DNA from: Hysterangium stoloniferum
Taxonomy: Eukaryota > Basidiomycota > Agaricomycetes > Hysterangiales > Hysterangiaceae
Direction: 5' to 3'
Length of the DNA stretch: 64,000 bases
NCBI GenBank assembly: GCA_015178975.1
Contig: WHVD01000189.1
Coordinates: 62,001-126,000, forward strand
Shown: one piece after another, positions 1 through 64,000 of the stretch
How the letters are laid out: every line of letters begins with the position of its first letter
Numbering within the stretch: the stretch's first letter is position 1
The notes under the pieces: model-generated
Told to the model about the DNA's origin: nothing
Databases searched by the model: none
Seen by the model: only the letters and a program-made list of their open reading frames with translations
Made by a program: the position numbers and the translations under genes

Positions 1-2540
1 TGAAACATAGAGTAGAACAGATCATCATAATAAAAAGGGATGTATCAGAGTTTAACCAGATAGTACGAGTATATTTTGATGGGGGCGTAAATGGAGTTTG
101 ATCACCGCGAAAGCATACATCAGCATCGGGAGACCGACGGTTTCTGATGTGAGGACTTGAATCATAACTTGAATCATTGATAGGTGGCGATAACCTCAGG
201 GACCGTCGGGTTGTGACATGGTCATAACACCCAGTCATTCAGCCCCCCTGAAACCTTGTTTTACCTTCCCCACCCTCCAGCATCCTGTTATTGGCACCCC
301 TGACCAGGGTATCACCGCCCATGGCACCCTGACACTTGGTTCACTATGGTTTTCCCTTTTCATCTTCCCATCACCTATTCTACATGTAAATGTTATTTGC
401 CACCTCATACCTTTTAGAATACTCTTGTTACACTGTATGTATGTAGTTCCAGTTTGATCCCTACTCCTTCCTGTGCCCCCTTTGACCCATCACTACTTAT
501 CACTTGCTTGATTGGACTTCCACTCATCTGTTACACCTTTGTATATAGTTCCTACCATGTATGCTACTACTCTTCAGTTCTAATATTGACTTATATTACC
601 CCCATTTAGTCTTCAGTCACCTTACTCCCCCCCTAATACCCTCAAAGGTGTTGTCAGCAAGCCATGACTTCTTACCCCACAACTTCAGCCCTCCGGTTGA
701 GCAAGCTAAGTATTGTCTTTAGTTCTTATCATACTATCCACTCTGTCTGAAATACCAGAGCACATTAACAGTTTGTATGAGGGCACAACACATAAGTTGA
801 AGCCAAGCTCCACCTATTTTATACAGTCAGATCTCCCAACAAATACAATCTCTATTGTCAGCCTTTTGACATAGAGCCCCCTTTTCCCCTTGCTTAGCTC
901 TTAACACAAAGGGTCAGAACCTAATAGGGGGATACTGTTAGGATCCTATCATTTCAAACCCCCACAACTTGCTTTTACCCTCATAACCCTCTGGCACCCC
1001 ACTATCAGTATCCCCAACCATAGTGTCACCTGTGGTGCCCCAACACCTGTCCCACCTTCTGGGCCATCCCATTCCATCTCCATTCTGATGCTCTTCCGTC
1101 ACCCATTAAGACATGTATGTGTTATTTGCCACCTCACAAGCTTTAGAATACTTGTGTCTCATCATATTTAGTTTTAGTTTGATCTTTCCCCTTTTTCCCA
1201 CTTCCTTTGACCCATTGTGATTTCTCACTTCCTTGATCAGCCTTCCAATCATCTGTCATACTTTTGTATAAAAACCCCCTCATGTATGCTATAGTTCTCT
1301 AGTTCAAATATTGACTTATATTACCCTCCTCTTGTTTAAAGACCCCTTTATTCTTCCCTTAATACTTTCAAAGACATCATCAGCAAGCCACAACTCTTGC
1401 TCACATGACTCTTAGCATTTCAGCCCTCTGGTCAATTGAGCTAAGCATTGTCTTTAGTCTCCATTGTACTATCCACTCTGTTTGAAATACCAGAACACCT
1501 GGACAGTTCATGCAAAGGTGTAACACATAAGTTGAAGCCAAGCTCCACTTGTTTTATGGAGTCAGACCTTGTTAAGAACAGAAAACTGACGGATGTTGGT
1601 AGACCAACAGGGACCAAATGGAAGGACTTGGCTTCAGTTTATGTGCTGTGCCCTCACAAGTTACCATCGGGTGTCCTTAATTTCAGGCAGGGCGGTAGGT
1701 GGAAACTAGTCCTGTTGAGTAAACCTCTCAGTAAACTACTGATCGGAAACCAAAGGGTAAGTCAAGGGTTGGGTCAGAGAGTCGGAGACTGAGAGTCGGA
1801 GACTAGAGGTTGAAGTCGTAAATGTAGGTTGAAGTCGTAAATGTAGGTTGAAGTCGTAAATGTAGGTTGAAGTCGTAAATGTAGGTTGAAGTCGTAAATG
1901 TAGGTTGAAGTCGTAAATGTAGGTTGAAGTCGTAAATGTAGGTTGAAGTCGTAAATGTAGGTTGAAGTCGTAAATGTAGGTTGAAGTCGTAAATGTAGGT
2001 TGAAGTCGTAAATGTAGGTTGAAGTCGTAAATGTAGGTTGAAGTCGTAAATGTAGGTTGATGTCGTAAATGTAGGTTGAAGTCATAAATCAGATGGAGTC
2101 AGAATGTGGTGGTCATGAATAGATAATGGAGTCAGAAATTAGAGGGGTATCTAAGTTGATATTTTTGATTGTCTGGTAATTACAGACTTGACTAGAAACC
2201 CGAAGGTTACAATAAGATCGGAAGCTGAGATTTAGCCAAGAGTGGGATTATGAGAAAAGGGAATAGTCCACAGGCTACAAGTATATACGGGCATATGTGA
2301 AACATAGAGTAAAACGGATCATCATAATGAAAGGGGATGTATCAAAGCATAACCAGATGGTACGAGTATATTTTGACAGGGGCGTAAATGGGGTTTGATC
2401 ACCGTGAAGGTATACGTCAGCATCGGTGTTCCAATGGTTGCCAAAATGATGACTTGATCAATAACTTGGAATGTCGATAGACAGTAGTATTCTCGGAGAC
2501 CATCGGGTTGTGACACGGGTTATGACACGGTCATAACCGA
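1..2540. mobile_element. Nested LTR-retrotransposon-derived repeats
   Basis: No gene is supported here. Positions 1-217 and 2298-2530 are direct repeats of one another, both ending in a similar tgacaYggtcataac tract. Positions about 235-935 and 955-1580 are a second, more diverged repeat pair sharing tracts such as 'gttatttgccacctca' and 'cagccctc'. At 925-950 a purine-rich run followed by 'actgttaggatcc' looks like a polypurine tract joined to an LTR start. The motif 'aagttgaagccaagctcc' occurs at about 790 and 1527, and its inverse 'cttggcttcagtttatg' near 1628. The simplest reading is decayed, nested LTR copies, but the exact element ends cannot be fixed by eye. Confidence 0.6.
1804..2087. 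repeat. 19-bp minisatellite, about 15 units
   Basis: The unit aggttgaagtcgtaaatgt is repeated head to tail about 15 times with very few differences; one unit near 2058 reads ttgatgtcg. Because 19 is not a multiple of three, three units give a 57-nt, 19-codon periodicity, so an open frame on the minus strand is an artefact of the array. It lies inside the LTR-like repeat region and is flanked by a short duplicated 'gagagtcggagact'. Confidence 0.95.
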
Positions 2541-4403
2541 CCTCCCAACTAGTACAATTTCTATTGTCAGCCCTCTGACATACATAGATACCCTTTGCCC
2601 CCTTTGAGCTTAGATCTTAACAAAAGTAGTCAACACTGAGCTAATAACTGGATGGCCAGACTTCTAAGGTTGAAGGTGATCTAAGTCTCAGACTTGCCTA
2701 AGACCAGAGTACAAAGATAGGCTTGACAGTGAGACTAGAACAGGGAACTTAAGTCAATATTCAAACTAAGAAAAGTACCATACAAGGAGACCTTATACTA
2801 ACTTAAGATGGAAAGTGGAATGGTACAGAATGAGATAGAGGTCCAGTAGCAGGATTACAAACAGTAATGGAAGAGCAAGGCAAGGAAAACAAGTAACAGA
2901 TCAAAATGATGAATATACATACAAGGTAAATAGAACACAATGAGGAATCAAACAAAGGAACAATGCAAAGAATAACAGAAGGCTATCAGAATGGAAATGG
3001 AAGGGTGGGGAAACTGCTTGAAGATGAGTTGTTGAGGCACTATTGTTGGGGATGCTGGTGTCAGAGGCACTGAAAGGCAAGTAGCAGCCAGAGAGGTGAA
3101 TACTACAAGTGGGGTTCTGTTTCAATTGAGTGTGTACTCCTTCCAGCCCACAAATTCATTTCCCACCTGCCACAATGCTGCAACTACTAACAATTTGGCC
3201 AGTTCTCACAATCCTACAGAAACTCCCCTACTTCCACATATGTGCTAGAAACCACTCATCATGTGAATGTCCTCATTCAAGTGAAAACAAGTGTGCCAAT
3301 AACAAGCCTGGCAGCCATGACTCACCAAAATGTGCTTTGTGCTCCAACAACCATGAAGCAAACAACCCAGCATGACTAGTCCAGAAAGAAATGACATTGC
3401 AACATGACAAACAGCTTATATCCAGCTGCCGGTTTTATCCATCCACATTCACATCCTCCTCTCCACCTTCATAACACTCTCTCTTTACAGTACTCTAGGG
3501 TCCTTTTGTCCTGCCACCTGGCCAATGTGAAATACACCAACAGTAGTTCTGACATCTTGAGTGCATTGTATGTATTATCTTACATAGGGTCCCCCCTAAT
3601 AGATAAAAATGTAATTTAAAATATATATATTGAACTACCTTAGTTATCATCTTGCTGTGTGCTACTCTGGAAGACCATCCGGTATAACATTAATAAAAAT
3701 CAACAGCCGATCGACATCCGTACCTTGCATCTTTGATGAAGAAGATTTTGGCCCCTTAACTTGATTACTTACAACATCCTCACTTACCTAACACAACTCA
3801 TGTGTGTTCATAGGAATCAAAAAAGGTTAAACTAATTCCGGATCAAAAATATAAAATACTAGTATAACTATTCAAAACTGGCCATGTGAAAGTCTGTCGT
3901 CAAATAGGCTCACTGGGTCCGGGTCATGCAGGTTGATAGGACCACGGTGTATTTCTTAATGAACTAATGAACAGGATACATGGCTGGGCAGTGGGAAAAA
4001 CAGGAACTAAAGGTCTGCTGGTATGCTGGGCCGCCAAGCTTACACCATGAATCTAAGAACGTTACAGACATCGGGTAGGTTCTTATTGCACCCAGACTCT
4101 TATCGCACCCATGCTCAATTGCGGCTGATTTAACAGATGATTATCTTGAAATATCAATATCTTAAAGGGATATCAGGAGCCAGGGCATGCGGCATACAAG
4201 AAAGTGGCCCATATCCAATGGAATTTTAATAGCTGGAAACTCTTGTGAAATACAGGCAAACCCTTCATCATTATTTAATTATGTAGTTTAGATACCGGTA
4301 GATCCGGGTTGAACAGCCTTAGGAACGCTCCTATAGTACAACCCCACCCAAAAAATCCATAGATTCCGAAGGCCACTCATGACAACTGGTATATGATGCA
4401 ACC
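2541..4403. other. Repeat-rich region without a supported gene
   Basis: The first part continues the LTR-like repeat family: 2541-2600 resembles 833-895. Around 3240-3395 the plus strand encodes a cysteine/histidine-rich stretch of about 50 residues with CxxC and CxxxxH spacing (CALCSNNHEANNPAC is part of it). It resembles the zinc-knuckle region of Gag or LINE ORF1 proteins but has no intact surrounding reading frame. From 3620 to 4400 I see only the 3' flank of the BTB gene. Confidence 0.4.
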
Positions 4404-5526
4404 TTAGGAACCTGACGATAGCGAAAATAACGTGGGAATGGCTTTGATGAGTCTCGCCATTCTCCTGCGGACAGAGTAGCGGTGCATCTTGTTATGATAG
4501 TCGCAGATCGTCGGAATTTGTTCATTGATCATCCCGTGCAGTGCACTGAGAATGCAGAACCTTGCTGAGGGGATGTCTGTGGGTAAGCAATGGTGCCACT
4601 CCCTCCCCAATGTCCCCCTGCACACGGTGTGGTCATTCCATACAAGGGTCTGAGGACACCCTGCCTGGAATTCGTCTATCAATCTTTGAAGCCCTTCTCT
4701 ACCGTTTATGAGACGCTGTGAATCTGCAAACGATATAATCTGGTTTTCATTTCCACTCGGGATCTCATCAGCCCCCTTATTTGTTGCTAATAGGTAAAAG
4801 GCAGTAGGTAAAAGGTGAGGGAGGTCAGTCTCGCGTGCAATTGCTATGACTGCTTCATGAGAAAGGAAACCCATTTGTGAGATATGTAAGGGAAGAAGAT
4901 CTAATGGCGGGCAAAGCTGTGAGAGATGTGATGCGGTCCATGCCCGCAGCTCACGAATTTCATATTTCGTAGCAAGGCGCAAAGCCCCAGAGATTCTTGC
5001 AAAATCTCGAAACTCAATACAAAACTGACTATAAATATACATCAGGAAAGCTACTAATGGGTGAATAAACATGACATACTCAGGATTGTATAGCCAGGCA
5101 AAAAGGGTAAGCCAGTCGTTGCTGCTCGGGGATCTCAGGGTGAATGAAAAAATACAAGTGAAAATCATGGGACTCACGCAGTGTCACCATATAGATGTAC
5201 AAGGGGTAGTCCGTCGTATGTATCGCCATCAGGTGATTGTGGAATTTCTATATTTCATTTACCAAAAGTCAATGTCATTTGAATGACCCCGACATACCCA
5301 ACATATCCCGCCATATAGGACTCTGACTCAGAACGCGTTTATGGACACGAAACAAGAGACGTTCAACAGCCAGAACAATATCACCGTCCGTAAACCAAAA
5401 ATCAGTGCTGTCGATGCCTGCAGTACTAAGTCGAGGACGCTTATCAGGTTGTCTCTCATCTCCAATATCATTGCCATTCGAAATATCGTTGTGAGTTCGT
5501 TTAAGCATGCCTTCTTGTCCTGGCAT
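4404..5526 (-). CDS. BTB/POZ domain protein
   Basis: Three exons on the minus strand: 5526-5298, 5247-5178 and 5121-4404. The introns are 50 and 56 bp, both GT-AG, and the sum is 1017 nt (338 aa). After a basic, probably disordered N-terminus of about 40 residues comes a BTB fold: FWFTDGDIVL, a VHKRVLSQSP-like segment for the 'F-x-V-H-K' motif, then DGLPLVHLYGD across the second splice and NDWLTLFAWLYNPEY. The rest is helical, with an FARISGALRLATKYEIRELR-like segment. This matches the large BTB family expanded in Agaricomycetes, which are usually single-domain proteins of unknown target. BTB domains mediate dimerisation and often bind cullin-3, but nothing here shows a partner. A second in-frame Met at residue 7 could be the true start. 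Confidence 0.85.
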
Positions 5527-7980
5527 AGAAACGCTCAGAAGAGGAGATGCGAGTCAAGTGGAGAACTGGAGAACTAAGGGCCACTGAGTAAGTCGACGTT
5601 ATTGAAGAGTATCGTCGAAGAGACGAAGGTAAAGTTGAAGAAAGCTTATACTCGGAGCGTCTCTATTTTACTATTGCGTCTTGAGACTACACAATGCAGC
5701 ACAGAGTGACAGAAGTACTTGATGAGGAATGAGGAAAACACAGGAAGAACTGGAGGAAGATATAGGAACTCATATAGAGGAATAACAAAGGGGAAAGGTT
5801 ATAAAAGGGATATCACAATAGCCACGAGATCAAAGGGTGACTTCTTGTGCGACTCAATCTGTGTAGACAAAGACGCGTTCACAAAGGGGAATCACGTGAT
5901 TACGTCACGCGATGTCACACTGGTAGATATTTTTTCAGAATATCAATTCCGGAAGGTGCCGTTGCCCATATATTGGCCGAAAGCGCACTCGATCTTTCTG
6001 AATCTCACTGGATTATGAATGAATAAGACGGTACGTCGACGAGTGTAGAAGAAGAGTACGATACTGTACTGTGAAAATAAAAATCATGACTGCCCTGTCT
6101 GACTCTTAGTTAAAAGTGACAGAAATACTCTACCTTTACCATGTTCACTCGTCACCGACCGAGGGTCGTGAACATGCTTGATTATAGCTTTGGACTGTAT
6201 GAATGCTAACTCTTCTACCCTCCATTAGATAGCTGAGTCAAGGAGCAACGACTTTGTTCTCTCTGACTCTCCTATCGTCAAGAATCAACATATATATTCG
6301 CAAGTTAACCCCCGAAATGAGGCAAGTCAATAAACAATAAAATAGACTATCGGCAGATAAATTATAACCAACAGAAGGTCGCTATTAAAACTTGCCTCCT
6401 ACAACATGGAAACGCCTTCGGGCGAAATGGGAGGAACGGGTCGATCCCATAAATCTCATTTCAGCTATCTATTACTAATGCGGTCTTCCTTAGATTTCAA
6501 TATTGTTATTCCAAGACTCCTTGAGTATCTGGATAGCTGCAGGGAACGCCAGCCGCGCCGCCCAGCCTCGTCCTCGTGAGACTGGGACCTTGCATGTAGA
6601 ATGTCGTGCACTAAATCTACTTTTGCCTGGTGGCAAGCGCGTGAGTGGACATAAACCCAATTTTTAGGCGACGACTGCCTTCAGGTCCGATGGGATCTGC
6701 ATGTTGCTCTAGGCCATGTATCTAACTTATAATAGACTGGACCTGGGGAGATTGCAATCGCCGGCGGAATTGGGTCAACTCTTGCCAACGAAGACCTATA
6801 ATCAGTACTTTTAATACTCTAAACAAAAACAAAGGCCGTGGAAACGAAGTCGTTTGGGGAAGAGGGGGGAGGGTTGTGCCAGATGTGAGATCCATGACGT
6901 TCAGGAGTGAAGAGACAGTGGTAACGTAAGTGCGACGATCTTCATTTTCACTCAGGATTACAGGATTGACCAAACATAAAATTACAATGAATAATTGCGT
7001 CGGGGTATTTCGGCGAACATGTTCCACTCCTAGCCACCCACTCAGGCGTCATGAGAATCATGTACAGATTACGACAGACTGGAATGTTTGGTCTGAGGTC
7101 TGACATGCACACGAGACTCCATTGGGACGTTCAGACATTCGAACACAGCGTTTGTCGATTTGCGAGGCAATCGGTATGTCAGATCTGTACATACTGTTCT
7201 CAACCGATTGCAGGGGTGATAGACCATTCTAATTTCAGCGTTGACCAATAGTACTGGAAAATTAGACAGCTCCCCAGCGTTGGTGTCCAATGCTACATTT
7301 TCCTCTCCCTTTGCAAAGTGTCATCTAGTCAATCTGGTACGATCAAGGGCCAACTTCGTCATATTAACCACTTCTACTTCTCAAAGTGGGAGAGTTTAGT
7401 GATATATCAGTCATCTGGGTCATGGTCTCCCTCGCGTATTAATCTACTATGGAAATTATTTTTTCCGACCAACCTGCAGTTGTCGTTTGCTGCAAGATGG
7501 CTGATTAACGAGACTTCGCATTGGGCTATCAAAACATGTGGCCGCTCACCACACTGCTCGCTATAATACCACGACGAACCAAACCTGAGGATTCAACCCC
7601 GTACATTAACTAAGGCCCGTGAAACCCGGCCATCCTAATCATGCTTACCTGCACGCTGATCCGATATACCTTTTCGAAAAAATTACAGCGAGGCTGGTAG
7701 CGCTGTGTTGACACGGACAAAAATATGTGCTCAGCTGACACCGGTCTTTCAGTGTACACTTCACACGTCAAACTGGCGTCGACTCTGGCTTAGTTCATCT
7801 CATGGTACGTAGGTGACACGTCAATTAGAAACTCCAGATTGAATTTACAGAGCCTATACCAAACAAAACACGGACCGTCTGCAGCCCTTCTGATCTGCCA
7901 CGCATATTCCTTGAGAAGTATTTTCTCACAAGAGAAAGTTGCTACCTGAGCTGGAATGACATGCGTTCTACGTTCTATAA
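5527..7980. other. Intergenic region, no gene recognised
   Basis: Several open frames of 60-100 codons occur on both strands. None has a recognisable domain or partners through plausible splice sites into a longer protein. The interval holds the BTB gene's 5' flank and the 3' flank of VPS36. Nothing repetitive stands out. Confidence 0.4.
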
Positions 7981-9854
7981 TCAACTGCCATCCCAGGTAT
8001 AATCACGGAGGCTATTGTGCCACCAACGAACTTCGCTCCCGGCACCTTGTTCGTCCCTGATAATGTCTCCAGCTTCCTCAACACTTTCAACCATCTCTGA
8101 TGTCAGGGCACCAGTAATATTTTCTTGCTGCGCTATGTCTGTCGTGCTTTGCGGGCCGGAAGCAGAAATTAAAGCCAACAGGCGGTCTGTAAACGATGAG
8201 AGGGTATAATGTGGAGTATGAAGGACTCGTAAACCAGAACGGAAGGTACGTAGACGTATCGGCGGGTTTGTGACCGTAGGTAAATGGGGTAAGCAGAGCA
8301 GCATAGTTTCGGGTGGAATCAATGCTGTGTAAACAGAGTTAGCCGCATAAGAAGAAAATAATAAAACAAACGAGACACAAAAAGTAAACTCACCCACTCC
8401 TCTGGCACGGTTCCAACCGCCCCATATTTCGTCGAGACCTACTATTCCTCGATTTCGCATCAATCCCTCATTTTTTGTGCCCGTAAGCACGGCCCCAAGC
8501 TCTCTGGCCAGTTGTTCAATCCATTCTTTTTCATCTTTGACCATGTCCGAGGTGACTGCTGTCGTTTGAAGTCCCAGTTGTGAGAGTGACGAACGAATGA
8601 ATTTTGCCTCCTCGGGCTCGTCTGCTACTAATGAGCCAGTGATGGCATCTGGTTGTAGTGCCTTTAAGCGAGCGCGCTGTTCTTCTTGTGCCGTAAGTTT
8701 CGCATTAAGTGACGATGCGAGTTCGACCATTTCTTTTGTTCTAATCATTAATGCTTCTAAATCACCCAGAGCTGAGCGCAGGGTGTCGTTTGTTGCTTTG
8801 GCATTCTCCTCAGCATGCTGAAAGATCCCGTCTGGATAGCAGGTATCGCTTCTCAACATAAAAGAAGGCCGGAGTTATTGACTTACGTATGCCAGACTTG
8901 GAAGCGGTCGTGGAGTCTATCCCATGGTTAGAGCTTGAGGTCTTCCCTTTGGCCTGTAATACACCAGGTCAGTTCGCAGGATAATGCCAAGGCCCAAAAA
9001 TCAGAGGATTTAAGGGCATACCTCCCACGGTTTTCCCACCAGGGTGCGTTTAAGAGCTGCGTAGAACGCCTTGTCGCCACCTTTGCGAAAGCTAATTTTG
9101 ATCGATTCGCGCTCGGAAGAGACAGAGGGGGACTGCGGACGAGAAGCAGGAGCAGACTTCAACATACGCGCTACCTGCGGCTCCAGGGGTGTCGCGCATA
9201 TCTCACAGGAGTGTAGTGATGGGTGGTTAAGAAAAGTGCACGCTGGACAAGGGGTGGGTTCGTGTGTGGGACGAGACACCGCACTGGCAGAAGAGGAGAG
9301 AGTAACTGAGATATTGCCAGAATAGACTGTGTCCTTTGACCTGGATTCCAGGCTCAGGCTAGAGACCTCACGCGTTACGCCACAAAGACCACATTTACGG
9401 GCGGAATCTCCCAGTCCTGGAGGATTTCTGTAGCTGCAAATATGACATATCCAGCTCTCGACATCTCCATCCGTTTCACTGTCAGAATTTGCGAGATATA
9501 AAGTAACTTTTGAAGATGATTTAAGAAAGCCGGTATAGAATTCGGTTTGGTTGACGGAAGACAAAGAGATGACGATGGAGCACGACTCTGGGCGGGAGGC
9601 ATCGACATAGATGAGACGGTGAGTCGTCACATGGACCGTCCCCAGTTGGCGATCAAGTGATTTTTGATTTCTACTCCCATGCAAAATGGGAGTGGGAAAT
9701 GTGAAGGGATCCGGCTTGCAAACACAAGAGAGACAAGGGGAACTCACCCGTCGTAGAGACCTACACCTTCCTGAGTAGCGACTATGCGCTCCTCGTCGTA
9801 GAGGGCAACAGTGACGGGAATTGTGCCGTCGAATTGTTTGGCATAACGTTGCAT
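7981..9854 (-). CDS. VPS36: ESCRT-II subunit Vps36
   Basis: Five exons: 9854-9748, 9670-9022, 8953-8887, 8831-8394 and 8324-7981. They sum to 1605 nt (534 aa). Vps36 is the ESCRT-II subunit that binds ubiquitinated cargo and phosphoinositides on endosomes. The N-terminus reads as a split GLUE domain (VGLYDGN, then VHVTTHRLIYVD). It is interrupted by two NZF zinc fingers, WxCxxC...CGLC at about residue 109 and CPACTF...CEIC at about residue 176, as in yeast Vps36. The C-terminal half has a coiled segment and the EAP45-type winged helices (IVGLDEIWGGWNRARG, LIPPETMLLCLPHLP). The start was chosen because exon 1 encodes LYDEERIVATQEGVGLYDG, the expected GLUE start, and splices in frame. It is divergent from the membrane-protein gene at 10103, with a 248-bp gap. 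Confidence 0.93.
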
Positions 9855-10102
9855 TGGGACAAGCTCCAAGGGAAAGGGTGGGGAATATCCGGGATTATAG
9901 CGTGTTCATGTTAGTAATCATGGTCATGATCTAATGCGCGCTGTCCCTTGGTGTACTTCGAGATGTGATGACAGTGATTGGATTGGGAATATATGGCTAG
10001 TGAGAAAACAACAACAGTTAAAGAGGTTCTTTTAAGGTCATCTGTCCCCTTTTCCTCGTTTCATCTCTCGTCCCTACGTCGTCGCTTCTTCACCCGGATG
10101 CT

Positions 10103-11840
10103 ATGAAGTACGTTTTATATGATGCTTATCATTTTCACGTTTTAACTCTCCTTAAGATTATTAAGTTTCCTCTTCGCAATTTTCTGTTTTTCCTCGTATT
10201 TTTGGTCAATGTTACCGCTTGTTAATGCCGCTGTGAATCGCACAATTGACGACTCCAACACCGACATCATCCAATATGGCTCGAGTTGGATATCGAGTGA
10301 TGCAACATGTGCAGGGTGTCTTGTCCCCGACATCCACTCATTAAATCAGCAGACATATCATTATGTCTTTAACCCCTCTGTAGGGCCGGATTTAGACGAC
10401 ATGAAGTCTACCTCAGCCACTCCGAGGGGCCTGGTAACAACCCCTGCTGGCCTTACCACCACTTCAAACGGTGGTAGCAGTGGGAAAGGAAAGGGACAGG
10501 GCGAGGGGGTTCAATCCCAACGAGAAGCGCTAGTCTTCGAGAGGGCTGATGCTGACGATTTTCCGCCAGTTAATGCTATTGCTACACTGACATTCAATGG
10601 TTAGTGTTGTTGTGATTGGGGTTATCACAGTCTTACCGTGTCAAATGAATTTTCATAGGGAGTGCCGTCTATGTGCATTGTGCCATACCTGTGATGAGCA
10701 ATAATGCAACAGCTATGTCTGCCACGAACATCACATTTTTCTTGGATGGTGTCTTCTCAAATCATTACAATTATACACCTCCAAGCCAAACGGGACCCTC
10801 CGCAGTGTTTAATTTCAGCCATCCTGTTTATGCTAACAATAGTCTCGAGGATGGTCCGCACACCCTTGTGATAATGCCCATGCCCGGTTCTATGGTCGTG
10901 CTAGATTATATTAACTATACTACGACTGATGATTCCAGTCCAACCAGTAGCACTCTTCCAAACCCCACACCCTCGGCGTCGGTGGACTTAAAAGCAAGGT
11001 ATGCCTTCCTGTCGAGTTTGTCATGATTCCGTAATTTACCTACATTTATTTCTTAGTGTTGAAAACAACAACCGTCCTGTCAAGAATACGGCCACTTTCG
11101 CTATTGCCATCGGATGCACCACGGGCGTCCTCGCATTGGTTTCGATCGCCGTGGTTTTCAGCATCTGCTATCGCCGACGAAGGAGTGCGAGGCGTGAAAG
11201 GATACGCGAGAACCAGGAAGCGTCTTTACGCCCTTCAAGTCCAGAAATGAGTGGCATTCGACCGTTTATTCCACGCTACTTCCCAGGGACTGTAGCTTCA
11301 AGTTCTACGTCCCCTCCCACCCATTCTAGTAGATCATCAACCGGTAGCCGAAGAAGTAGTCGTGACATGGGTCCCTCTCACGGATTAGACTTCCCACTAG
11401 CACCTGATATTCCCGCATATTCTCCTCCGCCTTTGGTGCTTGCAGAGCCGCCACGAATTCCCGTCTCTGTCGCGCTACATCCCCCAATATCGCGGCTTCA
11501 GACGGATGACGATATCGTTCCGCCCTCGTATCAAGAGGTTGGAAACACACGATTAGTGACGATAGTGCCGACATTACCCCAAACGCAAACAACATTACAA
11601 ACACCAATAGTATCGCAATCACAACTATCAATACACATCCTATCAAATGCACCATCACTAGAATTATTATCACAACCCCTTCCTTCACCTTCTGTCCCCT
11701 CTCCCTCTTTCACCTCCTCACCCTTACCCAACCCAACCCCAGGTGATAGAGGCGGTTCCCCAATAGTAATCTCGCTAGCACTTCCTGAGTGCTCTTCGGA
11801 GTCCTCGTCCCAAATGGATCCGTCCGCACCACGGGCATGA
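10103..11840 (+). CDS. Single-pass mucin-like membrane protein
   Basis: Four exons: 10103-10107, 10166-10599, 10659-10998 and 11057-11840. They sum to 1563 nt (520 aa). Exon 1 is only five bases (ATGAA) and splices to give MNFLFAIFCFSSYF, a secretory signal peptide. A lumenal or extracellular region follows with N-glycosylation sequons (NRT, NNT, NYT). It has a linker rich in Ser, Gly and Thr and a beta-rich segment with GSAVYVHC. One transmembrane helix (FAIAIGCTTGVLALVSIAVV) is followed by a basic RRRRSARRER stop-transfer and a long Ser/Pro-rich cytoplasmic tail. Such proteins are common in Agaricomycetes and uncharacterised; a wall-sensor role is only a guess. The 5-base first exon rests on frame logic and the signal peptide. 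Confidence 0.8.
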
Positions 11841-13317
11841 AGCAAGTACACTGATGTAGGGTTCACGAGATTGATGAGACATGACCAAAGTTTGAATTAC
11901 GCAGCGAACATTCTCTCTCGGCTTGTTGCCTTTGTTATTATGTATGTTTTAATGCATTTTCTTACACATATTTCCCATTCTAATCCATCAGTCGGACCAT
12001 TCTCATACCTTCCCCCAAGTACTGTACAAAACTGTATTAGGAGAGCCAAACCTGTGTAGATTCATTTCGCAGAAAGCCCCACGTCTATAATACGAGCATC
12101 ATGCGCACAGCCAATAGTCGTGGTTCGGTTTTGAGACAGATAAGATGTTCACACTGCCTTTCAGCTACACCGGGTGCGGGTAGTCTCGTGCTGTGGTGGA
12201 GGCGCTCATCCTTACTGGATCTGAGAAATTCCATGCCCCTGCAGATGTATGTGCCATTACCAGCGCAAGGGTATTGATGTAGAGAAGGGAAAAACTTGCC
12301 AGTTGACAGATAATCGTATCTATCTTGTACTGTTCTTGGTAGTTTGGCTGGTTGCCTTGTCACCCACATGTGTCTTTATTAGTATTGTAGTCTACTGCCT
12401 GTACAGTATACTCTATGGCACGAATTTTCATCGATTGCTCTATACTAATTATAACTTTCTGGCACAGGGATGATCCCGGGATATAGCCCTGAATCTTTAT
12501 GCTGATTACATTGATTACATCTCTTAGTCGTTTTCGATCCGTGTTACAGTACCATTGTATTGTGTTCGATCCACCATGAGTTGACACACAGTAGGGCGAA
12601 CAAGCAAACTAATGATCAGGACTATACTATGTGTATTCATGTACAGCCGCCACCCTAGTCTTAGAAATACATCCTAACAAGTTGACGCCCCCATGGGGTG
12701 GGTAGGGATTCCCGGCGATCTTGAAGGGGAAATAAACATTCGAGGATGATTTACCGAATGTCCGCAGGCTGCTGTGCTGTGCTGACGGAATGGAACCTCG
12801 AGCTCCAAACTATACATAATTGGGTGAAGCGAATTAGCCCCAATGCGCTCTCAGACAAGTACCAATGGCATTTAAGTCCTAAATATATTTTCCACTGGAA
12901 AAAAGGTAAAAATACTCCCAAGACTATGAAATCACCAGCTTAGGGGAGCCGGTCATTCATATCAAATCTACTCCACGATGGGCATTAATCTGATAAAGTG
13001 CATTTAATCGACGGGTATTACTTGTTGTTACATGATGAGGATCAATGAGGATCAACATGGAAGTCGGGGGAATTGATCGAACGCCGGTGATCTTCTTAAA
13101 AAAAAAAGTCCCCTGAATTCAAATTCCACTGCGGTCATTCCGATATCCATATTTTGCAACTCGTCGGGTGCAGATTAATCAATTCATTTGTCATAGTGAT
13201 TCAGAGACGAGAGTTGTATCCGGCCAGACTATGCCCGAGAAGTAGCAGACTGTTCCAATTGGCCCATCACCTTTGACTGAAAGGATGGCATGGCCAAATG
13301 GCCATTTATCTAGCATC
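11841..13317. other. Intergenic region, no gene recognised
   Basis: Only short, domain-less open frames are present on either strand (for example 12249-12473 +, 12360-12587 -). I found no RNA gene or repeat that I could support. Confidence 0.4.
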
Positions 13318-14703
13318 CTAGAAAAATGACTGTTTCTGACGCGAAGCCTCGTCTCCGTAGCTTTGACGTTGACCCCGTTCACCGCCTTCCGTGTCTTTGA
13401 ACCATTTTAAGGCTTGATCCTCTGGAATTACTACCTCTTTACGATCGGTCTTAGCCCACCTAAAAAAAAACAGTTAAATACCACGACTGGAAACAAAATA
13501 ATAAGAGACGGACCTGGCTTCAATCATTTTTTTCTTAATCTGCTTAACTGCGGCAGTGTGCTCTTTTGGATCCATGCTACCGTCTCGAACATGTTTTGTT
13601 TTTATTACAAGTCTTCTCAAACGCTTCACTCCCGGACCGACAAGGGTTTCTTTGCCATCCCAGACAATCATAGGCCATGCGAAGACAGTTGAAGTACCAA
13701 AAAGAGGGTCATCAATGTTCAATTCCTCGGTTGAAACGTCGACCGATGAGTCGCTCGCGTCATCTTCATCCTTTGGTCTTACGTCGCACTCCTTTGTGGA
13801 CGAGGGGGCCACCGGTATAGGTATCATATCGGGACGCTTAATAAAGGCTTTTCGCTGCAATTCCACAGATTCGATAACGGTACGGGGATTCGTAGGATGT
13901 AACTGCCACTTTGTAGACGCTTGCTCAGAAAGGAAGTCTGTCCAAGTAAGCTCTCCCTTGAGCACACATGCGTCTCGAATCTAGAAATCAAGGCGTGATG
14001 TCAACAGGAAACTGGATGACCATTAACTACATATGAATTGGCATACCTCTTCTGGAGTCGGAAGTCGCCGTTCAACTTTAACGTTGAGGGGGAGAGGGGG
14101 GCCCACTTTATGTCTAGTGTTGGGATATGCAACTTGAACATCCTCGAGCATTTTCAAAGCCTTCATAGAAGCCACTGATTGGGGATTATGGCTAGCATAT
14201 AATTAACTCACAAGCATGAAATTTGAAAATCGCTCACAAAATAACAATATTGGGAGCAACATATACTTTTTTTGGCTTTGAGACAACTATTGGCGGTAGA
14301 GGCTCTCTCCGTTCCTTTTTCCCTCTCCCACGGGGGGGAGGCGGTTTATTTCGCGATGCAGCATCTGATTCGCTTGGTGAACTGCGTTCGCCGCTATCTG
14401 CAAATCGTGGTTTGCTTATAGTCCAGGGAGCCACTTCTTTCTTGCGCGGTGAGGACTTTTCCAGTCTATCTGGGAAATTTGGTTTATTCGAAGGACTGGG
14501 CGCTGATGGTCTTAGCAGTGTATAATGCGAATTAGTTGAGTAAAAAAAATGAGAGGAGATAAGTGCCTTTTCAGACCAAAAGCGTATCCTCTCCTCTGCC
14601 CTGCACTATTATCCACTGCTTTAGTATTGCGTCTTATACCATGACACCTGGTGGGTATAGTCATGAGCCATTGCGAGCAAGTTCGAGTGAATTTTGAAGA
14701 CAT
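13318..14703 (-). CDS. Uncharacterised protein, possible mitochondrial targeting
   Basis: Proposed exons: 14703-14648, 14510-14238, 14191-14047, 13980-13514 and 13459-13318. They sum to 1083 nt (360 aa), with all splices GT-AG. I do not recognise the family. The N-terminus (MSSKFTRTCSQWLMTIPTR) lacks acidic residues and is Arg/Ser/Thr-rich, like a mitochondrial presequence. A Pro/Lys/Arg-rich linker (PPPPRGRGKKERREPLPP) follows. Two folded-looking segments then appear, one with ASMKALKMLEDVQVAYPN and one with GELTWTDFLSEQASTKWQLH. An acidic serine-rich stretch, a basic region (GVKRLRRLVIKTK) and a polar C-terminus ending KQSFF complete the protein. The first intron (137 bp) is long for this window, so the 5' end is the least certain part. 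Confidence 0.6.
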
Positions 14704-14944
14704 AGGTATCAAGCGGAGATTGAAAACTTCTGTTATTTACGTTTTATCAAGCTCGGCTGTACACTCTGACAAAACATCTTCTGGATTACAGCCTTAGAAC
14801 TTCAATCATGTTGTGTCGACCACTACACTCTAGAGATCTAAAGCCTCAGTTCAAATCTTCGTGTTAGGTATTTAATATTGAGAAACGACTTGTACGTATC
14901 AATTATACATGCTGATATTACACAATTTAGCCCAAGGAGGTATT

Positions 14945-15525
14945 TTAAGTAAACCAACCAGGTTTGTGATCGTCCGACCCGCTCTTCTCCTCACCGTCTC
15001 TCTTCCTACGCAAACTTTCCAAGATCCTTTTCACTTCCTCAACATCACCTACGGCTGCTTGGCCATCATCCCCTAATTACATGTTAGTGATATTTACAGA
15101 AAAATGGCGTGGGCTCACTCACAATTAACTACGAGCGGCAACTTGATTGCACGGGGATTAGTTTGAAAGACTGTATGCAGTGATTGCGCTGTTCCTGGCT
15201 GACTTATGCCTGTTGATGTTGGATGTGCTGAAAGGAAGGATGAGATTGGTTTATTCGTATAGTTGAGGATAGTGGAGAGTTGATCTGCTGTTGGTGGAGT
15301 GTTCTCCACCACCTCTAGATTGAACTCAAGTGGGGGCTTTGGAGGTTGCGTCGATGGCGGATATGGACTCTCCAGTGCGGACCTCAGTAGTTTGAGGGCT
15401 TGAACCGACGGCGGCGACTTTGATGAGTGGCTATAATACAAATCAGTAACTGCTCTCGTCGGGATCAAAGAGTTTCGCTACAAGATAGACAGGTTTGGCA
15501 AGCCACGATGAAAACGAAACGCCAT
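14945..15525 (-). CDS. DUF1687 / FMP46-like thioredoxin-fold protein
   Basis: Three exons: 15525-15482, 15430-15123 and 15072-14945. They sum to 480 nt (159 aa). Joining exons 1 and 2 gives MAFRFHRGLPNLSIFHSSKS, then PPSVQALKLL. This is the expected opening of the fungal DUF1687 family (yeast Fmp46, a putative mitochondrial redox protein). The middle contains FNLEVVENTPPTADQLSTIL and the end LPLVVNWDDGQAAVGD, split by an intron inside the Trp codon. The length fits the family. No CxxC active site is visible, so the redox activity suggested for the family is not demonstrated here. It lies 238 bp downstream of RPC2 on the same strand. Confidence 0.8.
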
Positions 15526-15763
15526 TGTGTCGATGATTATTTGTAGTTATTGTCAAGCTGGAGACATGAAAATGACGTATGCTACTTGCAATGAATATGT
15601 AAGAATTTGCTACAATCACGTGGGGACCATCCTTCTCAACGAGGACACATCTTTTAAAATTAACGAACAATGCGTATGGGGGATATACAAATGACACAGT
15701 AGAATTACACAACAGCTGGACGGCATAAATATCATCAAGAGTCATCGCAGGAAAGAGAATAAG

Positions 15764-18700
15764 TCATGCATCATCCAATACCAATCGTGGAACAACATTC
15801 ATTGCCATCAGCTATCAAAAAATTATTATTATTATTATTATACATTGCAAGGTAGAGTTAATCACTCGAACGCACCTCCTGGAACAATAATTTCGCCGCA
15901 TAGGGAATTGTTAATTGTGCCATCTTTTTCGAGCTTTTGCAGTACGTGCACCATCCATTATAGCCCAACAAACCACATTCTTGACAGGCGTCGACCTCAA
16001 ACTTGTCAGATGAGATCATTAGACGTTCCAACAAGAGTTGCGTAGCGCCGTATCCAATAAGACAATCGCGTTCCATCTCTCCGAGCCGAAGCCCACCTTC
16101 TCGGGAACGGCCTTCCGTTGGTTGTCGTGTGAGAGTAGCACGAGGTCCCCTTGCGCATCAAGTAAGTATTCTGCCTGTCACTATCTACAGATGTGTCCCA
16201 CCTTGCTCGCGCATGCATTTTATCCATTACCATGTGTTCTATGAGAGATTAGACACTTATAATAATAATAATGCAAACATGGTCACTCACTCAATTTCTA
16301 CAAAAACCTCAAGTCAGAGTCGTTGAAGGCCAAGGGTTGTTTCGCTTACCTGATAGTAAATGGGCCCGAAATACACGTATGCCTCCATAGGCTCTCCAGT
16401 GATCCCACTCGTCAACATATCTTTTCCGGCGTAGCTGAATCCATGTTCAATCAATATACGAGACATGTCTTCCACCTGATTATCAAAAGTCGGATAACAA
16501 CAAACCAGCCAAAGACTATCACCAACCTTCGATCCGCCAAATGCCGTACCATACTGAAGTGACCCATCTAAAACACCAGCCTAAGGCAAACAACGATCGG
16601 CGATGTTCAACTGAATGCAGATGGAACCAAACATACCTTGCCAGCCAGCAGTTCAATCATCTTCCCCACCGTCATCCGTGATGGAAAACCATGTGGATTC
16701 ATAATGGTATCTGAAGGCCCTTCAACACACGGCATAGGAACAGAACTTACGACTTACCGGGATTGATGCCTTGATCATTAAATGGCATATCCTCCTGATT
16801 GACAATCAGCCCACAAACGCCTTTCTGACCATGCCGCGACGAGAACTTGTCCCCGAGCTCTGGTCGCCGTGTCTGCCGCACAAGAACCTTGACGAGTGTC
16901 TGGTCATTTTCCGTGTCCGTCAACATGACCTTGTCGACATATCCTGCCACAGGCGACTTGTATGACATCGGTGTATTCTTATAGCTGGCAGCACCAGGCT
17001 GTCCACTGAAGGAGTTGTCGTTCGCATTGGTCGGCGTTTGTTTGTTAATGTAAACATCTCCAGGGTTAAGACGTTCGCCTGCCCCGGCAAGACCATCGGG
17101 CTCGACAGAAGAGTACTTTGCAGGCACCTCGCCATTCTCATCCACAGGTGCATCAGCAAGCCGATCATATCTGCAGATTTTCAAATGACATGCAAGTAGT
17201 AGCAGACTCCGTTACGCACGTTCCATTTGGATACTTCCGTATTAAGGTGATGTTCTTCCGTAGTACTTGACATCGACCATAGCCACGATCCAAGCTTGCC
17301 TGACCTGTTACTCAGGATTTCAAAAACGGAAGGGGATCTCAGTGTGCTTGCCTTATTCAAAATCAATGCGTCCTCAATATCATACCCGGAAAAACTCATG
17401 ACAGCAACTGTTGCGTTCTGCCCGGCAGGCAACTTGTCGTAACCAACCAACTCAATGGTCTTTGATTTGACCATAGGTTGCTGCGGGTACACCAGTAGAT
17501 ATAAAAGCGTATCAATCCTATTGAGTTGGTTATAAGCAATCGCACCGATGGCTTGTTTACCCATAGCACATTGATAGGTATTACGTGGTGACTGATTATG
17601 GTGAGGGTAAGGAATCAATCCAGCTACTGCCCCTAGAATCGTAAAAGGCTCGATCTCTAGATGTGTGGTTGCCGGCTCGATAGATGATTCGTACAGTGCA
17701 ATGAAGGAATCATTCTCTTCGTTAACGTCAAGATATTCTACCAAACCCTTGTGTAAGAAATCATCGAAAGACAAGGTGCCTTTCTTGAGTAGCTATTTGA
17801 TGATAAAAAGATCAAAAATAAGTGAGAGTTTAAAAGGGCTATAAGTAGGACGCACATCAATATGTGCAGATGTAACTCTTGGCTCTTGATTCTCAACAAT
17901 AATCATTGGTCGACAAATTCGTCCACCATCAGAAGCAATATGTACCGCTCGATGGTGATGGTTGATGTAAATGCTGACAAATTCACTGAACTTCCCAGCA
18001 CGACGCAGTTTCCGGAAGTTTGTAACAAAACGCGCGGGGAAACGCGTAAGGCCAACAATAGTTCCATTGACATTGACAACGAATGTTCCAGTTCCATAGA
18101 TCTCTGTACCTGTGGCCAATGAGATGTCTGGATGGAAGCGTCAGACGTATAATGTTAACAGTTCAAAATGATACGCAATACCTTCCACGCCAAGCATGAA
18201 CGCCAATTTAATAATGGGTTCTTCATCCACATCGGTAGTAATATGGGTCATCAGAGCCAAATTTTTAACCAGCCCACATGCTTCGCCTTCGGGTGTGTCG
18301 CTAGGACACAACATACCCCATTGACTAGGTTGTAAAGCTCGGGGTCCACTCACTTTCCTAGTTTTCTCGAATTGACTTGATATACGAGTCATCATACCAA
18401 GCGCGCTGATGAAGCTTAGGCGACTAAGAACATGTGTTACGCCAGCTCGCTCCATCTTGAAACGCTTGAGTGACCAATTGCCTGTAGAAATAGCACGAAT
18501 AAACCCTGAGGTGATGTGATCACCTTGGAATTGTAGCGTCTGGTATGCATCAAACTCGTTTGTCCGAGAAGGCTTCTTGAGAACTTTGTCAATTGAAGAT
18601 TTCAGTTCCGTATTGAAGCGCTTGAACAGATCCTCAAAGAGGAGGGCAAGAAGTTGACCCGCACTGTAATCCAAGTCAACAAGCAGAAAATATTTTTACA

Positions 18701-19965
18701 AGACCCGAACCCACAGCTCCAAACGTTTGTTTCCAACATAATCCCGGTCATCCACTAGCTTCTCGTCCTCCATGGCCATCAAGACCCGCCGTGTCATTGT
18801 TCCTACAAAGATAGCTTTAGGCCTGAAGTCCATACCCACCACTGGAACATGCGCTAGGATAATTGTAGCCAACGCTTCTAGTGCCTCTTCCCATTTCGGT
18901 CGTGCTTTGCCTGGCTGACCAGCCATGCCAACCCTACGGTTGACTTTAACCTTGGAACCCATGAATTCAAGCGCCTGTTGACGGGTGAAAACCTGAAGCT
19001 TTGCAGCCTCCTCTATGCTGGGCGAAAACGCATTCTTGTACTCTTCCGAGTTTCCTGCTGTAAGAAGAAGAATTTCCTTGTCCGACTGGATACCGAGAGC
19101 TTTTAGGGCGATGACGATGGGTATATCGTCAGCTAAAGAGTTGTGTTTAAGATAGATTTTGCCTTTCTTGGTCGCGACATAGGTTTTTGATTTTAGACCT
19201 CCGTGGGTCGATCTGGAGATAAATAGTTAAAACACGTCTATTATGCAAAATATAATTATCTCACGAAGTAACGGACGCAGAGACGATACCTTTGGTAGGA
19301 TCAGTCTCAACGATGATACGATTTTTGCTCAGTTGCTCCTGAACCAGAATGACCTTCTCCGTGCCTTTGACCACAAAATACCCACCAGGATCGAGAGGAC
19401 ATTCCGTCATCCTTGCAAGTTGTTTCGCATTTTTTCCAGTCAAAACACACTTGTTACTCCGCAGCATTACCGGGAGTCTCCCTATGGCGACATTGCTACG
19501 TTTGACGATATTCTTACCACGAGTATACTGGATGGTAACGAGGATGGGCGCGCTGTAAGTTGTGTCACGCAAACGGCATTCATGGGGGGTTACAGATCTA
19601 TCAATGGCATCCGCATCGGTACGATCAGGCATGCCAACGGATATGTGGGTGTATTTTAACCAAAAGCGTGGGTCCACATCAGAAGTTATTTTGTTGTTAG
19701 CGCGTAGGATATTCAACAAATCGACGTCGACAAAGTGATTATAGGAATCGATATGTTGTTTGACAAGCCCTTTCACTTTGAGAAACGCAGGAAGAAGTAG
19801 CCATTTGTCCTATTGGTGTACTTGCTGAGCCCCCCAATAAGTTTCTATCAAACAAGAAAGACTTACTTCTACACTCTTCACGGGATCAGTGAGCCCCAAG
19901 CCTCGCCACTTGGTGCGATTGGCTTCTTCCCAAGTATCATCCATAACTATGTCGTCAACAGCCAT
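15764..19965 (-). CDS. RPC2: RNA polymerase III second-largest subunit (RPC2)
   Basis: Fifteen exons sum to 3450 nt (1149 aa): 19965-19867, 19809-19265, 19212-18715, 18663-18182, 18127-17856, 17792-17352, 17299-17220, 17170-16758, 16710-16637, 16580-16527, 16475-16350, 16297-16291, 16238-16202, 16149-15876 and 15811-15764. This catalytic-core subunit transcribes tRNA and 5S genes. Beta-subunit landmarks in order are [70 protein letters not shown] and [19 protein letters not shown]. The C-terminus [17 protein letters not shown], with a CQECG...CTYC zinc site and [16 protein letters not shown], is the Pol III type, not Pol II or Pol I. Oddities are a 7-nt microexon (16291-16297), a GC-AG intron (17351-17300) and ATT/TAA microsatellites in two introns. 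Confidence 0.97.
15821..15841. repeat. (ATT)n microsatellite in last RPC2 intron
   Basis: Seven or so att units lie just upstream, in transcript orientation, of the final 48-nt RPC2 exon. A shorter (aat)n run occurs at 16259-16272 in another intron of the same gene. Confidence 0.9.
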
Positions 19966-20402
19966 ATTGACATGCAAAATATGTCAGGACGCCAGCCGCT
20001 GTGGCAGGGCAATGTAGAAAATTGAGTCGCGTCAAAACGAAGTCACGTGTACGTAAGCAATGAGTTAGAATATTTCATTAGAAATAAGTTATTTCACCAA
20101 CTTCTATGAAAATCATTCCTTATGCTGAATGTTTCAATGAGTATCAACCAGAATAAACATGACTACTGCTCCGAAAAAATGGGTAGATGAATTCCTCGCC
20201 TCATTAAAAATACGATGGATGCATGCATGAACTGTGGCTACAAACGACAAAGAAAGCAAATGAAAGAAAAATGTGCTATTCCGGGAAAAACCACTCCATA
20301 GTTCACCCCACTTCCCAATGTCCAACAACTGTTGATCCCATCTATAAGGCTTGTACGGAAGGAAATGGGACATTGAGATACGTAGAGGACAGTCAGCCCC
20401 CG
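19966..20402. other. Intergenic region upstream of RPC2
   Basis: It contains the RPC2 promoter side and the 3' flank of the E2 gene. I recognise no further gene or RNA. Confidence 0.4.
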
Positions 20403-21465
20403 TCACTCAAAGGCTTCTTCTGCGCTTCTCCGCACTAGCTGCCTTACTTTCTTCTTATACCCTGATCGCCATATGAATCAACTTAATATTTGACTTAGAG
20501 AGAGATAAAATTATAAAGCTCACCTCTAGGGTCATTCCTGACCTCCTTCTAGGTTATCATAAATACAATTAAATTCTTGGTTCCGGCTAGTCAAACATCT
20601 ACTCACAGCGGCGTCAACATTTGCAGGGCTATCTGTGTTCGGAGTGTCCGATGACAGGAGCGATATAACGCTCATAAGCTATAAATACGCTGCGTTAGCA
20701 TTGGACACGGAGGGCTGTAGAAATATAATGGCCCAAAAATCTGCCTACTTAATCATCAGTAGGAGAGACTTACAATCGATTCCACTGTGTGAACAGGTAA
20801 CCAACGCTCCCCAGCTTCCTCATACCCATACTGGTCTTCTTCCGGAGGATGCTGCAAGGCAGATAAATAATTTGGGCTGTACCAATAGCATTCCTCTTGA
20901 CATACCAATATAGAAATGCAAACCCCTCCATCAGGGTAAACTGCGGCAGGGGATATTGAAGAACAAAGATTCAAAATATGATAAGTATATACCATTTGGA
21001 TGCCACATCGGTGTAATAAAGCGCATTTTGGGTGGAAGAAGGGGAAATTCTGGCGGAAAACTTAGCCGCGCCTTCAAAAACCCGCCTTCACTGTGATCGG
21101 GTGTCACCGGAAGAGGCCGCACTAAGTCATCTTGTTCGGCTAAGTTGACAAAGATGATAGACGACTTACTACAAAGTATCGGGGGGTCTTGTATTGAGAA
21201 AGCATTCTTAGTTAGTTGCGATCCAGCGGTCAGATGGAATAGGAGAAACACACCCAATAATCATTACCTCCCACTCTAAAAGATTATTATCATCCACAAG
21301 ACCTGCATAGGCAACACAGATCAGATCTCTCCCGAAGGTGAATGCAGACAAAGCATCGAAGCATCACTTACCAGCTGAAAAACCTTCCACAGGATGCTTG
21401 ATCAAGTCTTGGAGCTGTCGTCGAAGAATCAGATTGTTTCCTCCCCCAGGAACTGACCGAGACAT
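20403..21465 (-). CDS. Ubiquitin-conjugating enzyme E2, UBE2G1 type
   Basis: Nine exons: 21465-21372, 21302-21254, 21187-21170, 21090-20993, 20940-20906, 20851-20774, 20678-20607, 20548-20524 and 20461-20403. They sum to 528 nt (175 aa). The UBC fold is complete: LRRQLQDLIKHPVEGFSAG, PPDTLYEGG, HPN, catalytic Cys94 in YPDGGVCISIL, and the acidic loop insertion HPPEEDQYGYEEAGERW that marks Ubc7-class E2s. DSPANVDAA and the N-terminus match animal UBE2G1 (fission yeast Ubc15 group) better than Ubc7/UBE2G2. A true UBC7-type paralogue lies at 38511-39388. Enzymes of this class build Lys48 chains; the specific substrates cannot be told from sequence. Exons as short as 18 and 25 nt are supported by exact continuity of the conserved fold. 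Confidence 0.93.
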
Positions 21466-22049
21466 GATATGGATTATGGAAGATGAAGATTGCAGATGTA
21501 AAGGAGATGGGTTAGTAGACAGAAGATCGTGGTGGATCGTGGTGGATCGCGGTAGAGTTGTCTGGGCCGTCTTTGACAGACTTATTTAATTGGCTACGTT
21601 ATCGGGCGCTTGTTCGACTCACTCTCTACATTCTTCATAATGGCTAACACTAGTACAGCGTGCTCTTTAGAAATAAACCAACGGCCGCTTCTAGAGTCTC
21701 ACTGTGAAAGAGACTCTTTGTATGGTCGATTCTGCCTTTTTGTGCCACATTGCCTACTCAGAATCCACACCTTGTCTTAGCCGACTTCGTTGTTTCTCCC
21801 AGAACAATCCGGAATCGGCCATACTAGCCCGTTCATCAGTGGAATTCACATTTTGAATTACGGATAATGAATGAAGGATTGGTACACATACATATGCATA
21901 ATGATGCCTGTAACCTTTACCATGTTTAAGTCTCTAGAGCTCATAGTCTCTGCAGTATTCAGCAGCCACCCATGATCAGTGTAGTGAGACCGTGCAGTTT
22001 CATTAATACACCTTACACTAAAAAAGGCAGTAGACTCAGTTTTCAGCCC
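21466..22049. other. Intergenic region
   Basis: This lies between the E2 start and the end of the folate gene. A short direct repeat 'gatcgtggtggatcgtggtgg' is visible near 21526-21550. Nothing else is recognised. Confidence 0.4.
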
Positions 22050-23453
22050 CTACCTCACTAAATCCTGCTCTCTAATGAGCCTGAAAAAATCAGCAACAAG
22101 ATACAGACTCCCTGCTAAAATAATTTCTTCGCCTTCTTTGACAGAATCTACTGCCCACATCAAAGCTCGTTTAATAGCTTGCAATTGTGGCTCTTCCCCA
22201 TCGTGCTGAAATAAATGAACTGTTCCTTCCCCATCTTTGACGAGATCCCATGCTACGGCCTCTAACTCATGCAATGGGACATTTTTCACCCAGGGCATAT
22301 CATCGACATCTGTAAATCCCACAAGGGCAACACGATCTCCTGGACACAAAAGGGGTGACAGTGTATCCATAGGTGTCTTCCCTGGCGAAAACGAGAGACC
22401 TAATATGAAAGTTCGGGGAGAACGACGTGAATGCATCTGTAAAACTCCTTCATTATGAATAGGCGTGACTGTCATAAGGTAGGATTGAAGAGCAGTGGCT
22501 GAGGCAGCGTTGTGAGCGCCATCTACCAATACGGTAACATTTCGTATATTGAGGGCTACACTCTGCAAACGGCCCGGCCATCGGGTTTCGAGAACGCCGT
22601 TATACAAAGTCGATGGTGAAATACGACCTAAGATATGTTCAAGCCGGGAGTTAACGGCTTCCTTCATAATTATGCCGAGAGTAGTCAAAGCCGTCCCGAG
22701 ATTATCCAATTGATGTGCCCCGAGGAGAGGGAGATCAAATTCAAGTTCAGTCTGCCAAGGAAGGAAGTGGGTCTTGACAGGCTGGCACCCTGGGAGGTAC
22801 ATAGTCGCCGAGTCGCCACTCTGTCGAGGCGACACCTTGACGGCCTTCACTAAATGGGCTCCCACAGCATGGACGACCTCCCCCACCACAATCTCTACAT
22901 CTGAATGACGCTGTGAGCCAAGGATACAAGGCCTTCCCTTTCTTGCGATCCCCGCCTTTTCTCGAGCAATGGCGCCAAGAGTGTTTCCTAAAAATTGCTG
23001 ATGGTCCAGATCGATACTCGTGATGACAGAGGCCACAATGGCATTATCAGGGAGGACATTCGTGGCATCAAGCCGCCCTCCGAGGCCCACCTCGAATATC
23101 GCAATATCAACAAACGCTCTTTCAAATATTTGAGCGGCGGTTGCTGTCATAATCTCAAAATTGCTGGCGCCAACCCCTTTCGCATCATTCAAGTATTGAA
23201 CTTCAGTTCGTACAGCACGATATGCATCCTCAGAGACGGTGTGACCATTAATAGATATTGCATCCCACACATCTATAAGATGGGGAGAGTTGAATCGACC
23301 CACAGATATATGAGATGCATGAAAGATCGATGAGAGAATGGCGGTGACGCTCCCTTTTCCGTTTGTTCCCGCGACGTGTATCGTAAGTCGTTTATATAGA
23401 GGTAATGCATTGAAGAGCATCTTTACACGTGATAGTGAGAGATCTATGGACAT
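22050..23453 (-). CDS. FOL3: Dihydrofolate synthase (FOL3/FolC family)
   Basis: A single uninterrupted exon of 467 aa from the chosen Met, which opens MSIDLSLSRVKMLFNALP. The frame stays open upstream to 23510, but the 19 extra residues are not family-like. FOL3 joins glutamate to dihydropteroate with ATP. Visible Mur-ligase landmarks are the P-loop GTNGKGSV (residues 29-36), FNSPHL, FEVGLGGRLDATN, SIDLDHQQFLG, AREKAGIARKG, TRWPGRLQ, LVDGAHNAASA and the C-terminal Rossmann part ending EIILAGSLYLVADFF. The intronless form contrasts with every neighbour. The first part of this gene was copied downstream in a tandem duplication (see 24950-25066). Confidence 0.93.
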   Translation of the reverse strand: MSIDLSLSRVKMLFNALPLYKRLTIHVAGTNGKGSVTAILSSIFHASHISVGRFNSPHLIDVWDAISINGHTVSEDAYRAVRTEVQYLNDAKGVGASNFEIMTATAAQIFERAFVDIAIFEVGLGGRLDATNVLPDNAIVASVITSIDLDHQQFLGNTLGAIAREKAGIARKGRPCILGSQRHSDVEIVVGEVVHAVGAHLVKAVKVSPRQSGDSATMYLPGCQPVKTHFLPWQTELEFDLPLLGAHQLDNLGTALTTLGIIMKEAVNSRLEHILGRISPSTLYNGVLETRWPGRLQSVALNIRNVTVLVDGAHNAASATALQSYLMTVTPIHNEGVLQMHSRRSPRTFILGLSFSPGKTPMDTLSPLLCPGDRVALVGFTDVDDMPWVKNVPLHELEAVAWDLVKDGEGTVHLFQHDGEEPQLQAIKRALMWAVDSVKEGEEIILAGSLYLVADFFRLIREQDLVR

Positions 23454-24949
23454 TTTGTGTGTGAAATGTTTCACGCTAAAGGGAAATAATAACTTCACAA
23501 AAGAGAACAAGTCAGCGAGAAGTCACACTGGGGAGTCGTTGCAAGGTTGGAAATATCATAATTAGAAGGAACTCACGTATTTCTCTGTCTTAAAAGGCTT
23601 ATATTACAAGTATGTGTCTATCAACGTAGGGGGATTTAAAGATTGAGCGGCGCCGAACTATCGGTGCGTTCCCGTTTTGTCGATCACCCCCCACACCCCG
23701 AAGGAATTTAACATTGTCAAGGCCACTTAGTCATTTCGGATGATTAAAAAAAATTAACGCTTCAGAGGTCTTATTTCCAGAGGAAATATTATAGTATAAT
23801 TCGCTAATCTCCACTTCCGCCCCGCCAAATTCACACGTGGTCCGTACCATTTTCTTCGAGATGGCCAATTACATCTCTGATTCTTAGGCCATCTGGGGGC
23901 TCTGGCGGATCGACGCATTCATATCCGTATGTCGGTCATGGGCTAAGGGGTATCTAATGGAGTCCAGGAATCCAGCTACCAGTGTTGGTTCTGGCGATCC
24001 GCCTCCTTGTTAGTTTGACAATCTCCGCTCTTTGAACCATGGATTTCTCTGGCTACAGCGGCGACTGGCGGTTGGCGAATGGCGACTGGCTACTTCGCGC
24101 AGTATGGATAAAACCATGGGTCTAGTTGTTCTTGCATTGCAGTTCTCTAGGATGTCATATCCATATTACCAAGTTTCTTTGTCTAAACTTTTACAAGAAG
24201 AATCCCCAAATAACACTCCCTCATCGCATATAACTCCAAGAACCAGACTATATACGAACAGGTCAGGACATATATCGCATTCAACAAGTTCCAGCTCGTA
24301 TTCATCTACTCCCACATATTCGTTTAGTCCCACTTCCTATCCATCCTCCCCAACGTTGTATTCTGGGTCATCTCGCGACTCAAATTACGAAAGGGTCAGT
24401 TCCCTCTTGCTGTCAAGTCTGGTACGGACACTGACTACTATTTCACCACAAGAGGTCTTCCTCGGATGTTCACCAATATATCAATATCCCCTCTCCACTC
24501 AATTTCGAACAAGCGGATAGCTGGATAACTAAAGGGTTGTCCCCAGCATCCGCCGTCATGTATTATTGTGGATGGCCAGGCTGCTCATCAGATGAGATTT
24601 ACCCCACCCGCAACTATGCGCAGACCCACATATTTAACGCTCATGGAAACCAAAGTCCTTTCGTGTGTGTACTCCCCACCTGGTAAGTTGCCTGTGTACA
24701 AGACATTGGAGAATGATTTCTAATGTGCAGTTCCAGCAAAAGGGTATTTACTCGTGCTCAAGATGCTCGTTCCCATTGTCAAAGACATAACCGCCGGGCA
24801 TAAAATAGGAATGTCAAGTGTACTTCCCTTGCTCGGCTGCGCCGACATCTGTGATAGAAATGTATTCAATATTTATCTGTATTAATTTATGTGTGGAAGA
24901 ATCGAGTGAAAGTTGATATCTTTAGTAGGAATCTCCTAAGTCTCTTTAG
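23337..24949. repeat. Segmental tandem duplication, unit A
   Basis: Unit A runs from inside the 5' end of FOL3, through its promoter, and through the first zinc-finger gene to about 24949. Unit B begins at 24950 with 'aatggcagtgacgctc', matching 'aatggcggtgacgctc' at 23337. The 3' ends also match (gaatcgagtgaaagttgat at about 24901 and 26611). Divergence is moderate, highest outside coding exons. Confidence 0.85.
24152..24803 (+). CDS. C2H2 zinc-finger protein, tandem copy 1
   Basis: Three exons: 24152-24394, 24453-24682 and 24731-24803. They sum to 546 nt (181 aa). The N-terminal 80 residues start MSYPYYQVSLSKLL and are extremely rich in Ser, Thr, Tyr and Pro. The C-terminus holds two fingers. 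The first is CGWPGCSSDE..., with His residues in QTHIFNAH. The second is CVLPTC (Cys split by the last intron), then RVFTRAQDARSHCQRH. A two-finger C-terminal pair after a low-complexity region suggests a DNA-binding regulator; the target is unknown. The intron positions and phases are identical in copy 2. Confidence 0.8.
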
Positions 24950-25066
24950 AATGGCAGTGACGCTCTCTTTGCCATTTTTTCCCGTGGCGTAAATCGTAAG
25001 TCCTGCATGCAGAGGCAATGCATCGAAGAGTTACACGCGAGACCTTGAGAGTGAGAGGTGTATGGG
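24950..25066 (-). pseudogene. FOL3 5'-end fragment (truncated pseudogene)
   Basis: On the minus strand this stretch aligns with the first 39 or so codons of FOL3 at 23337-23453, including the P-loop segment. The loop is degraded: GTNGKGSV has become approximately GKNGKESV, and the initiator ATG is lost. The rest of the gene is absent because the duplication breakpoint cuts here. It is a by-product of the tandem duplication, not a functional gene. Confidence 0.8.
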
Positions 25067-25829
25067 TATTTGTGTATCAGATGCCAAGAGGAATTATGAC
25101 TTCACATAAAGAACAGATAATCAATGACAAGGATACTGGCGAGCTCACATACTTTCTGTATCTTTCTTTAACACTTATATTACACACACATGTGCCTATT
25201 AATGTTTAGCCTGGCGGATAGGGCGGGATTTCAATTTGTGTAATGCATGAGATTTTGGAGCATCAAAACTCCAGGAGCGCCGAGTTATCGGTTTACTCCC
25301 ATGTCGTCGGCCACTCCGATCACCCATAGGTAGGTATTCTTCATTCAGTGGTCGGTTTATATTCTCAAAATCACTTAATTATTCCGCATGATAAAAAATA
25401 TTCTAACTCTCGGTGGCATTTTTTCTATGGGGCATAATTTGATTCGCCAGTCTTCATTTCCGCGTCCCCTCTGGCGACTTCGCCAGATTCACACACACAT
25501 GACTCCCGTGCCAGAAAGAGCCTTGATGAAAGCCATCTTTTTCGAGGCTATCAATTACATATTTGCTACTTAGAACATATGGAAGCTCGTGTGGATCTGC
25601 ACATTCCATATCGGTATGTCGGCAATAGTTAGGGCGTCTCGTGTTGGAGTCCGAGAGCTCCAGCTGCCAGTGCTGGCTCTGGCGATCCGCCCCCTTGTTG
25701 GTGAATCGATCTCCGCTCTTTCAAACCCATGGACCTTTGGCTTCACTGGCGACTGGAGGCTGGCTACTTTGCGCAGTATGATAAAAACGCGGTTGATCTA
25801 CTCGCACCTGCGTTCCAGTGGTCTCTGAG

Positions 25830-26505
25830 ATGTCATATCCGTACTACCAAGTTTCTCTGTCTAAAATGTTACACGAAGCGTCCTCAAGTAGCCCTCCCTC
25901 ATCGCGCACAACTCCAAGATCCAGATCAGATTCCCTATATACGAGCAGTTCAGGACATACATCGCATTCAACAAGCTCCAGCTTGCATTCATCTAGTCCC
26001 ACTTCGTACTCATTTAATAACACTTCGTGTCCATCCTCTCCAACTTCGTATACTTCGCATTCCACGTCATCTCGCGCTTCAAATTCCGAAAGGGTAGGTT
26101 CTCCGTGGTCAAGTCTAGCATAGCGCGGATACTAACTACTATTTCACCACAAGAGATCTTTCTCGGGCGTTCATCAATGTGTCAATGCCCCTTCTCCACG
26201 CAATTTCGAACAAGCGGATAGCTGGATAATCAAAGGGATGTCCTCGGAATCCGCTGTGATGTATTGGTGTGGATGGCCAGGCTGCTCATCAAATGAAACT
26301 TACACCACCCGCGACCGCGCGCGGACTCACATGTTTGCCACTCATCAAAATCAAAGTACCTTCCTTTGTGTACTTCCTGCCTGGTAAGTTGGCTGTGCAC
26401 AATGCATTAGAGTATGATTTCTAAATGTGCAGTTCCAGCAAAAGGGTATTTACTCGTGCTCAAGATGCTCGTTCCCATTGTCATAGGCATGACCACCAGG
26501 CATAA
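25830..26505 (+). CDS. C2H2 zinc-finger protein, tandem copy 2
   Basis: Three exons: 25830-26093, 26154-26383 and 26433-26505. They sum to 567 nt (188 aa). It opens MSYPYYQVSLSKML and is Ser/Thr-rich for about 88 residues, with small in-frame length differences from copy 1. The C-terminal fingers are conserved (CGWPGCSSNE, RTHMFATH; CVLPAC, DARSHCHRH), and all zinc ligands are kept. The reading frame and splice sites are intact despite many substitutions in flanking DNA, which suggests the copy is functional or was recently so. Confidence 0.78.
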
Positions 26506-26650
26506 AGTAGGGATGACAAGTGTGCTTCCCTTGCTCGGCTGCGCCGACATCTGTAATAGAAATGTATTCAAGATTTATCTGTATTAATTTATGTGTGGAA
26601 GAATCGAGTGAAAGTTGATGTCTTTAGTAGGAACCCCCAAGTCTTTTTAA

Positions 26651-27309
26651 TATGTCCCTTGGTGCTTCCCTATCTTCAATGAATGACACGGTGCCGTGGA
26701 ATTCAACGTAATATCATCCGAGATTGGGCTGAGGTTTGAAGATATTGCGCTGGCTTGAAGCCGGGAAGGCAAACGGCTTCTTAATTCCTGGATATGTGTA
26801 TGTATGGACTTCTCAGCGATCCAGAATCCAGTTCATTTTACTCAATAAGTATTCAATCTCGAGTATGTTCGGTGAGTACCTTCTATTACAATCAGAGATA
26901 CGCACCGCGCCATGTACCTGTAGCTCCAAGTTAAGTTGGCTCCGAGATCAGGTGATCGCCATGACGCTTTATCCATTGATTTGTCAAGGATATTTACAAA
27001 CAGGACAAGTTTCTGAGTTTTGTCATTCAGACCGAATAATTAGTGGTATAGTTTCACGCGATAACGGAACGTACAAATACAGCTTACAAAGACCCTGAGT
27101 GATCGGATCGATAAGGATACGTTAGCAGCCATCTAACTTGACAGCAGGCAACCAACCGGCATCGTAAATGAAGTCGATAATGATTCACAAGTTATTCAGC
27201 CGTTCACGTGATGTCAAAAGCCAAGTACATCGGAGATAACTATAAAGGGAGCTTAGACAAGTTGCAACCTTCACATACAGCTCCATTAACCCCTCCCCTG
27301 TTCATATCA
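26651..27309. other. Intergenic region
   Basis: Unique sequence between the duplication and the transporter gene. Only a domain-less 120-codon frame is present (26736-27098). No promoter element could be assigned with confidence. Confidence 0.4.
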
Positions 27310-30300
27310 ATGGCACCGTGGGCAGAGAAGACTGCCATGGACGTCGCGGTCCTATCACGAAAGTTAAAGAACTATGTATTCTCGCGTCGGTTTATTCCCG
27401 TTCTCAAGGGTGGGCGCATGATACTAATACATCCATGAGGTCATATATTGACGTGGTTAATCTAGGGACATTGGCGTATATGCTAGCCTTTGTTTTGATT
27501 TTTTCAAAGCGATTTGATGGACTGTCCAAATATCCTTTGGCTTACATTAGTATGATGATTGTGGTGATTACTGGTGGTCCCGGCAAATCAGTAGGTTAGC
27601 ATGAGCCAGGCCTCCTAACTACAGTGCATCAATCTTACCGATTCAATATCATCAGGGGCTTGTATCCAGGTATTATCTCCTCCATATTTTATGACTTTCG
27701 CACCTCAAAATTTTTTTCAGGCCGTCGGATTAGCCATGATTGGTGTATTATTGGGTTCCGTCGGTTTTGTCATCCTAGCTCATCTAAGTCACTGGCCGGT
27801 GGCTCAGGGCTTCGTTTTCGCCGTTATAGTATACTGTTCGTATACAGGTTTTCTTTTGGAATTGAGATAATGGTATTTATATTATTATTTTTTAAAGTCC
27901 TGGCTCTTGTCAAAGCGAGAGGACCCAGATGGCTGCCATTCTCGCTGCTGTGTATATTAAATAGCTTCAATGGGGTCAGTATCCTACCGTGTCGTCATGT
28001 TGCTTCCCTCACCGCTAAATTACTAGGTCTATACATCGTATGTGGCCTCTCATTTATTACTCCATGTTATTATTATTGGATGCAAAAATCATTAGATATA
28101 TCCTCGGAAACACTTTTAGCTCTACGTATCTCATAGCATACCTCACCTCATATCTGTACGTCACGTTAATTTCTTCCTACCTTGCATCATGTTGATTGAG
28201 CTATAGCTGGGGTGCCGGAATTGTACTGTCAGTGAATATTTTAGTATTCCCCAGATCCAGCGAACGGGAATTACGTCAAACATTGGTTGGTTTTACGCCA
28301 GATTGAACTTGGTATTTTTCATCAAATTTGTCGTCGATTAGGTTCGATCCTTAGTACATGCTGGCACATTAGTCCATCTATTGTCCAAAGTAGGCGCAAC
28401 GATTCTTCAGCAGTGCTTCACTCAGTATCTCCTGTAGGGATATGCAATGGAGATTAATGATGAAGAGCAGGCTCTCCGCGACCAATTGAGTCAAACTATA
28501 CGGGTTAGTGATTGCATATCAGCACGAACCATTGGACATTCCACTTACACCTCTCAGGCTGAATTTGGTTATTTAACTCAAGTTGACAATTGTTTTTATC
28601 ACACTTATGACCATGCACTGATTTTTTGTATGTAGCAAATCGAAGAGACCACAATCGAGATCAATTACTCCAAATTTTCTCTTAAAGACTACCAGGTAAC
28701 TTGATAGAATTTTGTCGAGCACACAATCTTAACACTCTAAATCAGATCTTTGTCTCCAACACTCGGGGGCTCCAACAGGCAAGTTCGGAATTTAGTTGAC
28801 CCCCCTTAGCTCACATATCATTAGGCTCTCATTTCCGCCAATTCGAGTCTCTTCAGCTCTGAGAACCAAGATATACAGATGTACAAGGAACGGTGGCTCC
28901 CTGCTGCCATGACATCATTCAATAAATTCCATCGTGCCATTGACCTAACAATTCGTGAATTAGGAACCGAGTTGGATTATAAGCCTATTGTCATTCCCGC
29001 GACAGAAGCAAGGTACAAGGAATTTATGGAACACGGGCCTTGCGGACCTACAGCGAATGTCGATGAAGCCCGTCCCAGTGAAACATCCACTGCGATATCA
29101 ATAGGACGCTTGGCAGAAGAGATGGCAATGTCAAGCATACCTCCTACTCAAACACCAACACCCAACGTGAGCCGCCAAGGTTCACTCCATGATATAGAGA
29201 AAAACACGCCAAACGACAGCACCGCAAATGCCCAACCACAGTTACCGAAGGAATCGACTAGGATAGGCACTAGGATAGGCGTACGATGCGGCATCGAGAA
29301 TCTTCGAAGTCAATTCGACAAGTTCTCCAATAAACAGCACGATATTCTTGAAGGTGCGCTCATTGATGGGAAGCTGCTAGGCTTCACAGACAGACAGTTG
29401 AAGCTGGACAAACCCGTCGGCTATCTTAGAGATATCTACGGAACTGATGGTCTTGACGATGCTCCGGATGAACCCGATTCTTCGCCTGTACTGCGTAAGA
29501 GAACTAAATCCACTGAAAATCAGACCGAAGGAGGAGACAGTTTGACAAAGTCGGAAGACCTCGATGCAGACTCAGAGACAGTGTTGGCTGAAGGACATAC
29601 TTTCATTCGTACATGGGGATTCTTGTTTGCCCTGGAGTGAGAATCGGCTTCTGGCTTCAATCTCTTCGCATTGATCTCTCATTCTTTCATTCTTCCTAGG
29701 CAATTCGTGGAACAATTGGAATCTTTATGGAATAACGTCCAGGCGCCAGGAATCAAACGCAAAAAGCGTTTACATATACACTTTTTTGAGGCACTCAAGC
29801 GTCCTAACAAGAGATCGAGAGCGGATGGGGAAGATCCAGATATTCCATTACAGGAAGCACTTGCTCTTCTAGAAAAGAGACCTTACACGCTCGTTAAGCC
29901 AAATTTTTGGCAAAGACTCGATCACTTCCAAAAGCTTGTTCAAAGTCCTAAGTCCATTTTCGCTGCCAAGAGTGCTGCGGCTGCATCTGTGTTTGGTACC
30001 CTGATTTATGCAACGAGGACTAGGTCATGGTTTATTAAGTAAGACTTCGTCTTATTCAGAGCTAGAATTTATGTCAGGCTTACAAACTATGTATCTCCTC
30101 AGTTTTGCGCTTACCTCCGGGATGTTAACTATCATAGTTGCATTGGCGCCGTACGTTACGTTATTTTCAAATGCACATTTTCAAGCAATTGATTGTTTAC
30201 TCACAGTACCCTAGGTTGGTTATTGACTCTTTCCTCGTTTCATCATCGTGTCTGACATAAGTTTTGCCAGGCCAAAGCATGTTAAGCTTCGTTGTCCAAA

Positions 30301-32042
30301 TAGGTGGCGCAGCCATTGGGTAGGTTGACAGCTTCGTGACAATACATGTGTTTGATATAGTGCCTTCATATCTAGCTATATTTGGGGTTTGGCTGTCCTA
30401 GAGGTTTGTTTACTATGTTCATCTCCTATCTCTTTAATAGTAATTTTCGCAGATGTTCAGGAATGTCGGGGGATACACAATAAATCCGTGAGTGCATTAT
30501 TCAACTTTTATTATCCTTATACCACCTAATCTTTAATTTCACAGTTTCGGTGTCGTTTGTATGGTGAGTGTTATCTCATCAGACCTGCAGTTCCGTCAAA
30601 TCACAACCTCAAATTGTGATCACAGATATTACCTTACGCGCTAATTATGCAGTATATTCTTTATGAGCGCCCCTCTCTCTTTGTTTTGGCCCTTTTAGCT
30701 ATGAACGGAACCGGGGTATGTGTCATTCATTGCACTTGGCACATGTGGTGATGAACAGAAAATATAGGTCCTTGTTGTGACGGAATATGTAGCCGTAGAA
30801 TATCTCGGTCGCGCTAACTTTGATTCCCCTGCGCTTCGGACCGGTAAGTAGGATATGCGAAGAATTAAAATAGTCTGCAATGATTATTTACAGGAAAAGG
30901 TTGAATTTTTGGCATGCCTTTCCTCCTCGTTTTTTAAAATCCTATTTTAGCGATTAGTGCTTTGATGGTTGCTTTAGCCATAGTTGCGGTATTCCAGGTG
31001 GGGAAAGTGCCTTCTTTAAAGTGGCTTCTTCTTACACACATCCAGCTTTTCATCCTTCGAAATCCGGCGCGTCGCACTCTCCGGCAAAAGGTAGCAGCAT
31101 TGACATTTGAGACACTATCGTATGCCGTGCTGCTGCAGGCATTTGGACGCGCTGTCCTAACTTCCAGTGCTGATGCTCGACCCTCTAAACCTGCTCTTTT
31201 AAGGATAGAGAAGGAGCTGAAGTATCGCGAATTAAAGTTACAGGTACAGCGAGGCTAGTGTCATTCTGTTCATGTGTGCTGACTGTGCGATAGAGTGCTA
31301 TTATAGAGACAATGCCGTTAATCAGGTATGCCTTCCATTGCTTTGATTCATTTGCTAATATCCCTCAAGTTTTGCAGCTGCCGAGCCAGAATTCTCCACT
31401 CCATTTAGAAAAGACCTTATGCTACGAATAATAAGGGGGAATCAACTGATTTTGGGTATATCTACTCTGTTTTCGGAAATCCCATGACATTCAGGAATGT
31501 TACATTTCTTAGATCGATATCGGGAAGCACGTGCAGCCCTTGGCACCAAGGAGTTCGAACAATTCATTTGGGTTTATTTTGCCAAAATTCTTTCCCCGTA
31601 TCGGGCGCGTAATACTCGTATCCTGAAAGCCGAACTCTATTTGATTGCAAGCTCCATACAAGCAAAAGCGCCTCTTCCGCATTTTACTCCAGGAGGGATG
31701 ATGACAAAGAGGGAACGAGCAAATTTCGTCCACGATGTAAGTGTTTGGCAAATCATGGCACGGCGCTCCAATGACTAATGTACACATTTTCCCTTTCAGT
31801 GTCTTCTGCTTAGCGCACGGTTTGCAAAAACGGAAGAAGGGAAGGTTTCTATTCGGTCGCGCGAGTTCATGCGGTACATGTCTTTCATTCTATGCTCAAC
31901 GGCCATCATTGAGCCTGTGATGGTACGCCTCGTCGCCTCCCCCTCTTTCTTTGATAGCCTGTACTAATGTAATCTTCGAAAATAGGATATGGAAGATGCT
32001 GCCAAAGAGCTATTTGGGGAACTTGAAAGCAAGCTTTTATAA
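27310..32042 (+). CDS. Multi-pass membrane protein, ArAE_2/DUF2421 (FUSC-like) family
   Basis: A long gene with many short introns. Supported 5' exons are 27310-27409, 27466-27594, a 14-nt exon 27656-27669, and one starting at 27721. Joining them gives VLKGTLAYMLAFVLIF, then TGGPGKSVGACIQAVGLAMI, the first hydrophobic block. A cytoplasmic central region (about 28879-29640) begins RWLPAAMTSFNKFHRAIDL and has acidic, Pro/Thr-rich linkers. A second membrane block lies between about 30000 and 31000. The C-terminal soluble domain ends with CLLLSARFAKTEEGKV and AAKELFGELESKLL. This two-halved design matches fungal 'putative ER transporter N-terminal' plus ArAE_2 proteins, which are related to aromatic-acid exporters. 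The substrate is unknown. Exons in the membrane blocks were not all resolved. Confidence 0.8.
27656..27669 (+). other. 14-nt microexon of the ArAE_2 gene
   Basis: The exon is flanked by cag| upstream and |gtatta downstream. With the last base of the preceding exon it encodes GACIQ, which links SV to AVGLAM in phase 0. Reading through or skipping it breaks the frame. Confidence 0.7.
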
Positions 32043-32484
32043 GATGAACCTTACTTTAAGAAATCTGAAGGACTTCCGGTTCCGTTGCATTGAGGCCAAG
32101 ACCGTTGGATAACCTTTAACACCTGTGGATCTCCCTGGGAGCCGTATAATTCTTGGGAAAATCCTATCAGAATGATGGCAATAAGCCATTGCTAATACAT
32201 CGAAGTGAATTTAAATAGTGTCAAATTTAAATATATTCTTCAGAATTTCAAAAATCAAGGCGCCTATACAAATTCGAATGAGATGTTTTTCCCAATCCTG
32301 TCTATTAGTCTGCCTGTGTGTGTCCAGACAGAGGTTTGCCCAGTGCAGATTTAAGCGATAGACAGTCGATGATATGTATGTACCTCGGCTGTTCATCAGA
32401 AATGCACCGCCACAGGGACCAGTTTATCGGCTTGCCCCGACTGCACTCTCACCTTCCCTTATTCTGTCATCACATATCTAGGAA
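32043..32484. other. Intergenic region
   Basis: This lies between two same-strand genes. The ORFs present are short and lack domains. Nothing else is seen. Confidence 0.4.
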
Positions 32485-35400
32485 ATGGGCTGCTGTGGTG
32501 AAGTTCGTCAGCCAGGTGACGACAAGAATGTTCAACCCGAACCTACTCCCTTTCTAGTCAGTCAACAGCCTTCGCCACACCCAGGGGCGGTACCATATCA
32601 GAATGGCTTCGTACCCCCAAACATCAGTCCTCCTCCACCGAGTCAACAATTGAATGGTTTCTCTAATGGGTATGATGTACAGAAGCAGCAGATACAGCAG
32701 ATACAGCAGCCATGGCAGCAAAGTAATAATCCAACATTCAGCTCAGCAACTTTACCCCAGACACCTCGGGGAGTTTATACACCATTCCTTGATCCGACTG
32801 TCGTCAGGCCTAATCCTGTGCACGCCGTGCCCAGATCAGATACAATGACGCCTGCAATGACTGTCTCATCTCCAATATCGCGACCAAACGCTTCTCAGTC
32901 ACAACCTTTTAATACTGCTCCTGATGAAGGCCGAATATCTGTATCAATTGATTTTGGTAGTTTTCCCATCACGTTCGATATCTATATTACTTACTGGTAC
33001 CAAAGGTACCACCTTCTCTGGAGTGGTATGTGAGATTAAAACTCTTTACCCAATTCATGTAGCTTCATAGTTTGTTACAGGCTTATGGGTCTTCACGTAT
33101 AGCGGCGGGAAAGGTACAACAAATTCTACAATGGCCGGGTTCGTTTGAGACTTTCCGAAAAATACCCACATGCCTCCTCTATGATGCTGAAGGGCACGTT
33201 TTGGCTTGGGGCTTAGAAGCCAAGAATGCCAGTCCAATGCCTGGTACATTGCGCTGTGAATGGCGAGCATCAACCTCAAGTCTTCAAATACTTATAATAA
33301 CAATGACACTCATAGGTTTAAGCTCTTTTTGGAACCCAAAGCACTGCGCGACGAATCGACAGTGGATCCTAGATTGCCACGCATCCCTGTGAGCGCTAGA
33401 TTTATCCATAGCTGGCCTGTCTATGCTCATGCTATGAATCACACTTATGACAGCCTGGAAAGCGGCCCGTAGACCTCATCATTGACTTTTTGTCATGTCT
33501 TTGGGAATACGCAAAAATTCAGATCACACGCTCGATCGGTATCGTCGCGGATCTAGGTTCGATCTTCATCGATCTTGCCGTCCAACGAGGAACTAACGAA
33601 AGGGCTTCGTTTTACTCACACAGATGCTGCAGATGTCTGGTTGACTGTTCCAGCAGCGTGGGACGCAAAAGGCTGCGACTTGATGCGTGAAGCCGCCATT
33701 GAAGCAGGTCTAGTGCAAGCCTCGAGGGCGGGAGACCGAAATTGGAGGGATAGGCTGCGAATTATCACGTTAGTGAATCAATCGATCCACATCGTTTTGA
33801 CATTGACTGTGGATCAGTGAGCCCGAGGCAGCCGCTGTGCATTGTGCTCACCTGACAGGGCTTCACCATTTAAAACCGAGCCAGAATTTTATGATTTGTG
33901 ATGCTGGTGGTGGTACAGTTGTATGTCTGCCTTTTTTTATGGAAATTGCTATGGCACTTGAACATCATGGTAATGTGTCAAGGATCTTGCTGCATACAAG
34001 ATTATAGGCCTTCTGCAGAATTTGGAGATTGCAGAAATCTCAGCCAGATCGGGAGCAAATTGTGGTTCCCTCTTTCTTGATCTTCGCTTCCGAGAGCTTG
34101 TTCGAACGTTATTGGCCGATCATCCTGCGCACTTGGATCAGGCCAGTTTGGCTTATTTCATGCATGCGTTCTCAGAAACTGATAAGGTACGGGGACACGT
34201 GTTTTTCCTCCGTTTTCCATCGGCTTACGTAAACTAAGCTTGCATACCAAGGAGAAAGCGATGATGGTGTGTTTAGCCCTCGGAAAAAAAATGCCCCTGT
34301 CATTCATTTCCTATTTCAACAGATACCATGTTCCATTTCACGTGCTTTAATACAGATGGTGACTATTCTCGTACCTCTGATGCCGTCATGGTTTTTACAT
34401 GCCACGTGAAATCAGATGCTGATGACCCTAATGTCGGACTAATCAATGGAGAGCTGGCTATTCCTGGAAATCTATTACGACAGGAAGTTTTCGACCCAGT
34501 CGTGGATCAGGTTGGTCAATTACTCTCATGCTTAATCGTTTGAAAAGATTCAATAGCATGTTCTCAGGTCTTGGTTCTTATCGAAGACCAACTTAAACGG
34601 ATTAACCAGCCCCTTGATGCTTTGTTGTTAGTCGGAGGTTTCTCTGCAAGCGAATACCTCTTTAAACGAGTAGATGTATGTACATGTGTTCAGTCCGACA
34701 AGATTTTTTTCATTGCATCATCTGACACTTTCGATCAGTCTCAATTTGGTCAGCGTGTTAAGGTTATTGCGCGACCTTCGGATGCGGATACAGCAACGGC
34801 TCGTGGAGCGGCACAATATGGCCTTGCGCGCCGGCCGTTGGTATCGAGTGTTATTGCGCCTCTCGCTTACATCATGAAGGTTGAATTAATATTTTATTTT
34901 CCCACACCAGCATTGTAAAATATTAAATCTCATCAGGTTAAACTTCCTGCCGAGCCAGAAGACTGGCAAAAACGCCCCGCGTACATAAGAGAGAACAATG
35001 CAGGAGTACCGATATGCGAGAATCGGTATGTGGAGTTGTTATATTCAAGAATATCCGATTGCTTAACATGAACCACCCTGACTCCTTTCCGATTTCGTCA
35101 GGCTGCAGTACCTGGTTGCCAAGGGTGCTATCTTGCGCAAGGGGCAGCGGATTAAGACTAAGGTCAGGATCTGTTTGACTGTGTATGCGATCGCCACTGA
35201 TTTCTGATTTCGCCAAAGTTTTGCAAGTTTTCTTCTACCCCACAAGGTGATTTCATAAATAACCATATAATTTTTTATTAGGATAACTAATGTTTTGGCT
35301 TACTTGTCCCATTACAGATCGCACCTTCGAGGCTGTACTATACACTTCGGATAGCGAACAAATCATGAGGTACACCGATGAGGTCGGTCCGAATTCAGCC

Positions 35401-35744
35401 GGATTGCTCGGTGTCGAAGTACTAACACACCAATCGTAGGGCGCCTGTTCGGAGTTATGCAAAGTAATGAATTCTTGACTTTATGGCCTAAATTATTCAA
35501 CTTCTTCTCCCTCTAGTGGACTGTAGACTTGGGGACACTGCCCTCGTTCCAACAACAAGCAAGCATTTCACAGCCAAACGGTTTCTATACGGGTAAATGA
35601 ATTGTCTTGTTTCACCTGACGACGACACTCATGTGTTTGTCAGAATTTGAACTAGGGCTGTCCGTTGATAGCGCTGAAGTGCGCGGTGTGCTCATCTATG
35701 ATAACCAGGAGATGGGGGATATTGTATTTCATTTCTTGTCATGA
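32485..35744 (+). CDS. Hsp70-fold (actin-like ATPase) protein, fungal non-canonical
   Basis: A multi-exon gene. The first exon encodes a disordered N-terminus: MGCCGEVRQPGDDKN, then about 150 residues rich in Pro, Gln, Ser and Asn with a QQIQQIQQ run. An ATPase fold follows. SVSIDFGTTFSGVAYG (phosphate-1 loop) is created by splicing 32958 to about 33006, and GLRFTHTDAADVWLTVPAAW and MICDAGGGTVDL (phosphate-2 loop) come next. LLLVGGFSASEYLF is the adenosine motif. The C-terminal part ends GDIVFHFLS. No canonical substrate-binding domain or EEVD tail is present. This matches the Hsp12A-like fungal family often expanded in basidiomycetes, not the housekeeping chaperone. MGCC may carry lipid anchors, but that is speculative. 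Confidence 0.82.
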
Positions 35745-36396
35745 TTACTCATGGGGAAGATGCACTGCCAAATGAAGTGCATGGATCTCTGGCCATATCT
35801 GTTGAACGTGTTTGATGCTTTATATCAAGTAATACAAGGGGATGCAGGGAATATTATTACGATCATATCAGGATTGATTTAGCACGGTAATAATAACACA
35901 TCGCGTTGCTAAATGCCCACGGTTATTTTGTAACATGTGCCTGTGTGGATTTGCCTGCTCTTGTCTCTTTCCCGGCTTGCCATCCGGTGGCATCTCGTAA
36001 GTGACGCACCCAAAGTCGATTACCAAGGCTGTGTTAAGACGCCAAGATAACGCCGATTGGGTTCTTTCCGTTTTAGCTTCTCATAAATTTATTTTGATTT
36101 TGACTTTGATTTAGCGCTAGCGTCTTCTAACCCAAAACAGATACTAATGTCTGCTTCACCTGTGCTCTTTGCTATGAAAAAAATAAAATAAAATAAAAAA
36201 TAACCCCCTCTTAACGGGTCACTCTGCTCTCCCGGACTAAACCGAGTCAGACTTTTCCCCGACCCAGACGCTTGCATGTTCATCGCACTATGACCCTGCC
36301 CGGCAGACCGTATAAAATATCTCTCTGTTCTTTCACCATGTGTTCACTTGTCTCTTTGCTTGATTTCCCCCGCTTTTTTGGCCTTACTCACCCCCA
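35745..36396. other. Intergenic region
   Basis: It contains a purine-rich run (aaataaaataaaataaaa) near 36180. The probable ALO1 promoter has a tata-like 'gtataaaata' near 36309, about 90 bp before the start codon. Confidence 0.4.
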
Positions 36397-38206
36397 ATGC
36401 TTGTCAACGGCGATGTCATTCCTTCCAAGGACTTCTCTGCCTTGTCTGACAACGATATCCGCCTCGCTCTTGACGCTGTGACTGTCCCAGTTCACTCCGA
36501 CAGGGCTAGCTTTCGCAACTGGAGTAAGACGTACAGCTGCAGGCCTCGCACGGTTTTCGAACCAGAGAACGATGACCAGTGTCGCCTTATCGTTGAGCTT
36601 GCACGAAGAGAGAAGACAAGCGTACGCGCATGCGGTGCGGCTCACTCTCCATCAGATCTGGCTTGCACTTCAGGGTACTTGCTACGGACAGATAGACTCG
36701 ACCGGGTTTTGCAGGTTTGTTATCTGCTTTCCATGAATCCCACGTGATCACAGCAGTTGAGATCGCTGGCGCTGGTCGGCTGACCTGGTGGTGCATCTCT
36801 CAGCCACCAGCCACATCCACATCTTCGTCGATAAGTGTTGCATGCTGATACCCCTTTCTTTCCAGGTCAATGTCAAGGAAAACTATATCGTCGTCCAAGC
36901 CGGTATCTCGCTTCATACAATGCATAAGCGCCTTGCACACTATGGTCTTGCCATGTCTAATGTCGGATCCATTTCGGACCAGTCGCTCGGAGGTGTAATC
37001 ACGACGGCCACGCATGGTTCTGGGGTCGGCTATGCTGTGATTCCGAACCATGTCTTGGAATTAACTCTCTTAGTCGCCGATGGATCCTGTGTTTCTTGCT
37101 CGAGACATAGCAGACCTGATTTATTTCTAGCAACGCTGTCCGGCTTGGGAACAACCGGCTTCGTTTTGACCGTCAAACTTTCTGTTGAACCGGCGTTCAA
37201 CCTTCGAGAAGTACGCAGCTTGGTCGATTTCGATGCCGGCCTCCAGCGTCTTGACTCCATTGCAAGTTCTGCGGAACACGTCCGTATCTGGTGGTTCCCT
37301 CAACAACGCTCCTGGCGCGTGATGGCCTCCAGCCGGACGAGCGAGGTCAGTGGTGACATTTTCCTCTGCATTTCTTCCCACTTCATCATTTCGTGAACCT
37401 TATTGGAACATTTATACAGGCACCCAACGCAGTTTCCTCATGGTTTTGGAACGAGCTTATCGGATTCCAACTGATCCAACTCCTCCTCTTTTTCGGGCGT
37501 TTTTGGTCGTATCTAACCACATTAGGATCGGCTCTTGCGTGTTGGCTCATGTCTGACTCCCAAGTGGTAGTCGACGTTAGCCATAAAATCTTCAATTTGG
37601 ACTGCAGGGTACGTACAAATTGTTTTTTGTTTTTTTTTAAAAAAAGAACCTATTTGAAGTTTTTTCATAATTGAAACTATTTTTAGTACCCACAATATGC
37701 TATCGAATGGGCTATACCTTATGAACAGACGCAGAGTTGTCTCCAAGAGTTAGAAAAATGGCTGGAACGGGAGATGGCTGATCCACAGGGCATTCGGCCT
37801 CATTTCCCAATCGAGATCCGTTTTACAAAAGCTGATGACATTTGGTTGAGTCCGAGTTATGGACGGAAGTCCACCTGGATAGGAATAATCCAATATAAGT
37901 GAGATACCACTTTCTTTCATATGCCATTTTAATAATTGAAAGTACAGACCTTATAATTACCCTGTATCATATCGCCGCTATTTTCAAGGCTTCACCGATA
38001 TTGTTACAAAGTACAAAGGTCGGCCTCACTGGGCCAAAGATCATGCATTTCGCGCCGCGACCCTTCACAAGCTATATCCCCGCTTTGGGGATTTCATAAA
38101 TTTAATCAGTAACATGGATCCTTGTGGCATTTTCAGGAACGAATATATCCAACGACACTTTTTCGACGAGGACGTCAATGCCCGAGTATTTAAGGAACGA
38201 CCATAA
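36397..38206 (+). CDS. ALO1: D-arabinono-1,4-lactone oxidase
   Basis: Five exons: 36397-36714, 36866-37345, 37420-37608, 37687-37898 and 37948-38206. They sum to 1458 nt (485 aa). The enzyme oxidises D-arabinono-1,4-lactone to D-erythroascorbate, the last step of the fungal ascorbate-analogue pathway, in the mitochondrial outer membrane. FASFRNWSKTY-type N-terminal residues are visible as RASFRNWSKTY. The FAD-binding segment is RACGAAHSPSDLACTSGY, where the His is the expected covalent flavin site. ISLHTMHKRL and GGVITTATHGSG follow. The C-terminal domain carries the HWAK motif (RPHWAKDHAF) typical of aldonolactone oxidoreductases. A hydrophobic stretch near LIQLLLFFGRFWSYLTTL may contact the membrane. 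It is convergent with UBC7. Confidence 0.93.
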
Positions 38207-38510
38207 TGCTCCTCTTATCTCCTTTCATTCTGCCTCTTTTTTCTATAAATTGATTAATCGCCTTACAGTAATGAATTTATGTGATATAAACCTAGGCCAG
38301 ATCTGTTGAACTAATCGTAATTCATGACTGTTAAACGCGTATCATTTCTTTTTACCACCTGATGCACCACCTATAACCCAGACAAGATCCTTTACAATTA
38401 ATATTTATCATCATTATCGGACTTGGGCGGAGAATGCTAGCTCATTCCAATGAAATTTACCCAAGTTTGAAGCCGGGGCATGTTTAACCGATACTAATGA
38501 GCAAGGGAAT

Positions 38511-39388
38511 TTATAGACCCAGTTGTTCGTGAATAGAAGCCTTTACGATCCGCACGTATTCCTTCATCAAGTCCTTCTTTTGAGAAGGCAATGACTAAAG
38601 ACGGAAATCGAGTGACGTACCTCCTTGTTATCCCGATAAAGCTTGCAACAATCAATGTTAGCACCGCTTTCAAGATTGGGTTCGGCCTGTGCGTGGTTAT
38701 TAGGAAGTAGTCAGATCAGTGAGGTCATAATCTTGGCTATTTAATGATGTAAAATGGGAACGTGCCAGCATGGAAATCACACTCAGAATCACTTTCTCGA
38801 CACTTTGCACGGGAGACCATCGTTCCGAGGCCTTTTCGTACATTGTCGGATCGTCGCCCGGTGTGTGCAGTATCGAAATACAGACGGTGCCGTCAGGGTA
38901 AACTGTCCTCCGTCAACTATTACGGCAGCGAGAGAAGGGCGATGTTTCAAAGCGTACTGTTTGGGTGAAAAAGCGGAGGATCAAACTTCATCTTGAAAGG
39001 TGAGAGTGGGTAATCTGAGGGCTGTAGGAACATGAGTTGAAAACGGTCGGCGGACGGCTCTAAGGATCACAAACAAAGGTGAGCTTCGCGACGAAGACAC
39101 CTCCTTCCTTGATCGTGTTTAGTAAGGAAATGCATGCGGATAGAAGGGGCCGTTTAGACTAACAAAAGGCGTGTCTTTGGGTCCACTGATCAGTGCCTCC
39201 CAAGTAAAGAAATCAGTTTCAGAGATGGGTCCAGCCGTGAACATGCCATCGGGAGAACCTGACACCAAGTAAGGTTATTTCACATTGTTCATTATATTTC
39301 ATCTAGATTGCGTACCATTAGCTGTGAGTTGTTTATATTCTGTCATGAGTCGCCTCAGGGCAGTAGCATTGGAGCTTCGGTTATTCAT
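38511..39388 (-). CDS. UBC7: Ubiquitin-conjugating enzyme E2, UBC7/UBE2G2 type
   Basis: Seven exons give 534 nt (177 aa), starting at 39388 ([20 protein letters not shown]) and ending QLGL at 38511. Exons 1 and 2 are 39388-39316 and 39258-39164. The catalytic Cys96 is in [11 protein letters not shown], followed by the Ubc7-type acidic insertion [17 protein letters not shown] and [19 protein letters not shown]7 is the ER-associated-degradation E2 that works with Cue1-type cofactors and Hrd1 or Doa10 ligases. The intron after the ISML segment begins with GC, not GT (ctg|gcacgt), and ends cacag. No GT donor nearby keeps the frame. The gene is distinct from the UBE2G1-type E2 at 20403-21465. Confidence 0.9.
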
Positions 39389-39632
39389 GTTGTGGTGGTT
39401 CAGAAGGAGCGCAGGGCGCTCGATTGACACACCTTACGCCACGTGGGGCGCGGTGATCGGAGTATGGATGACTTCCTCAGACGTTGACTAACTCGATGAG
39501 AGTACTTTATGAGATTTTCTTTGCATCCATTTTAAGCCAATCAATTTATCATTCCGAATATCTACGAAATAATCTAGATTCTACGGCCTCCGTCTGCTAG
39601 GATAATCATGAGACCCAGTCTCACTATCCGAT

Positions 39633-41374
39633 TTAGAGATATGGTGGTCCCAGGGCTAATCGACAAATCACACTTGAATGATTAGCTGATAGATAAGACT
39701 TTGAGCTCACCCTTTCGGAAAATGTCAAGTGTAAATTCTACCACGAGGAGTAGCACACCTCCCCCTGGAGCAAGTCGGACAATTTTAGGCACAAATCCTT
39801 TGTATAGGGCTACTGCACCCTCTTCACGTAAGATTGTTAGAAGCCTAAGTGAGACAGGGGAAAAAAAATGGTCGGCTCGTGCATTTCCAGGAATCGAGTC
39901 AAAGCTCACGCGGGATAAGTCCAATTGTATTTTGGCACCTGTCCAGGAGGCAGTTTTGAGGCTCCTTGGATTCGCGATTTTACGACCTATGAAAACGGTA
40001 AACAGCGCTCATATCTAATCCCGCTGTACGCACATCAAATCTCCGAAGTCCGTAAGTTACAATTGCGGACGGGCTAGAATGAAAAAACGATAATCTCACG
40101 GAGTGTTCAAACAGGTTCCAACAGTACCTCCTATGGCCCCCGCTAGGAAATTATTGAATAATTCGGAGCCACGCGTCTAGGTGACTTCTTAAGAGATTCT
40201 GTCACATTTGCCATGCTTGCGACCTCACCTGTGCCTTAGGAAGTAACGCGCGGACTTGAAAGATGGAGCTATAGAAGCACTAGCACCGGGTGGAAGGGTC
40301 TTCGATTAGTTCAACATGCGTACCCAAAATATCCCCCGTTCCACCAAACATGTCTAATCAGCGTGCATTTTTTAGAGCGATGATCTATGTACGCTTGTAA
40401 GGCGAAAATACCTCCAAAATGTGGCCTCCATGCCGGCATACATTCCCAAGATGCCGTCCGTCCGGACGATATGCTTGACGGCAGCCATAGGGCCTGCAAG
40501 TGTACTAGATTTGTCCTGTAATCTACGCTTATAGTTAGTGATATGAAATCCGCAAGGGTTCACTCGACGTGCTTGATTTTGACTAGTTCGAATGGCACCA
40601 CCTTATGAATTTATATACGTTAAGAAGGAAGACAAATGTGGCAGGAAAACAGAACGTACGACAATACTCTCGGTTGCCCCAGCTGCGCAACCGGTCGCAA
40701 TTGAGATAGACTGGGTCATCGAGGTTGTGCCTCCAATGGACAAGAATGTTTTGCCCCAGAAGTCATTAGCCGCGCTGGACCAGGCAACTAGTTGTTTGCA
40801 ATTGGATGGAGGATCTGCAGATTTACGTACAATTTCACAGCCCTTTTCGGAGCTTCTAACATCAGTGGCGCAGCAAGGCCTGATAGGGGTTGTGTATTAA
40901 AAATCTCTTCGTGAATTAGGTGCTATGTTGATCACACCTCGATACAGTCTCCCAAATCTGCATGATTCTCGTCAAGGAACCATCGCTAATGCTCAGATGC
41001 AGATCGCTCACCCCTCCTGAGCTACTATTGCACGGAGACTTCCGACTAGCCCGACAGTCGACTTCCCTGTCTCTAACTGCATCCGAGTTTTCACAACATC
41101 TGTGCACAGATACAAGAATGATATATTTGGGCCAGTCTAAACTTAGTCATCACTTACCAAGAGGATAAAACGTCAGGATCTCGCTGACAGGATTTGGAAC
41201 GTAAACCAAATGGATATTTGTAGACAATTTACTATGCAATTACCTGATACCCGCTATGGCTCCAGCAGCAAAATTGGCTGCGAAAGGCAAAGCTGGATGA
41301 AAAGGTCAGCCTGAATGAGTGAATAATTTATTTAAACAATTCGTACGCTTTCTCTGTACGGGGGTAGAAGACAT
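39633..41374 (-). CDS. ODC1: Mitochondrial 2-oxodicarboxylate carrier
   Basis: A multi-exon minus-strand gene. The first exons are 41374-41347, 41292-41244 and 41183-41158, and the last is 39655-39633. It encodes a three-repeat mitochondrial carrier of roughly 300 aa. Exons 1-4 join to MSSTPVQRKPLPFAANFAAG, AIAGISEILTFYPLDVVKTR and MQLETGKSTVGLVG. Later segments include MLEAPKRAVK, AANDFWGKTF, TGCAAGATESIV and LLGMYAGMEATFWRH-like sequence followed by WWNGGYFG. FVPKIVRLAPGGGVLLLVVE and ALGPPYL at the C-terminus complete it. PxD signature motifs and the WWNGGYFG and APGGG segments match Odc1/SLC25A21, which exchanges 2-oxoglutarate and 2-oxoadipate across the inner membrane. Several internal exon edges were not fixed. 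Confidence 0.88.
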
Positions 41375-41502
41375 GGTGGGAGGGAAGAGGAGGGTTTATA
41401 AACTTAAATATTAAAACCATGCTGGCAGTATTCCGATCCAAATAGAGCGTCTATTGACAGATTTTCGATCGTTGCCGATTTCCGTTACTGGTTGTGACTG
41501 CG
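41375..41502. promoter_or_regulatory. Shared bidirectional promoter, ODC1/SRP9
   Basis: Only 128 bp separate the start codons of the divergent carrier gene and SRP9, so both 5' UTRs and promoters must lie here. A 'gtttataaactta' tract at about 41394 is TATA-like and nearly palindromic. Confidence 0.6.
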
Positions 41503-41999
41503 ATGGTGTACATCACCAATTGGCAGGAGTTCCAAGAGGCAGCTGAGAGTCTGTACCAAAAGTCACCTAGAGATGTAAGCATGTCTCTTTGTTTTTGTTA
41601 TTCTTGTCCTCTATATTGTTATCTTCAGACACGATACTGTGTGAAATGGCGGGCTACGGAAGGCCATCTTGTTCTTAAAATTACGGATAACACTGCCGTC
41701 AGTGTCTCTTTACATATAATGGTACCCGAACTGATATCATCTGTACTCAGTGTATAAAATATAAAACACATTCGTCCATATTCCTGAATCGGTTCGAGAC
41801 ACTGAATCTCTCCCTAATGCGAAAGATGCAGAATTGGAAGCCAGCATCCACACCTGCTGAAGACCACGTAACCGTTGCTTCTGAAGGTTTGCCTAGTGCA
41901 TCTGTGCCCAACATTTCATTGTCGGGCGGGTCTGGTATTACAGGTTCTAGCCCCGCGGCAGGGGGTGTGAAGAAGAAAAAGGGAAAGAAGAAGAAGTAG
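41503..41999 (+). CDS. SRP9: Signal recognition particle subunit SRP9
   Basis: Three exons: 41503-41574, 41629-41697 and 41751-41999. They sum to 390 nt (129 aa). SRP9 pairs with SRP14 on the Alu domain of SRP RNA and slows elongation during ER targeting. The SRP9 fold reads MVYITNWQEFQEAAESLY, then RYCVKWRATEGHLVLKITDN, TACIKYKT and FETLNLSLMRKM. The protein carries a longer tail than animal SRP9, rich in Ser, Gly and Pro and ending in a lysine run (KKKKGKKKK). Basic tails of this kind also occur in fungal SRP21/SRP9 proteins and could contact RNA. Confidence 0.88.
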
Positions 42000-42808
42000 T
42001 ATTTGAACAATTGCAGGTGTGTAAGCTATTCGTCATGGATGAAAATCTGACGGGTCAATTCCAAGTAAGGTGGCAGCTTTCGGTCGCGTTGGGGTGCTTC
42101 CACTCATAGACAACAGTCAAATCGACATCTAGAACACCTGCTACCACGTACGTCATGAAATATGGGCAAATACACTTCTGTCCGTTATTCTCTGCACGTT
42201 CAAATTAATGCTCATTTGTCACTTCAATTGTTCGTTATCGACACGTCAGCTATCCTATCGGAGCGGAACAACTGATCACAAGAGTATTGAAATGCTTTAG
42301 ACAAGTCCCATACAAAGCTTCCCTTATGATTAGCACATTGAATGTACACGTACACTGGGAAAGATCCGCCACAGGGCCGAAGAAGCTATCAGCCCATCAG
42401 CTGCTATTACAGTCTCAATAAAGCGAGTGAGAAGGAGTCGCAGGATCGTCGGGGTTGCCACCGTCAGCTTTGCAGGGTTGCAATGCTATTTGCAAGATTC
42501 TGAGGGCATCTTCTCTTCCCACTTAAATTGAGCTAAGAATACCAATGAGAGACGTAAACAAATAGCAACTTCAAGATCGGCATCGTGGCAGCTCTAGGAA
42601 GATTTGTTTTCCCAACTGTTACATAATTTAAACTGGTGTATTGAACAATCCAAAAAAAAACATTTGTGTCAGATCTGTCTATTCCTGATTAAATGTCCTG
42701 TCTGTACGAAGCAAATGAGCACAAATCGCCCGGATTCTTTGAGTTATTTGCACATGTAAGCATGGGCCAAATTTCCAAATCAGGAAACTTTTGAAGCCCT
42801 CTTCGACC
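42000..42808. other. Intergenic region
   Basis: About 800 bp between SRP9 and NOC2, with only short open frames. No RNA gene could be supported by eye. Confidence 0.4.
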
Positions 42809-45528
42809 ATGGGTAAGAAGGCACCCAAGGCATCGCGCAAGCTTGCAGCGAAAGGGGAGCTGAAGCGACAGATACAGGAGCGTCATAAGCACCAGAAAGT
42901 AAAGAAACAAATTAATATCAGGAAGGCGCAAAAGGCAGCGAAAGCCAACGGGAAATCTAAGGGTAGAGGCCACGATAAGGGTGAAGATGGCGATGAAGAG
43001 GATGACGAGGAGGATGGAACAAAAGACAATAAGTAAGTTTGTCTTTAATTGTGTGAAGTATATGCTGAGAGATGTTAGGTTTCAGGGCATGTCCGTGGAT
43101 GCCTTTTTGGGTGCTGGATTTATGAATGGTAAAGGAGAGAGTGTGGGTCTTTTTGTTTCATTATCTCTTTTCATAGTCTCATTAATTTTGTAGGATAACT
43201 CTGGATCGGATAATGACGATGACGATGACGAGGATGAAGATCAGGGTAGCGAAGACGGGTCGTTTGCTTCAGTGGACGAACTCTCAGGTTCGTGAGGTTT
43301 TTCTTTTACCCGAAGACATCCATTCTCAGCTATGACATTATTCAGACGAGGGAGAGGTCCATTTGCAGGAATTGTCGAAGTTGGCAGAGAAGGATCCAGA
43401 ATTTTATAAATATCTGCAAGAAAATGATCAAGAACTTTTGGAGTTCGATCCTGCGTCGGTTGATGTAGATGATGCAATGGAGGGTGATTATGGGGGAGAA
43501 GAGATGGAAGAAATGCCTATCCTAACGAGGGAAATCCTAAAAAGCTGGCAAAAAGCTCTTCTAGAGGTGCGGTCTTTCCCGTTGCTGCAACTGCTCGCTA
43601 ATGGTGTCATCATATCGCTAGCAACGGTCTCTTCGTGCATTAAGAAAGCTATTAGTAGCCTTTCGCTCAGCGGCACACATTCAGGATGATGATGATAGTA
43701 ATGTCCATCTTGCCTGGCGGATCGATAACCCGACAGGTATGCCGCGTTGTGACAGCCTACCCTTCGACCTTCATTGACATGGAATATTAAAGTTTTTGCA
43801 AAGTTGGTAAAAACTGCTCTTCGATACACTCCCGTCATCCTGGATCATCATATTCCTTACAAGACCCTACCAAATGGGAAATTGTAAGGGGGCGTATTCG
43901 TCAATGTTCGTGATGCTAACTGCATCCGTAGCAAACAGCCACCTACATCAAAGAAGTTCAAGGCGTTAACCAAGCTTCTTTTATCGCATTTCCACAACGT
44001 CATTCACGTCATTTCATCACTCCCACAACATTCATCTGCAGAAGAGACAGAGGACGGCAAGGACGTCGAGATGACTATTCTCGCGCTCGGGGAAAGCTCA
44101 AAATTGTTGCCATATGTCATTGGCAGCAGGAAGGCTGTGAAAGTATATCTCAAGGTAATATAATTCAGCATCGCTCTTTGATCTCAATTGAATCTTTTTG
44201 GCGGAGGACAGATGTGTCTCGATCTTTGGTCATCTGCACAAGACAGTGTACGTATCGCTGCATTCCTTGCAATTAGGCGATTGGGATCTGCTAGCGACGA
44301 AGCCATCCTTGACCTTGTTCTCAAAGTCCGCTGTTTTAACTATGTATTCCTTCTACTTCTAACAATCACCATAATAGGGAACCTATCTCACGCTTGTCCG
44401 CTCTTGCAAAAGCACCTCTTCACATACTCTGCCGAGCATCACTCTCATGAAAAATTCTGCTTCGGAGCTATATTGTTTACCCGGCCACGACAACGCTGCT
44501 TATCAACATGCGTTCGGCTACATCCGTCAGCTTGCTATCCTACTTCGTGGCGGGATGAAGTCAATGACCAAAGTAAGCCGCCGTTTCTCCGTCAGTGACA
44601 TATATTTGAATATTAACATGCGTCTTTCAGGAATCTTACAAACAAGTCTACAATTGGCAATTCGTGCATTGCGTGGATTTTTGGACTCTGGTCCTCGCTA
44701 GGGCGTGTGGTCGAGAAGCCACTCTGACAGCGACACGTGAAAGCGAGCTGAAGGCCCTGATATACCCATTAGTGCAGATTTCCCTTGGTGCTATTCAGTA
44801 TGTAGTTTGTTTTACACTTGTAAACTGCGCTTTTATTGTCGTAAAACAGGTTAATACCAACTCCTCGGTCATACCCGTATCATCTCCAGATACTTCGCTC
44901 TCTCCTTCATCTATCGCGGCATACAACGACGTATATCCCGCTCACCTCTCATATTCTTCCCATACTCCAATATAGCCTCTCCCCATCTACCTCTGGAAAG
45001 TCGTCAAGTCTTCGTCCGTTGCCTCTTGATACTACAATCCGGTCCCCTGCTCCTTACCTACGCACCCGGATTTATGCAGAGACTCTCGCGGAAGAGGCGG
45101 TCTTTGTTCTTGCAGAATGGATGGGAACAGCACAGGTTCAGGGAAGTATCGCGTTCCCTGAAATTTGCGTCCCTATCAAGATGGTTTTAAGGAAAAGTCT
45201 CAAGGGTTCAAAAGGCGCCAAGCAGGCGGCTTCGGTTAAGATGTTGATTGAACGAATGGAGGAGGGGGCAAAATGGATAGAAGAGCGGAGACGAGGAGTG
45301 AAGTTTGCGCCTGCTGATGTGGACGATGTTCATGGTTGGGAGGAGGATGTACGACTAAAGTTGGGTGATACGCCTGTTGGTAAGGCACTGAAAATCTTGC
45401 GTAAAGCGAGAGAGAAAAGGATGAAATTGTTAGAGAAGGTAAACCCGTTTGTTACCTTACACCGCATTTGACTTACGCCCTTTGTTCATTAGGCTAGGGA
45501 CGGCGAAGATGAAGTCCTAGACACATAG
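42809..45528 (+). CDS. NOC2: Nucleolar complex protein 2 (Noc2)
   Basis: A multi-exon gene. Noc2 pairs with Noc1 and then Noc3 to carry pre-60S particles from nucleolus to nucleoplasm. The N-terminus is strongly basic (MGKKAPKASRKLAAKGELKR and a KKQINIRKAQKAAK stretch), followed by two acidic Asp/Glu runs. The conserved Noc2 core follows: LSKLAEKDPEFYKYLQENDQ, EILKSWQKALLE, ALRYTPVILDHH, LTKLLLSHFHNVIH, FGYIRQLAILLRGG, YNWQFVHCVDFWTLVL and LIYPLVQISLGAI. The helical-repeat C-terminus has WMGTAQVQGSIAFPE and ends GEDEVLDT. Introns are short; one donor falls after KDNK at 43034. It converges with the METTL14-like gene, with 142 bp between stop codons. Confidence 0.92.
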
Positions 45529-45670
45529 CTGCCATTATTTTTGTATTATCTTTTAATTCTGATATCGATTTACGATTTCAAGTATTAGCCCATGACAGAA
45601 AGCAAAACGATATACAACTAGTTTATCAATACACAAAATACAGTGATGATATAGCGAATACATAGCGCAA

Positions 45671-47958
45671 TCAGTATCCCCAGCCTCCATTCATATTCAT
45701 TTGTGCTCCAAATGCAGGCTGACCATTGAAGCCATTTTGAAATGCGGGGCCTCCAACAGACCCATCCCCAAATCCACCAGCATTGATATTCATACTCATT
45801 CCCGTACCTGGTATACCGCCCATCCCAGCCATCCCCATACCTACCCCCATACCCATACCCATTAGCTGCGGCATACCCATGTTCATTTGTGGAGGCATCA
45901 TCATACCACCCATCATTGCAGGATTATGCATTCCAATCGGCATGCCCATTTGATTCTGCATAAGGCCAGGGTTCATGACGCCATGTCCCATACGCATCGG
46001 CGGTCCCATCATTGGATACGGTCCGCCAGCCATACCATTTGAAGGTATCCCACCTCCGCCAGAAAATGCAGCTTGAACAGGGACGAGGTGGGGTGACACA
46101 CCCATTCCCATGCCCATAGGCATCGGGCCACCCATATTCATGCTCCCCATGCCCATGCTCGCTGGCATATTCGGCGATGTCATGGACATCGCCATAGTGC
46201 CGGCATGGCTGTTTTGATGATGGTTGTTTTGAGTTCCGTTGCGAACGGGCGACTTCGGGCGGAGCGCGTCGATTTCTGCAAGGCACCTTCAGCAATTTGT
46301 CATGAAAATGGATCAAGCAATACTCACCTGGTGTACTTGGTACAATAACTCTTCCTGGGGCTGGTGAATAGGCAAACTCGCGAAGCTCACGCTCCCACCG
46401 TTCTCTTTGCCATAAAACAGCACCTTCCAAGCCTTCCATTTCCCTGGCCAACTCAGCAGCTTTTAGAATATCAGCCTCCAGCTGCGCTTTGGTATCGGCT
46501 TCCGTTTTCGGTTCGTCCTCGTCCTCATCGTCTCCTGCCACACTGCTTGCCCGGGAATCAACTTCTTCCTTCTCATCCACGTCGACACGATCCACAGCGC
46601 TCATATCACCTTCATCGTCGAGTAAGACGGTTACCCAACCACGGCGGAGTTGATGACCTGGTCGACGGCGACCAAATATTTCCAACCGACGAGCACCAAG
46701 ACAAAATGATTCGATTAGAGAATACATTTCGGGAGGTTTGCGCGTTGGGTCTTAATCGAATATTAGAACATTGTCCGGATAAAAATGGATTGCAGCGAAC
46801 CTTCTGGGTCTCCTTCCCAAATAATGACATCCGTATCTGCCGTAGATATATTAACAGCCGATCAAGGAACAACATAGATAATAGAAATATATACCGATGT
46901 TACAATGTACGAACCAATTGTCTGTTGATCGGCGGACTGTTCCTCGGATACCCATCAAGCAATGCTGCTTTGTCCTTGTAAAAAGGGAAGAGGTAGGGGG
47001 GTCTGTCTAAAGGAGCAACAGCGTCATGCGGATGTACTACAGTGTCATGTCCAACCTCAACCTCCCGTATCGTAAACAGAACGAAAATGGATCGAGAGGT
47101 ACACAACAGACAGATGCAAATATAAACTAAGAAAAAAGTACGAACCCCTGGACCTTTGTTGCACTTCTTATTAGTTTTAACCCAGACAACATCCTCGCAT
47201 CTGCGATAACCCCAACGAGTGAGAACCTCCCGTCCGCGTTCGAGGCCGTCGCCAGCACCGCTTCCGACCCACATAAATATGAAGCTTGGATCACCAGCGA
47301 GTTGGGTGACCGGAAATTCGGAAAGGGCTTCCCATGAAAATGATGGAGAATGGTATGGAGGGTCCAGAAGGATAACATCGAATTTAGAAGGCGCCATTTT
47401 GCGTAAACGGGTAAGAGGGAGATAGTGGGGTGGTAACGAGGAAGCTTCTACGGCAGCTTTCTTAAGGTGAAGCAGTCGTTGTTGCTTCGGATATCTGCGC
47501 ATTCGTTAGCTATGAGTGTAGGTAAGGGCACGGACTCACTCTTCAAACCGTTTGTCCAATTCTGCTCCTAAAACCCAGTTTTGAGGCCATTCTCCGCCAT
47601 CAACGTAACGTTGTGAATAGTCGTTTCGAAAAGTTTCCTCCTCTGGAACATAATGGGCATACCTTGCCATTCGTACACGCTTCTCAGGCGGGAGGTCCGT
47701 TCGTAACTGGGGGTCTCTGTCATCCTCTCGTTCGTGCCACAGCTCTTGAGTGCAACTCTTTGGCGAAGTTGGAGATGGCGGTGGTGAAGGAGATGGAGTC
47801 CTCAGCAATGGAAGCTGGAGGATTTCATCTGGTGGACTCGGTAGAGAGCGGAGAGTATCCCGGCGAGACTTCTGGGATGCACGAGCGTGTGAGACGAGCG
47901 CGGTATGGGCGGCGAGAAGGTGGTTGATATCAGCCAGTGTTTCCGTTGTGGTAGACAT
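45671..47958 (-). CDS. MT-A70 family protein, METTL14/Kar4-like
   Basis: A multi-exon minus-strand gene starting [20 protein letters not shown]. The MT-A70 domain contains [70 protein letters not shown] (via the intron ending at about 47008), [40 protein letters not shown] and [18 protein letters not shown] and the domain order match METTL14, the RNA-binding, non-catalytic partner of METTL3 in m6A writing; yeast Kar4 is its relative. The usual METTL14 EPPL and METTL3 DPPW positions are DPPY here. An acidic, Glu-rich helical region follows. The last exon encodes about 170 residues very rich in Met, Gly, Pro and Asn. No METTL3 gene is in the window. Confidence 0.88.
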
Positions 47959-49098
47959 CTTTGAGTATAGAAGCAGAGTTAGATTGGGATATTATAGCAT
48001 AGACGACGACGAACTGAGGATAACCCTGCTGTTTGGTCGAGAGGCGGCCAACCTGGAGTTGGGACTTCTGAACCAATTTTGCCACCGTCCCGGTGCCTGC
48101 TGCCCCAAATGCACAAATCCCCAAGTTCACAAACTCCAATGCACGACAAAATGGCTCTCCTAACGGTAACAACAAAAACACAAACGAACTTCAGAAGTTA
48201 AGAACTGTCACGTTCAGCTTTCAGTCTCAGCCGGACGTCTCAGATTTACTTACCACCAGCTGACAGCCAGACTCTGTGAACATATGAAGAAATTATGAGA
48301 TCTGCAGGATAAATAATTGATATAATCTCTCAATATTGAGAGTTGATGTCTCTGCTAGCATCCCACTTTTATTTTGGCCCTGTAAAGTTTAACACTTGTA
48401 GGTTTATTGTCTGCACAGAATATTAATGCTGAGGTTCATCTATGTTGTCTTAACCTTGTATATATAATGGTACTGGCAGCCAGACCATTTAACCATCATT
48501 GAAACCAATGCATCTGGCTATACTCTGGCTGCCATCCTCACTTTTGATGGAAATCCATTCTATTGCCTTTTTTTCTTGCACTTTTACCTCTACAGAACTC
48601 AATTATGATGTTCATCATAAAGAACCTCTTTTAACTTTGTCACTAGGAGCAATGTAGACATGCATAGTTTGCAGTGAGACACTTCTTATGCTGGTGTTAA
48701 TGGAGGCATGGCCATATGATAGCTTGTTTTGTGCCATAGGAGGGCACAATGGTTGCAACTGATAAGCAGTTAAATGCAGTCACCCTTTTACCTGGAAAAA
48801 AAATTGTGTTAGTACTTGAACTACAATGAGCATGACAGCTTACAATCTTCACTCACCTTTTCCATACCTCAAAAGATTTATTTGGACCATCATAGGTGAT
48901 TATATCCATTATGGCTGACTGGGAAAATTAGGTTAATTCAGTTTGTTCTTGATTATCTTTCACGTGCGTATGCAGGGCTGCCGTGAGCTTGCAGCATAAT
49001 TACAAAAATACTTCATGTTTCCATTATATGAATCAGAAGGCAAAGACGTATGGTAGATAAAACGGATAAAACGTAGCCATCGCAAACAAGTACGCAGA
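47959..49098. mobile_element. Intergenic region with Ty3/gypsy RNase H relic
   Basis: At about 48490-48640 the plus strand reads IIETNASGYTLAAILTFDG and then TSTELNYDVHHKEPL. This is the RNase H start of Ty3/gypsy Pol (compare VETNASDYAIAVILS and KLNYDVHDKELLAI in the element at 62 kb). Only this fragment survives. The surrounding 48230-49060 is AT-rich and lacks a gene. Confidence 0.7.
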
Positions 49099-50001
49099 TT
49101 AGCTACCTTGAGGTTGGTCCACCTGTCCACGCTGACGTCGTTCTCGTCGTCTTTTTACGTCCCAGTTGTACACGCGTGCCGTATTTACCTCCATTACAGT
49201 AATTTGTTCTCGGAGAAATTCAAGGTCCTAGTAAAAAACAAACGATGAAGCCGCTGAAGAGGAGTCGCTGAACATGTAAAATGACTTACTTGAATGGCAT
49301 TTTCTCGATTCTGTTCAGCTGCGAAGAGTTTTGTGGAAAGAAGCTCTGTGGCTTCTGATAAACTATATGAAAGCATCACGTTCGCCTATGTGGAGTTGTT
49401 ACTGGGTAAGAAGTTTTGTTAAACAACTGTAAAAGGAACATACTCCAAGCCATAGGTATACGACCTCTGTATCATCAAGTTCCGCTTCCGCATATAATGT
49501 ATCGTTAAGTTCGAACGCTGTCGTTAGAGGTTTTGTGGATGTCGAATCTTCATCGAGGTCATCTGCTAGATCATCCACATCGTCAGGACCTTTCAATCTT
49601 CCTTCCTATAAACAACATTGCTATCAAACATACAAGGAAGTTATAATAAAGCGGGCGTACCCGTCTATCTTGTAAAAACTGCACCATTGTTAATGTTTTC
49701 TTGATGTCTGGTATCTTCTCATCCAGTGCCTTTCGACGTTGGGAGAGATTTAATTCCATGTAACGATACTTTCTGCAATAATTTTTAGAAAATAATACGT
49801 CTATGTAATCATTACAACTCACGCGATCGCTTCTTGGAATTGTTTTAGTGTGCTCTCTATCTCAACATCTGGTCCGCCAATGTGTTCTACAACATCAGAC
49901 TAGAATCTCTGTAAGCGTGACGTAGTACCAGTATGTAATGTACTTACAACAAAAGGCGCATGAGGTATTCCTCTCGGGTTCGTCTTGACAGTATTTGCCA
50001 T
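49099..50001 (-). CDS. PAC10: Prefoldin subunit 3
   Basis: Six exons on the minus strand, about 205 aa. They read [38 protein letters not shown], a [20 protein letters not shown] coiled coil, [37 protein letters not shown], and [20 protein letters not shown] with a basic tail. Prefoldin subunit 3 (VBP1/Pac10) is an alpha-type subunit of the hexamer that hands actin and tubulin to the TRiC chaperonin. Two coiled-coil arms around a central beta-hairpin region are visible. The start codon is 187 bp from that of divergent MRD1. Confidence 0.9.
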
Positions 50002-50188
50002 TCGGAACTTTGGAGCGTAGAATGAAGAGGAGGTACTTTTAGGAAGCGAAGTTACATAAGTTTGCTTCCGCTCAAAAACTTCGTTACCTCCACTCTGCCT
50101 CCACCGAGTTTGAATAGCTCCCTCATCACTGACCACGATATCCTTCAAGTGACCAAGTGACCATCTTAATCTTCTTTATATCCCTTTA
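50002..50188. promoter_or_regulatory. Shared bidirectional promoter, PAC10/MRD1
   Basis: 187 bp between divergent start codons must supply both promoters. No specific element was identified, apart from a pyrimidine-rich stretch before the MRD1 ATG. Confidence 0.5.
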
Positions 50189-53100
50189 ATGAGTCGGCTC
50201 TTGATAAAAAATATACCAGTAAATGCCACTCCAGAGTCTCTACGCACCCACTTATCGTCTACGAAAAACGGTTCGTTGACGATTACGGATCTTCACATAG
50301 CCAAAAAACCAGATGGTACACCTCGTCGTTTTGCGTTCGTTGGTTTCAAGAGTGAAGAGCAAGCGACTGCTGCGACGCAGTATTTTCACGGCACATTTTT
50401 GGGGTCACAGAAGATTACTGTAGAAGTTGTAAAGGTATCGGTCTTGTTTCGTTCTAACTAGCTTACATTGTTTTAATGATTTGATAAAAGGGTGTTAAAG
50501 ATGCGCCAACACCCAGACCGAACAAACGGCCACGGCTGAACGGGCCTGACACTTCGAAGGGACCTTCAGGTGTTAAAACATTTACTAAAACCGTTTCTAC
50601 CAAGACGACAGAATCTAAGGGAGATGATGCTTTAACAACTGAATTTCTTTCGATTATGAATCCAGGACGAAAGGGTCCAGCATGGGCAGACGGCCAGGCA
50701 TCAAATCATCCGATTCCTTTACAATCAGAAAAGGAAAAGCACCAAATATTCACAAGAACAGCACAAGACACTGATATGAAAGATGACCCTATTACTACTG
50801 ATAATGCTACTTCTGACCTTGACTGGTTGAAGTCCCGTATGTCAATGGGCATCCGTCAAGTTAAAGACTTCGAGCAATCTGATGATGACCAGGAGGCCCA
50901 GGATCACCAGCCGCTGGTACCAACCACGGTAATGCTTATTTCTCTCGTTAATTGTGTCTTCGTCTTGATTTGAGTAGGTGGCAGAAGATGTTTCCGATGA
51001 TCCGAAGCAAGTAACGCGGCAAACTATACTGGCAACCGCCCGTCTTTTTGTCCGCAACTTAACATTTTTTTGCACATCGGAAGAACTTCGAGAGTTGTTT
51101 GCCCCTTTTGGGGAAATCCAACAGGTGAATTCTACTTCCCTTTTTTTTTTTGGTCGCATTGCGCAGCCGCATGATGTATAATCACATAGGGACATCAGAT
51201 CATCTTCAAAGAGATGGGATGCTGATCCTCAGGGAAACCGATAGTAGAAATAGTCTGAACTGAATCAACTTCCATAGCCTTCGCAGTCTCATAATCACTT
51301 TCGCTGACACAAATCATCTTTTAGGTAAATACCTCTGTTCAACCTTCGAGTCTGTCAAACAGACATTACGTGATGTATAAAATAAATAGGGACATCATAA
51401 CCAACTTCAAAGGAGTTGGGATGCTGATCCTCAGGGAAACCGATAGTAGAAAATTATCTGACCTCCCCCCCCCCTGTTTTTTGCGGTTTCATTGATCACT
51501 TTGCTGATATGGTAACTTTTTAGGTGACTATTAATTTGATTTCTTCATCAAGCGAACGTTGTTATATGATGTATAAAATGCATAGGGACATCAGACCCGC
51601 TCTGAAGGAGTCGGGGATGTTGACCCTCTGGGAAACCGATAGTAGAAAATATCTGAATCTAGATTACGCCACTCCCTTAACGCTAGTGGCTGACAAAACG
51701 ATTTAGGTTCATATTCCTCTTACGCCCGAACATACATCTAAAGGGCTTGCTTTTGTAACTTACGCTAACTCAGCGGACGCGGTCTCTGCATGGGAAGCTT
51801 TGGATGGTACCACATTCCAAGGTCGACTTCTTCATATTTTAGCAGGAGTGGAACGGCGGAAGGACGCTGCTATCACAGAAGGTATTACTTATCTATGGCT
51901 TTAGTCATATCTGACAAATACTCAAGGTGGAAAGAAGAAGAGTCTCAAGGAGGAGAGAGGAGAAAAACGGAGAAAGGAAGCTGGAAAGGAATTTAATTGG
52001 GGCATGTTGTATATGAACGTAAGATTATTCCCATCCCCGCCGTGAGCTACTTTTTGACCAAACTTACTATTACATAGAGTGATGCTGTGGCAACTTCAAT
52101 TGCCGATAGAATGAACATCTCCAAGGCGGATATACTTGGAGCATCGGAGTCTGAGGAAGGAGGCACCTCACATAATCCCGCTGTCAAGTTAGCATTGGCA
52201 GAGACGCATGTCATTCAAGAGACGAGGCGATATTTTGAGGATGTATGCACGCTTTTATTTTACCCAGGTGTCTGTGTTAACCTTGGTATTAGCAAGGTGT
52301 TGTGTTGGAATCTCTAGCTAATCGGTCCACTCCACGATCACGGACCATTATCTTGGTCAAGAACATCCCGTACGGCACGACAACGGAGACATTACGAACG
52401 ATGTTTGAGCCCCATGGGGTCATTGCGCGATTATTAATTCCACCTTCTGGGACATTGGCAGTCGTTGAATATACTCATATTGAGGAGGCCAGCCGTGCTT
52501 TCCGGGCCCTGGCATACAGACGCTTGGGAAACTCCATTGTTTACCTGGAATGGGCACCCGAAGGTCTGCTAGTGGATGATACAGCTCGTGGATCAGCCAC
52601 AGCTGTCAAGCCGGTCACAATTCCTGAGCAAGAAGAGAAAACGGTCGACGAACAACTTTCGATACGAAGAGGATCAACCCTTTTTGTCAAGAACCTCTCT
52701 TTTACTACTACTACGGAACGATTTGCTGCTATATTCCGCAATCTTCCTTCTTTCTCTTTTGCTCGAATTCAGATGAAACCTTCCCCGGCAAATCATAAGG
52801 TCAAGGCACAGCCAGAACAAGAGAAGCTGAGCATGGGATATGGATTTGTAGGATTTGCGGATCCGGAGGCCGCACAAAAGGCATTGAAGAGTATGCAAGG
52901 CTTTGTATTGGATGGGCATAAATTGCACGTTACATTTGCTGGTCGTGGGGCCGATAATGACGATAAACAAGACCTTGGTATAGGGAAGGCGAAGACCACC
53001 AAAATGATTGTGAAGAACGTGCCATTCGAGGCGAGCAAGAAGGATATTCGCGATCTCTTTGGGTAAGCAAGTATTTATGCCCCTGGTTCAAGTGGATACT

Positions 53101-53410
53101 GATTGTTCATTGAAGTGTTTATGGGACGCTCAAGTCAGTTCGGTTACCCAAAAACTTCGATGCCCGTGCGAGAGGTTTTGCTTTCTTAGATTTCGTATCA
53201 CGACAAGAAGCAGAAAATGCTTTCTCTGCCTTACGACATACCCATTTACTTGGTCGACATCTTGTTCTGGATTGGGCTACAGAAGGAGAGCAGGATGTTG
53301 AAGCCCTCAGGAGGAAGGTCGGCGTTGGTTTTGGTAAAGGTGGAGAATTACCTGGCAGGAAAAGGAAGCTGGACATCGCAGTGGATGGAGGTGAGGATGA
53401 GGATGTGTAG
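50189..53410 (+). CDS. MRD1: Multiple RNA-binding domain protein Mrd1
   Basis: A multi-exon gene encoding five RRMs, the hallmark of Mrd1/RBM19, which binds pre-rRNA and is needed for 18S processing in the SSU processome. RRM1 opens MSRLLIKNIPVNATPESLRT, with RRFAFVGF as RNP1. RRM2 is ARLFVRNLTFFCTSEELREL with KGLAFVTY. RRM3 is TIILVKNIPYGTTTETLRTM. RRM4 is STLFVKNLSFTTTTERF with MGYGFVGF. RRM5 is TKMIVKNVPFEASKKDIRDL, continuing after an intron with RARGFAFLDF. Linkers are Lys/Glu-rich, and the C-terminus ends GGEDEDV. Exon 1 is 50189-50434. The intron inside RRM2 (51125-51706, between EIQQ and VHIPLTPE) is 582 bp, ten times its siblings, and holds three snoRNA-like units. Confidence 0.94.
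51171..51258 (+). ncRNA. Candidate box C/D snoRNA, copy 1 (intronic)
   Basis: The unit has a C-like box ATGATGT at 51171 and a D box CTGA at 51255-51258, 88 nt apart end to end. Inside is a hairpin (gaca-CATC ... CATCT-tcaaag-AGATG ... GATG). The invariant tract aaaccgatagtagaaa lies just before the D box, where the rRNA guide of a C/D snoRNA normally sits. The unit lies 46 nt after the intron donor and 66 nt before the local acceptor, the usual geometry for an intronic snoRNA. No terminal stem is obvious and the rRNA target was not identified. Confidence 0.5.
51370..51461 (+). ncRNA. Candidate box C/D snoRNA, copy 2 (intronic)
   Basis: C-like box GTGATGT at 51370, D box CTGA at 51458-51461, length 92 nt. 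The inner hairpin is CCAACT-tcaaagg-AGTTGG, bracketed by CATC and GATG. The guide-like tract before the D box is the same as in copy 1. It lies 45 nt from the unit's donor and 62 nt from its acceptor. Confidence 0.5.
51566..51656 (+). ncRNA. Candidate box C/D snoRNA, copy 3 (intronic)
   Basis: C-like box ATGATGT at 51566, D box CTGA at 51653-51656, length 91 nt. The inner stem is CCCG...CGGG, bracketed by CATC and GATG. The inner D'-like CTGA of copies 1 and 2 is TTGA here, so this copy is the most diverged. The aaaccgatagtagaaaat tract is unchanged. It lies 42 nt from the donor and 50 nt from the acceptor. Confidence 0.45.
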
Positions 53411-53599
53411 ATTCAAGCTGTATGATTGTGTATATCTCAGTGTTGAGGCTCAAATTCTTGATATCCGAAAATCTCATAGAAAACTTAAAAGTTCTCCTCA
53501 GAATGTTCAAGTTTTTGAAAATGGAGAGAAAAAATTATATTCTGGGTCGATTTTGCAATGGCAGCAAAGAGATTGCATGATGGTGAGCCACACAACGAA

Positions 53600-53915
53600 C
53601 ATGAAGCTCGAGCTGGTATGGAAGCCTGCCAATGCCGCTATGTCAGAACAACTTAAATCCCTTGAAGATGCACATACCTGGACTCTAGTCGAACCACTAT
53701 CCAATGTCAATGTCATCGGATGTTGCTGGGTCTTCAGAAGGAAACGTGATGCTGGTGGCAATGTCGTGAAGTATAAGGCTAGCCTCATTGCACAGGGATT
53801 CAAACAAACGCCTGGTATTGATTTTGGCGATACGTTTGCACATGTTGCAAAGCTAACAACAAACCGCATTGTCCTGGCCCTATTCTCTTCAAAAACCTTA
53901 TTGACATCAAAATGA
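53600..53915 (+). mobile_element. Ty1/copia reverse transcriptase fragment
   Basis: The plus strand encodes the N-terminal part of a copia-type RT (RVT_2): SEQLKSLEDAHTWTLVEPLS, IGCCWVFRRKRDAGGNVVKY, KASLIAQGFKQTPGIDFGDT and FAHVAKLTTNR. The frame ends shortly after, before the YVDD catalytic site, so this is a truncated relic. It begins about 190 bp after the MRD1 stop codon. Confidence 0.85.
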
Positions 53916-53929
53916 TACACCCCCATATT

Positions 53930-54402
53930 CGGCCCAACATCTTCTCTTCACAACAATCCACTTCGAGTTTCAGATCTAGGTAATATCCAATTAAGTCACT
54001 AGAATCACTAGTAGTTGGTGTTCCAACTAACAAGTCCTCCAGAGCACTCAATAGTGTCTCAACAAATTTCTCAGCATGACATGGTAGATACCCTAACTCC
54101 AATCTTTCTTCACTTGGAATTTCTGACTTGGCTAATGATAACATCATGTCTCGATGGTGCAACATTCTTGGATCACCATTATAAGTCCTTCTCAATCTAA
54201 CAGTACTAGGATACAAGTAAGTCTTGTTCTTATCTATATCCTCTCTGTCAGTAACTTTCTTTACTGGTTCAAAGCTACAATGCTGAATGGGTGAAGCAGG
54301 TATAGTAACATTCAAGAATCTATCATGTATTTCAGAACTAAGTTCTGTTAATGGAGATAGTTCTTGAGTCATTTCTGCTTTAAGGATAGGTGTTGCTAAC
54401 AT
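53930..54402 (-). mobile_element. Copia Gag-like fragment, opposite orientation
   Basis: The minus strand has an open frame starting MLATPILKAEMTQELSPLTE with RTYNGDPRMLHHRDMMLSLA. A helical segment SEERLELGYLPCHAEKFVET follows. It looks like the N-terminal Gag region of fungal copia elements, but I recognise it by general composition rather than a diagnostic motif. It abuts the copia RT fragment of opposite orientation. Confidence 0.4.
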
Positions 54403-56617
54403 TGGAAGCTTTTAAAATGTAGCAGCTAGATGTGAATATGTATATGAAACAGATATGAATATAAACTAATGTAACTAAGTAAACTAAAGGAGCTAATTTA
54501 CTGAACACTCAGTTGTCAGCTAAAGAGCTTAATCCCAGAGGCACAGGACTGACTACCTGGTTATTTTCTGGAGAACTAAAGGACTGTCTTAATTTAAGAA
54601 CCAGTCCCAACAGTTGGTGTTCCTTTTTAATAAAGCCTTATAAAGGTGAATTCCTTGAGATAATATAAGGCCTGTTTGTAATCAGTAAACTACTTAAGAA
54701 ACTGAACTGCTAATTGAACACAGTATTTCCCAGAATGTCCACCAATTTGTGATGTATTAGTCTTATTTTAATAATATTTCACTAGAAAAGTATGAGCTGT
54801 ACTTTTCTGTGAAAACAATTACTAAAATAGGAATAACAATGCACTGATTCCAAATCAGGATTCTACTCCAATTCTAGCTAGCTTATATATAATTTAGACT
54901 ATTTATCAAATAGTAAAATTATTTATAAACAAGTCAAAGAATTAACTGTTAATAGAGCACTGCTTGATGAATATATGCTATATTTAAGTTAACCTGCAGG
55001 GTCTACTGTGACACTAACTTATCAGGAGCTTAATGTAGTAGAATATCCTTAGTATTTATTTGTACTAAAACACTTAAGATATTTTGTGAATATGCTTTAC
55101 TGATTCACAATAAATGAACAATGGAACAGGGATTATTTGTAATGTAATAAACAGTCAAATTACTCAAATAGAGGTGACTGAAGTCTTAGACTACAAATCA
55201 CAATGTAAAAGAAACTATAATAATCAGTACTCAATTAAGAGGTGACTATGTTATAAGATTATTTTATATAGTATTGGTTGATAACCAACAACTCTAACTG
55301 AGGTGGAAATAATATATAAAAGCCAACTATTCAATTAAGAAGTGGCAAGGGGAACAATGTTTGGTCAACAACTCAGATTGAGGTGACAGGGGAACATAAT
55401 TACATATGTAGTGCCAACAACTCTAACAGAGGTGGCAGGGATCCAACAACTCAGATTAAGGTGGAAGTATTTGTCCAACAGCCCAGATTGGGGTGGATAT
55501 ATGCTGCTTGCTGCAGTGGCACACTGATGTGGCTGATAAAAATGTAGTAAAAATGTCTATTATTCAAGGCTGGAGCTGAGCTTCTTATATACATTTTAGT
55601 CTGAGACATTTTAGAAGATTCTAGAACCCTATAGAATATTCTACAATATTCTATCTACTGTTTGTACCTATTTTTAACTGTTATACCTCGAAACTACTGG
55701 AATATTCCAGGAGTTTATGCTATATTCCGAAATAGCCTATACATATGTATGTGACAGTATTTTCACGTGTATGCTTTGCATATCATGTCACATACTAAGT
55801 AGCTGCCTGTCTCCTGGTTTGATACTATTATATAGTTATTATATTTATTTTAGCTAATTATAAATATAATACTATTTTATTACAATAATACATATATAAA
55901 TATATATTGCCTTGACTATGCATGATTATATCACATTGCATTTTGTCCTTGTCGGAGTTTGAAATGTCATGTGAATATCACATGATCTCTCGTGTTTAAT
56001 GCTAGCCAACAAATTTTATTTTATTAAAACAAAAAAGAATTAAATTCATATCTACATAGCTTAGAGCTTAGATTTAACTAAAAAATATGAAATAAATTGA
56101 AAAAATTCAATTTTTCAATTCTCTTTGTTTTTTGAGGGGAAATTAAAGGAAAAATCACTAAATACCTAACACACTCACTTGGGTGTCCATATTTTGGAGG
56201 GCAGATATATCCAGAGTGTTTACAGATACTCAGACTTCCTGGGGGCTCTGGATGTCCAGAGTCCAGAGAGTTCTGGATATTGAGCATACAGAAAGACAGA
56301 AGGGATAAGAAACTAAGTCAAGATTAAAACTAAGGAGTAAGTACATGACTATGGAAGACTACTGTATATAGATGTTCTAATAATTGTACTACTAATTTAG
56401 GAGTGTAATAAAACCTATTTGGAACTGTTTCCAAACTAAGCATACAATAACAAGTCAGATAAATGAGGATACAAGGATGGGGACAGATTGGGGAATAAGA
56501 GCAAGAACAATAAACAAACAAATGAACATCTGTCAACCAGTCAGTTACCAAATGCAGAACAAAGGAAGTGAGTCAGAATATCCACAGATATCTGATACTA
56601 TCCAGAAATGGATCCTA
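54403..56617. mobile_element. AT-rich transposon-derived region with degenerate repeats
   Basis: There is no gene. The DNA is strikingly AT-rich compared with the genic part. Between about 55215 and 55500 a motif of the form caactc(a/t)na..gaggtgg recurs at least seven times at irregular 30-70 bp spacing. At 56240-56340 a block ending gcatacagaaagacagaag also occurs at 57960-58010 (gtgcagaaagacggaag). 'ggatcctaaca' at 56610 is the inverse of the LTR start at 938-950, so an LTR in minus orientation probably ends here. Confidence 0.5.
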
Positions 56618-57034
56618 ACACTATAATGACTAAGTGTGCATATTTCTGGGAAAGCCACAATTTATGGGCAGGTTTGAACCTTGGCATAGAGAAGTGACAA
56701 GTGTTGACAGGGATGATCAGGTGAAGGTCAAGTCATGGATTAAAGATGTATATAGAGCAAACACATGGAGTCTGGGCAGAGTCCAGGTTGGGAAATCACC
56801 AAGAACACTTGGAGATGCTAGCTGGGAAAGGGCTGAGTCTGATGGTTCCAGGTCATACCAGGAGGTGTCTAGTTGAGGGCAGAATACCAAAATGGGATTT
56901 GAGGTGAACGGTACTTGCAGGATGAGGGTCAGGTTCCAGTGGATTCTGGATCTTGATACTAGTCTGGAAGATAGTTCAGAACTTGATATGATATCCAGGA
57001 AATACCCCTGGAGTCTCTGGGAACAGATCTTCAC

Positions 57035-57790
57035 AAGTGGTAGTGAAATATTCTAAGTTCTTATGGTCAGTGACAACATCAATCAGTGTTCCCAAACCTT
57101 TGAGGTAATGACACCAGGTCTTGAACACCTCAAAAATGGCAAGAAGTTCTTTGCCACAGATGTCATAATTAAGTTCTGTAGAGGTAAAGGTCCTGGAAAG
57201 GAAGGCAACTGACTGAATTTCTCCATCAGAAGTAATAATGGAAAGAATTGCAGCTAGTGTGTAATCAGATGCATCAGTTTCAACAATTATTGGGCAGTCC
57301 AGTTGCCAGTGTGTAAGGACAGGTGCTGATATGAAAATGTCTTTGAGTTGTTGAAAGGCTGCTCTGCATTGATCTGTAAAGTTTCACAGGGCGCCTTTAT
57401 GAGTAAGTTGAGTAAGGGGAACTGAAATGTCTGAATAGTTGTGGATGAAACAATGGTAATAAGTTTGGCAAATCCAAGAAAAGACTGAATGTCTTTAACC
57501 TTTCAGGGTTCTGGCCATTTGTGGATAGTCCAGATTTTATCTTCATCCATTGTATGTAAGTCCATTGGGTCCCATAATGAAGCCTAGATATTTGATATGA
57601 TCAACATCAGAAGAACATTTATGTATCACAACAGGTGAAACAGCCCATGCTTTTGGAGCCTCTGAAACACTTCACAAACATGTTCATCATGTTGTGTCAG
57701 GTCCTCTGAATAAATGAGGATGTCATCAAGGTATATGATAACACAAACATCTAGTAGATCACTGAGGATGTCATTCATAAATCTGTTAAG
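57035..57790 (-). pseudogene. Decayed Ty3/gypsy RT/RNase H fragment
   Basis: On the minus strand this stretch parallels 62090-62830 of the better preserved element. Recognisable tracts are the RNase H 'ValGluThrAsp' region (ttgaaactgatgcatctga when reversed from about 57273), the primer-grip part and the active-site region near 57740 (atataccttgatgacatcc in reverse). It has many frame breaks. It is cut at about 57790, where LTR-like sequence begins. Confidence 0.75.
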
Positions 57791-58039
57791 TGCCGTGTCG
57801 GGAACTTATTCCAGAACTATCGGAAAGTCACCGGGAAGTCGGAAACTATCGGATAGGGTCAGGATGTCGGCTTCAGCTTATGTGCTGTGCCTCTACACAA
57901 ACACTCAAAGTCCTTAATTTCAGAGGTGAGACTTATGATGGAAGATACAGATATTCAGAGTTCCGAAGAGTTCCAAATATCGAGCGTGCAGAAAGACGGA
58001 AGAAGGAATAAGAAACTAAGTCGATATCAGATCTAAGTG

Positions 58040-59149
58040 TTAGGATACACACACAGGCCGGGTTTCCAGAGAAACCCGCGGGATATCCGGTAGGACTTGG
58101 CTTCAGCTTATAGGCTGCGCCCTCACTAGATTGTGTTGTCCAATTTCAGACAGGCGGACGGGAGTCCCGGGGAGTCCGGGCGGGGGTTCGTGGGTTGTGA
58201 GTTGTGAGTTGTGAGTCGAGATGGTCGAGAGAGTTTAGATGCATCAGAGCCCGTGGGCTCCAACTAGTGTGAGTGGTCTGATAAGAGTAGGGTTTAGAGA
58301 GGAAAATGTATTAGATTACTGGGGGGGAATCTAAGCTAATTTTCTGACTGGATTGTATGTATGTACAACATCTGCCAGTTTATATAGACCGTGGAATGCA
58401 TGACATACCGAATCCAGTAATAATGAGACGAAACAAGCAAAACATAAAACGGGAATAGTAAACACCAAGTTGGTGTTAGGAACGGGACGGAACGGAGCGG
58501 AGTCCGAATCGTGACAAAGCATAACCCATAACAGGAAATGGAGCAGGAGTGGAGTCCTAAATCGTGACAGGTCATTTGACTAAAATGGGAACAGGGCTCG
58601 ATTAGAGCGGTGACGGGATTCTGAGCGGGTTCCAGTGACTGATGCGTGGGATGAAGATGGACATAGACAGAGACGGGATCCGGGGGAAGTCCGGTGACTG
58701 ATATGTATCTTAATGAGGTCGAACGTAACGAGTCTTGACGTGACGGAGTCCAGGCAGGAAATCCTATAAACAGACGATTGGTGCTTGTAGCACGTGGGGG
58801 CGTACGAGTTAGTGCCCGGAGTCTGGCGGGATTGTCCGGTCGTAACACTAAGGTAAAGTACAAATTTGCGGAAACTAATATAGGTCTTCTCGTTATTGTA
58901 CTACAAACTGAGACCATAATAAGATGGAAATGGAAGTATTCTTAAAATGGAAATACAATAAGACATATCGGGGAGACAATATTCTGAAATGGGAATATAA
59001 TAGACAAATGAGTGAATACTTGTCAATGGACAAATTACCAAATGTGGAACAAGGGAAGAATGCGGAAGATACGGTAACTATGATGTTCCGTAGTCGGAGA
59101 TCGGAAGTCGGATATTGAAACATCTGGGAATGGGTCGTAACAGTACCCC
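58040..59149 (-). repeat. Probable 3' LTR of the right-hand gypsy element
   Basis: At 59149 'gtcgtaaca' is followed by 'gtacccccctg', the reverse complement of a polypurine tract, which places the 3' LTR of a minus-strand element immediately to the left. A left edge near 58040 ('tgttaggatac') is likely. The segment contains the cttggcttcagcttat tract seen elsewhere in the LTR family. The exact ends and target-site duplication were not verified. Confidence 0.5.
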
Positions 59150-59326
59150 CCTGTTAGGCCGAAGTCCCATAGAGGCGATTAGGTACTGAGTGATTGAAGC
59201 GACAGCTGATTATTATGTGTCGTGAATTTTACACAATTATGGAGGTGAGAGTTTCGGCTATTGTTCTGAGTATAAAAACCTCCAAATATTCGAATTAATA
59301 TTTTTGTTTCTTTATCCACAACTTGC

Positions 59327-60299
59327 ATGTCGATTCGTTGGCCATTATTCATCACTACCCCGGAAGATTCAGATACTGAAATTGCTGTACTTCAAAAAAT
59401 GTCGAAGGTCACAGAACTTCAACAAAAACGACAAAGGATGGAGGAGTTGAAGCGACGACAGGAGGAGGAGGAAAAGGCGTTGATGCAGGAGTTGAAAGAG
59501 GTGGAAGAGGCAGAAAAACAGGAGTTGGAGTGGGTGAAGGCGGAAAAGAAGCGTGGATACGGAAAACGGCGGAGGTTCAGAAAAAGAAGGAAGAGGTGGA
59601 AAGATTACAGTGGGAGTCAGAGGCGGCGAAAAAACTTAAGGAGATAAGGGAAGGAAAGGTAAGTTCGATCCATAAATTTTCTGTGGTTCCAACCGATAAC
59701 TATTGGGTACAGCAAAAAGCCGTGGAGGTGGAAGTAGAGGGAGAGGCTGGGCCTTCGAGTCCTAAAGTAAGTGCATCTACAAAAGGTCGGTAATTGATTA
59801 ACTTCCGAAACAGAAGCCAAAGGTCAAGGCTCCGGAATGGATGGAAGTCGTCCACGACACTCCATGTTATCAATGTTCCATACGGAATATGACATGTTGG
59901 AAACAGAAGGTAAAATGGGGTGGAACTTGCTATCCCTGCGCAGTTCTTAAACTTCCGTGCACTCTCGCCTCGAAAAGGGTTCCAAAAGGTGAGAAGGCTC
60001 AGAAGGCTAATGATGTGGAAAGTTCGGGAGCGGCCAAAGCTGTGGAAACTGAGGTGCCGAAAATGGATAGTACGGGCATTGAGCTCCTCAAGGACACCGT
60101 TGATGCGTTGGTCTTTATCGGGACGGAAGTCATGAAAATGCGGGATACACTAGATCGCCATAATGAGATACAGGAAAAGGGTTTCCGTTCATTGATCTGG
60201 AATTTCTGGAGGCAAAACGAGTTTCTGGAGAAGGTTTGGAGTATCAGAGACTCTAAAATAGTCCTAATAATATTTTTTTTTTTGACTTGCAAAACCTAA
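59327..60299 (+). CDS. Antisense zinc-cluster/coiled-coil protein encoded within gypsy element
   Basis: The first part is MSIRWPLFITTPEDSDTEIA, then a strongly charged Glu/Lys/Gln coiled coil. One base shift near 59545 breaks it; the continuing frame is VQKKKEEVERLQWESEAAKK. Two introns follow (59659-59712, GTAAGT...ACAG, and about 59767-59814). The last exon contains CYQCSIRNMTC, a 10-residue spacer and CYPCAVLKLPC. This is a perfect Cx2Cx6C-x10-Cx2Cx6C zinc-cluster pattern, as in fungal Zn2Cys6 factors. The C-terminus is helical. A 'gtataaaaa' box lies 56 bp before the ATG. The protein is unrelated to Gag or Pol. Similar charged, Cys-rich antisense proteins are, as far as I know, annotated in other Agaricomycete gypsy elements, with no assigned function. 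Confidence 0.6.
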
Positions 60300-60364
60300 A
60301 AGTGAGTGTGATATCAGAAATGTCAGAAGTGTCGGAGACTGAACAGAAAGAAAACAGAAAAGGG

Positions 60365-61624
60365 TTAGAGTGATGATAAAGGTCCGGGTTTGCTTGGATA
60401 AGCTGTGTGGAAGTCAGTAACAATTTCCATAGCGTGTCCAAGTTCCGTGGCCAATATCCATGAAGTTTCCTCGTCGGTACCTTCATAACCTGCCCATTTG
60501 ACTAAATAGAGCAATTTACAAGTATGTCGGCGATTGTCAATTTTAGAATCCAAAATTTCGGAAACTTCAAATTCAGGTTCTCTGTCAATGATGACCAGAG
60601 GGGACAGAGGTTGAATACATTCCAGGATTTTGTTAGGAACACAAGGTTCTAACATTGAAACGTGGAAAATGGGATGGACTGCTCGCATACTATTGGGAAG
60701 TTGGAGAGTCCATGAGAGTGAACCGGCTTGTGCTATAATTTCAAAAGGGCCTAAGAATTTCTCAGTGAGTTTTCTAGAAGGTTGGGTAGTACGGAAGAAT
60801 TGAGCTTTTACAAAAACCTGATCACCAATTTTAAAATTAGGAGGCAGGATCCTGTTTTTGTCTGTGGAATGTTGATAATATTCCTGTGTGGAAGAAATAG
60901 CTTTCCAAAGTTCTTGATGTAATTCATCGAGGTCGGTAATAAATTCTTGAGCACGAACAGAAGCCAAATCTCATTCGGAATGTACTGTGAGATTCAGATT
61001 ATAGCCTTTGTTGGTGAAAAAGGGAGAGACACCGGTAGTTGCATTCAGAGAGTTATTGTAGGCGAATTCCGCGATCGGAAGAAGGGATTTCCAGTTGTCC
61101 TGTTGATAATTGCAATAGATGCAGAGATATTGTTCCAATGTTTGATTAACGCATTCCATTTGTCCATCACCTTCCAGGTGATATCCCGAGGTGAAGTGTA
61201 GTTTCATGTTGAGGGCTTTTCCGAGGGCCTGGAAGAAATGGGAGATGAACTTGGAGCCTCGATTGGAAGTTACGTGAGATGGAACTCCGTGTTTGGAATC
61301 TGCTAATTGTAAGGATGTGATTGTATCATGAGTGGGTATGAAAATGCCTTGTTTCGAGAATCGATCCACAACAACTAGAATGGATGTAAAGCCTTCAGAC
61401 GTCAGAAGTTGTTCGATAAAATCCATGGAAATTGAGTTCCAGGGTTTTTCCAGTGTCGTGAGTTGCTTGAGAAGGCCGTATGGCTTGTGCCTCTGGGTTT
61501 TGGAGCATAAGCAGGTGGTGCATGACTTACAGAACTGGGTTATGAAATCTTGGAGGTTGGGCCAAGTGTATTCTCTACGGATTAAACCAAGAGTATTGTT
61601 AATGCCATAATGTCCAGAGATTGG
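60365..61624 (-). pseudogene. Gypsy integrase and chromodomain (with stop codon)
   Basis: The HHCC zinc site is visible (H..H..C..C in KHNHPISGHYGINN and FCKSCTTC). The catalytic core has MDFIEQL for the first Asp. The second Asp region reads TSNRGSKF where TSDRGSEF is expected, so Asp has become Asn. The Glu region is GDGQMECVNQTLEQYL. A TGA stop follows LTVHSE at 60968-60970. The C-terminal part has FKIGDQVFVKAQF and a chromodomain (FEVSEILDSKIDN, LYLVKWAGYEGTDEETSW). Catalysis should be lost. Confidence 0.88.
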
Positions 61625-61634
61625 ATGATTGTGT

Positions 61635-63880
61635 TTATACTGAAGTACACGGAGTCGGAGATTGTTGGAATCTGGAACATAGATACGTCCATCGAGACGG
61701 ATAAAGCCTTGAGAGTCTTGTGACCATCGGTTGGTCGGGATTGTCAGGAACTTCTAGGTGTGGCTTGAGAGCTGGATCAGAAGTGAGTGCGGAAAGGATA
61801 TCTTGATGTAATTGCTCAATGTCCATAATCATGATGCTACGCATAATTGGATAGTAGAGGGAAGTCACTCGAATAGATGTGGAAAGTTGTTGCATTGTAA
61901 AAACTGGTTTCAAGTTATGCGGATTAACAACGGCGTAGTTACTTTCCCCCTCTTTAGGATAGACATCCCATTGTCGAGTCATGGCATCTGGTTTTCCACC
62001 AAGATGTCCAGGTCGGAAACAGATAATCATGTTGAAAGTGGAAAGGAATTCAGACCAGCGGGCTTGCCGGTGGGTTAAAAGTTTAGTGGTAGAAAAATAT
62101 TCGAGATTTTTGTGATCAGTAACAATGTCAATGGGAGTTGTGGAACCTTCGAGATACTGGCGCCAATGTTTGAAAGCCTTGAAAATCGCCAAAAGTTCCT
62201 TATCATGAACATCATAGTTGAGTTTGGACACTTTCAGTGTCCGAGAAAGGAATGCGACTGGATGAATTTCACCATCAGAATCTTGAATGGAAAGAATCAC
62301 AGCAATTGCATAATCGGAAGCATTGGTTTCCACAATAATCGGAACATCAGGTTTCCAATGGGAAAGAATCGGGGCAGAAGTAAAAGCATTTTTTAAAGTC
62401 TGGAAGGCGGAGCAGCATTTGTCGTCAAAGACCCATGGTTGAGTTTTACGGGTAAGACGAGTGAGTGGTACTGTAATATCCAAGTAATTCCAAATAAAAT
62501 GATGGTAAAAGTTGGCGAAACCTAAAAATGACTGAATGTCCTTGACTTTCCATGGTTCGGGCCAATCACGGACAACTTGAACCTTGGTTTCGTCCATACG
62601 AAGACCCTCAGGTCTGATAATGAAACCTAAGTATTCAATAGAATCCATGTCAAAGTAGCATTTTTTACTGTTGGCGAGAAGACCGTTTTTACGGAGTCTT
62701 CAGAAAACTTCACAGACCTGTTCATTGTGAAGAGCAGGATCCTCGGAAAATACCAAAATGTCGTCCAAATAGACTATAACACATACGTCAAGCATGTCAG
62801 AAAATATATCATTAACAAAACGTTGAAAAGTGGAAGGTGCATTGGTAAGGCCGAACGGTATAACCAACCATTCAAAGGATCCATAGTGAGTCCGAAAAGC
62901 AGTTTTCCATTCATCACCCTCGGCAATTCGAACCAAATGATAAGCGTGTTTGAGGTCTATTTTGGTGTAAATTCGAGCTTTCCGTGGGGTGTCGAGTAAA
63001 TTGGTAACGAGTGGAAGTGGATACTTATCTTTCTGTGTGATGGAATTTAATCCTCTGAAATCAACACAGAGTCGAAGGGAGCCATCCTTCTTTCTGACGA
63101 AAAGGATGGGTGCTCTGTACGGAGACTTTGAGGGACGGATAAAACCTATCGACAGATGTTCATCCAGGAACTCCCAAATAGACGAAAGTTCTGATTGGGA
63201 CAATGGGTAAATAGGTCCTAACAGAGGGTTTGAACTGGGCTCAATATCAATTTTTAAGTCGTAGGGCCTATGTGGTGCAAGCCTGTCAGCTTTTTGCTTA
63301 CTGAAAATGTCCGTGAAATCATGGTATTTTTCGGGAACTCCTTCCAGGTCGGCTTTTAGCTTGGATAATTCTGGAGTCACAAAACATCCAGATGCTTCAT
63401 CAACTTTTAAGCTGATGGAAAAACATTGCAAACCATCCAGTTCACTCGCCCTAACAAATGCCAAAGCATTGATGAGAGAGATTTTTGGAGGCCCGGATGT
63501 TTCAGTAGAAGCCGTTGATGCCATTGATGCCAAAAAGGCATTGGCCAGAAAAGACGCTGCAGGAGGAACTGAAGTGTCAGGAATCCAGAAATTAATACTG
63601 CCCAATACCCAGTCAATCAACAGATTATATCGGGTGAGCCAGTTGTATCCAAGAACTACCGAACAGCTAGAGTCCAACTGTGTTACGAAAAAGGTAACCG
63701 TCTGGGATGTTCCACAAGGGAACCAGATAGACATGTCGCAGGCTTGGGTAATTGCCGTATTGCTAGTGCCATCAAACAAATGCAAGGAAATTGTGGGAAC
63801 AGAATAGAGTTTCAGATTATGTTTTGTGGCAAAGGTGGTATCTACAAAACAGTGTGTGGAGCTGGAATCTATCAGAGCTC
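61635..63880 (-). pseudogene. Gypsy protease, reverse transcriptase and RNase H (with stop codon)
   Basis: From about 63880 the minus strand reads ALIDSSSTHCFVDTTFATKH (protease, with DSS where DSG or DTG is usual), preceded by a TGA. The RT core follows: IRPSKSPYRAPILFVRKKDG, LRLCVDFRGLN, KIDLKHAYHLVRIAEGDEWK, TAFRTHYGSFEWLVIPFGLT and the active site VIVYLDDILVF. A TGA at about 62697-62699 splits RT after the QVCEVF segment. The frame continues with GLLANSKKCYF, then SIEYLGFIIRPEGL. RNase H follows, with ETNASDYAIAVIL and KLNYDVHDKELLAIFKAFKH. It ends near 61635 in the integrase linker. Confidence 0.88.
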
Positions 63881-64000
63881 AGAACACTAAATTTCCAAGA
63901 AAGTCAGAGACAAGTTTTACAAATAATGAATTGGGATTAGAGAGAGCGGACACGTTGAGACGGATAATCTCGGAAACATGGAGAGAGTCAACGCAACCCT

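Follow-up and report, generated by a model that had tools for sequence, protein, structure and literature searches.

Intron 3 of the gene MRD1 (multiple RNA-binding domain protein 1) of Hysterangium stoloniferum, located within RRM2, is a composite of three homologous units, each of which has the anatomy of a complete intron and carries its own box C/D snoRNA of the snR64/U74 type, with no bases between one unit and the next. Three complete intron-like units separated by zero-length exons, with a C/D snoRNA in each, had been proposed in the initial annotation of this DNA, and the sequence anatomy supports the proposal. The explanation that we favour, with moderate confidence, is that a single snoRNA intron was duplicated in tandem twice and that the units are probably removed stepwise, with the release of three guide RNAs.

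In the window, which is the whole analysed stretch of 64,000 nucleotides, MRD1 extends over 50189..53410 on the plus strand, as established by an exon-joined model, Pfam and protein relatives. From ATG to stop the model consists of 8 exons and 7 introns and encodes 775 aa with five RRM_1 stretches recognised by Pfam. Among the best 120 of 1761 MRD1 relatives, the closest was the protein of Hysterangium stoloniferum itself (P0001; 99% identity over the full length), the sole difference from the window MRD1 being situated at the edge of a different intron. The public protein contains no sequence from intron 3, its gene model skipping the 582 nt as one intron, and the MRD1 reading frame is continuous across it (phase 0, CAG|GTT). 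The length of 582 nt claimed earlier for the RRM2 intron is confirmed by this in-frame model; the six sibling introns, about tenfold shorter, are indeed small as had been stated, with a modelled range of 45-59 nt in place of the claimed 50-60. A truncated reverse-transcriptase piece (RVT_2, 53673-53885, plus strand), which we take to be copia-type, lies about 260 nt beyond the MRD1 stop codon. Elsewhere in the window, a retrotransposon remnant whose RVT_1 and RT RNase H domains occupy adjacent open frames (61638-63785), a gene piece of the EAP30/Vps36 family (7984-8859) and a Mur ligase middle domain (22053-23510) were found on the minus strand, the last in a gene that we presume is possibly folylpolyglutamate-synthase-like.

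The composite intron (51125..51706, plus strand; present in our model and absent from P0001) divides into unit 1 (51125..51324, 200 nt, GTGAAT...CTGAC...TTTTAG), unit 2 (51325..51523, 199 nt, GTAAAT...CTGAT...TTTTTAG) and unit 3 (51524..51706, 183 nt, GTGACT...CTGAC...ATTTAG), all on the plus strand. At the first junction (51304..51330, plus strand) a CTGAC branch-like site and a TTTTAG acceptor abut the donor GTAAAT, and at the second (51504..51529, plus strand) CTGAT and TTTTTAG abut GTGACT; the AG|GT contacts at 51324|51325 and 51523|51524 are exact, as first reported. Re-measurement likewise bore out the donor, snoRNA body, CTGAY branch-like site and TTTAG acceptor described for every unit, together with snoRNA bodies of 88, 92 and 91 nt, donor-to-C-box distances of 46, 45 and 42 nt and D-box-to-acceptor distances of 66, 62 and 50 nt. 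One branch-like site per unit lies 37-49 nt beyond the snoRNA D box. The donor distances fall inside the range of 41-60 nt described for intronic snoRNAs of N. crassa.

The bodies from C box to D box are 81-85% identical pairwise, and in no pair did any of 500 single-base shuffles equal the alignment score. The similarity of the 5' flanks is no greater than that of shuffles (score reached by 185, 202 and 142 of 500), and the 3' flanks are weakly similar (0, 0 and 55 of 500; 4, 11 and 289 of 500 once the last 6 nt are taken away). Despite these drifted flanks, every unit has retained its donor (GTRANT), its CTGAY site and its acceptor (TTTAG). With patterns composed after the junctions were already known, a CTRAY...YAG|GTR junction is expected by chance at 0.12% and 0.14% (20,000 dinucleotide shuffles per spacer). 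On the same footing, 4 of the 25 GT in intron 3 agree with GTRAGT in five of its six positions, three of them being the unit starts, and among six CTRAY sites the three in which the first AG ends 17-21 nt further on are the unit ends. The unit donors match GTRAGT at 5, 5 and 5 of 6 places and the sibling donors at 3, 4, 3, 5, 4 and 5; thus the unit donors are no weaker than those of the other MRD1 introns. Such persistence of sites amid drifting surroundings would be best explained by their use.

The junction signature, likewise composed once the junctions were known, is as well not common generally, since CTGAYN{4,20}TTTAGGTRANT occurs 9 times in the assembly of 111 Mb, twice within this intron, against 64 occurrences of the reversed control pattern. 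The remaining 7 matches were inspected by eye, non-exhaustively, and no fused snoRNA intron was noticed among them; two (L026 and L033) resemble ordinary coding context. A splice-site model trained de novo on 264 kb gave 64 candidate introns with no consensus and was discarded as noise.

The box C/D consensus is RUGAUGA for the C box and CUGA for the D box. SnoRNA 1, assigned to the snR64/U74 type by sub-threshold Rfam matches and anatomy, occupies 51171..51258 (plus strand), with C box ATGATGT (51171-51177), D' box CAGA (51196-51199), C' box ATGCTGA (51219-51225) and D box CTGA (51255-51258); its guide ATAGGGACA is located at 51186-51194 and a second rRNA-complementary stretch, GATAGTAGA, at 51240-51248. 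In snoRNA 2 (51370..51461, plus strand) the boxes are GTGATGT (C, 51370-51376), a weak CATA (D', 51396-51399), ATGCTGA (C', 51421-51427) and CTGA (D, 51458-51461), with the guide at 51386-51394 and GATAGTAGA at 51442-51450. SnoRNA 3 (51566..51656, plus strand) has ATGATGT (C, 51566-51572), CAGA (D', 51592-51595), ATGTTGA (C', 51617-51623) and CTGA (D, 51653-51656), its guide at 51582-51590 and GATAGTAGA at 51638-51646. The D' and C' boxes were assigned by direct reading in all three. The C box is RTGATGT, with a final T, and the D box CTGA in every unit; the guide ATAGGGACA is invariant in all three, and ATAGGGACATCA and GGGAAACCGATAGTAGAAA are unchanged across them.

A hairpin between D' and C' folds in each of the three units. 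Going up from the base, units 1, 2 and 3 have A-U, A-U and C-G as their third pair and U-A, A-U and G-C as their fourth, differences taken from a reading of the three folds. No terminal stem of note was seen beside the boxes in the folds of the units.

Rfam searches at curated gathering thresholds gave zero matches in the window. Below threshold, 9 matches were obtained in the stretch, of which 4 were to snR64 kin, on the correct strand and with at least one per unit: snoR44_J54 in unit 3 (24.4 bits, E 0.038) and unit 2 (20.1 bits, E 0.45), and in unit 1 snosnR64 (22.8 bits, E 0.12) and Afu_335 (18.5 bits, E 0.94), the latter counted among the kin on the ground that both guide stretches are in common. 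The other 5 (14.8-18.6 bits) belong to unrelated families, and three of these lie on the minus strand. Membership in the snR64/U74 family rests on guide and anatomy, because the best scores stay below the curated thresholds (24.4 vs 48 bits for snoR44_J54 and 22.8 vs 38 for snosnR64). In the published descriptions, snR64, SNORD74 (U74), snoR44 and CD36 share with the units the guide AUAGGGACA beside D', a second stretch around UAGUAGA, a length of about 90 nt and, in N. crassa, an intronic position; the units differ by their three copies per intron, the final T of the C box and a D' box of CAGA or CATA. Judged by sequence, the intron 3 snoRNAs are snR64/U74-type guides, predicted to act on one LSU rRNA 2'-O-methylation, and no new kind. 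A search of the genome with one snoRNA pattern returned 1 match, which is this locus, and a second pattern returned 2, namely units 1 and 2, unit 3 falling outside that pattern.

The complements of both guide stretches adjoin as TGTCCCTATCTACTATC (TGTCCCTA with TCTACTATC immediately behind it), which has 1 exact match in the assembly. Extra pairing between snoRNA and rRNA was reportedly described by van Nues in 2011, a study cited in PMC4105744 and PMC8817022. The fragment of LSU rRNA that bears the target is about 50 nt long and lies on the minus strand inside a 3-kb locus (L022:1478-1528; C334 near 380,150). Searched alone, it matched LSU_rRNA_eukarya with E 2.3e-5 and 27.2 bits (gathering 50), and Rfam at gathering on the 3-kb locus gave no match; the isolated fragment may belong to a repeat or represent a pseudogene. 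A search of the assembly with an LSU word gave no match, and the rDNA itself was not found by it. CD36 of N. crassa, a member of the snR64/snoR44/U74 family, is described as an intronic RNA of 90 nt with a D' guide for 26S-Cm2299, and a published family table pairs yeast Cm2337 with snR64 and human Cm3820 with U74. By such family tables, and with the LSU seen here as a fragment only, the target site corresponds to the position of yeast C2337. Mrd1p has been termed an essential small-subunit factor (PMC5384785), so that the earlier statement that host and product act in one pathway holds loosely: the snoRNA family serves LSU rRNA methylation and Mrd1p the small subunit.

The intron site was compared in the best 120 of 1761 MRD1 relatives together with the window protein (121 rows), and a length flag was raised at the site of intron 3 in 6 of the 121. 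Comparison with the snoRNA took in two flagged rows, P0113 and P0106, and left out P0073, P0103, P0115 and P0120. The insert GHLILHGYADPREPIVEKLSD of P0113 (Suillus tomentosus) scored 34.9 against unit 2 DNA, the maximum in 200 shuffled peptides being 19.0, with 30.4 against unit 1 and 28.8 against unit 3 (shuffled maxima 22.4 and 22.6, respectively), in a fit that spans 14 of 21 residues and needs three 1-nt gaps. For P0106 (Hygrophoropsis aurantiaca) the insert GHQILHEYVDPQGKPI scored 25.9 against unit 1 with eight gap bases (shuffled maximum 17.7) and 25.3 against units 2 and 3 (shuffled maxima 20.6). By eye, the initial residues of both Boletales inserts can be read as GGACATCTGAT or GGACATCAGAT, i.e. 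guide plus D' box, and in P0113 the distance from D box to acceptor, counted from residues, is about 64 nt vs 66, 62 and 50 here. From these fits we take it that the gene models of P0113 and P0106 adopted part of a snoRNA as exon. Hence a snoRNA intron at this MRD1 site predates Hysterangium stoloniferum, because two Boletales models contain translated snoRNA pieces there; such protein models can reveal the last unit only. Searches with the two inserts recovered the query proteins alone (1 of 1 and 1 of 11 candidates). An MRD1 scan matched its pattern in 1 stretch of viral contigs and 16 stretches of prokaryote genome contigs, with 0 confirmed in either, and the snoRNA DNA pattern had 0 matches in viral contigs.

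According to the explanation that we favour, an ancestral MRD1 intron already holding one snR64/U74-type snoRNA would have been duplicated in tandem twice, with breakpoints within the AGGT that borders the intron on either side (donor CAG|GT, acceptor TTTAG|GT). Since the two borders have this AG|GT in common, such an event would create zero-length exons directly. The units would probably be spliced out successively from 5' to 3': once unit 1 is out, CAG would stand directly ahead of GTAAAT; once unit 2 is out, directly ahead of GTGACT; and the excision of unit 3 would restore CAG|GTT in frame. Each lariat would contain one snoRNA, normally spaced from the branch site of its unit, and three guides for the same LSU rRNA 2'-O-methylation (yeast Cm2337) would be released by trimming. 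Five of the seven possible incomplete splicing states were examined, each reaching a stop after 18, 56 or 60 codons, and the other two begin with unit 1 or unit 2, inside which stops occur at codons 18 and 56; all three units must therefore be removed, since every incomplete state meets a stop. Unit 3 is open for 60 codons in the MRD1 frame and ends on the TAG of its acceptor, so a transcript halted one step short of completion would code for MRD1 in truncated form, with 60 residues appended.

The main rival to stepwise splicing is removal of the 582 nt in one step, by which the first donor and the last acceptor alone would be used, the snoRNAs would be cut from one polycistronic precursor or lariat and the internal sites would be relics. 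The public protein P0001 drops exactly the whole stretch, as one long intron predicts, and clusters of snoRNA genes within introns have been described in rice and Drosophila (PMC2780460). We nevertheless consider this reading rather unlikely, given that the internal donors, branch-like sites and acceptors persist at normal spacing though homology of the 5' flanks is lost, that 582 nt is about 10 times the size of the sibling introns and that about 450 and 245 nt would separate snoRNAs 1 and 2, respectively, from the acceptor. Joining of the first donor to any of the three acceptors, with internal donors little or not used, is an arrangement that Luo et al. could not exclude for ascomycete complex introns (PMC3596301); here it seems improbable, as products at acceptors 1 and 2 hit stops 56 and 60 codons on and the internal donors equal the best modelled MRD1 donors in consensus match.

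The origin of the units can be questioned as well. Independent snoRNA introns might have been inserted side by side, without copying in place, by the "excision and insertion" of Luo et al., who report moving snoRNA introns (PMC3596301), and the mutually unlike 5' flanks would agree with this; all bodies, however, belong to one family at 81-85% identity and neither snoRNA pattern found a further copy in the genome, which leaves independent insertion with a small chance of being correct. That the units are decayed, functionless repeats, for which the weak Rfam scores alone speak, is hardly credible: neither rRNA-complementary stretch varies among the three units, the hairpin forms in every unit from different pairs, and the gene models of two Boletales contain recognisable snoRNA sequence. 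An assembly error was rejected, the unit bodies differing by 15-19%.

The initial annotation knew of no described case of this arrangement, which is wrong in kind, because juxtaposed exonless snoRNA introns have been published for non-coding hosts in fungi, ascomycetes among them (PMC3596301, PMC5033589). In the complex snoRNA introns of Luo et al. (2013, PMC3596301), several snoRNA introns likewise abut without an exon, and their products were read as stepwise 5'-to-3' removal or alternative acceptors. Full splice signals in each unit and zero intervening bases, by which complex introns are recognised, are found in MRD1 too. The set of Luo et al. is described as non-protein-coding cluster hosts with different snoRNAs and exon loss, whereas MRD1 is a protein gene with copies of one intron; intron 3 is thus a variant and not a plain member of the published complex introns, because its host is protein-coding. 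According to the same report (PMC3596301), the clustered snoRNAs of fungi then known had independent genes or non-protein-coding hosts. Single snoRNAs inside introns of protein genes are described elsewhere as ordinary in N. crassa. The snR57-55-61 and snR41-70 clusters of Candida/Debaryomyces (PMC5033589) are alike in their C/D snoRNA introns, for which recursive splicing and an exon size of zero were described, and unlike in being non-coding polycistrons with different snoRNAs.

Stwintrons (PMC8469720), in which one intervening sequence is removed by successive U2 reactions, would resemble intron 3 if its splicing is stepwise. In the description given there, the introns of a stwintron are nested, with a splice element of one split by the other, whereas the MRD1 units merely abut; with none situated inside the donor, branch-like site or acceptor of another, a stwintron was rejected. 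In the duplication case of PMC4974935, AGGT likewise gives acceptor and donor at the duplication junction; the classical case presented there copies exon sequence, whereas in MRD1 it would be an entire intron that was copied, with nothing added to the coding sequence. Among the matches listed in the open-licence literature, none described homologous fused snoRNA introns in a protein-coding host, and none described snoRNAs in MRD1. What seems to be new is that the host is protein-coding, that the fungus is a basidiomycete and that the units are homologous.

With about equal weight for and against, we propose that MRD1 is a protein gene in which the same site is spliced three times via two zero-length exons, each step yielding one copy of the guide, and that the intron would serve as a snoRNA dosage device, built by duplication of one whole intron at its AG|GT ends with the protein left intact. 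Intron 3 would represent a marked natural substrate in which to follow the recursive splicing of an mRNA in a fungus with short introns, its intermediates, lariats and snoRNAs being distinguishable because each unit has its own sequence. It would also offer a concrete route by which whole introns may multiply with the protein unaltered, the conserved snoRNA serving as a tracer across the Agaricomycetes.
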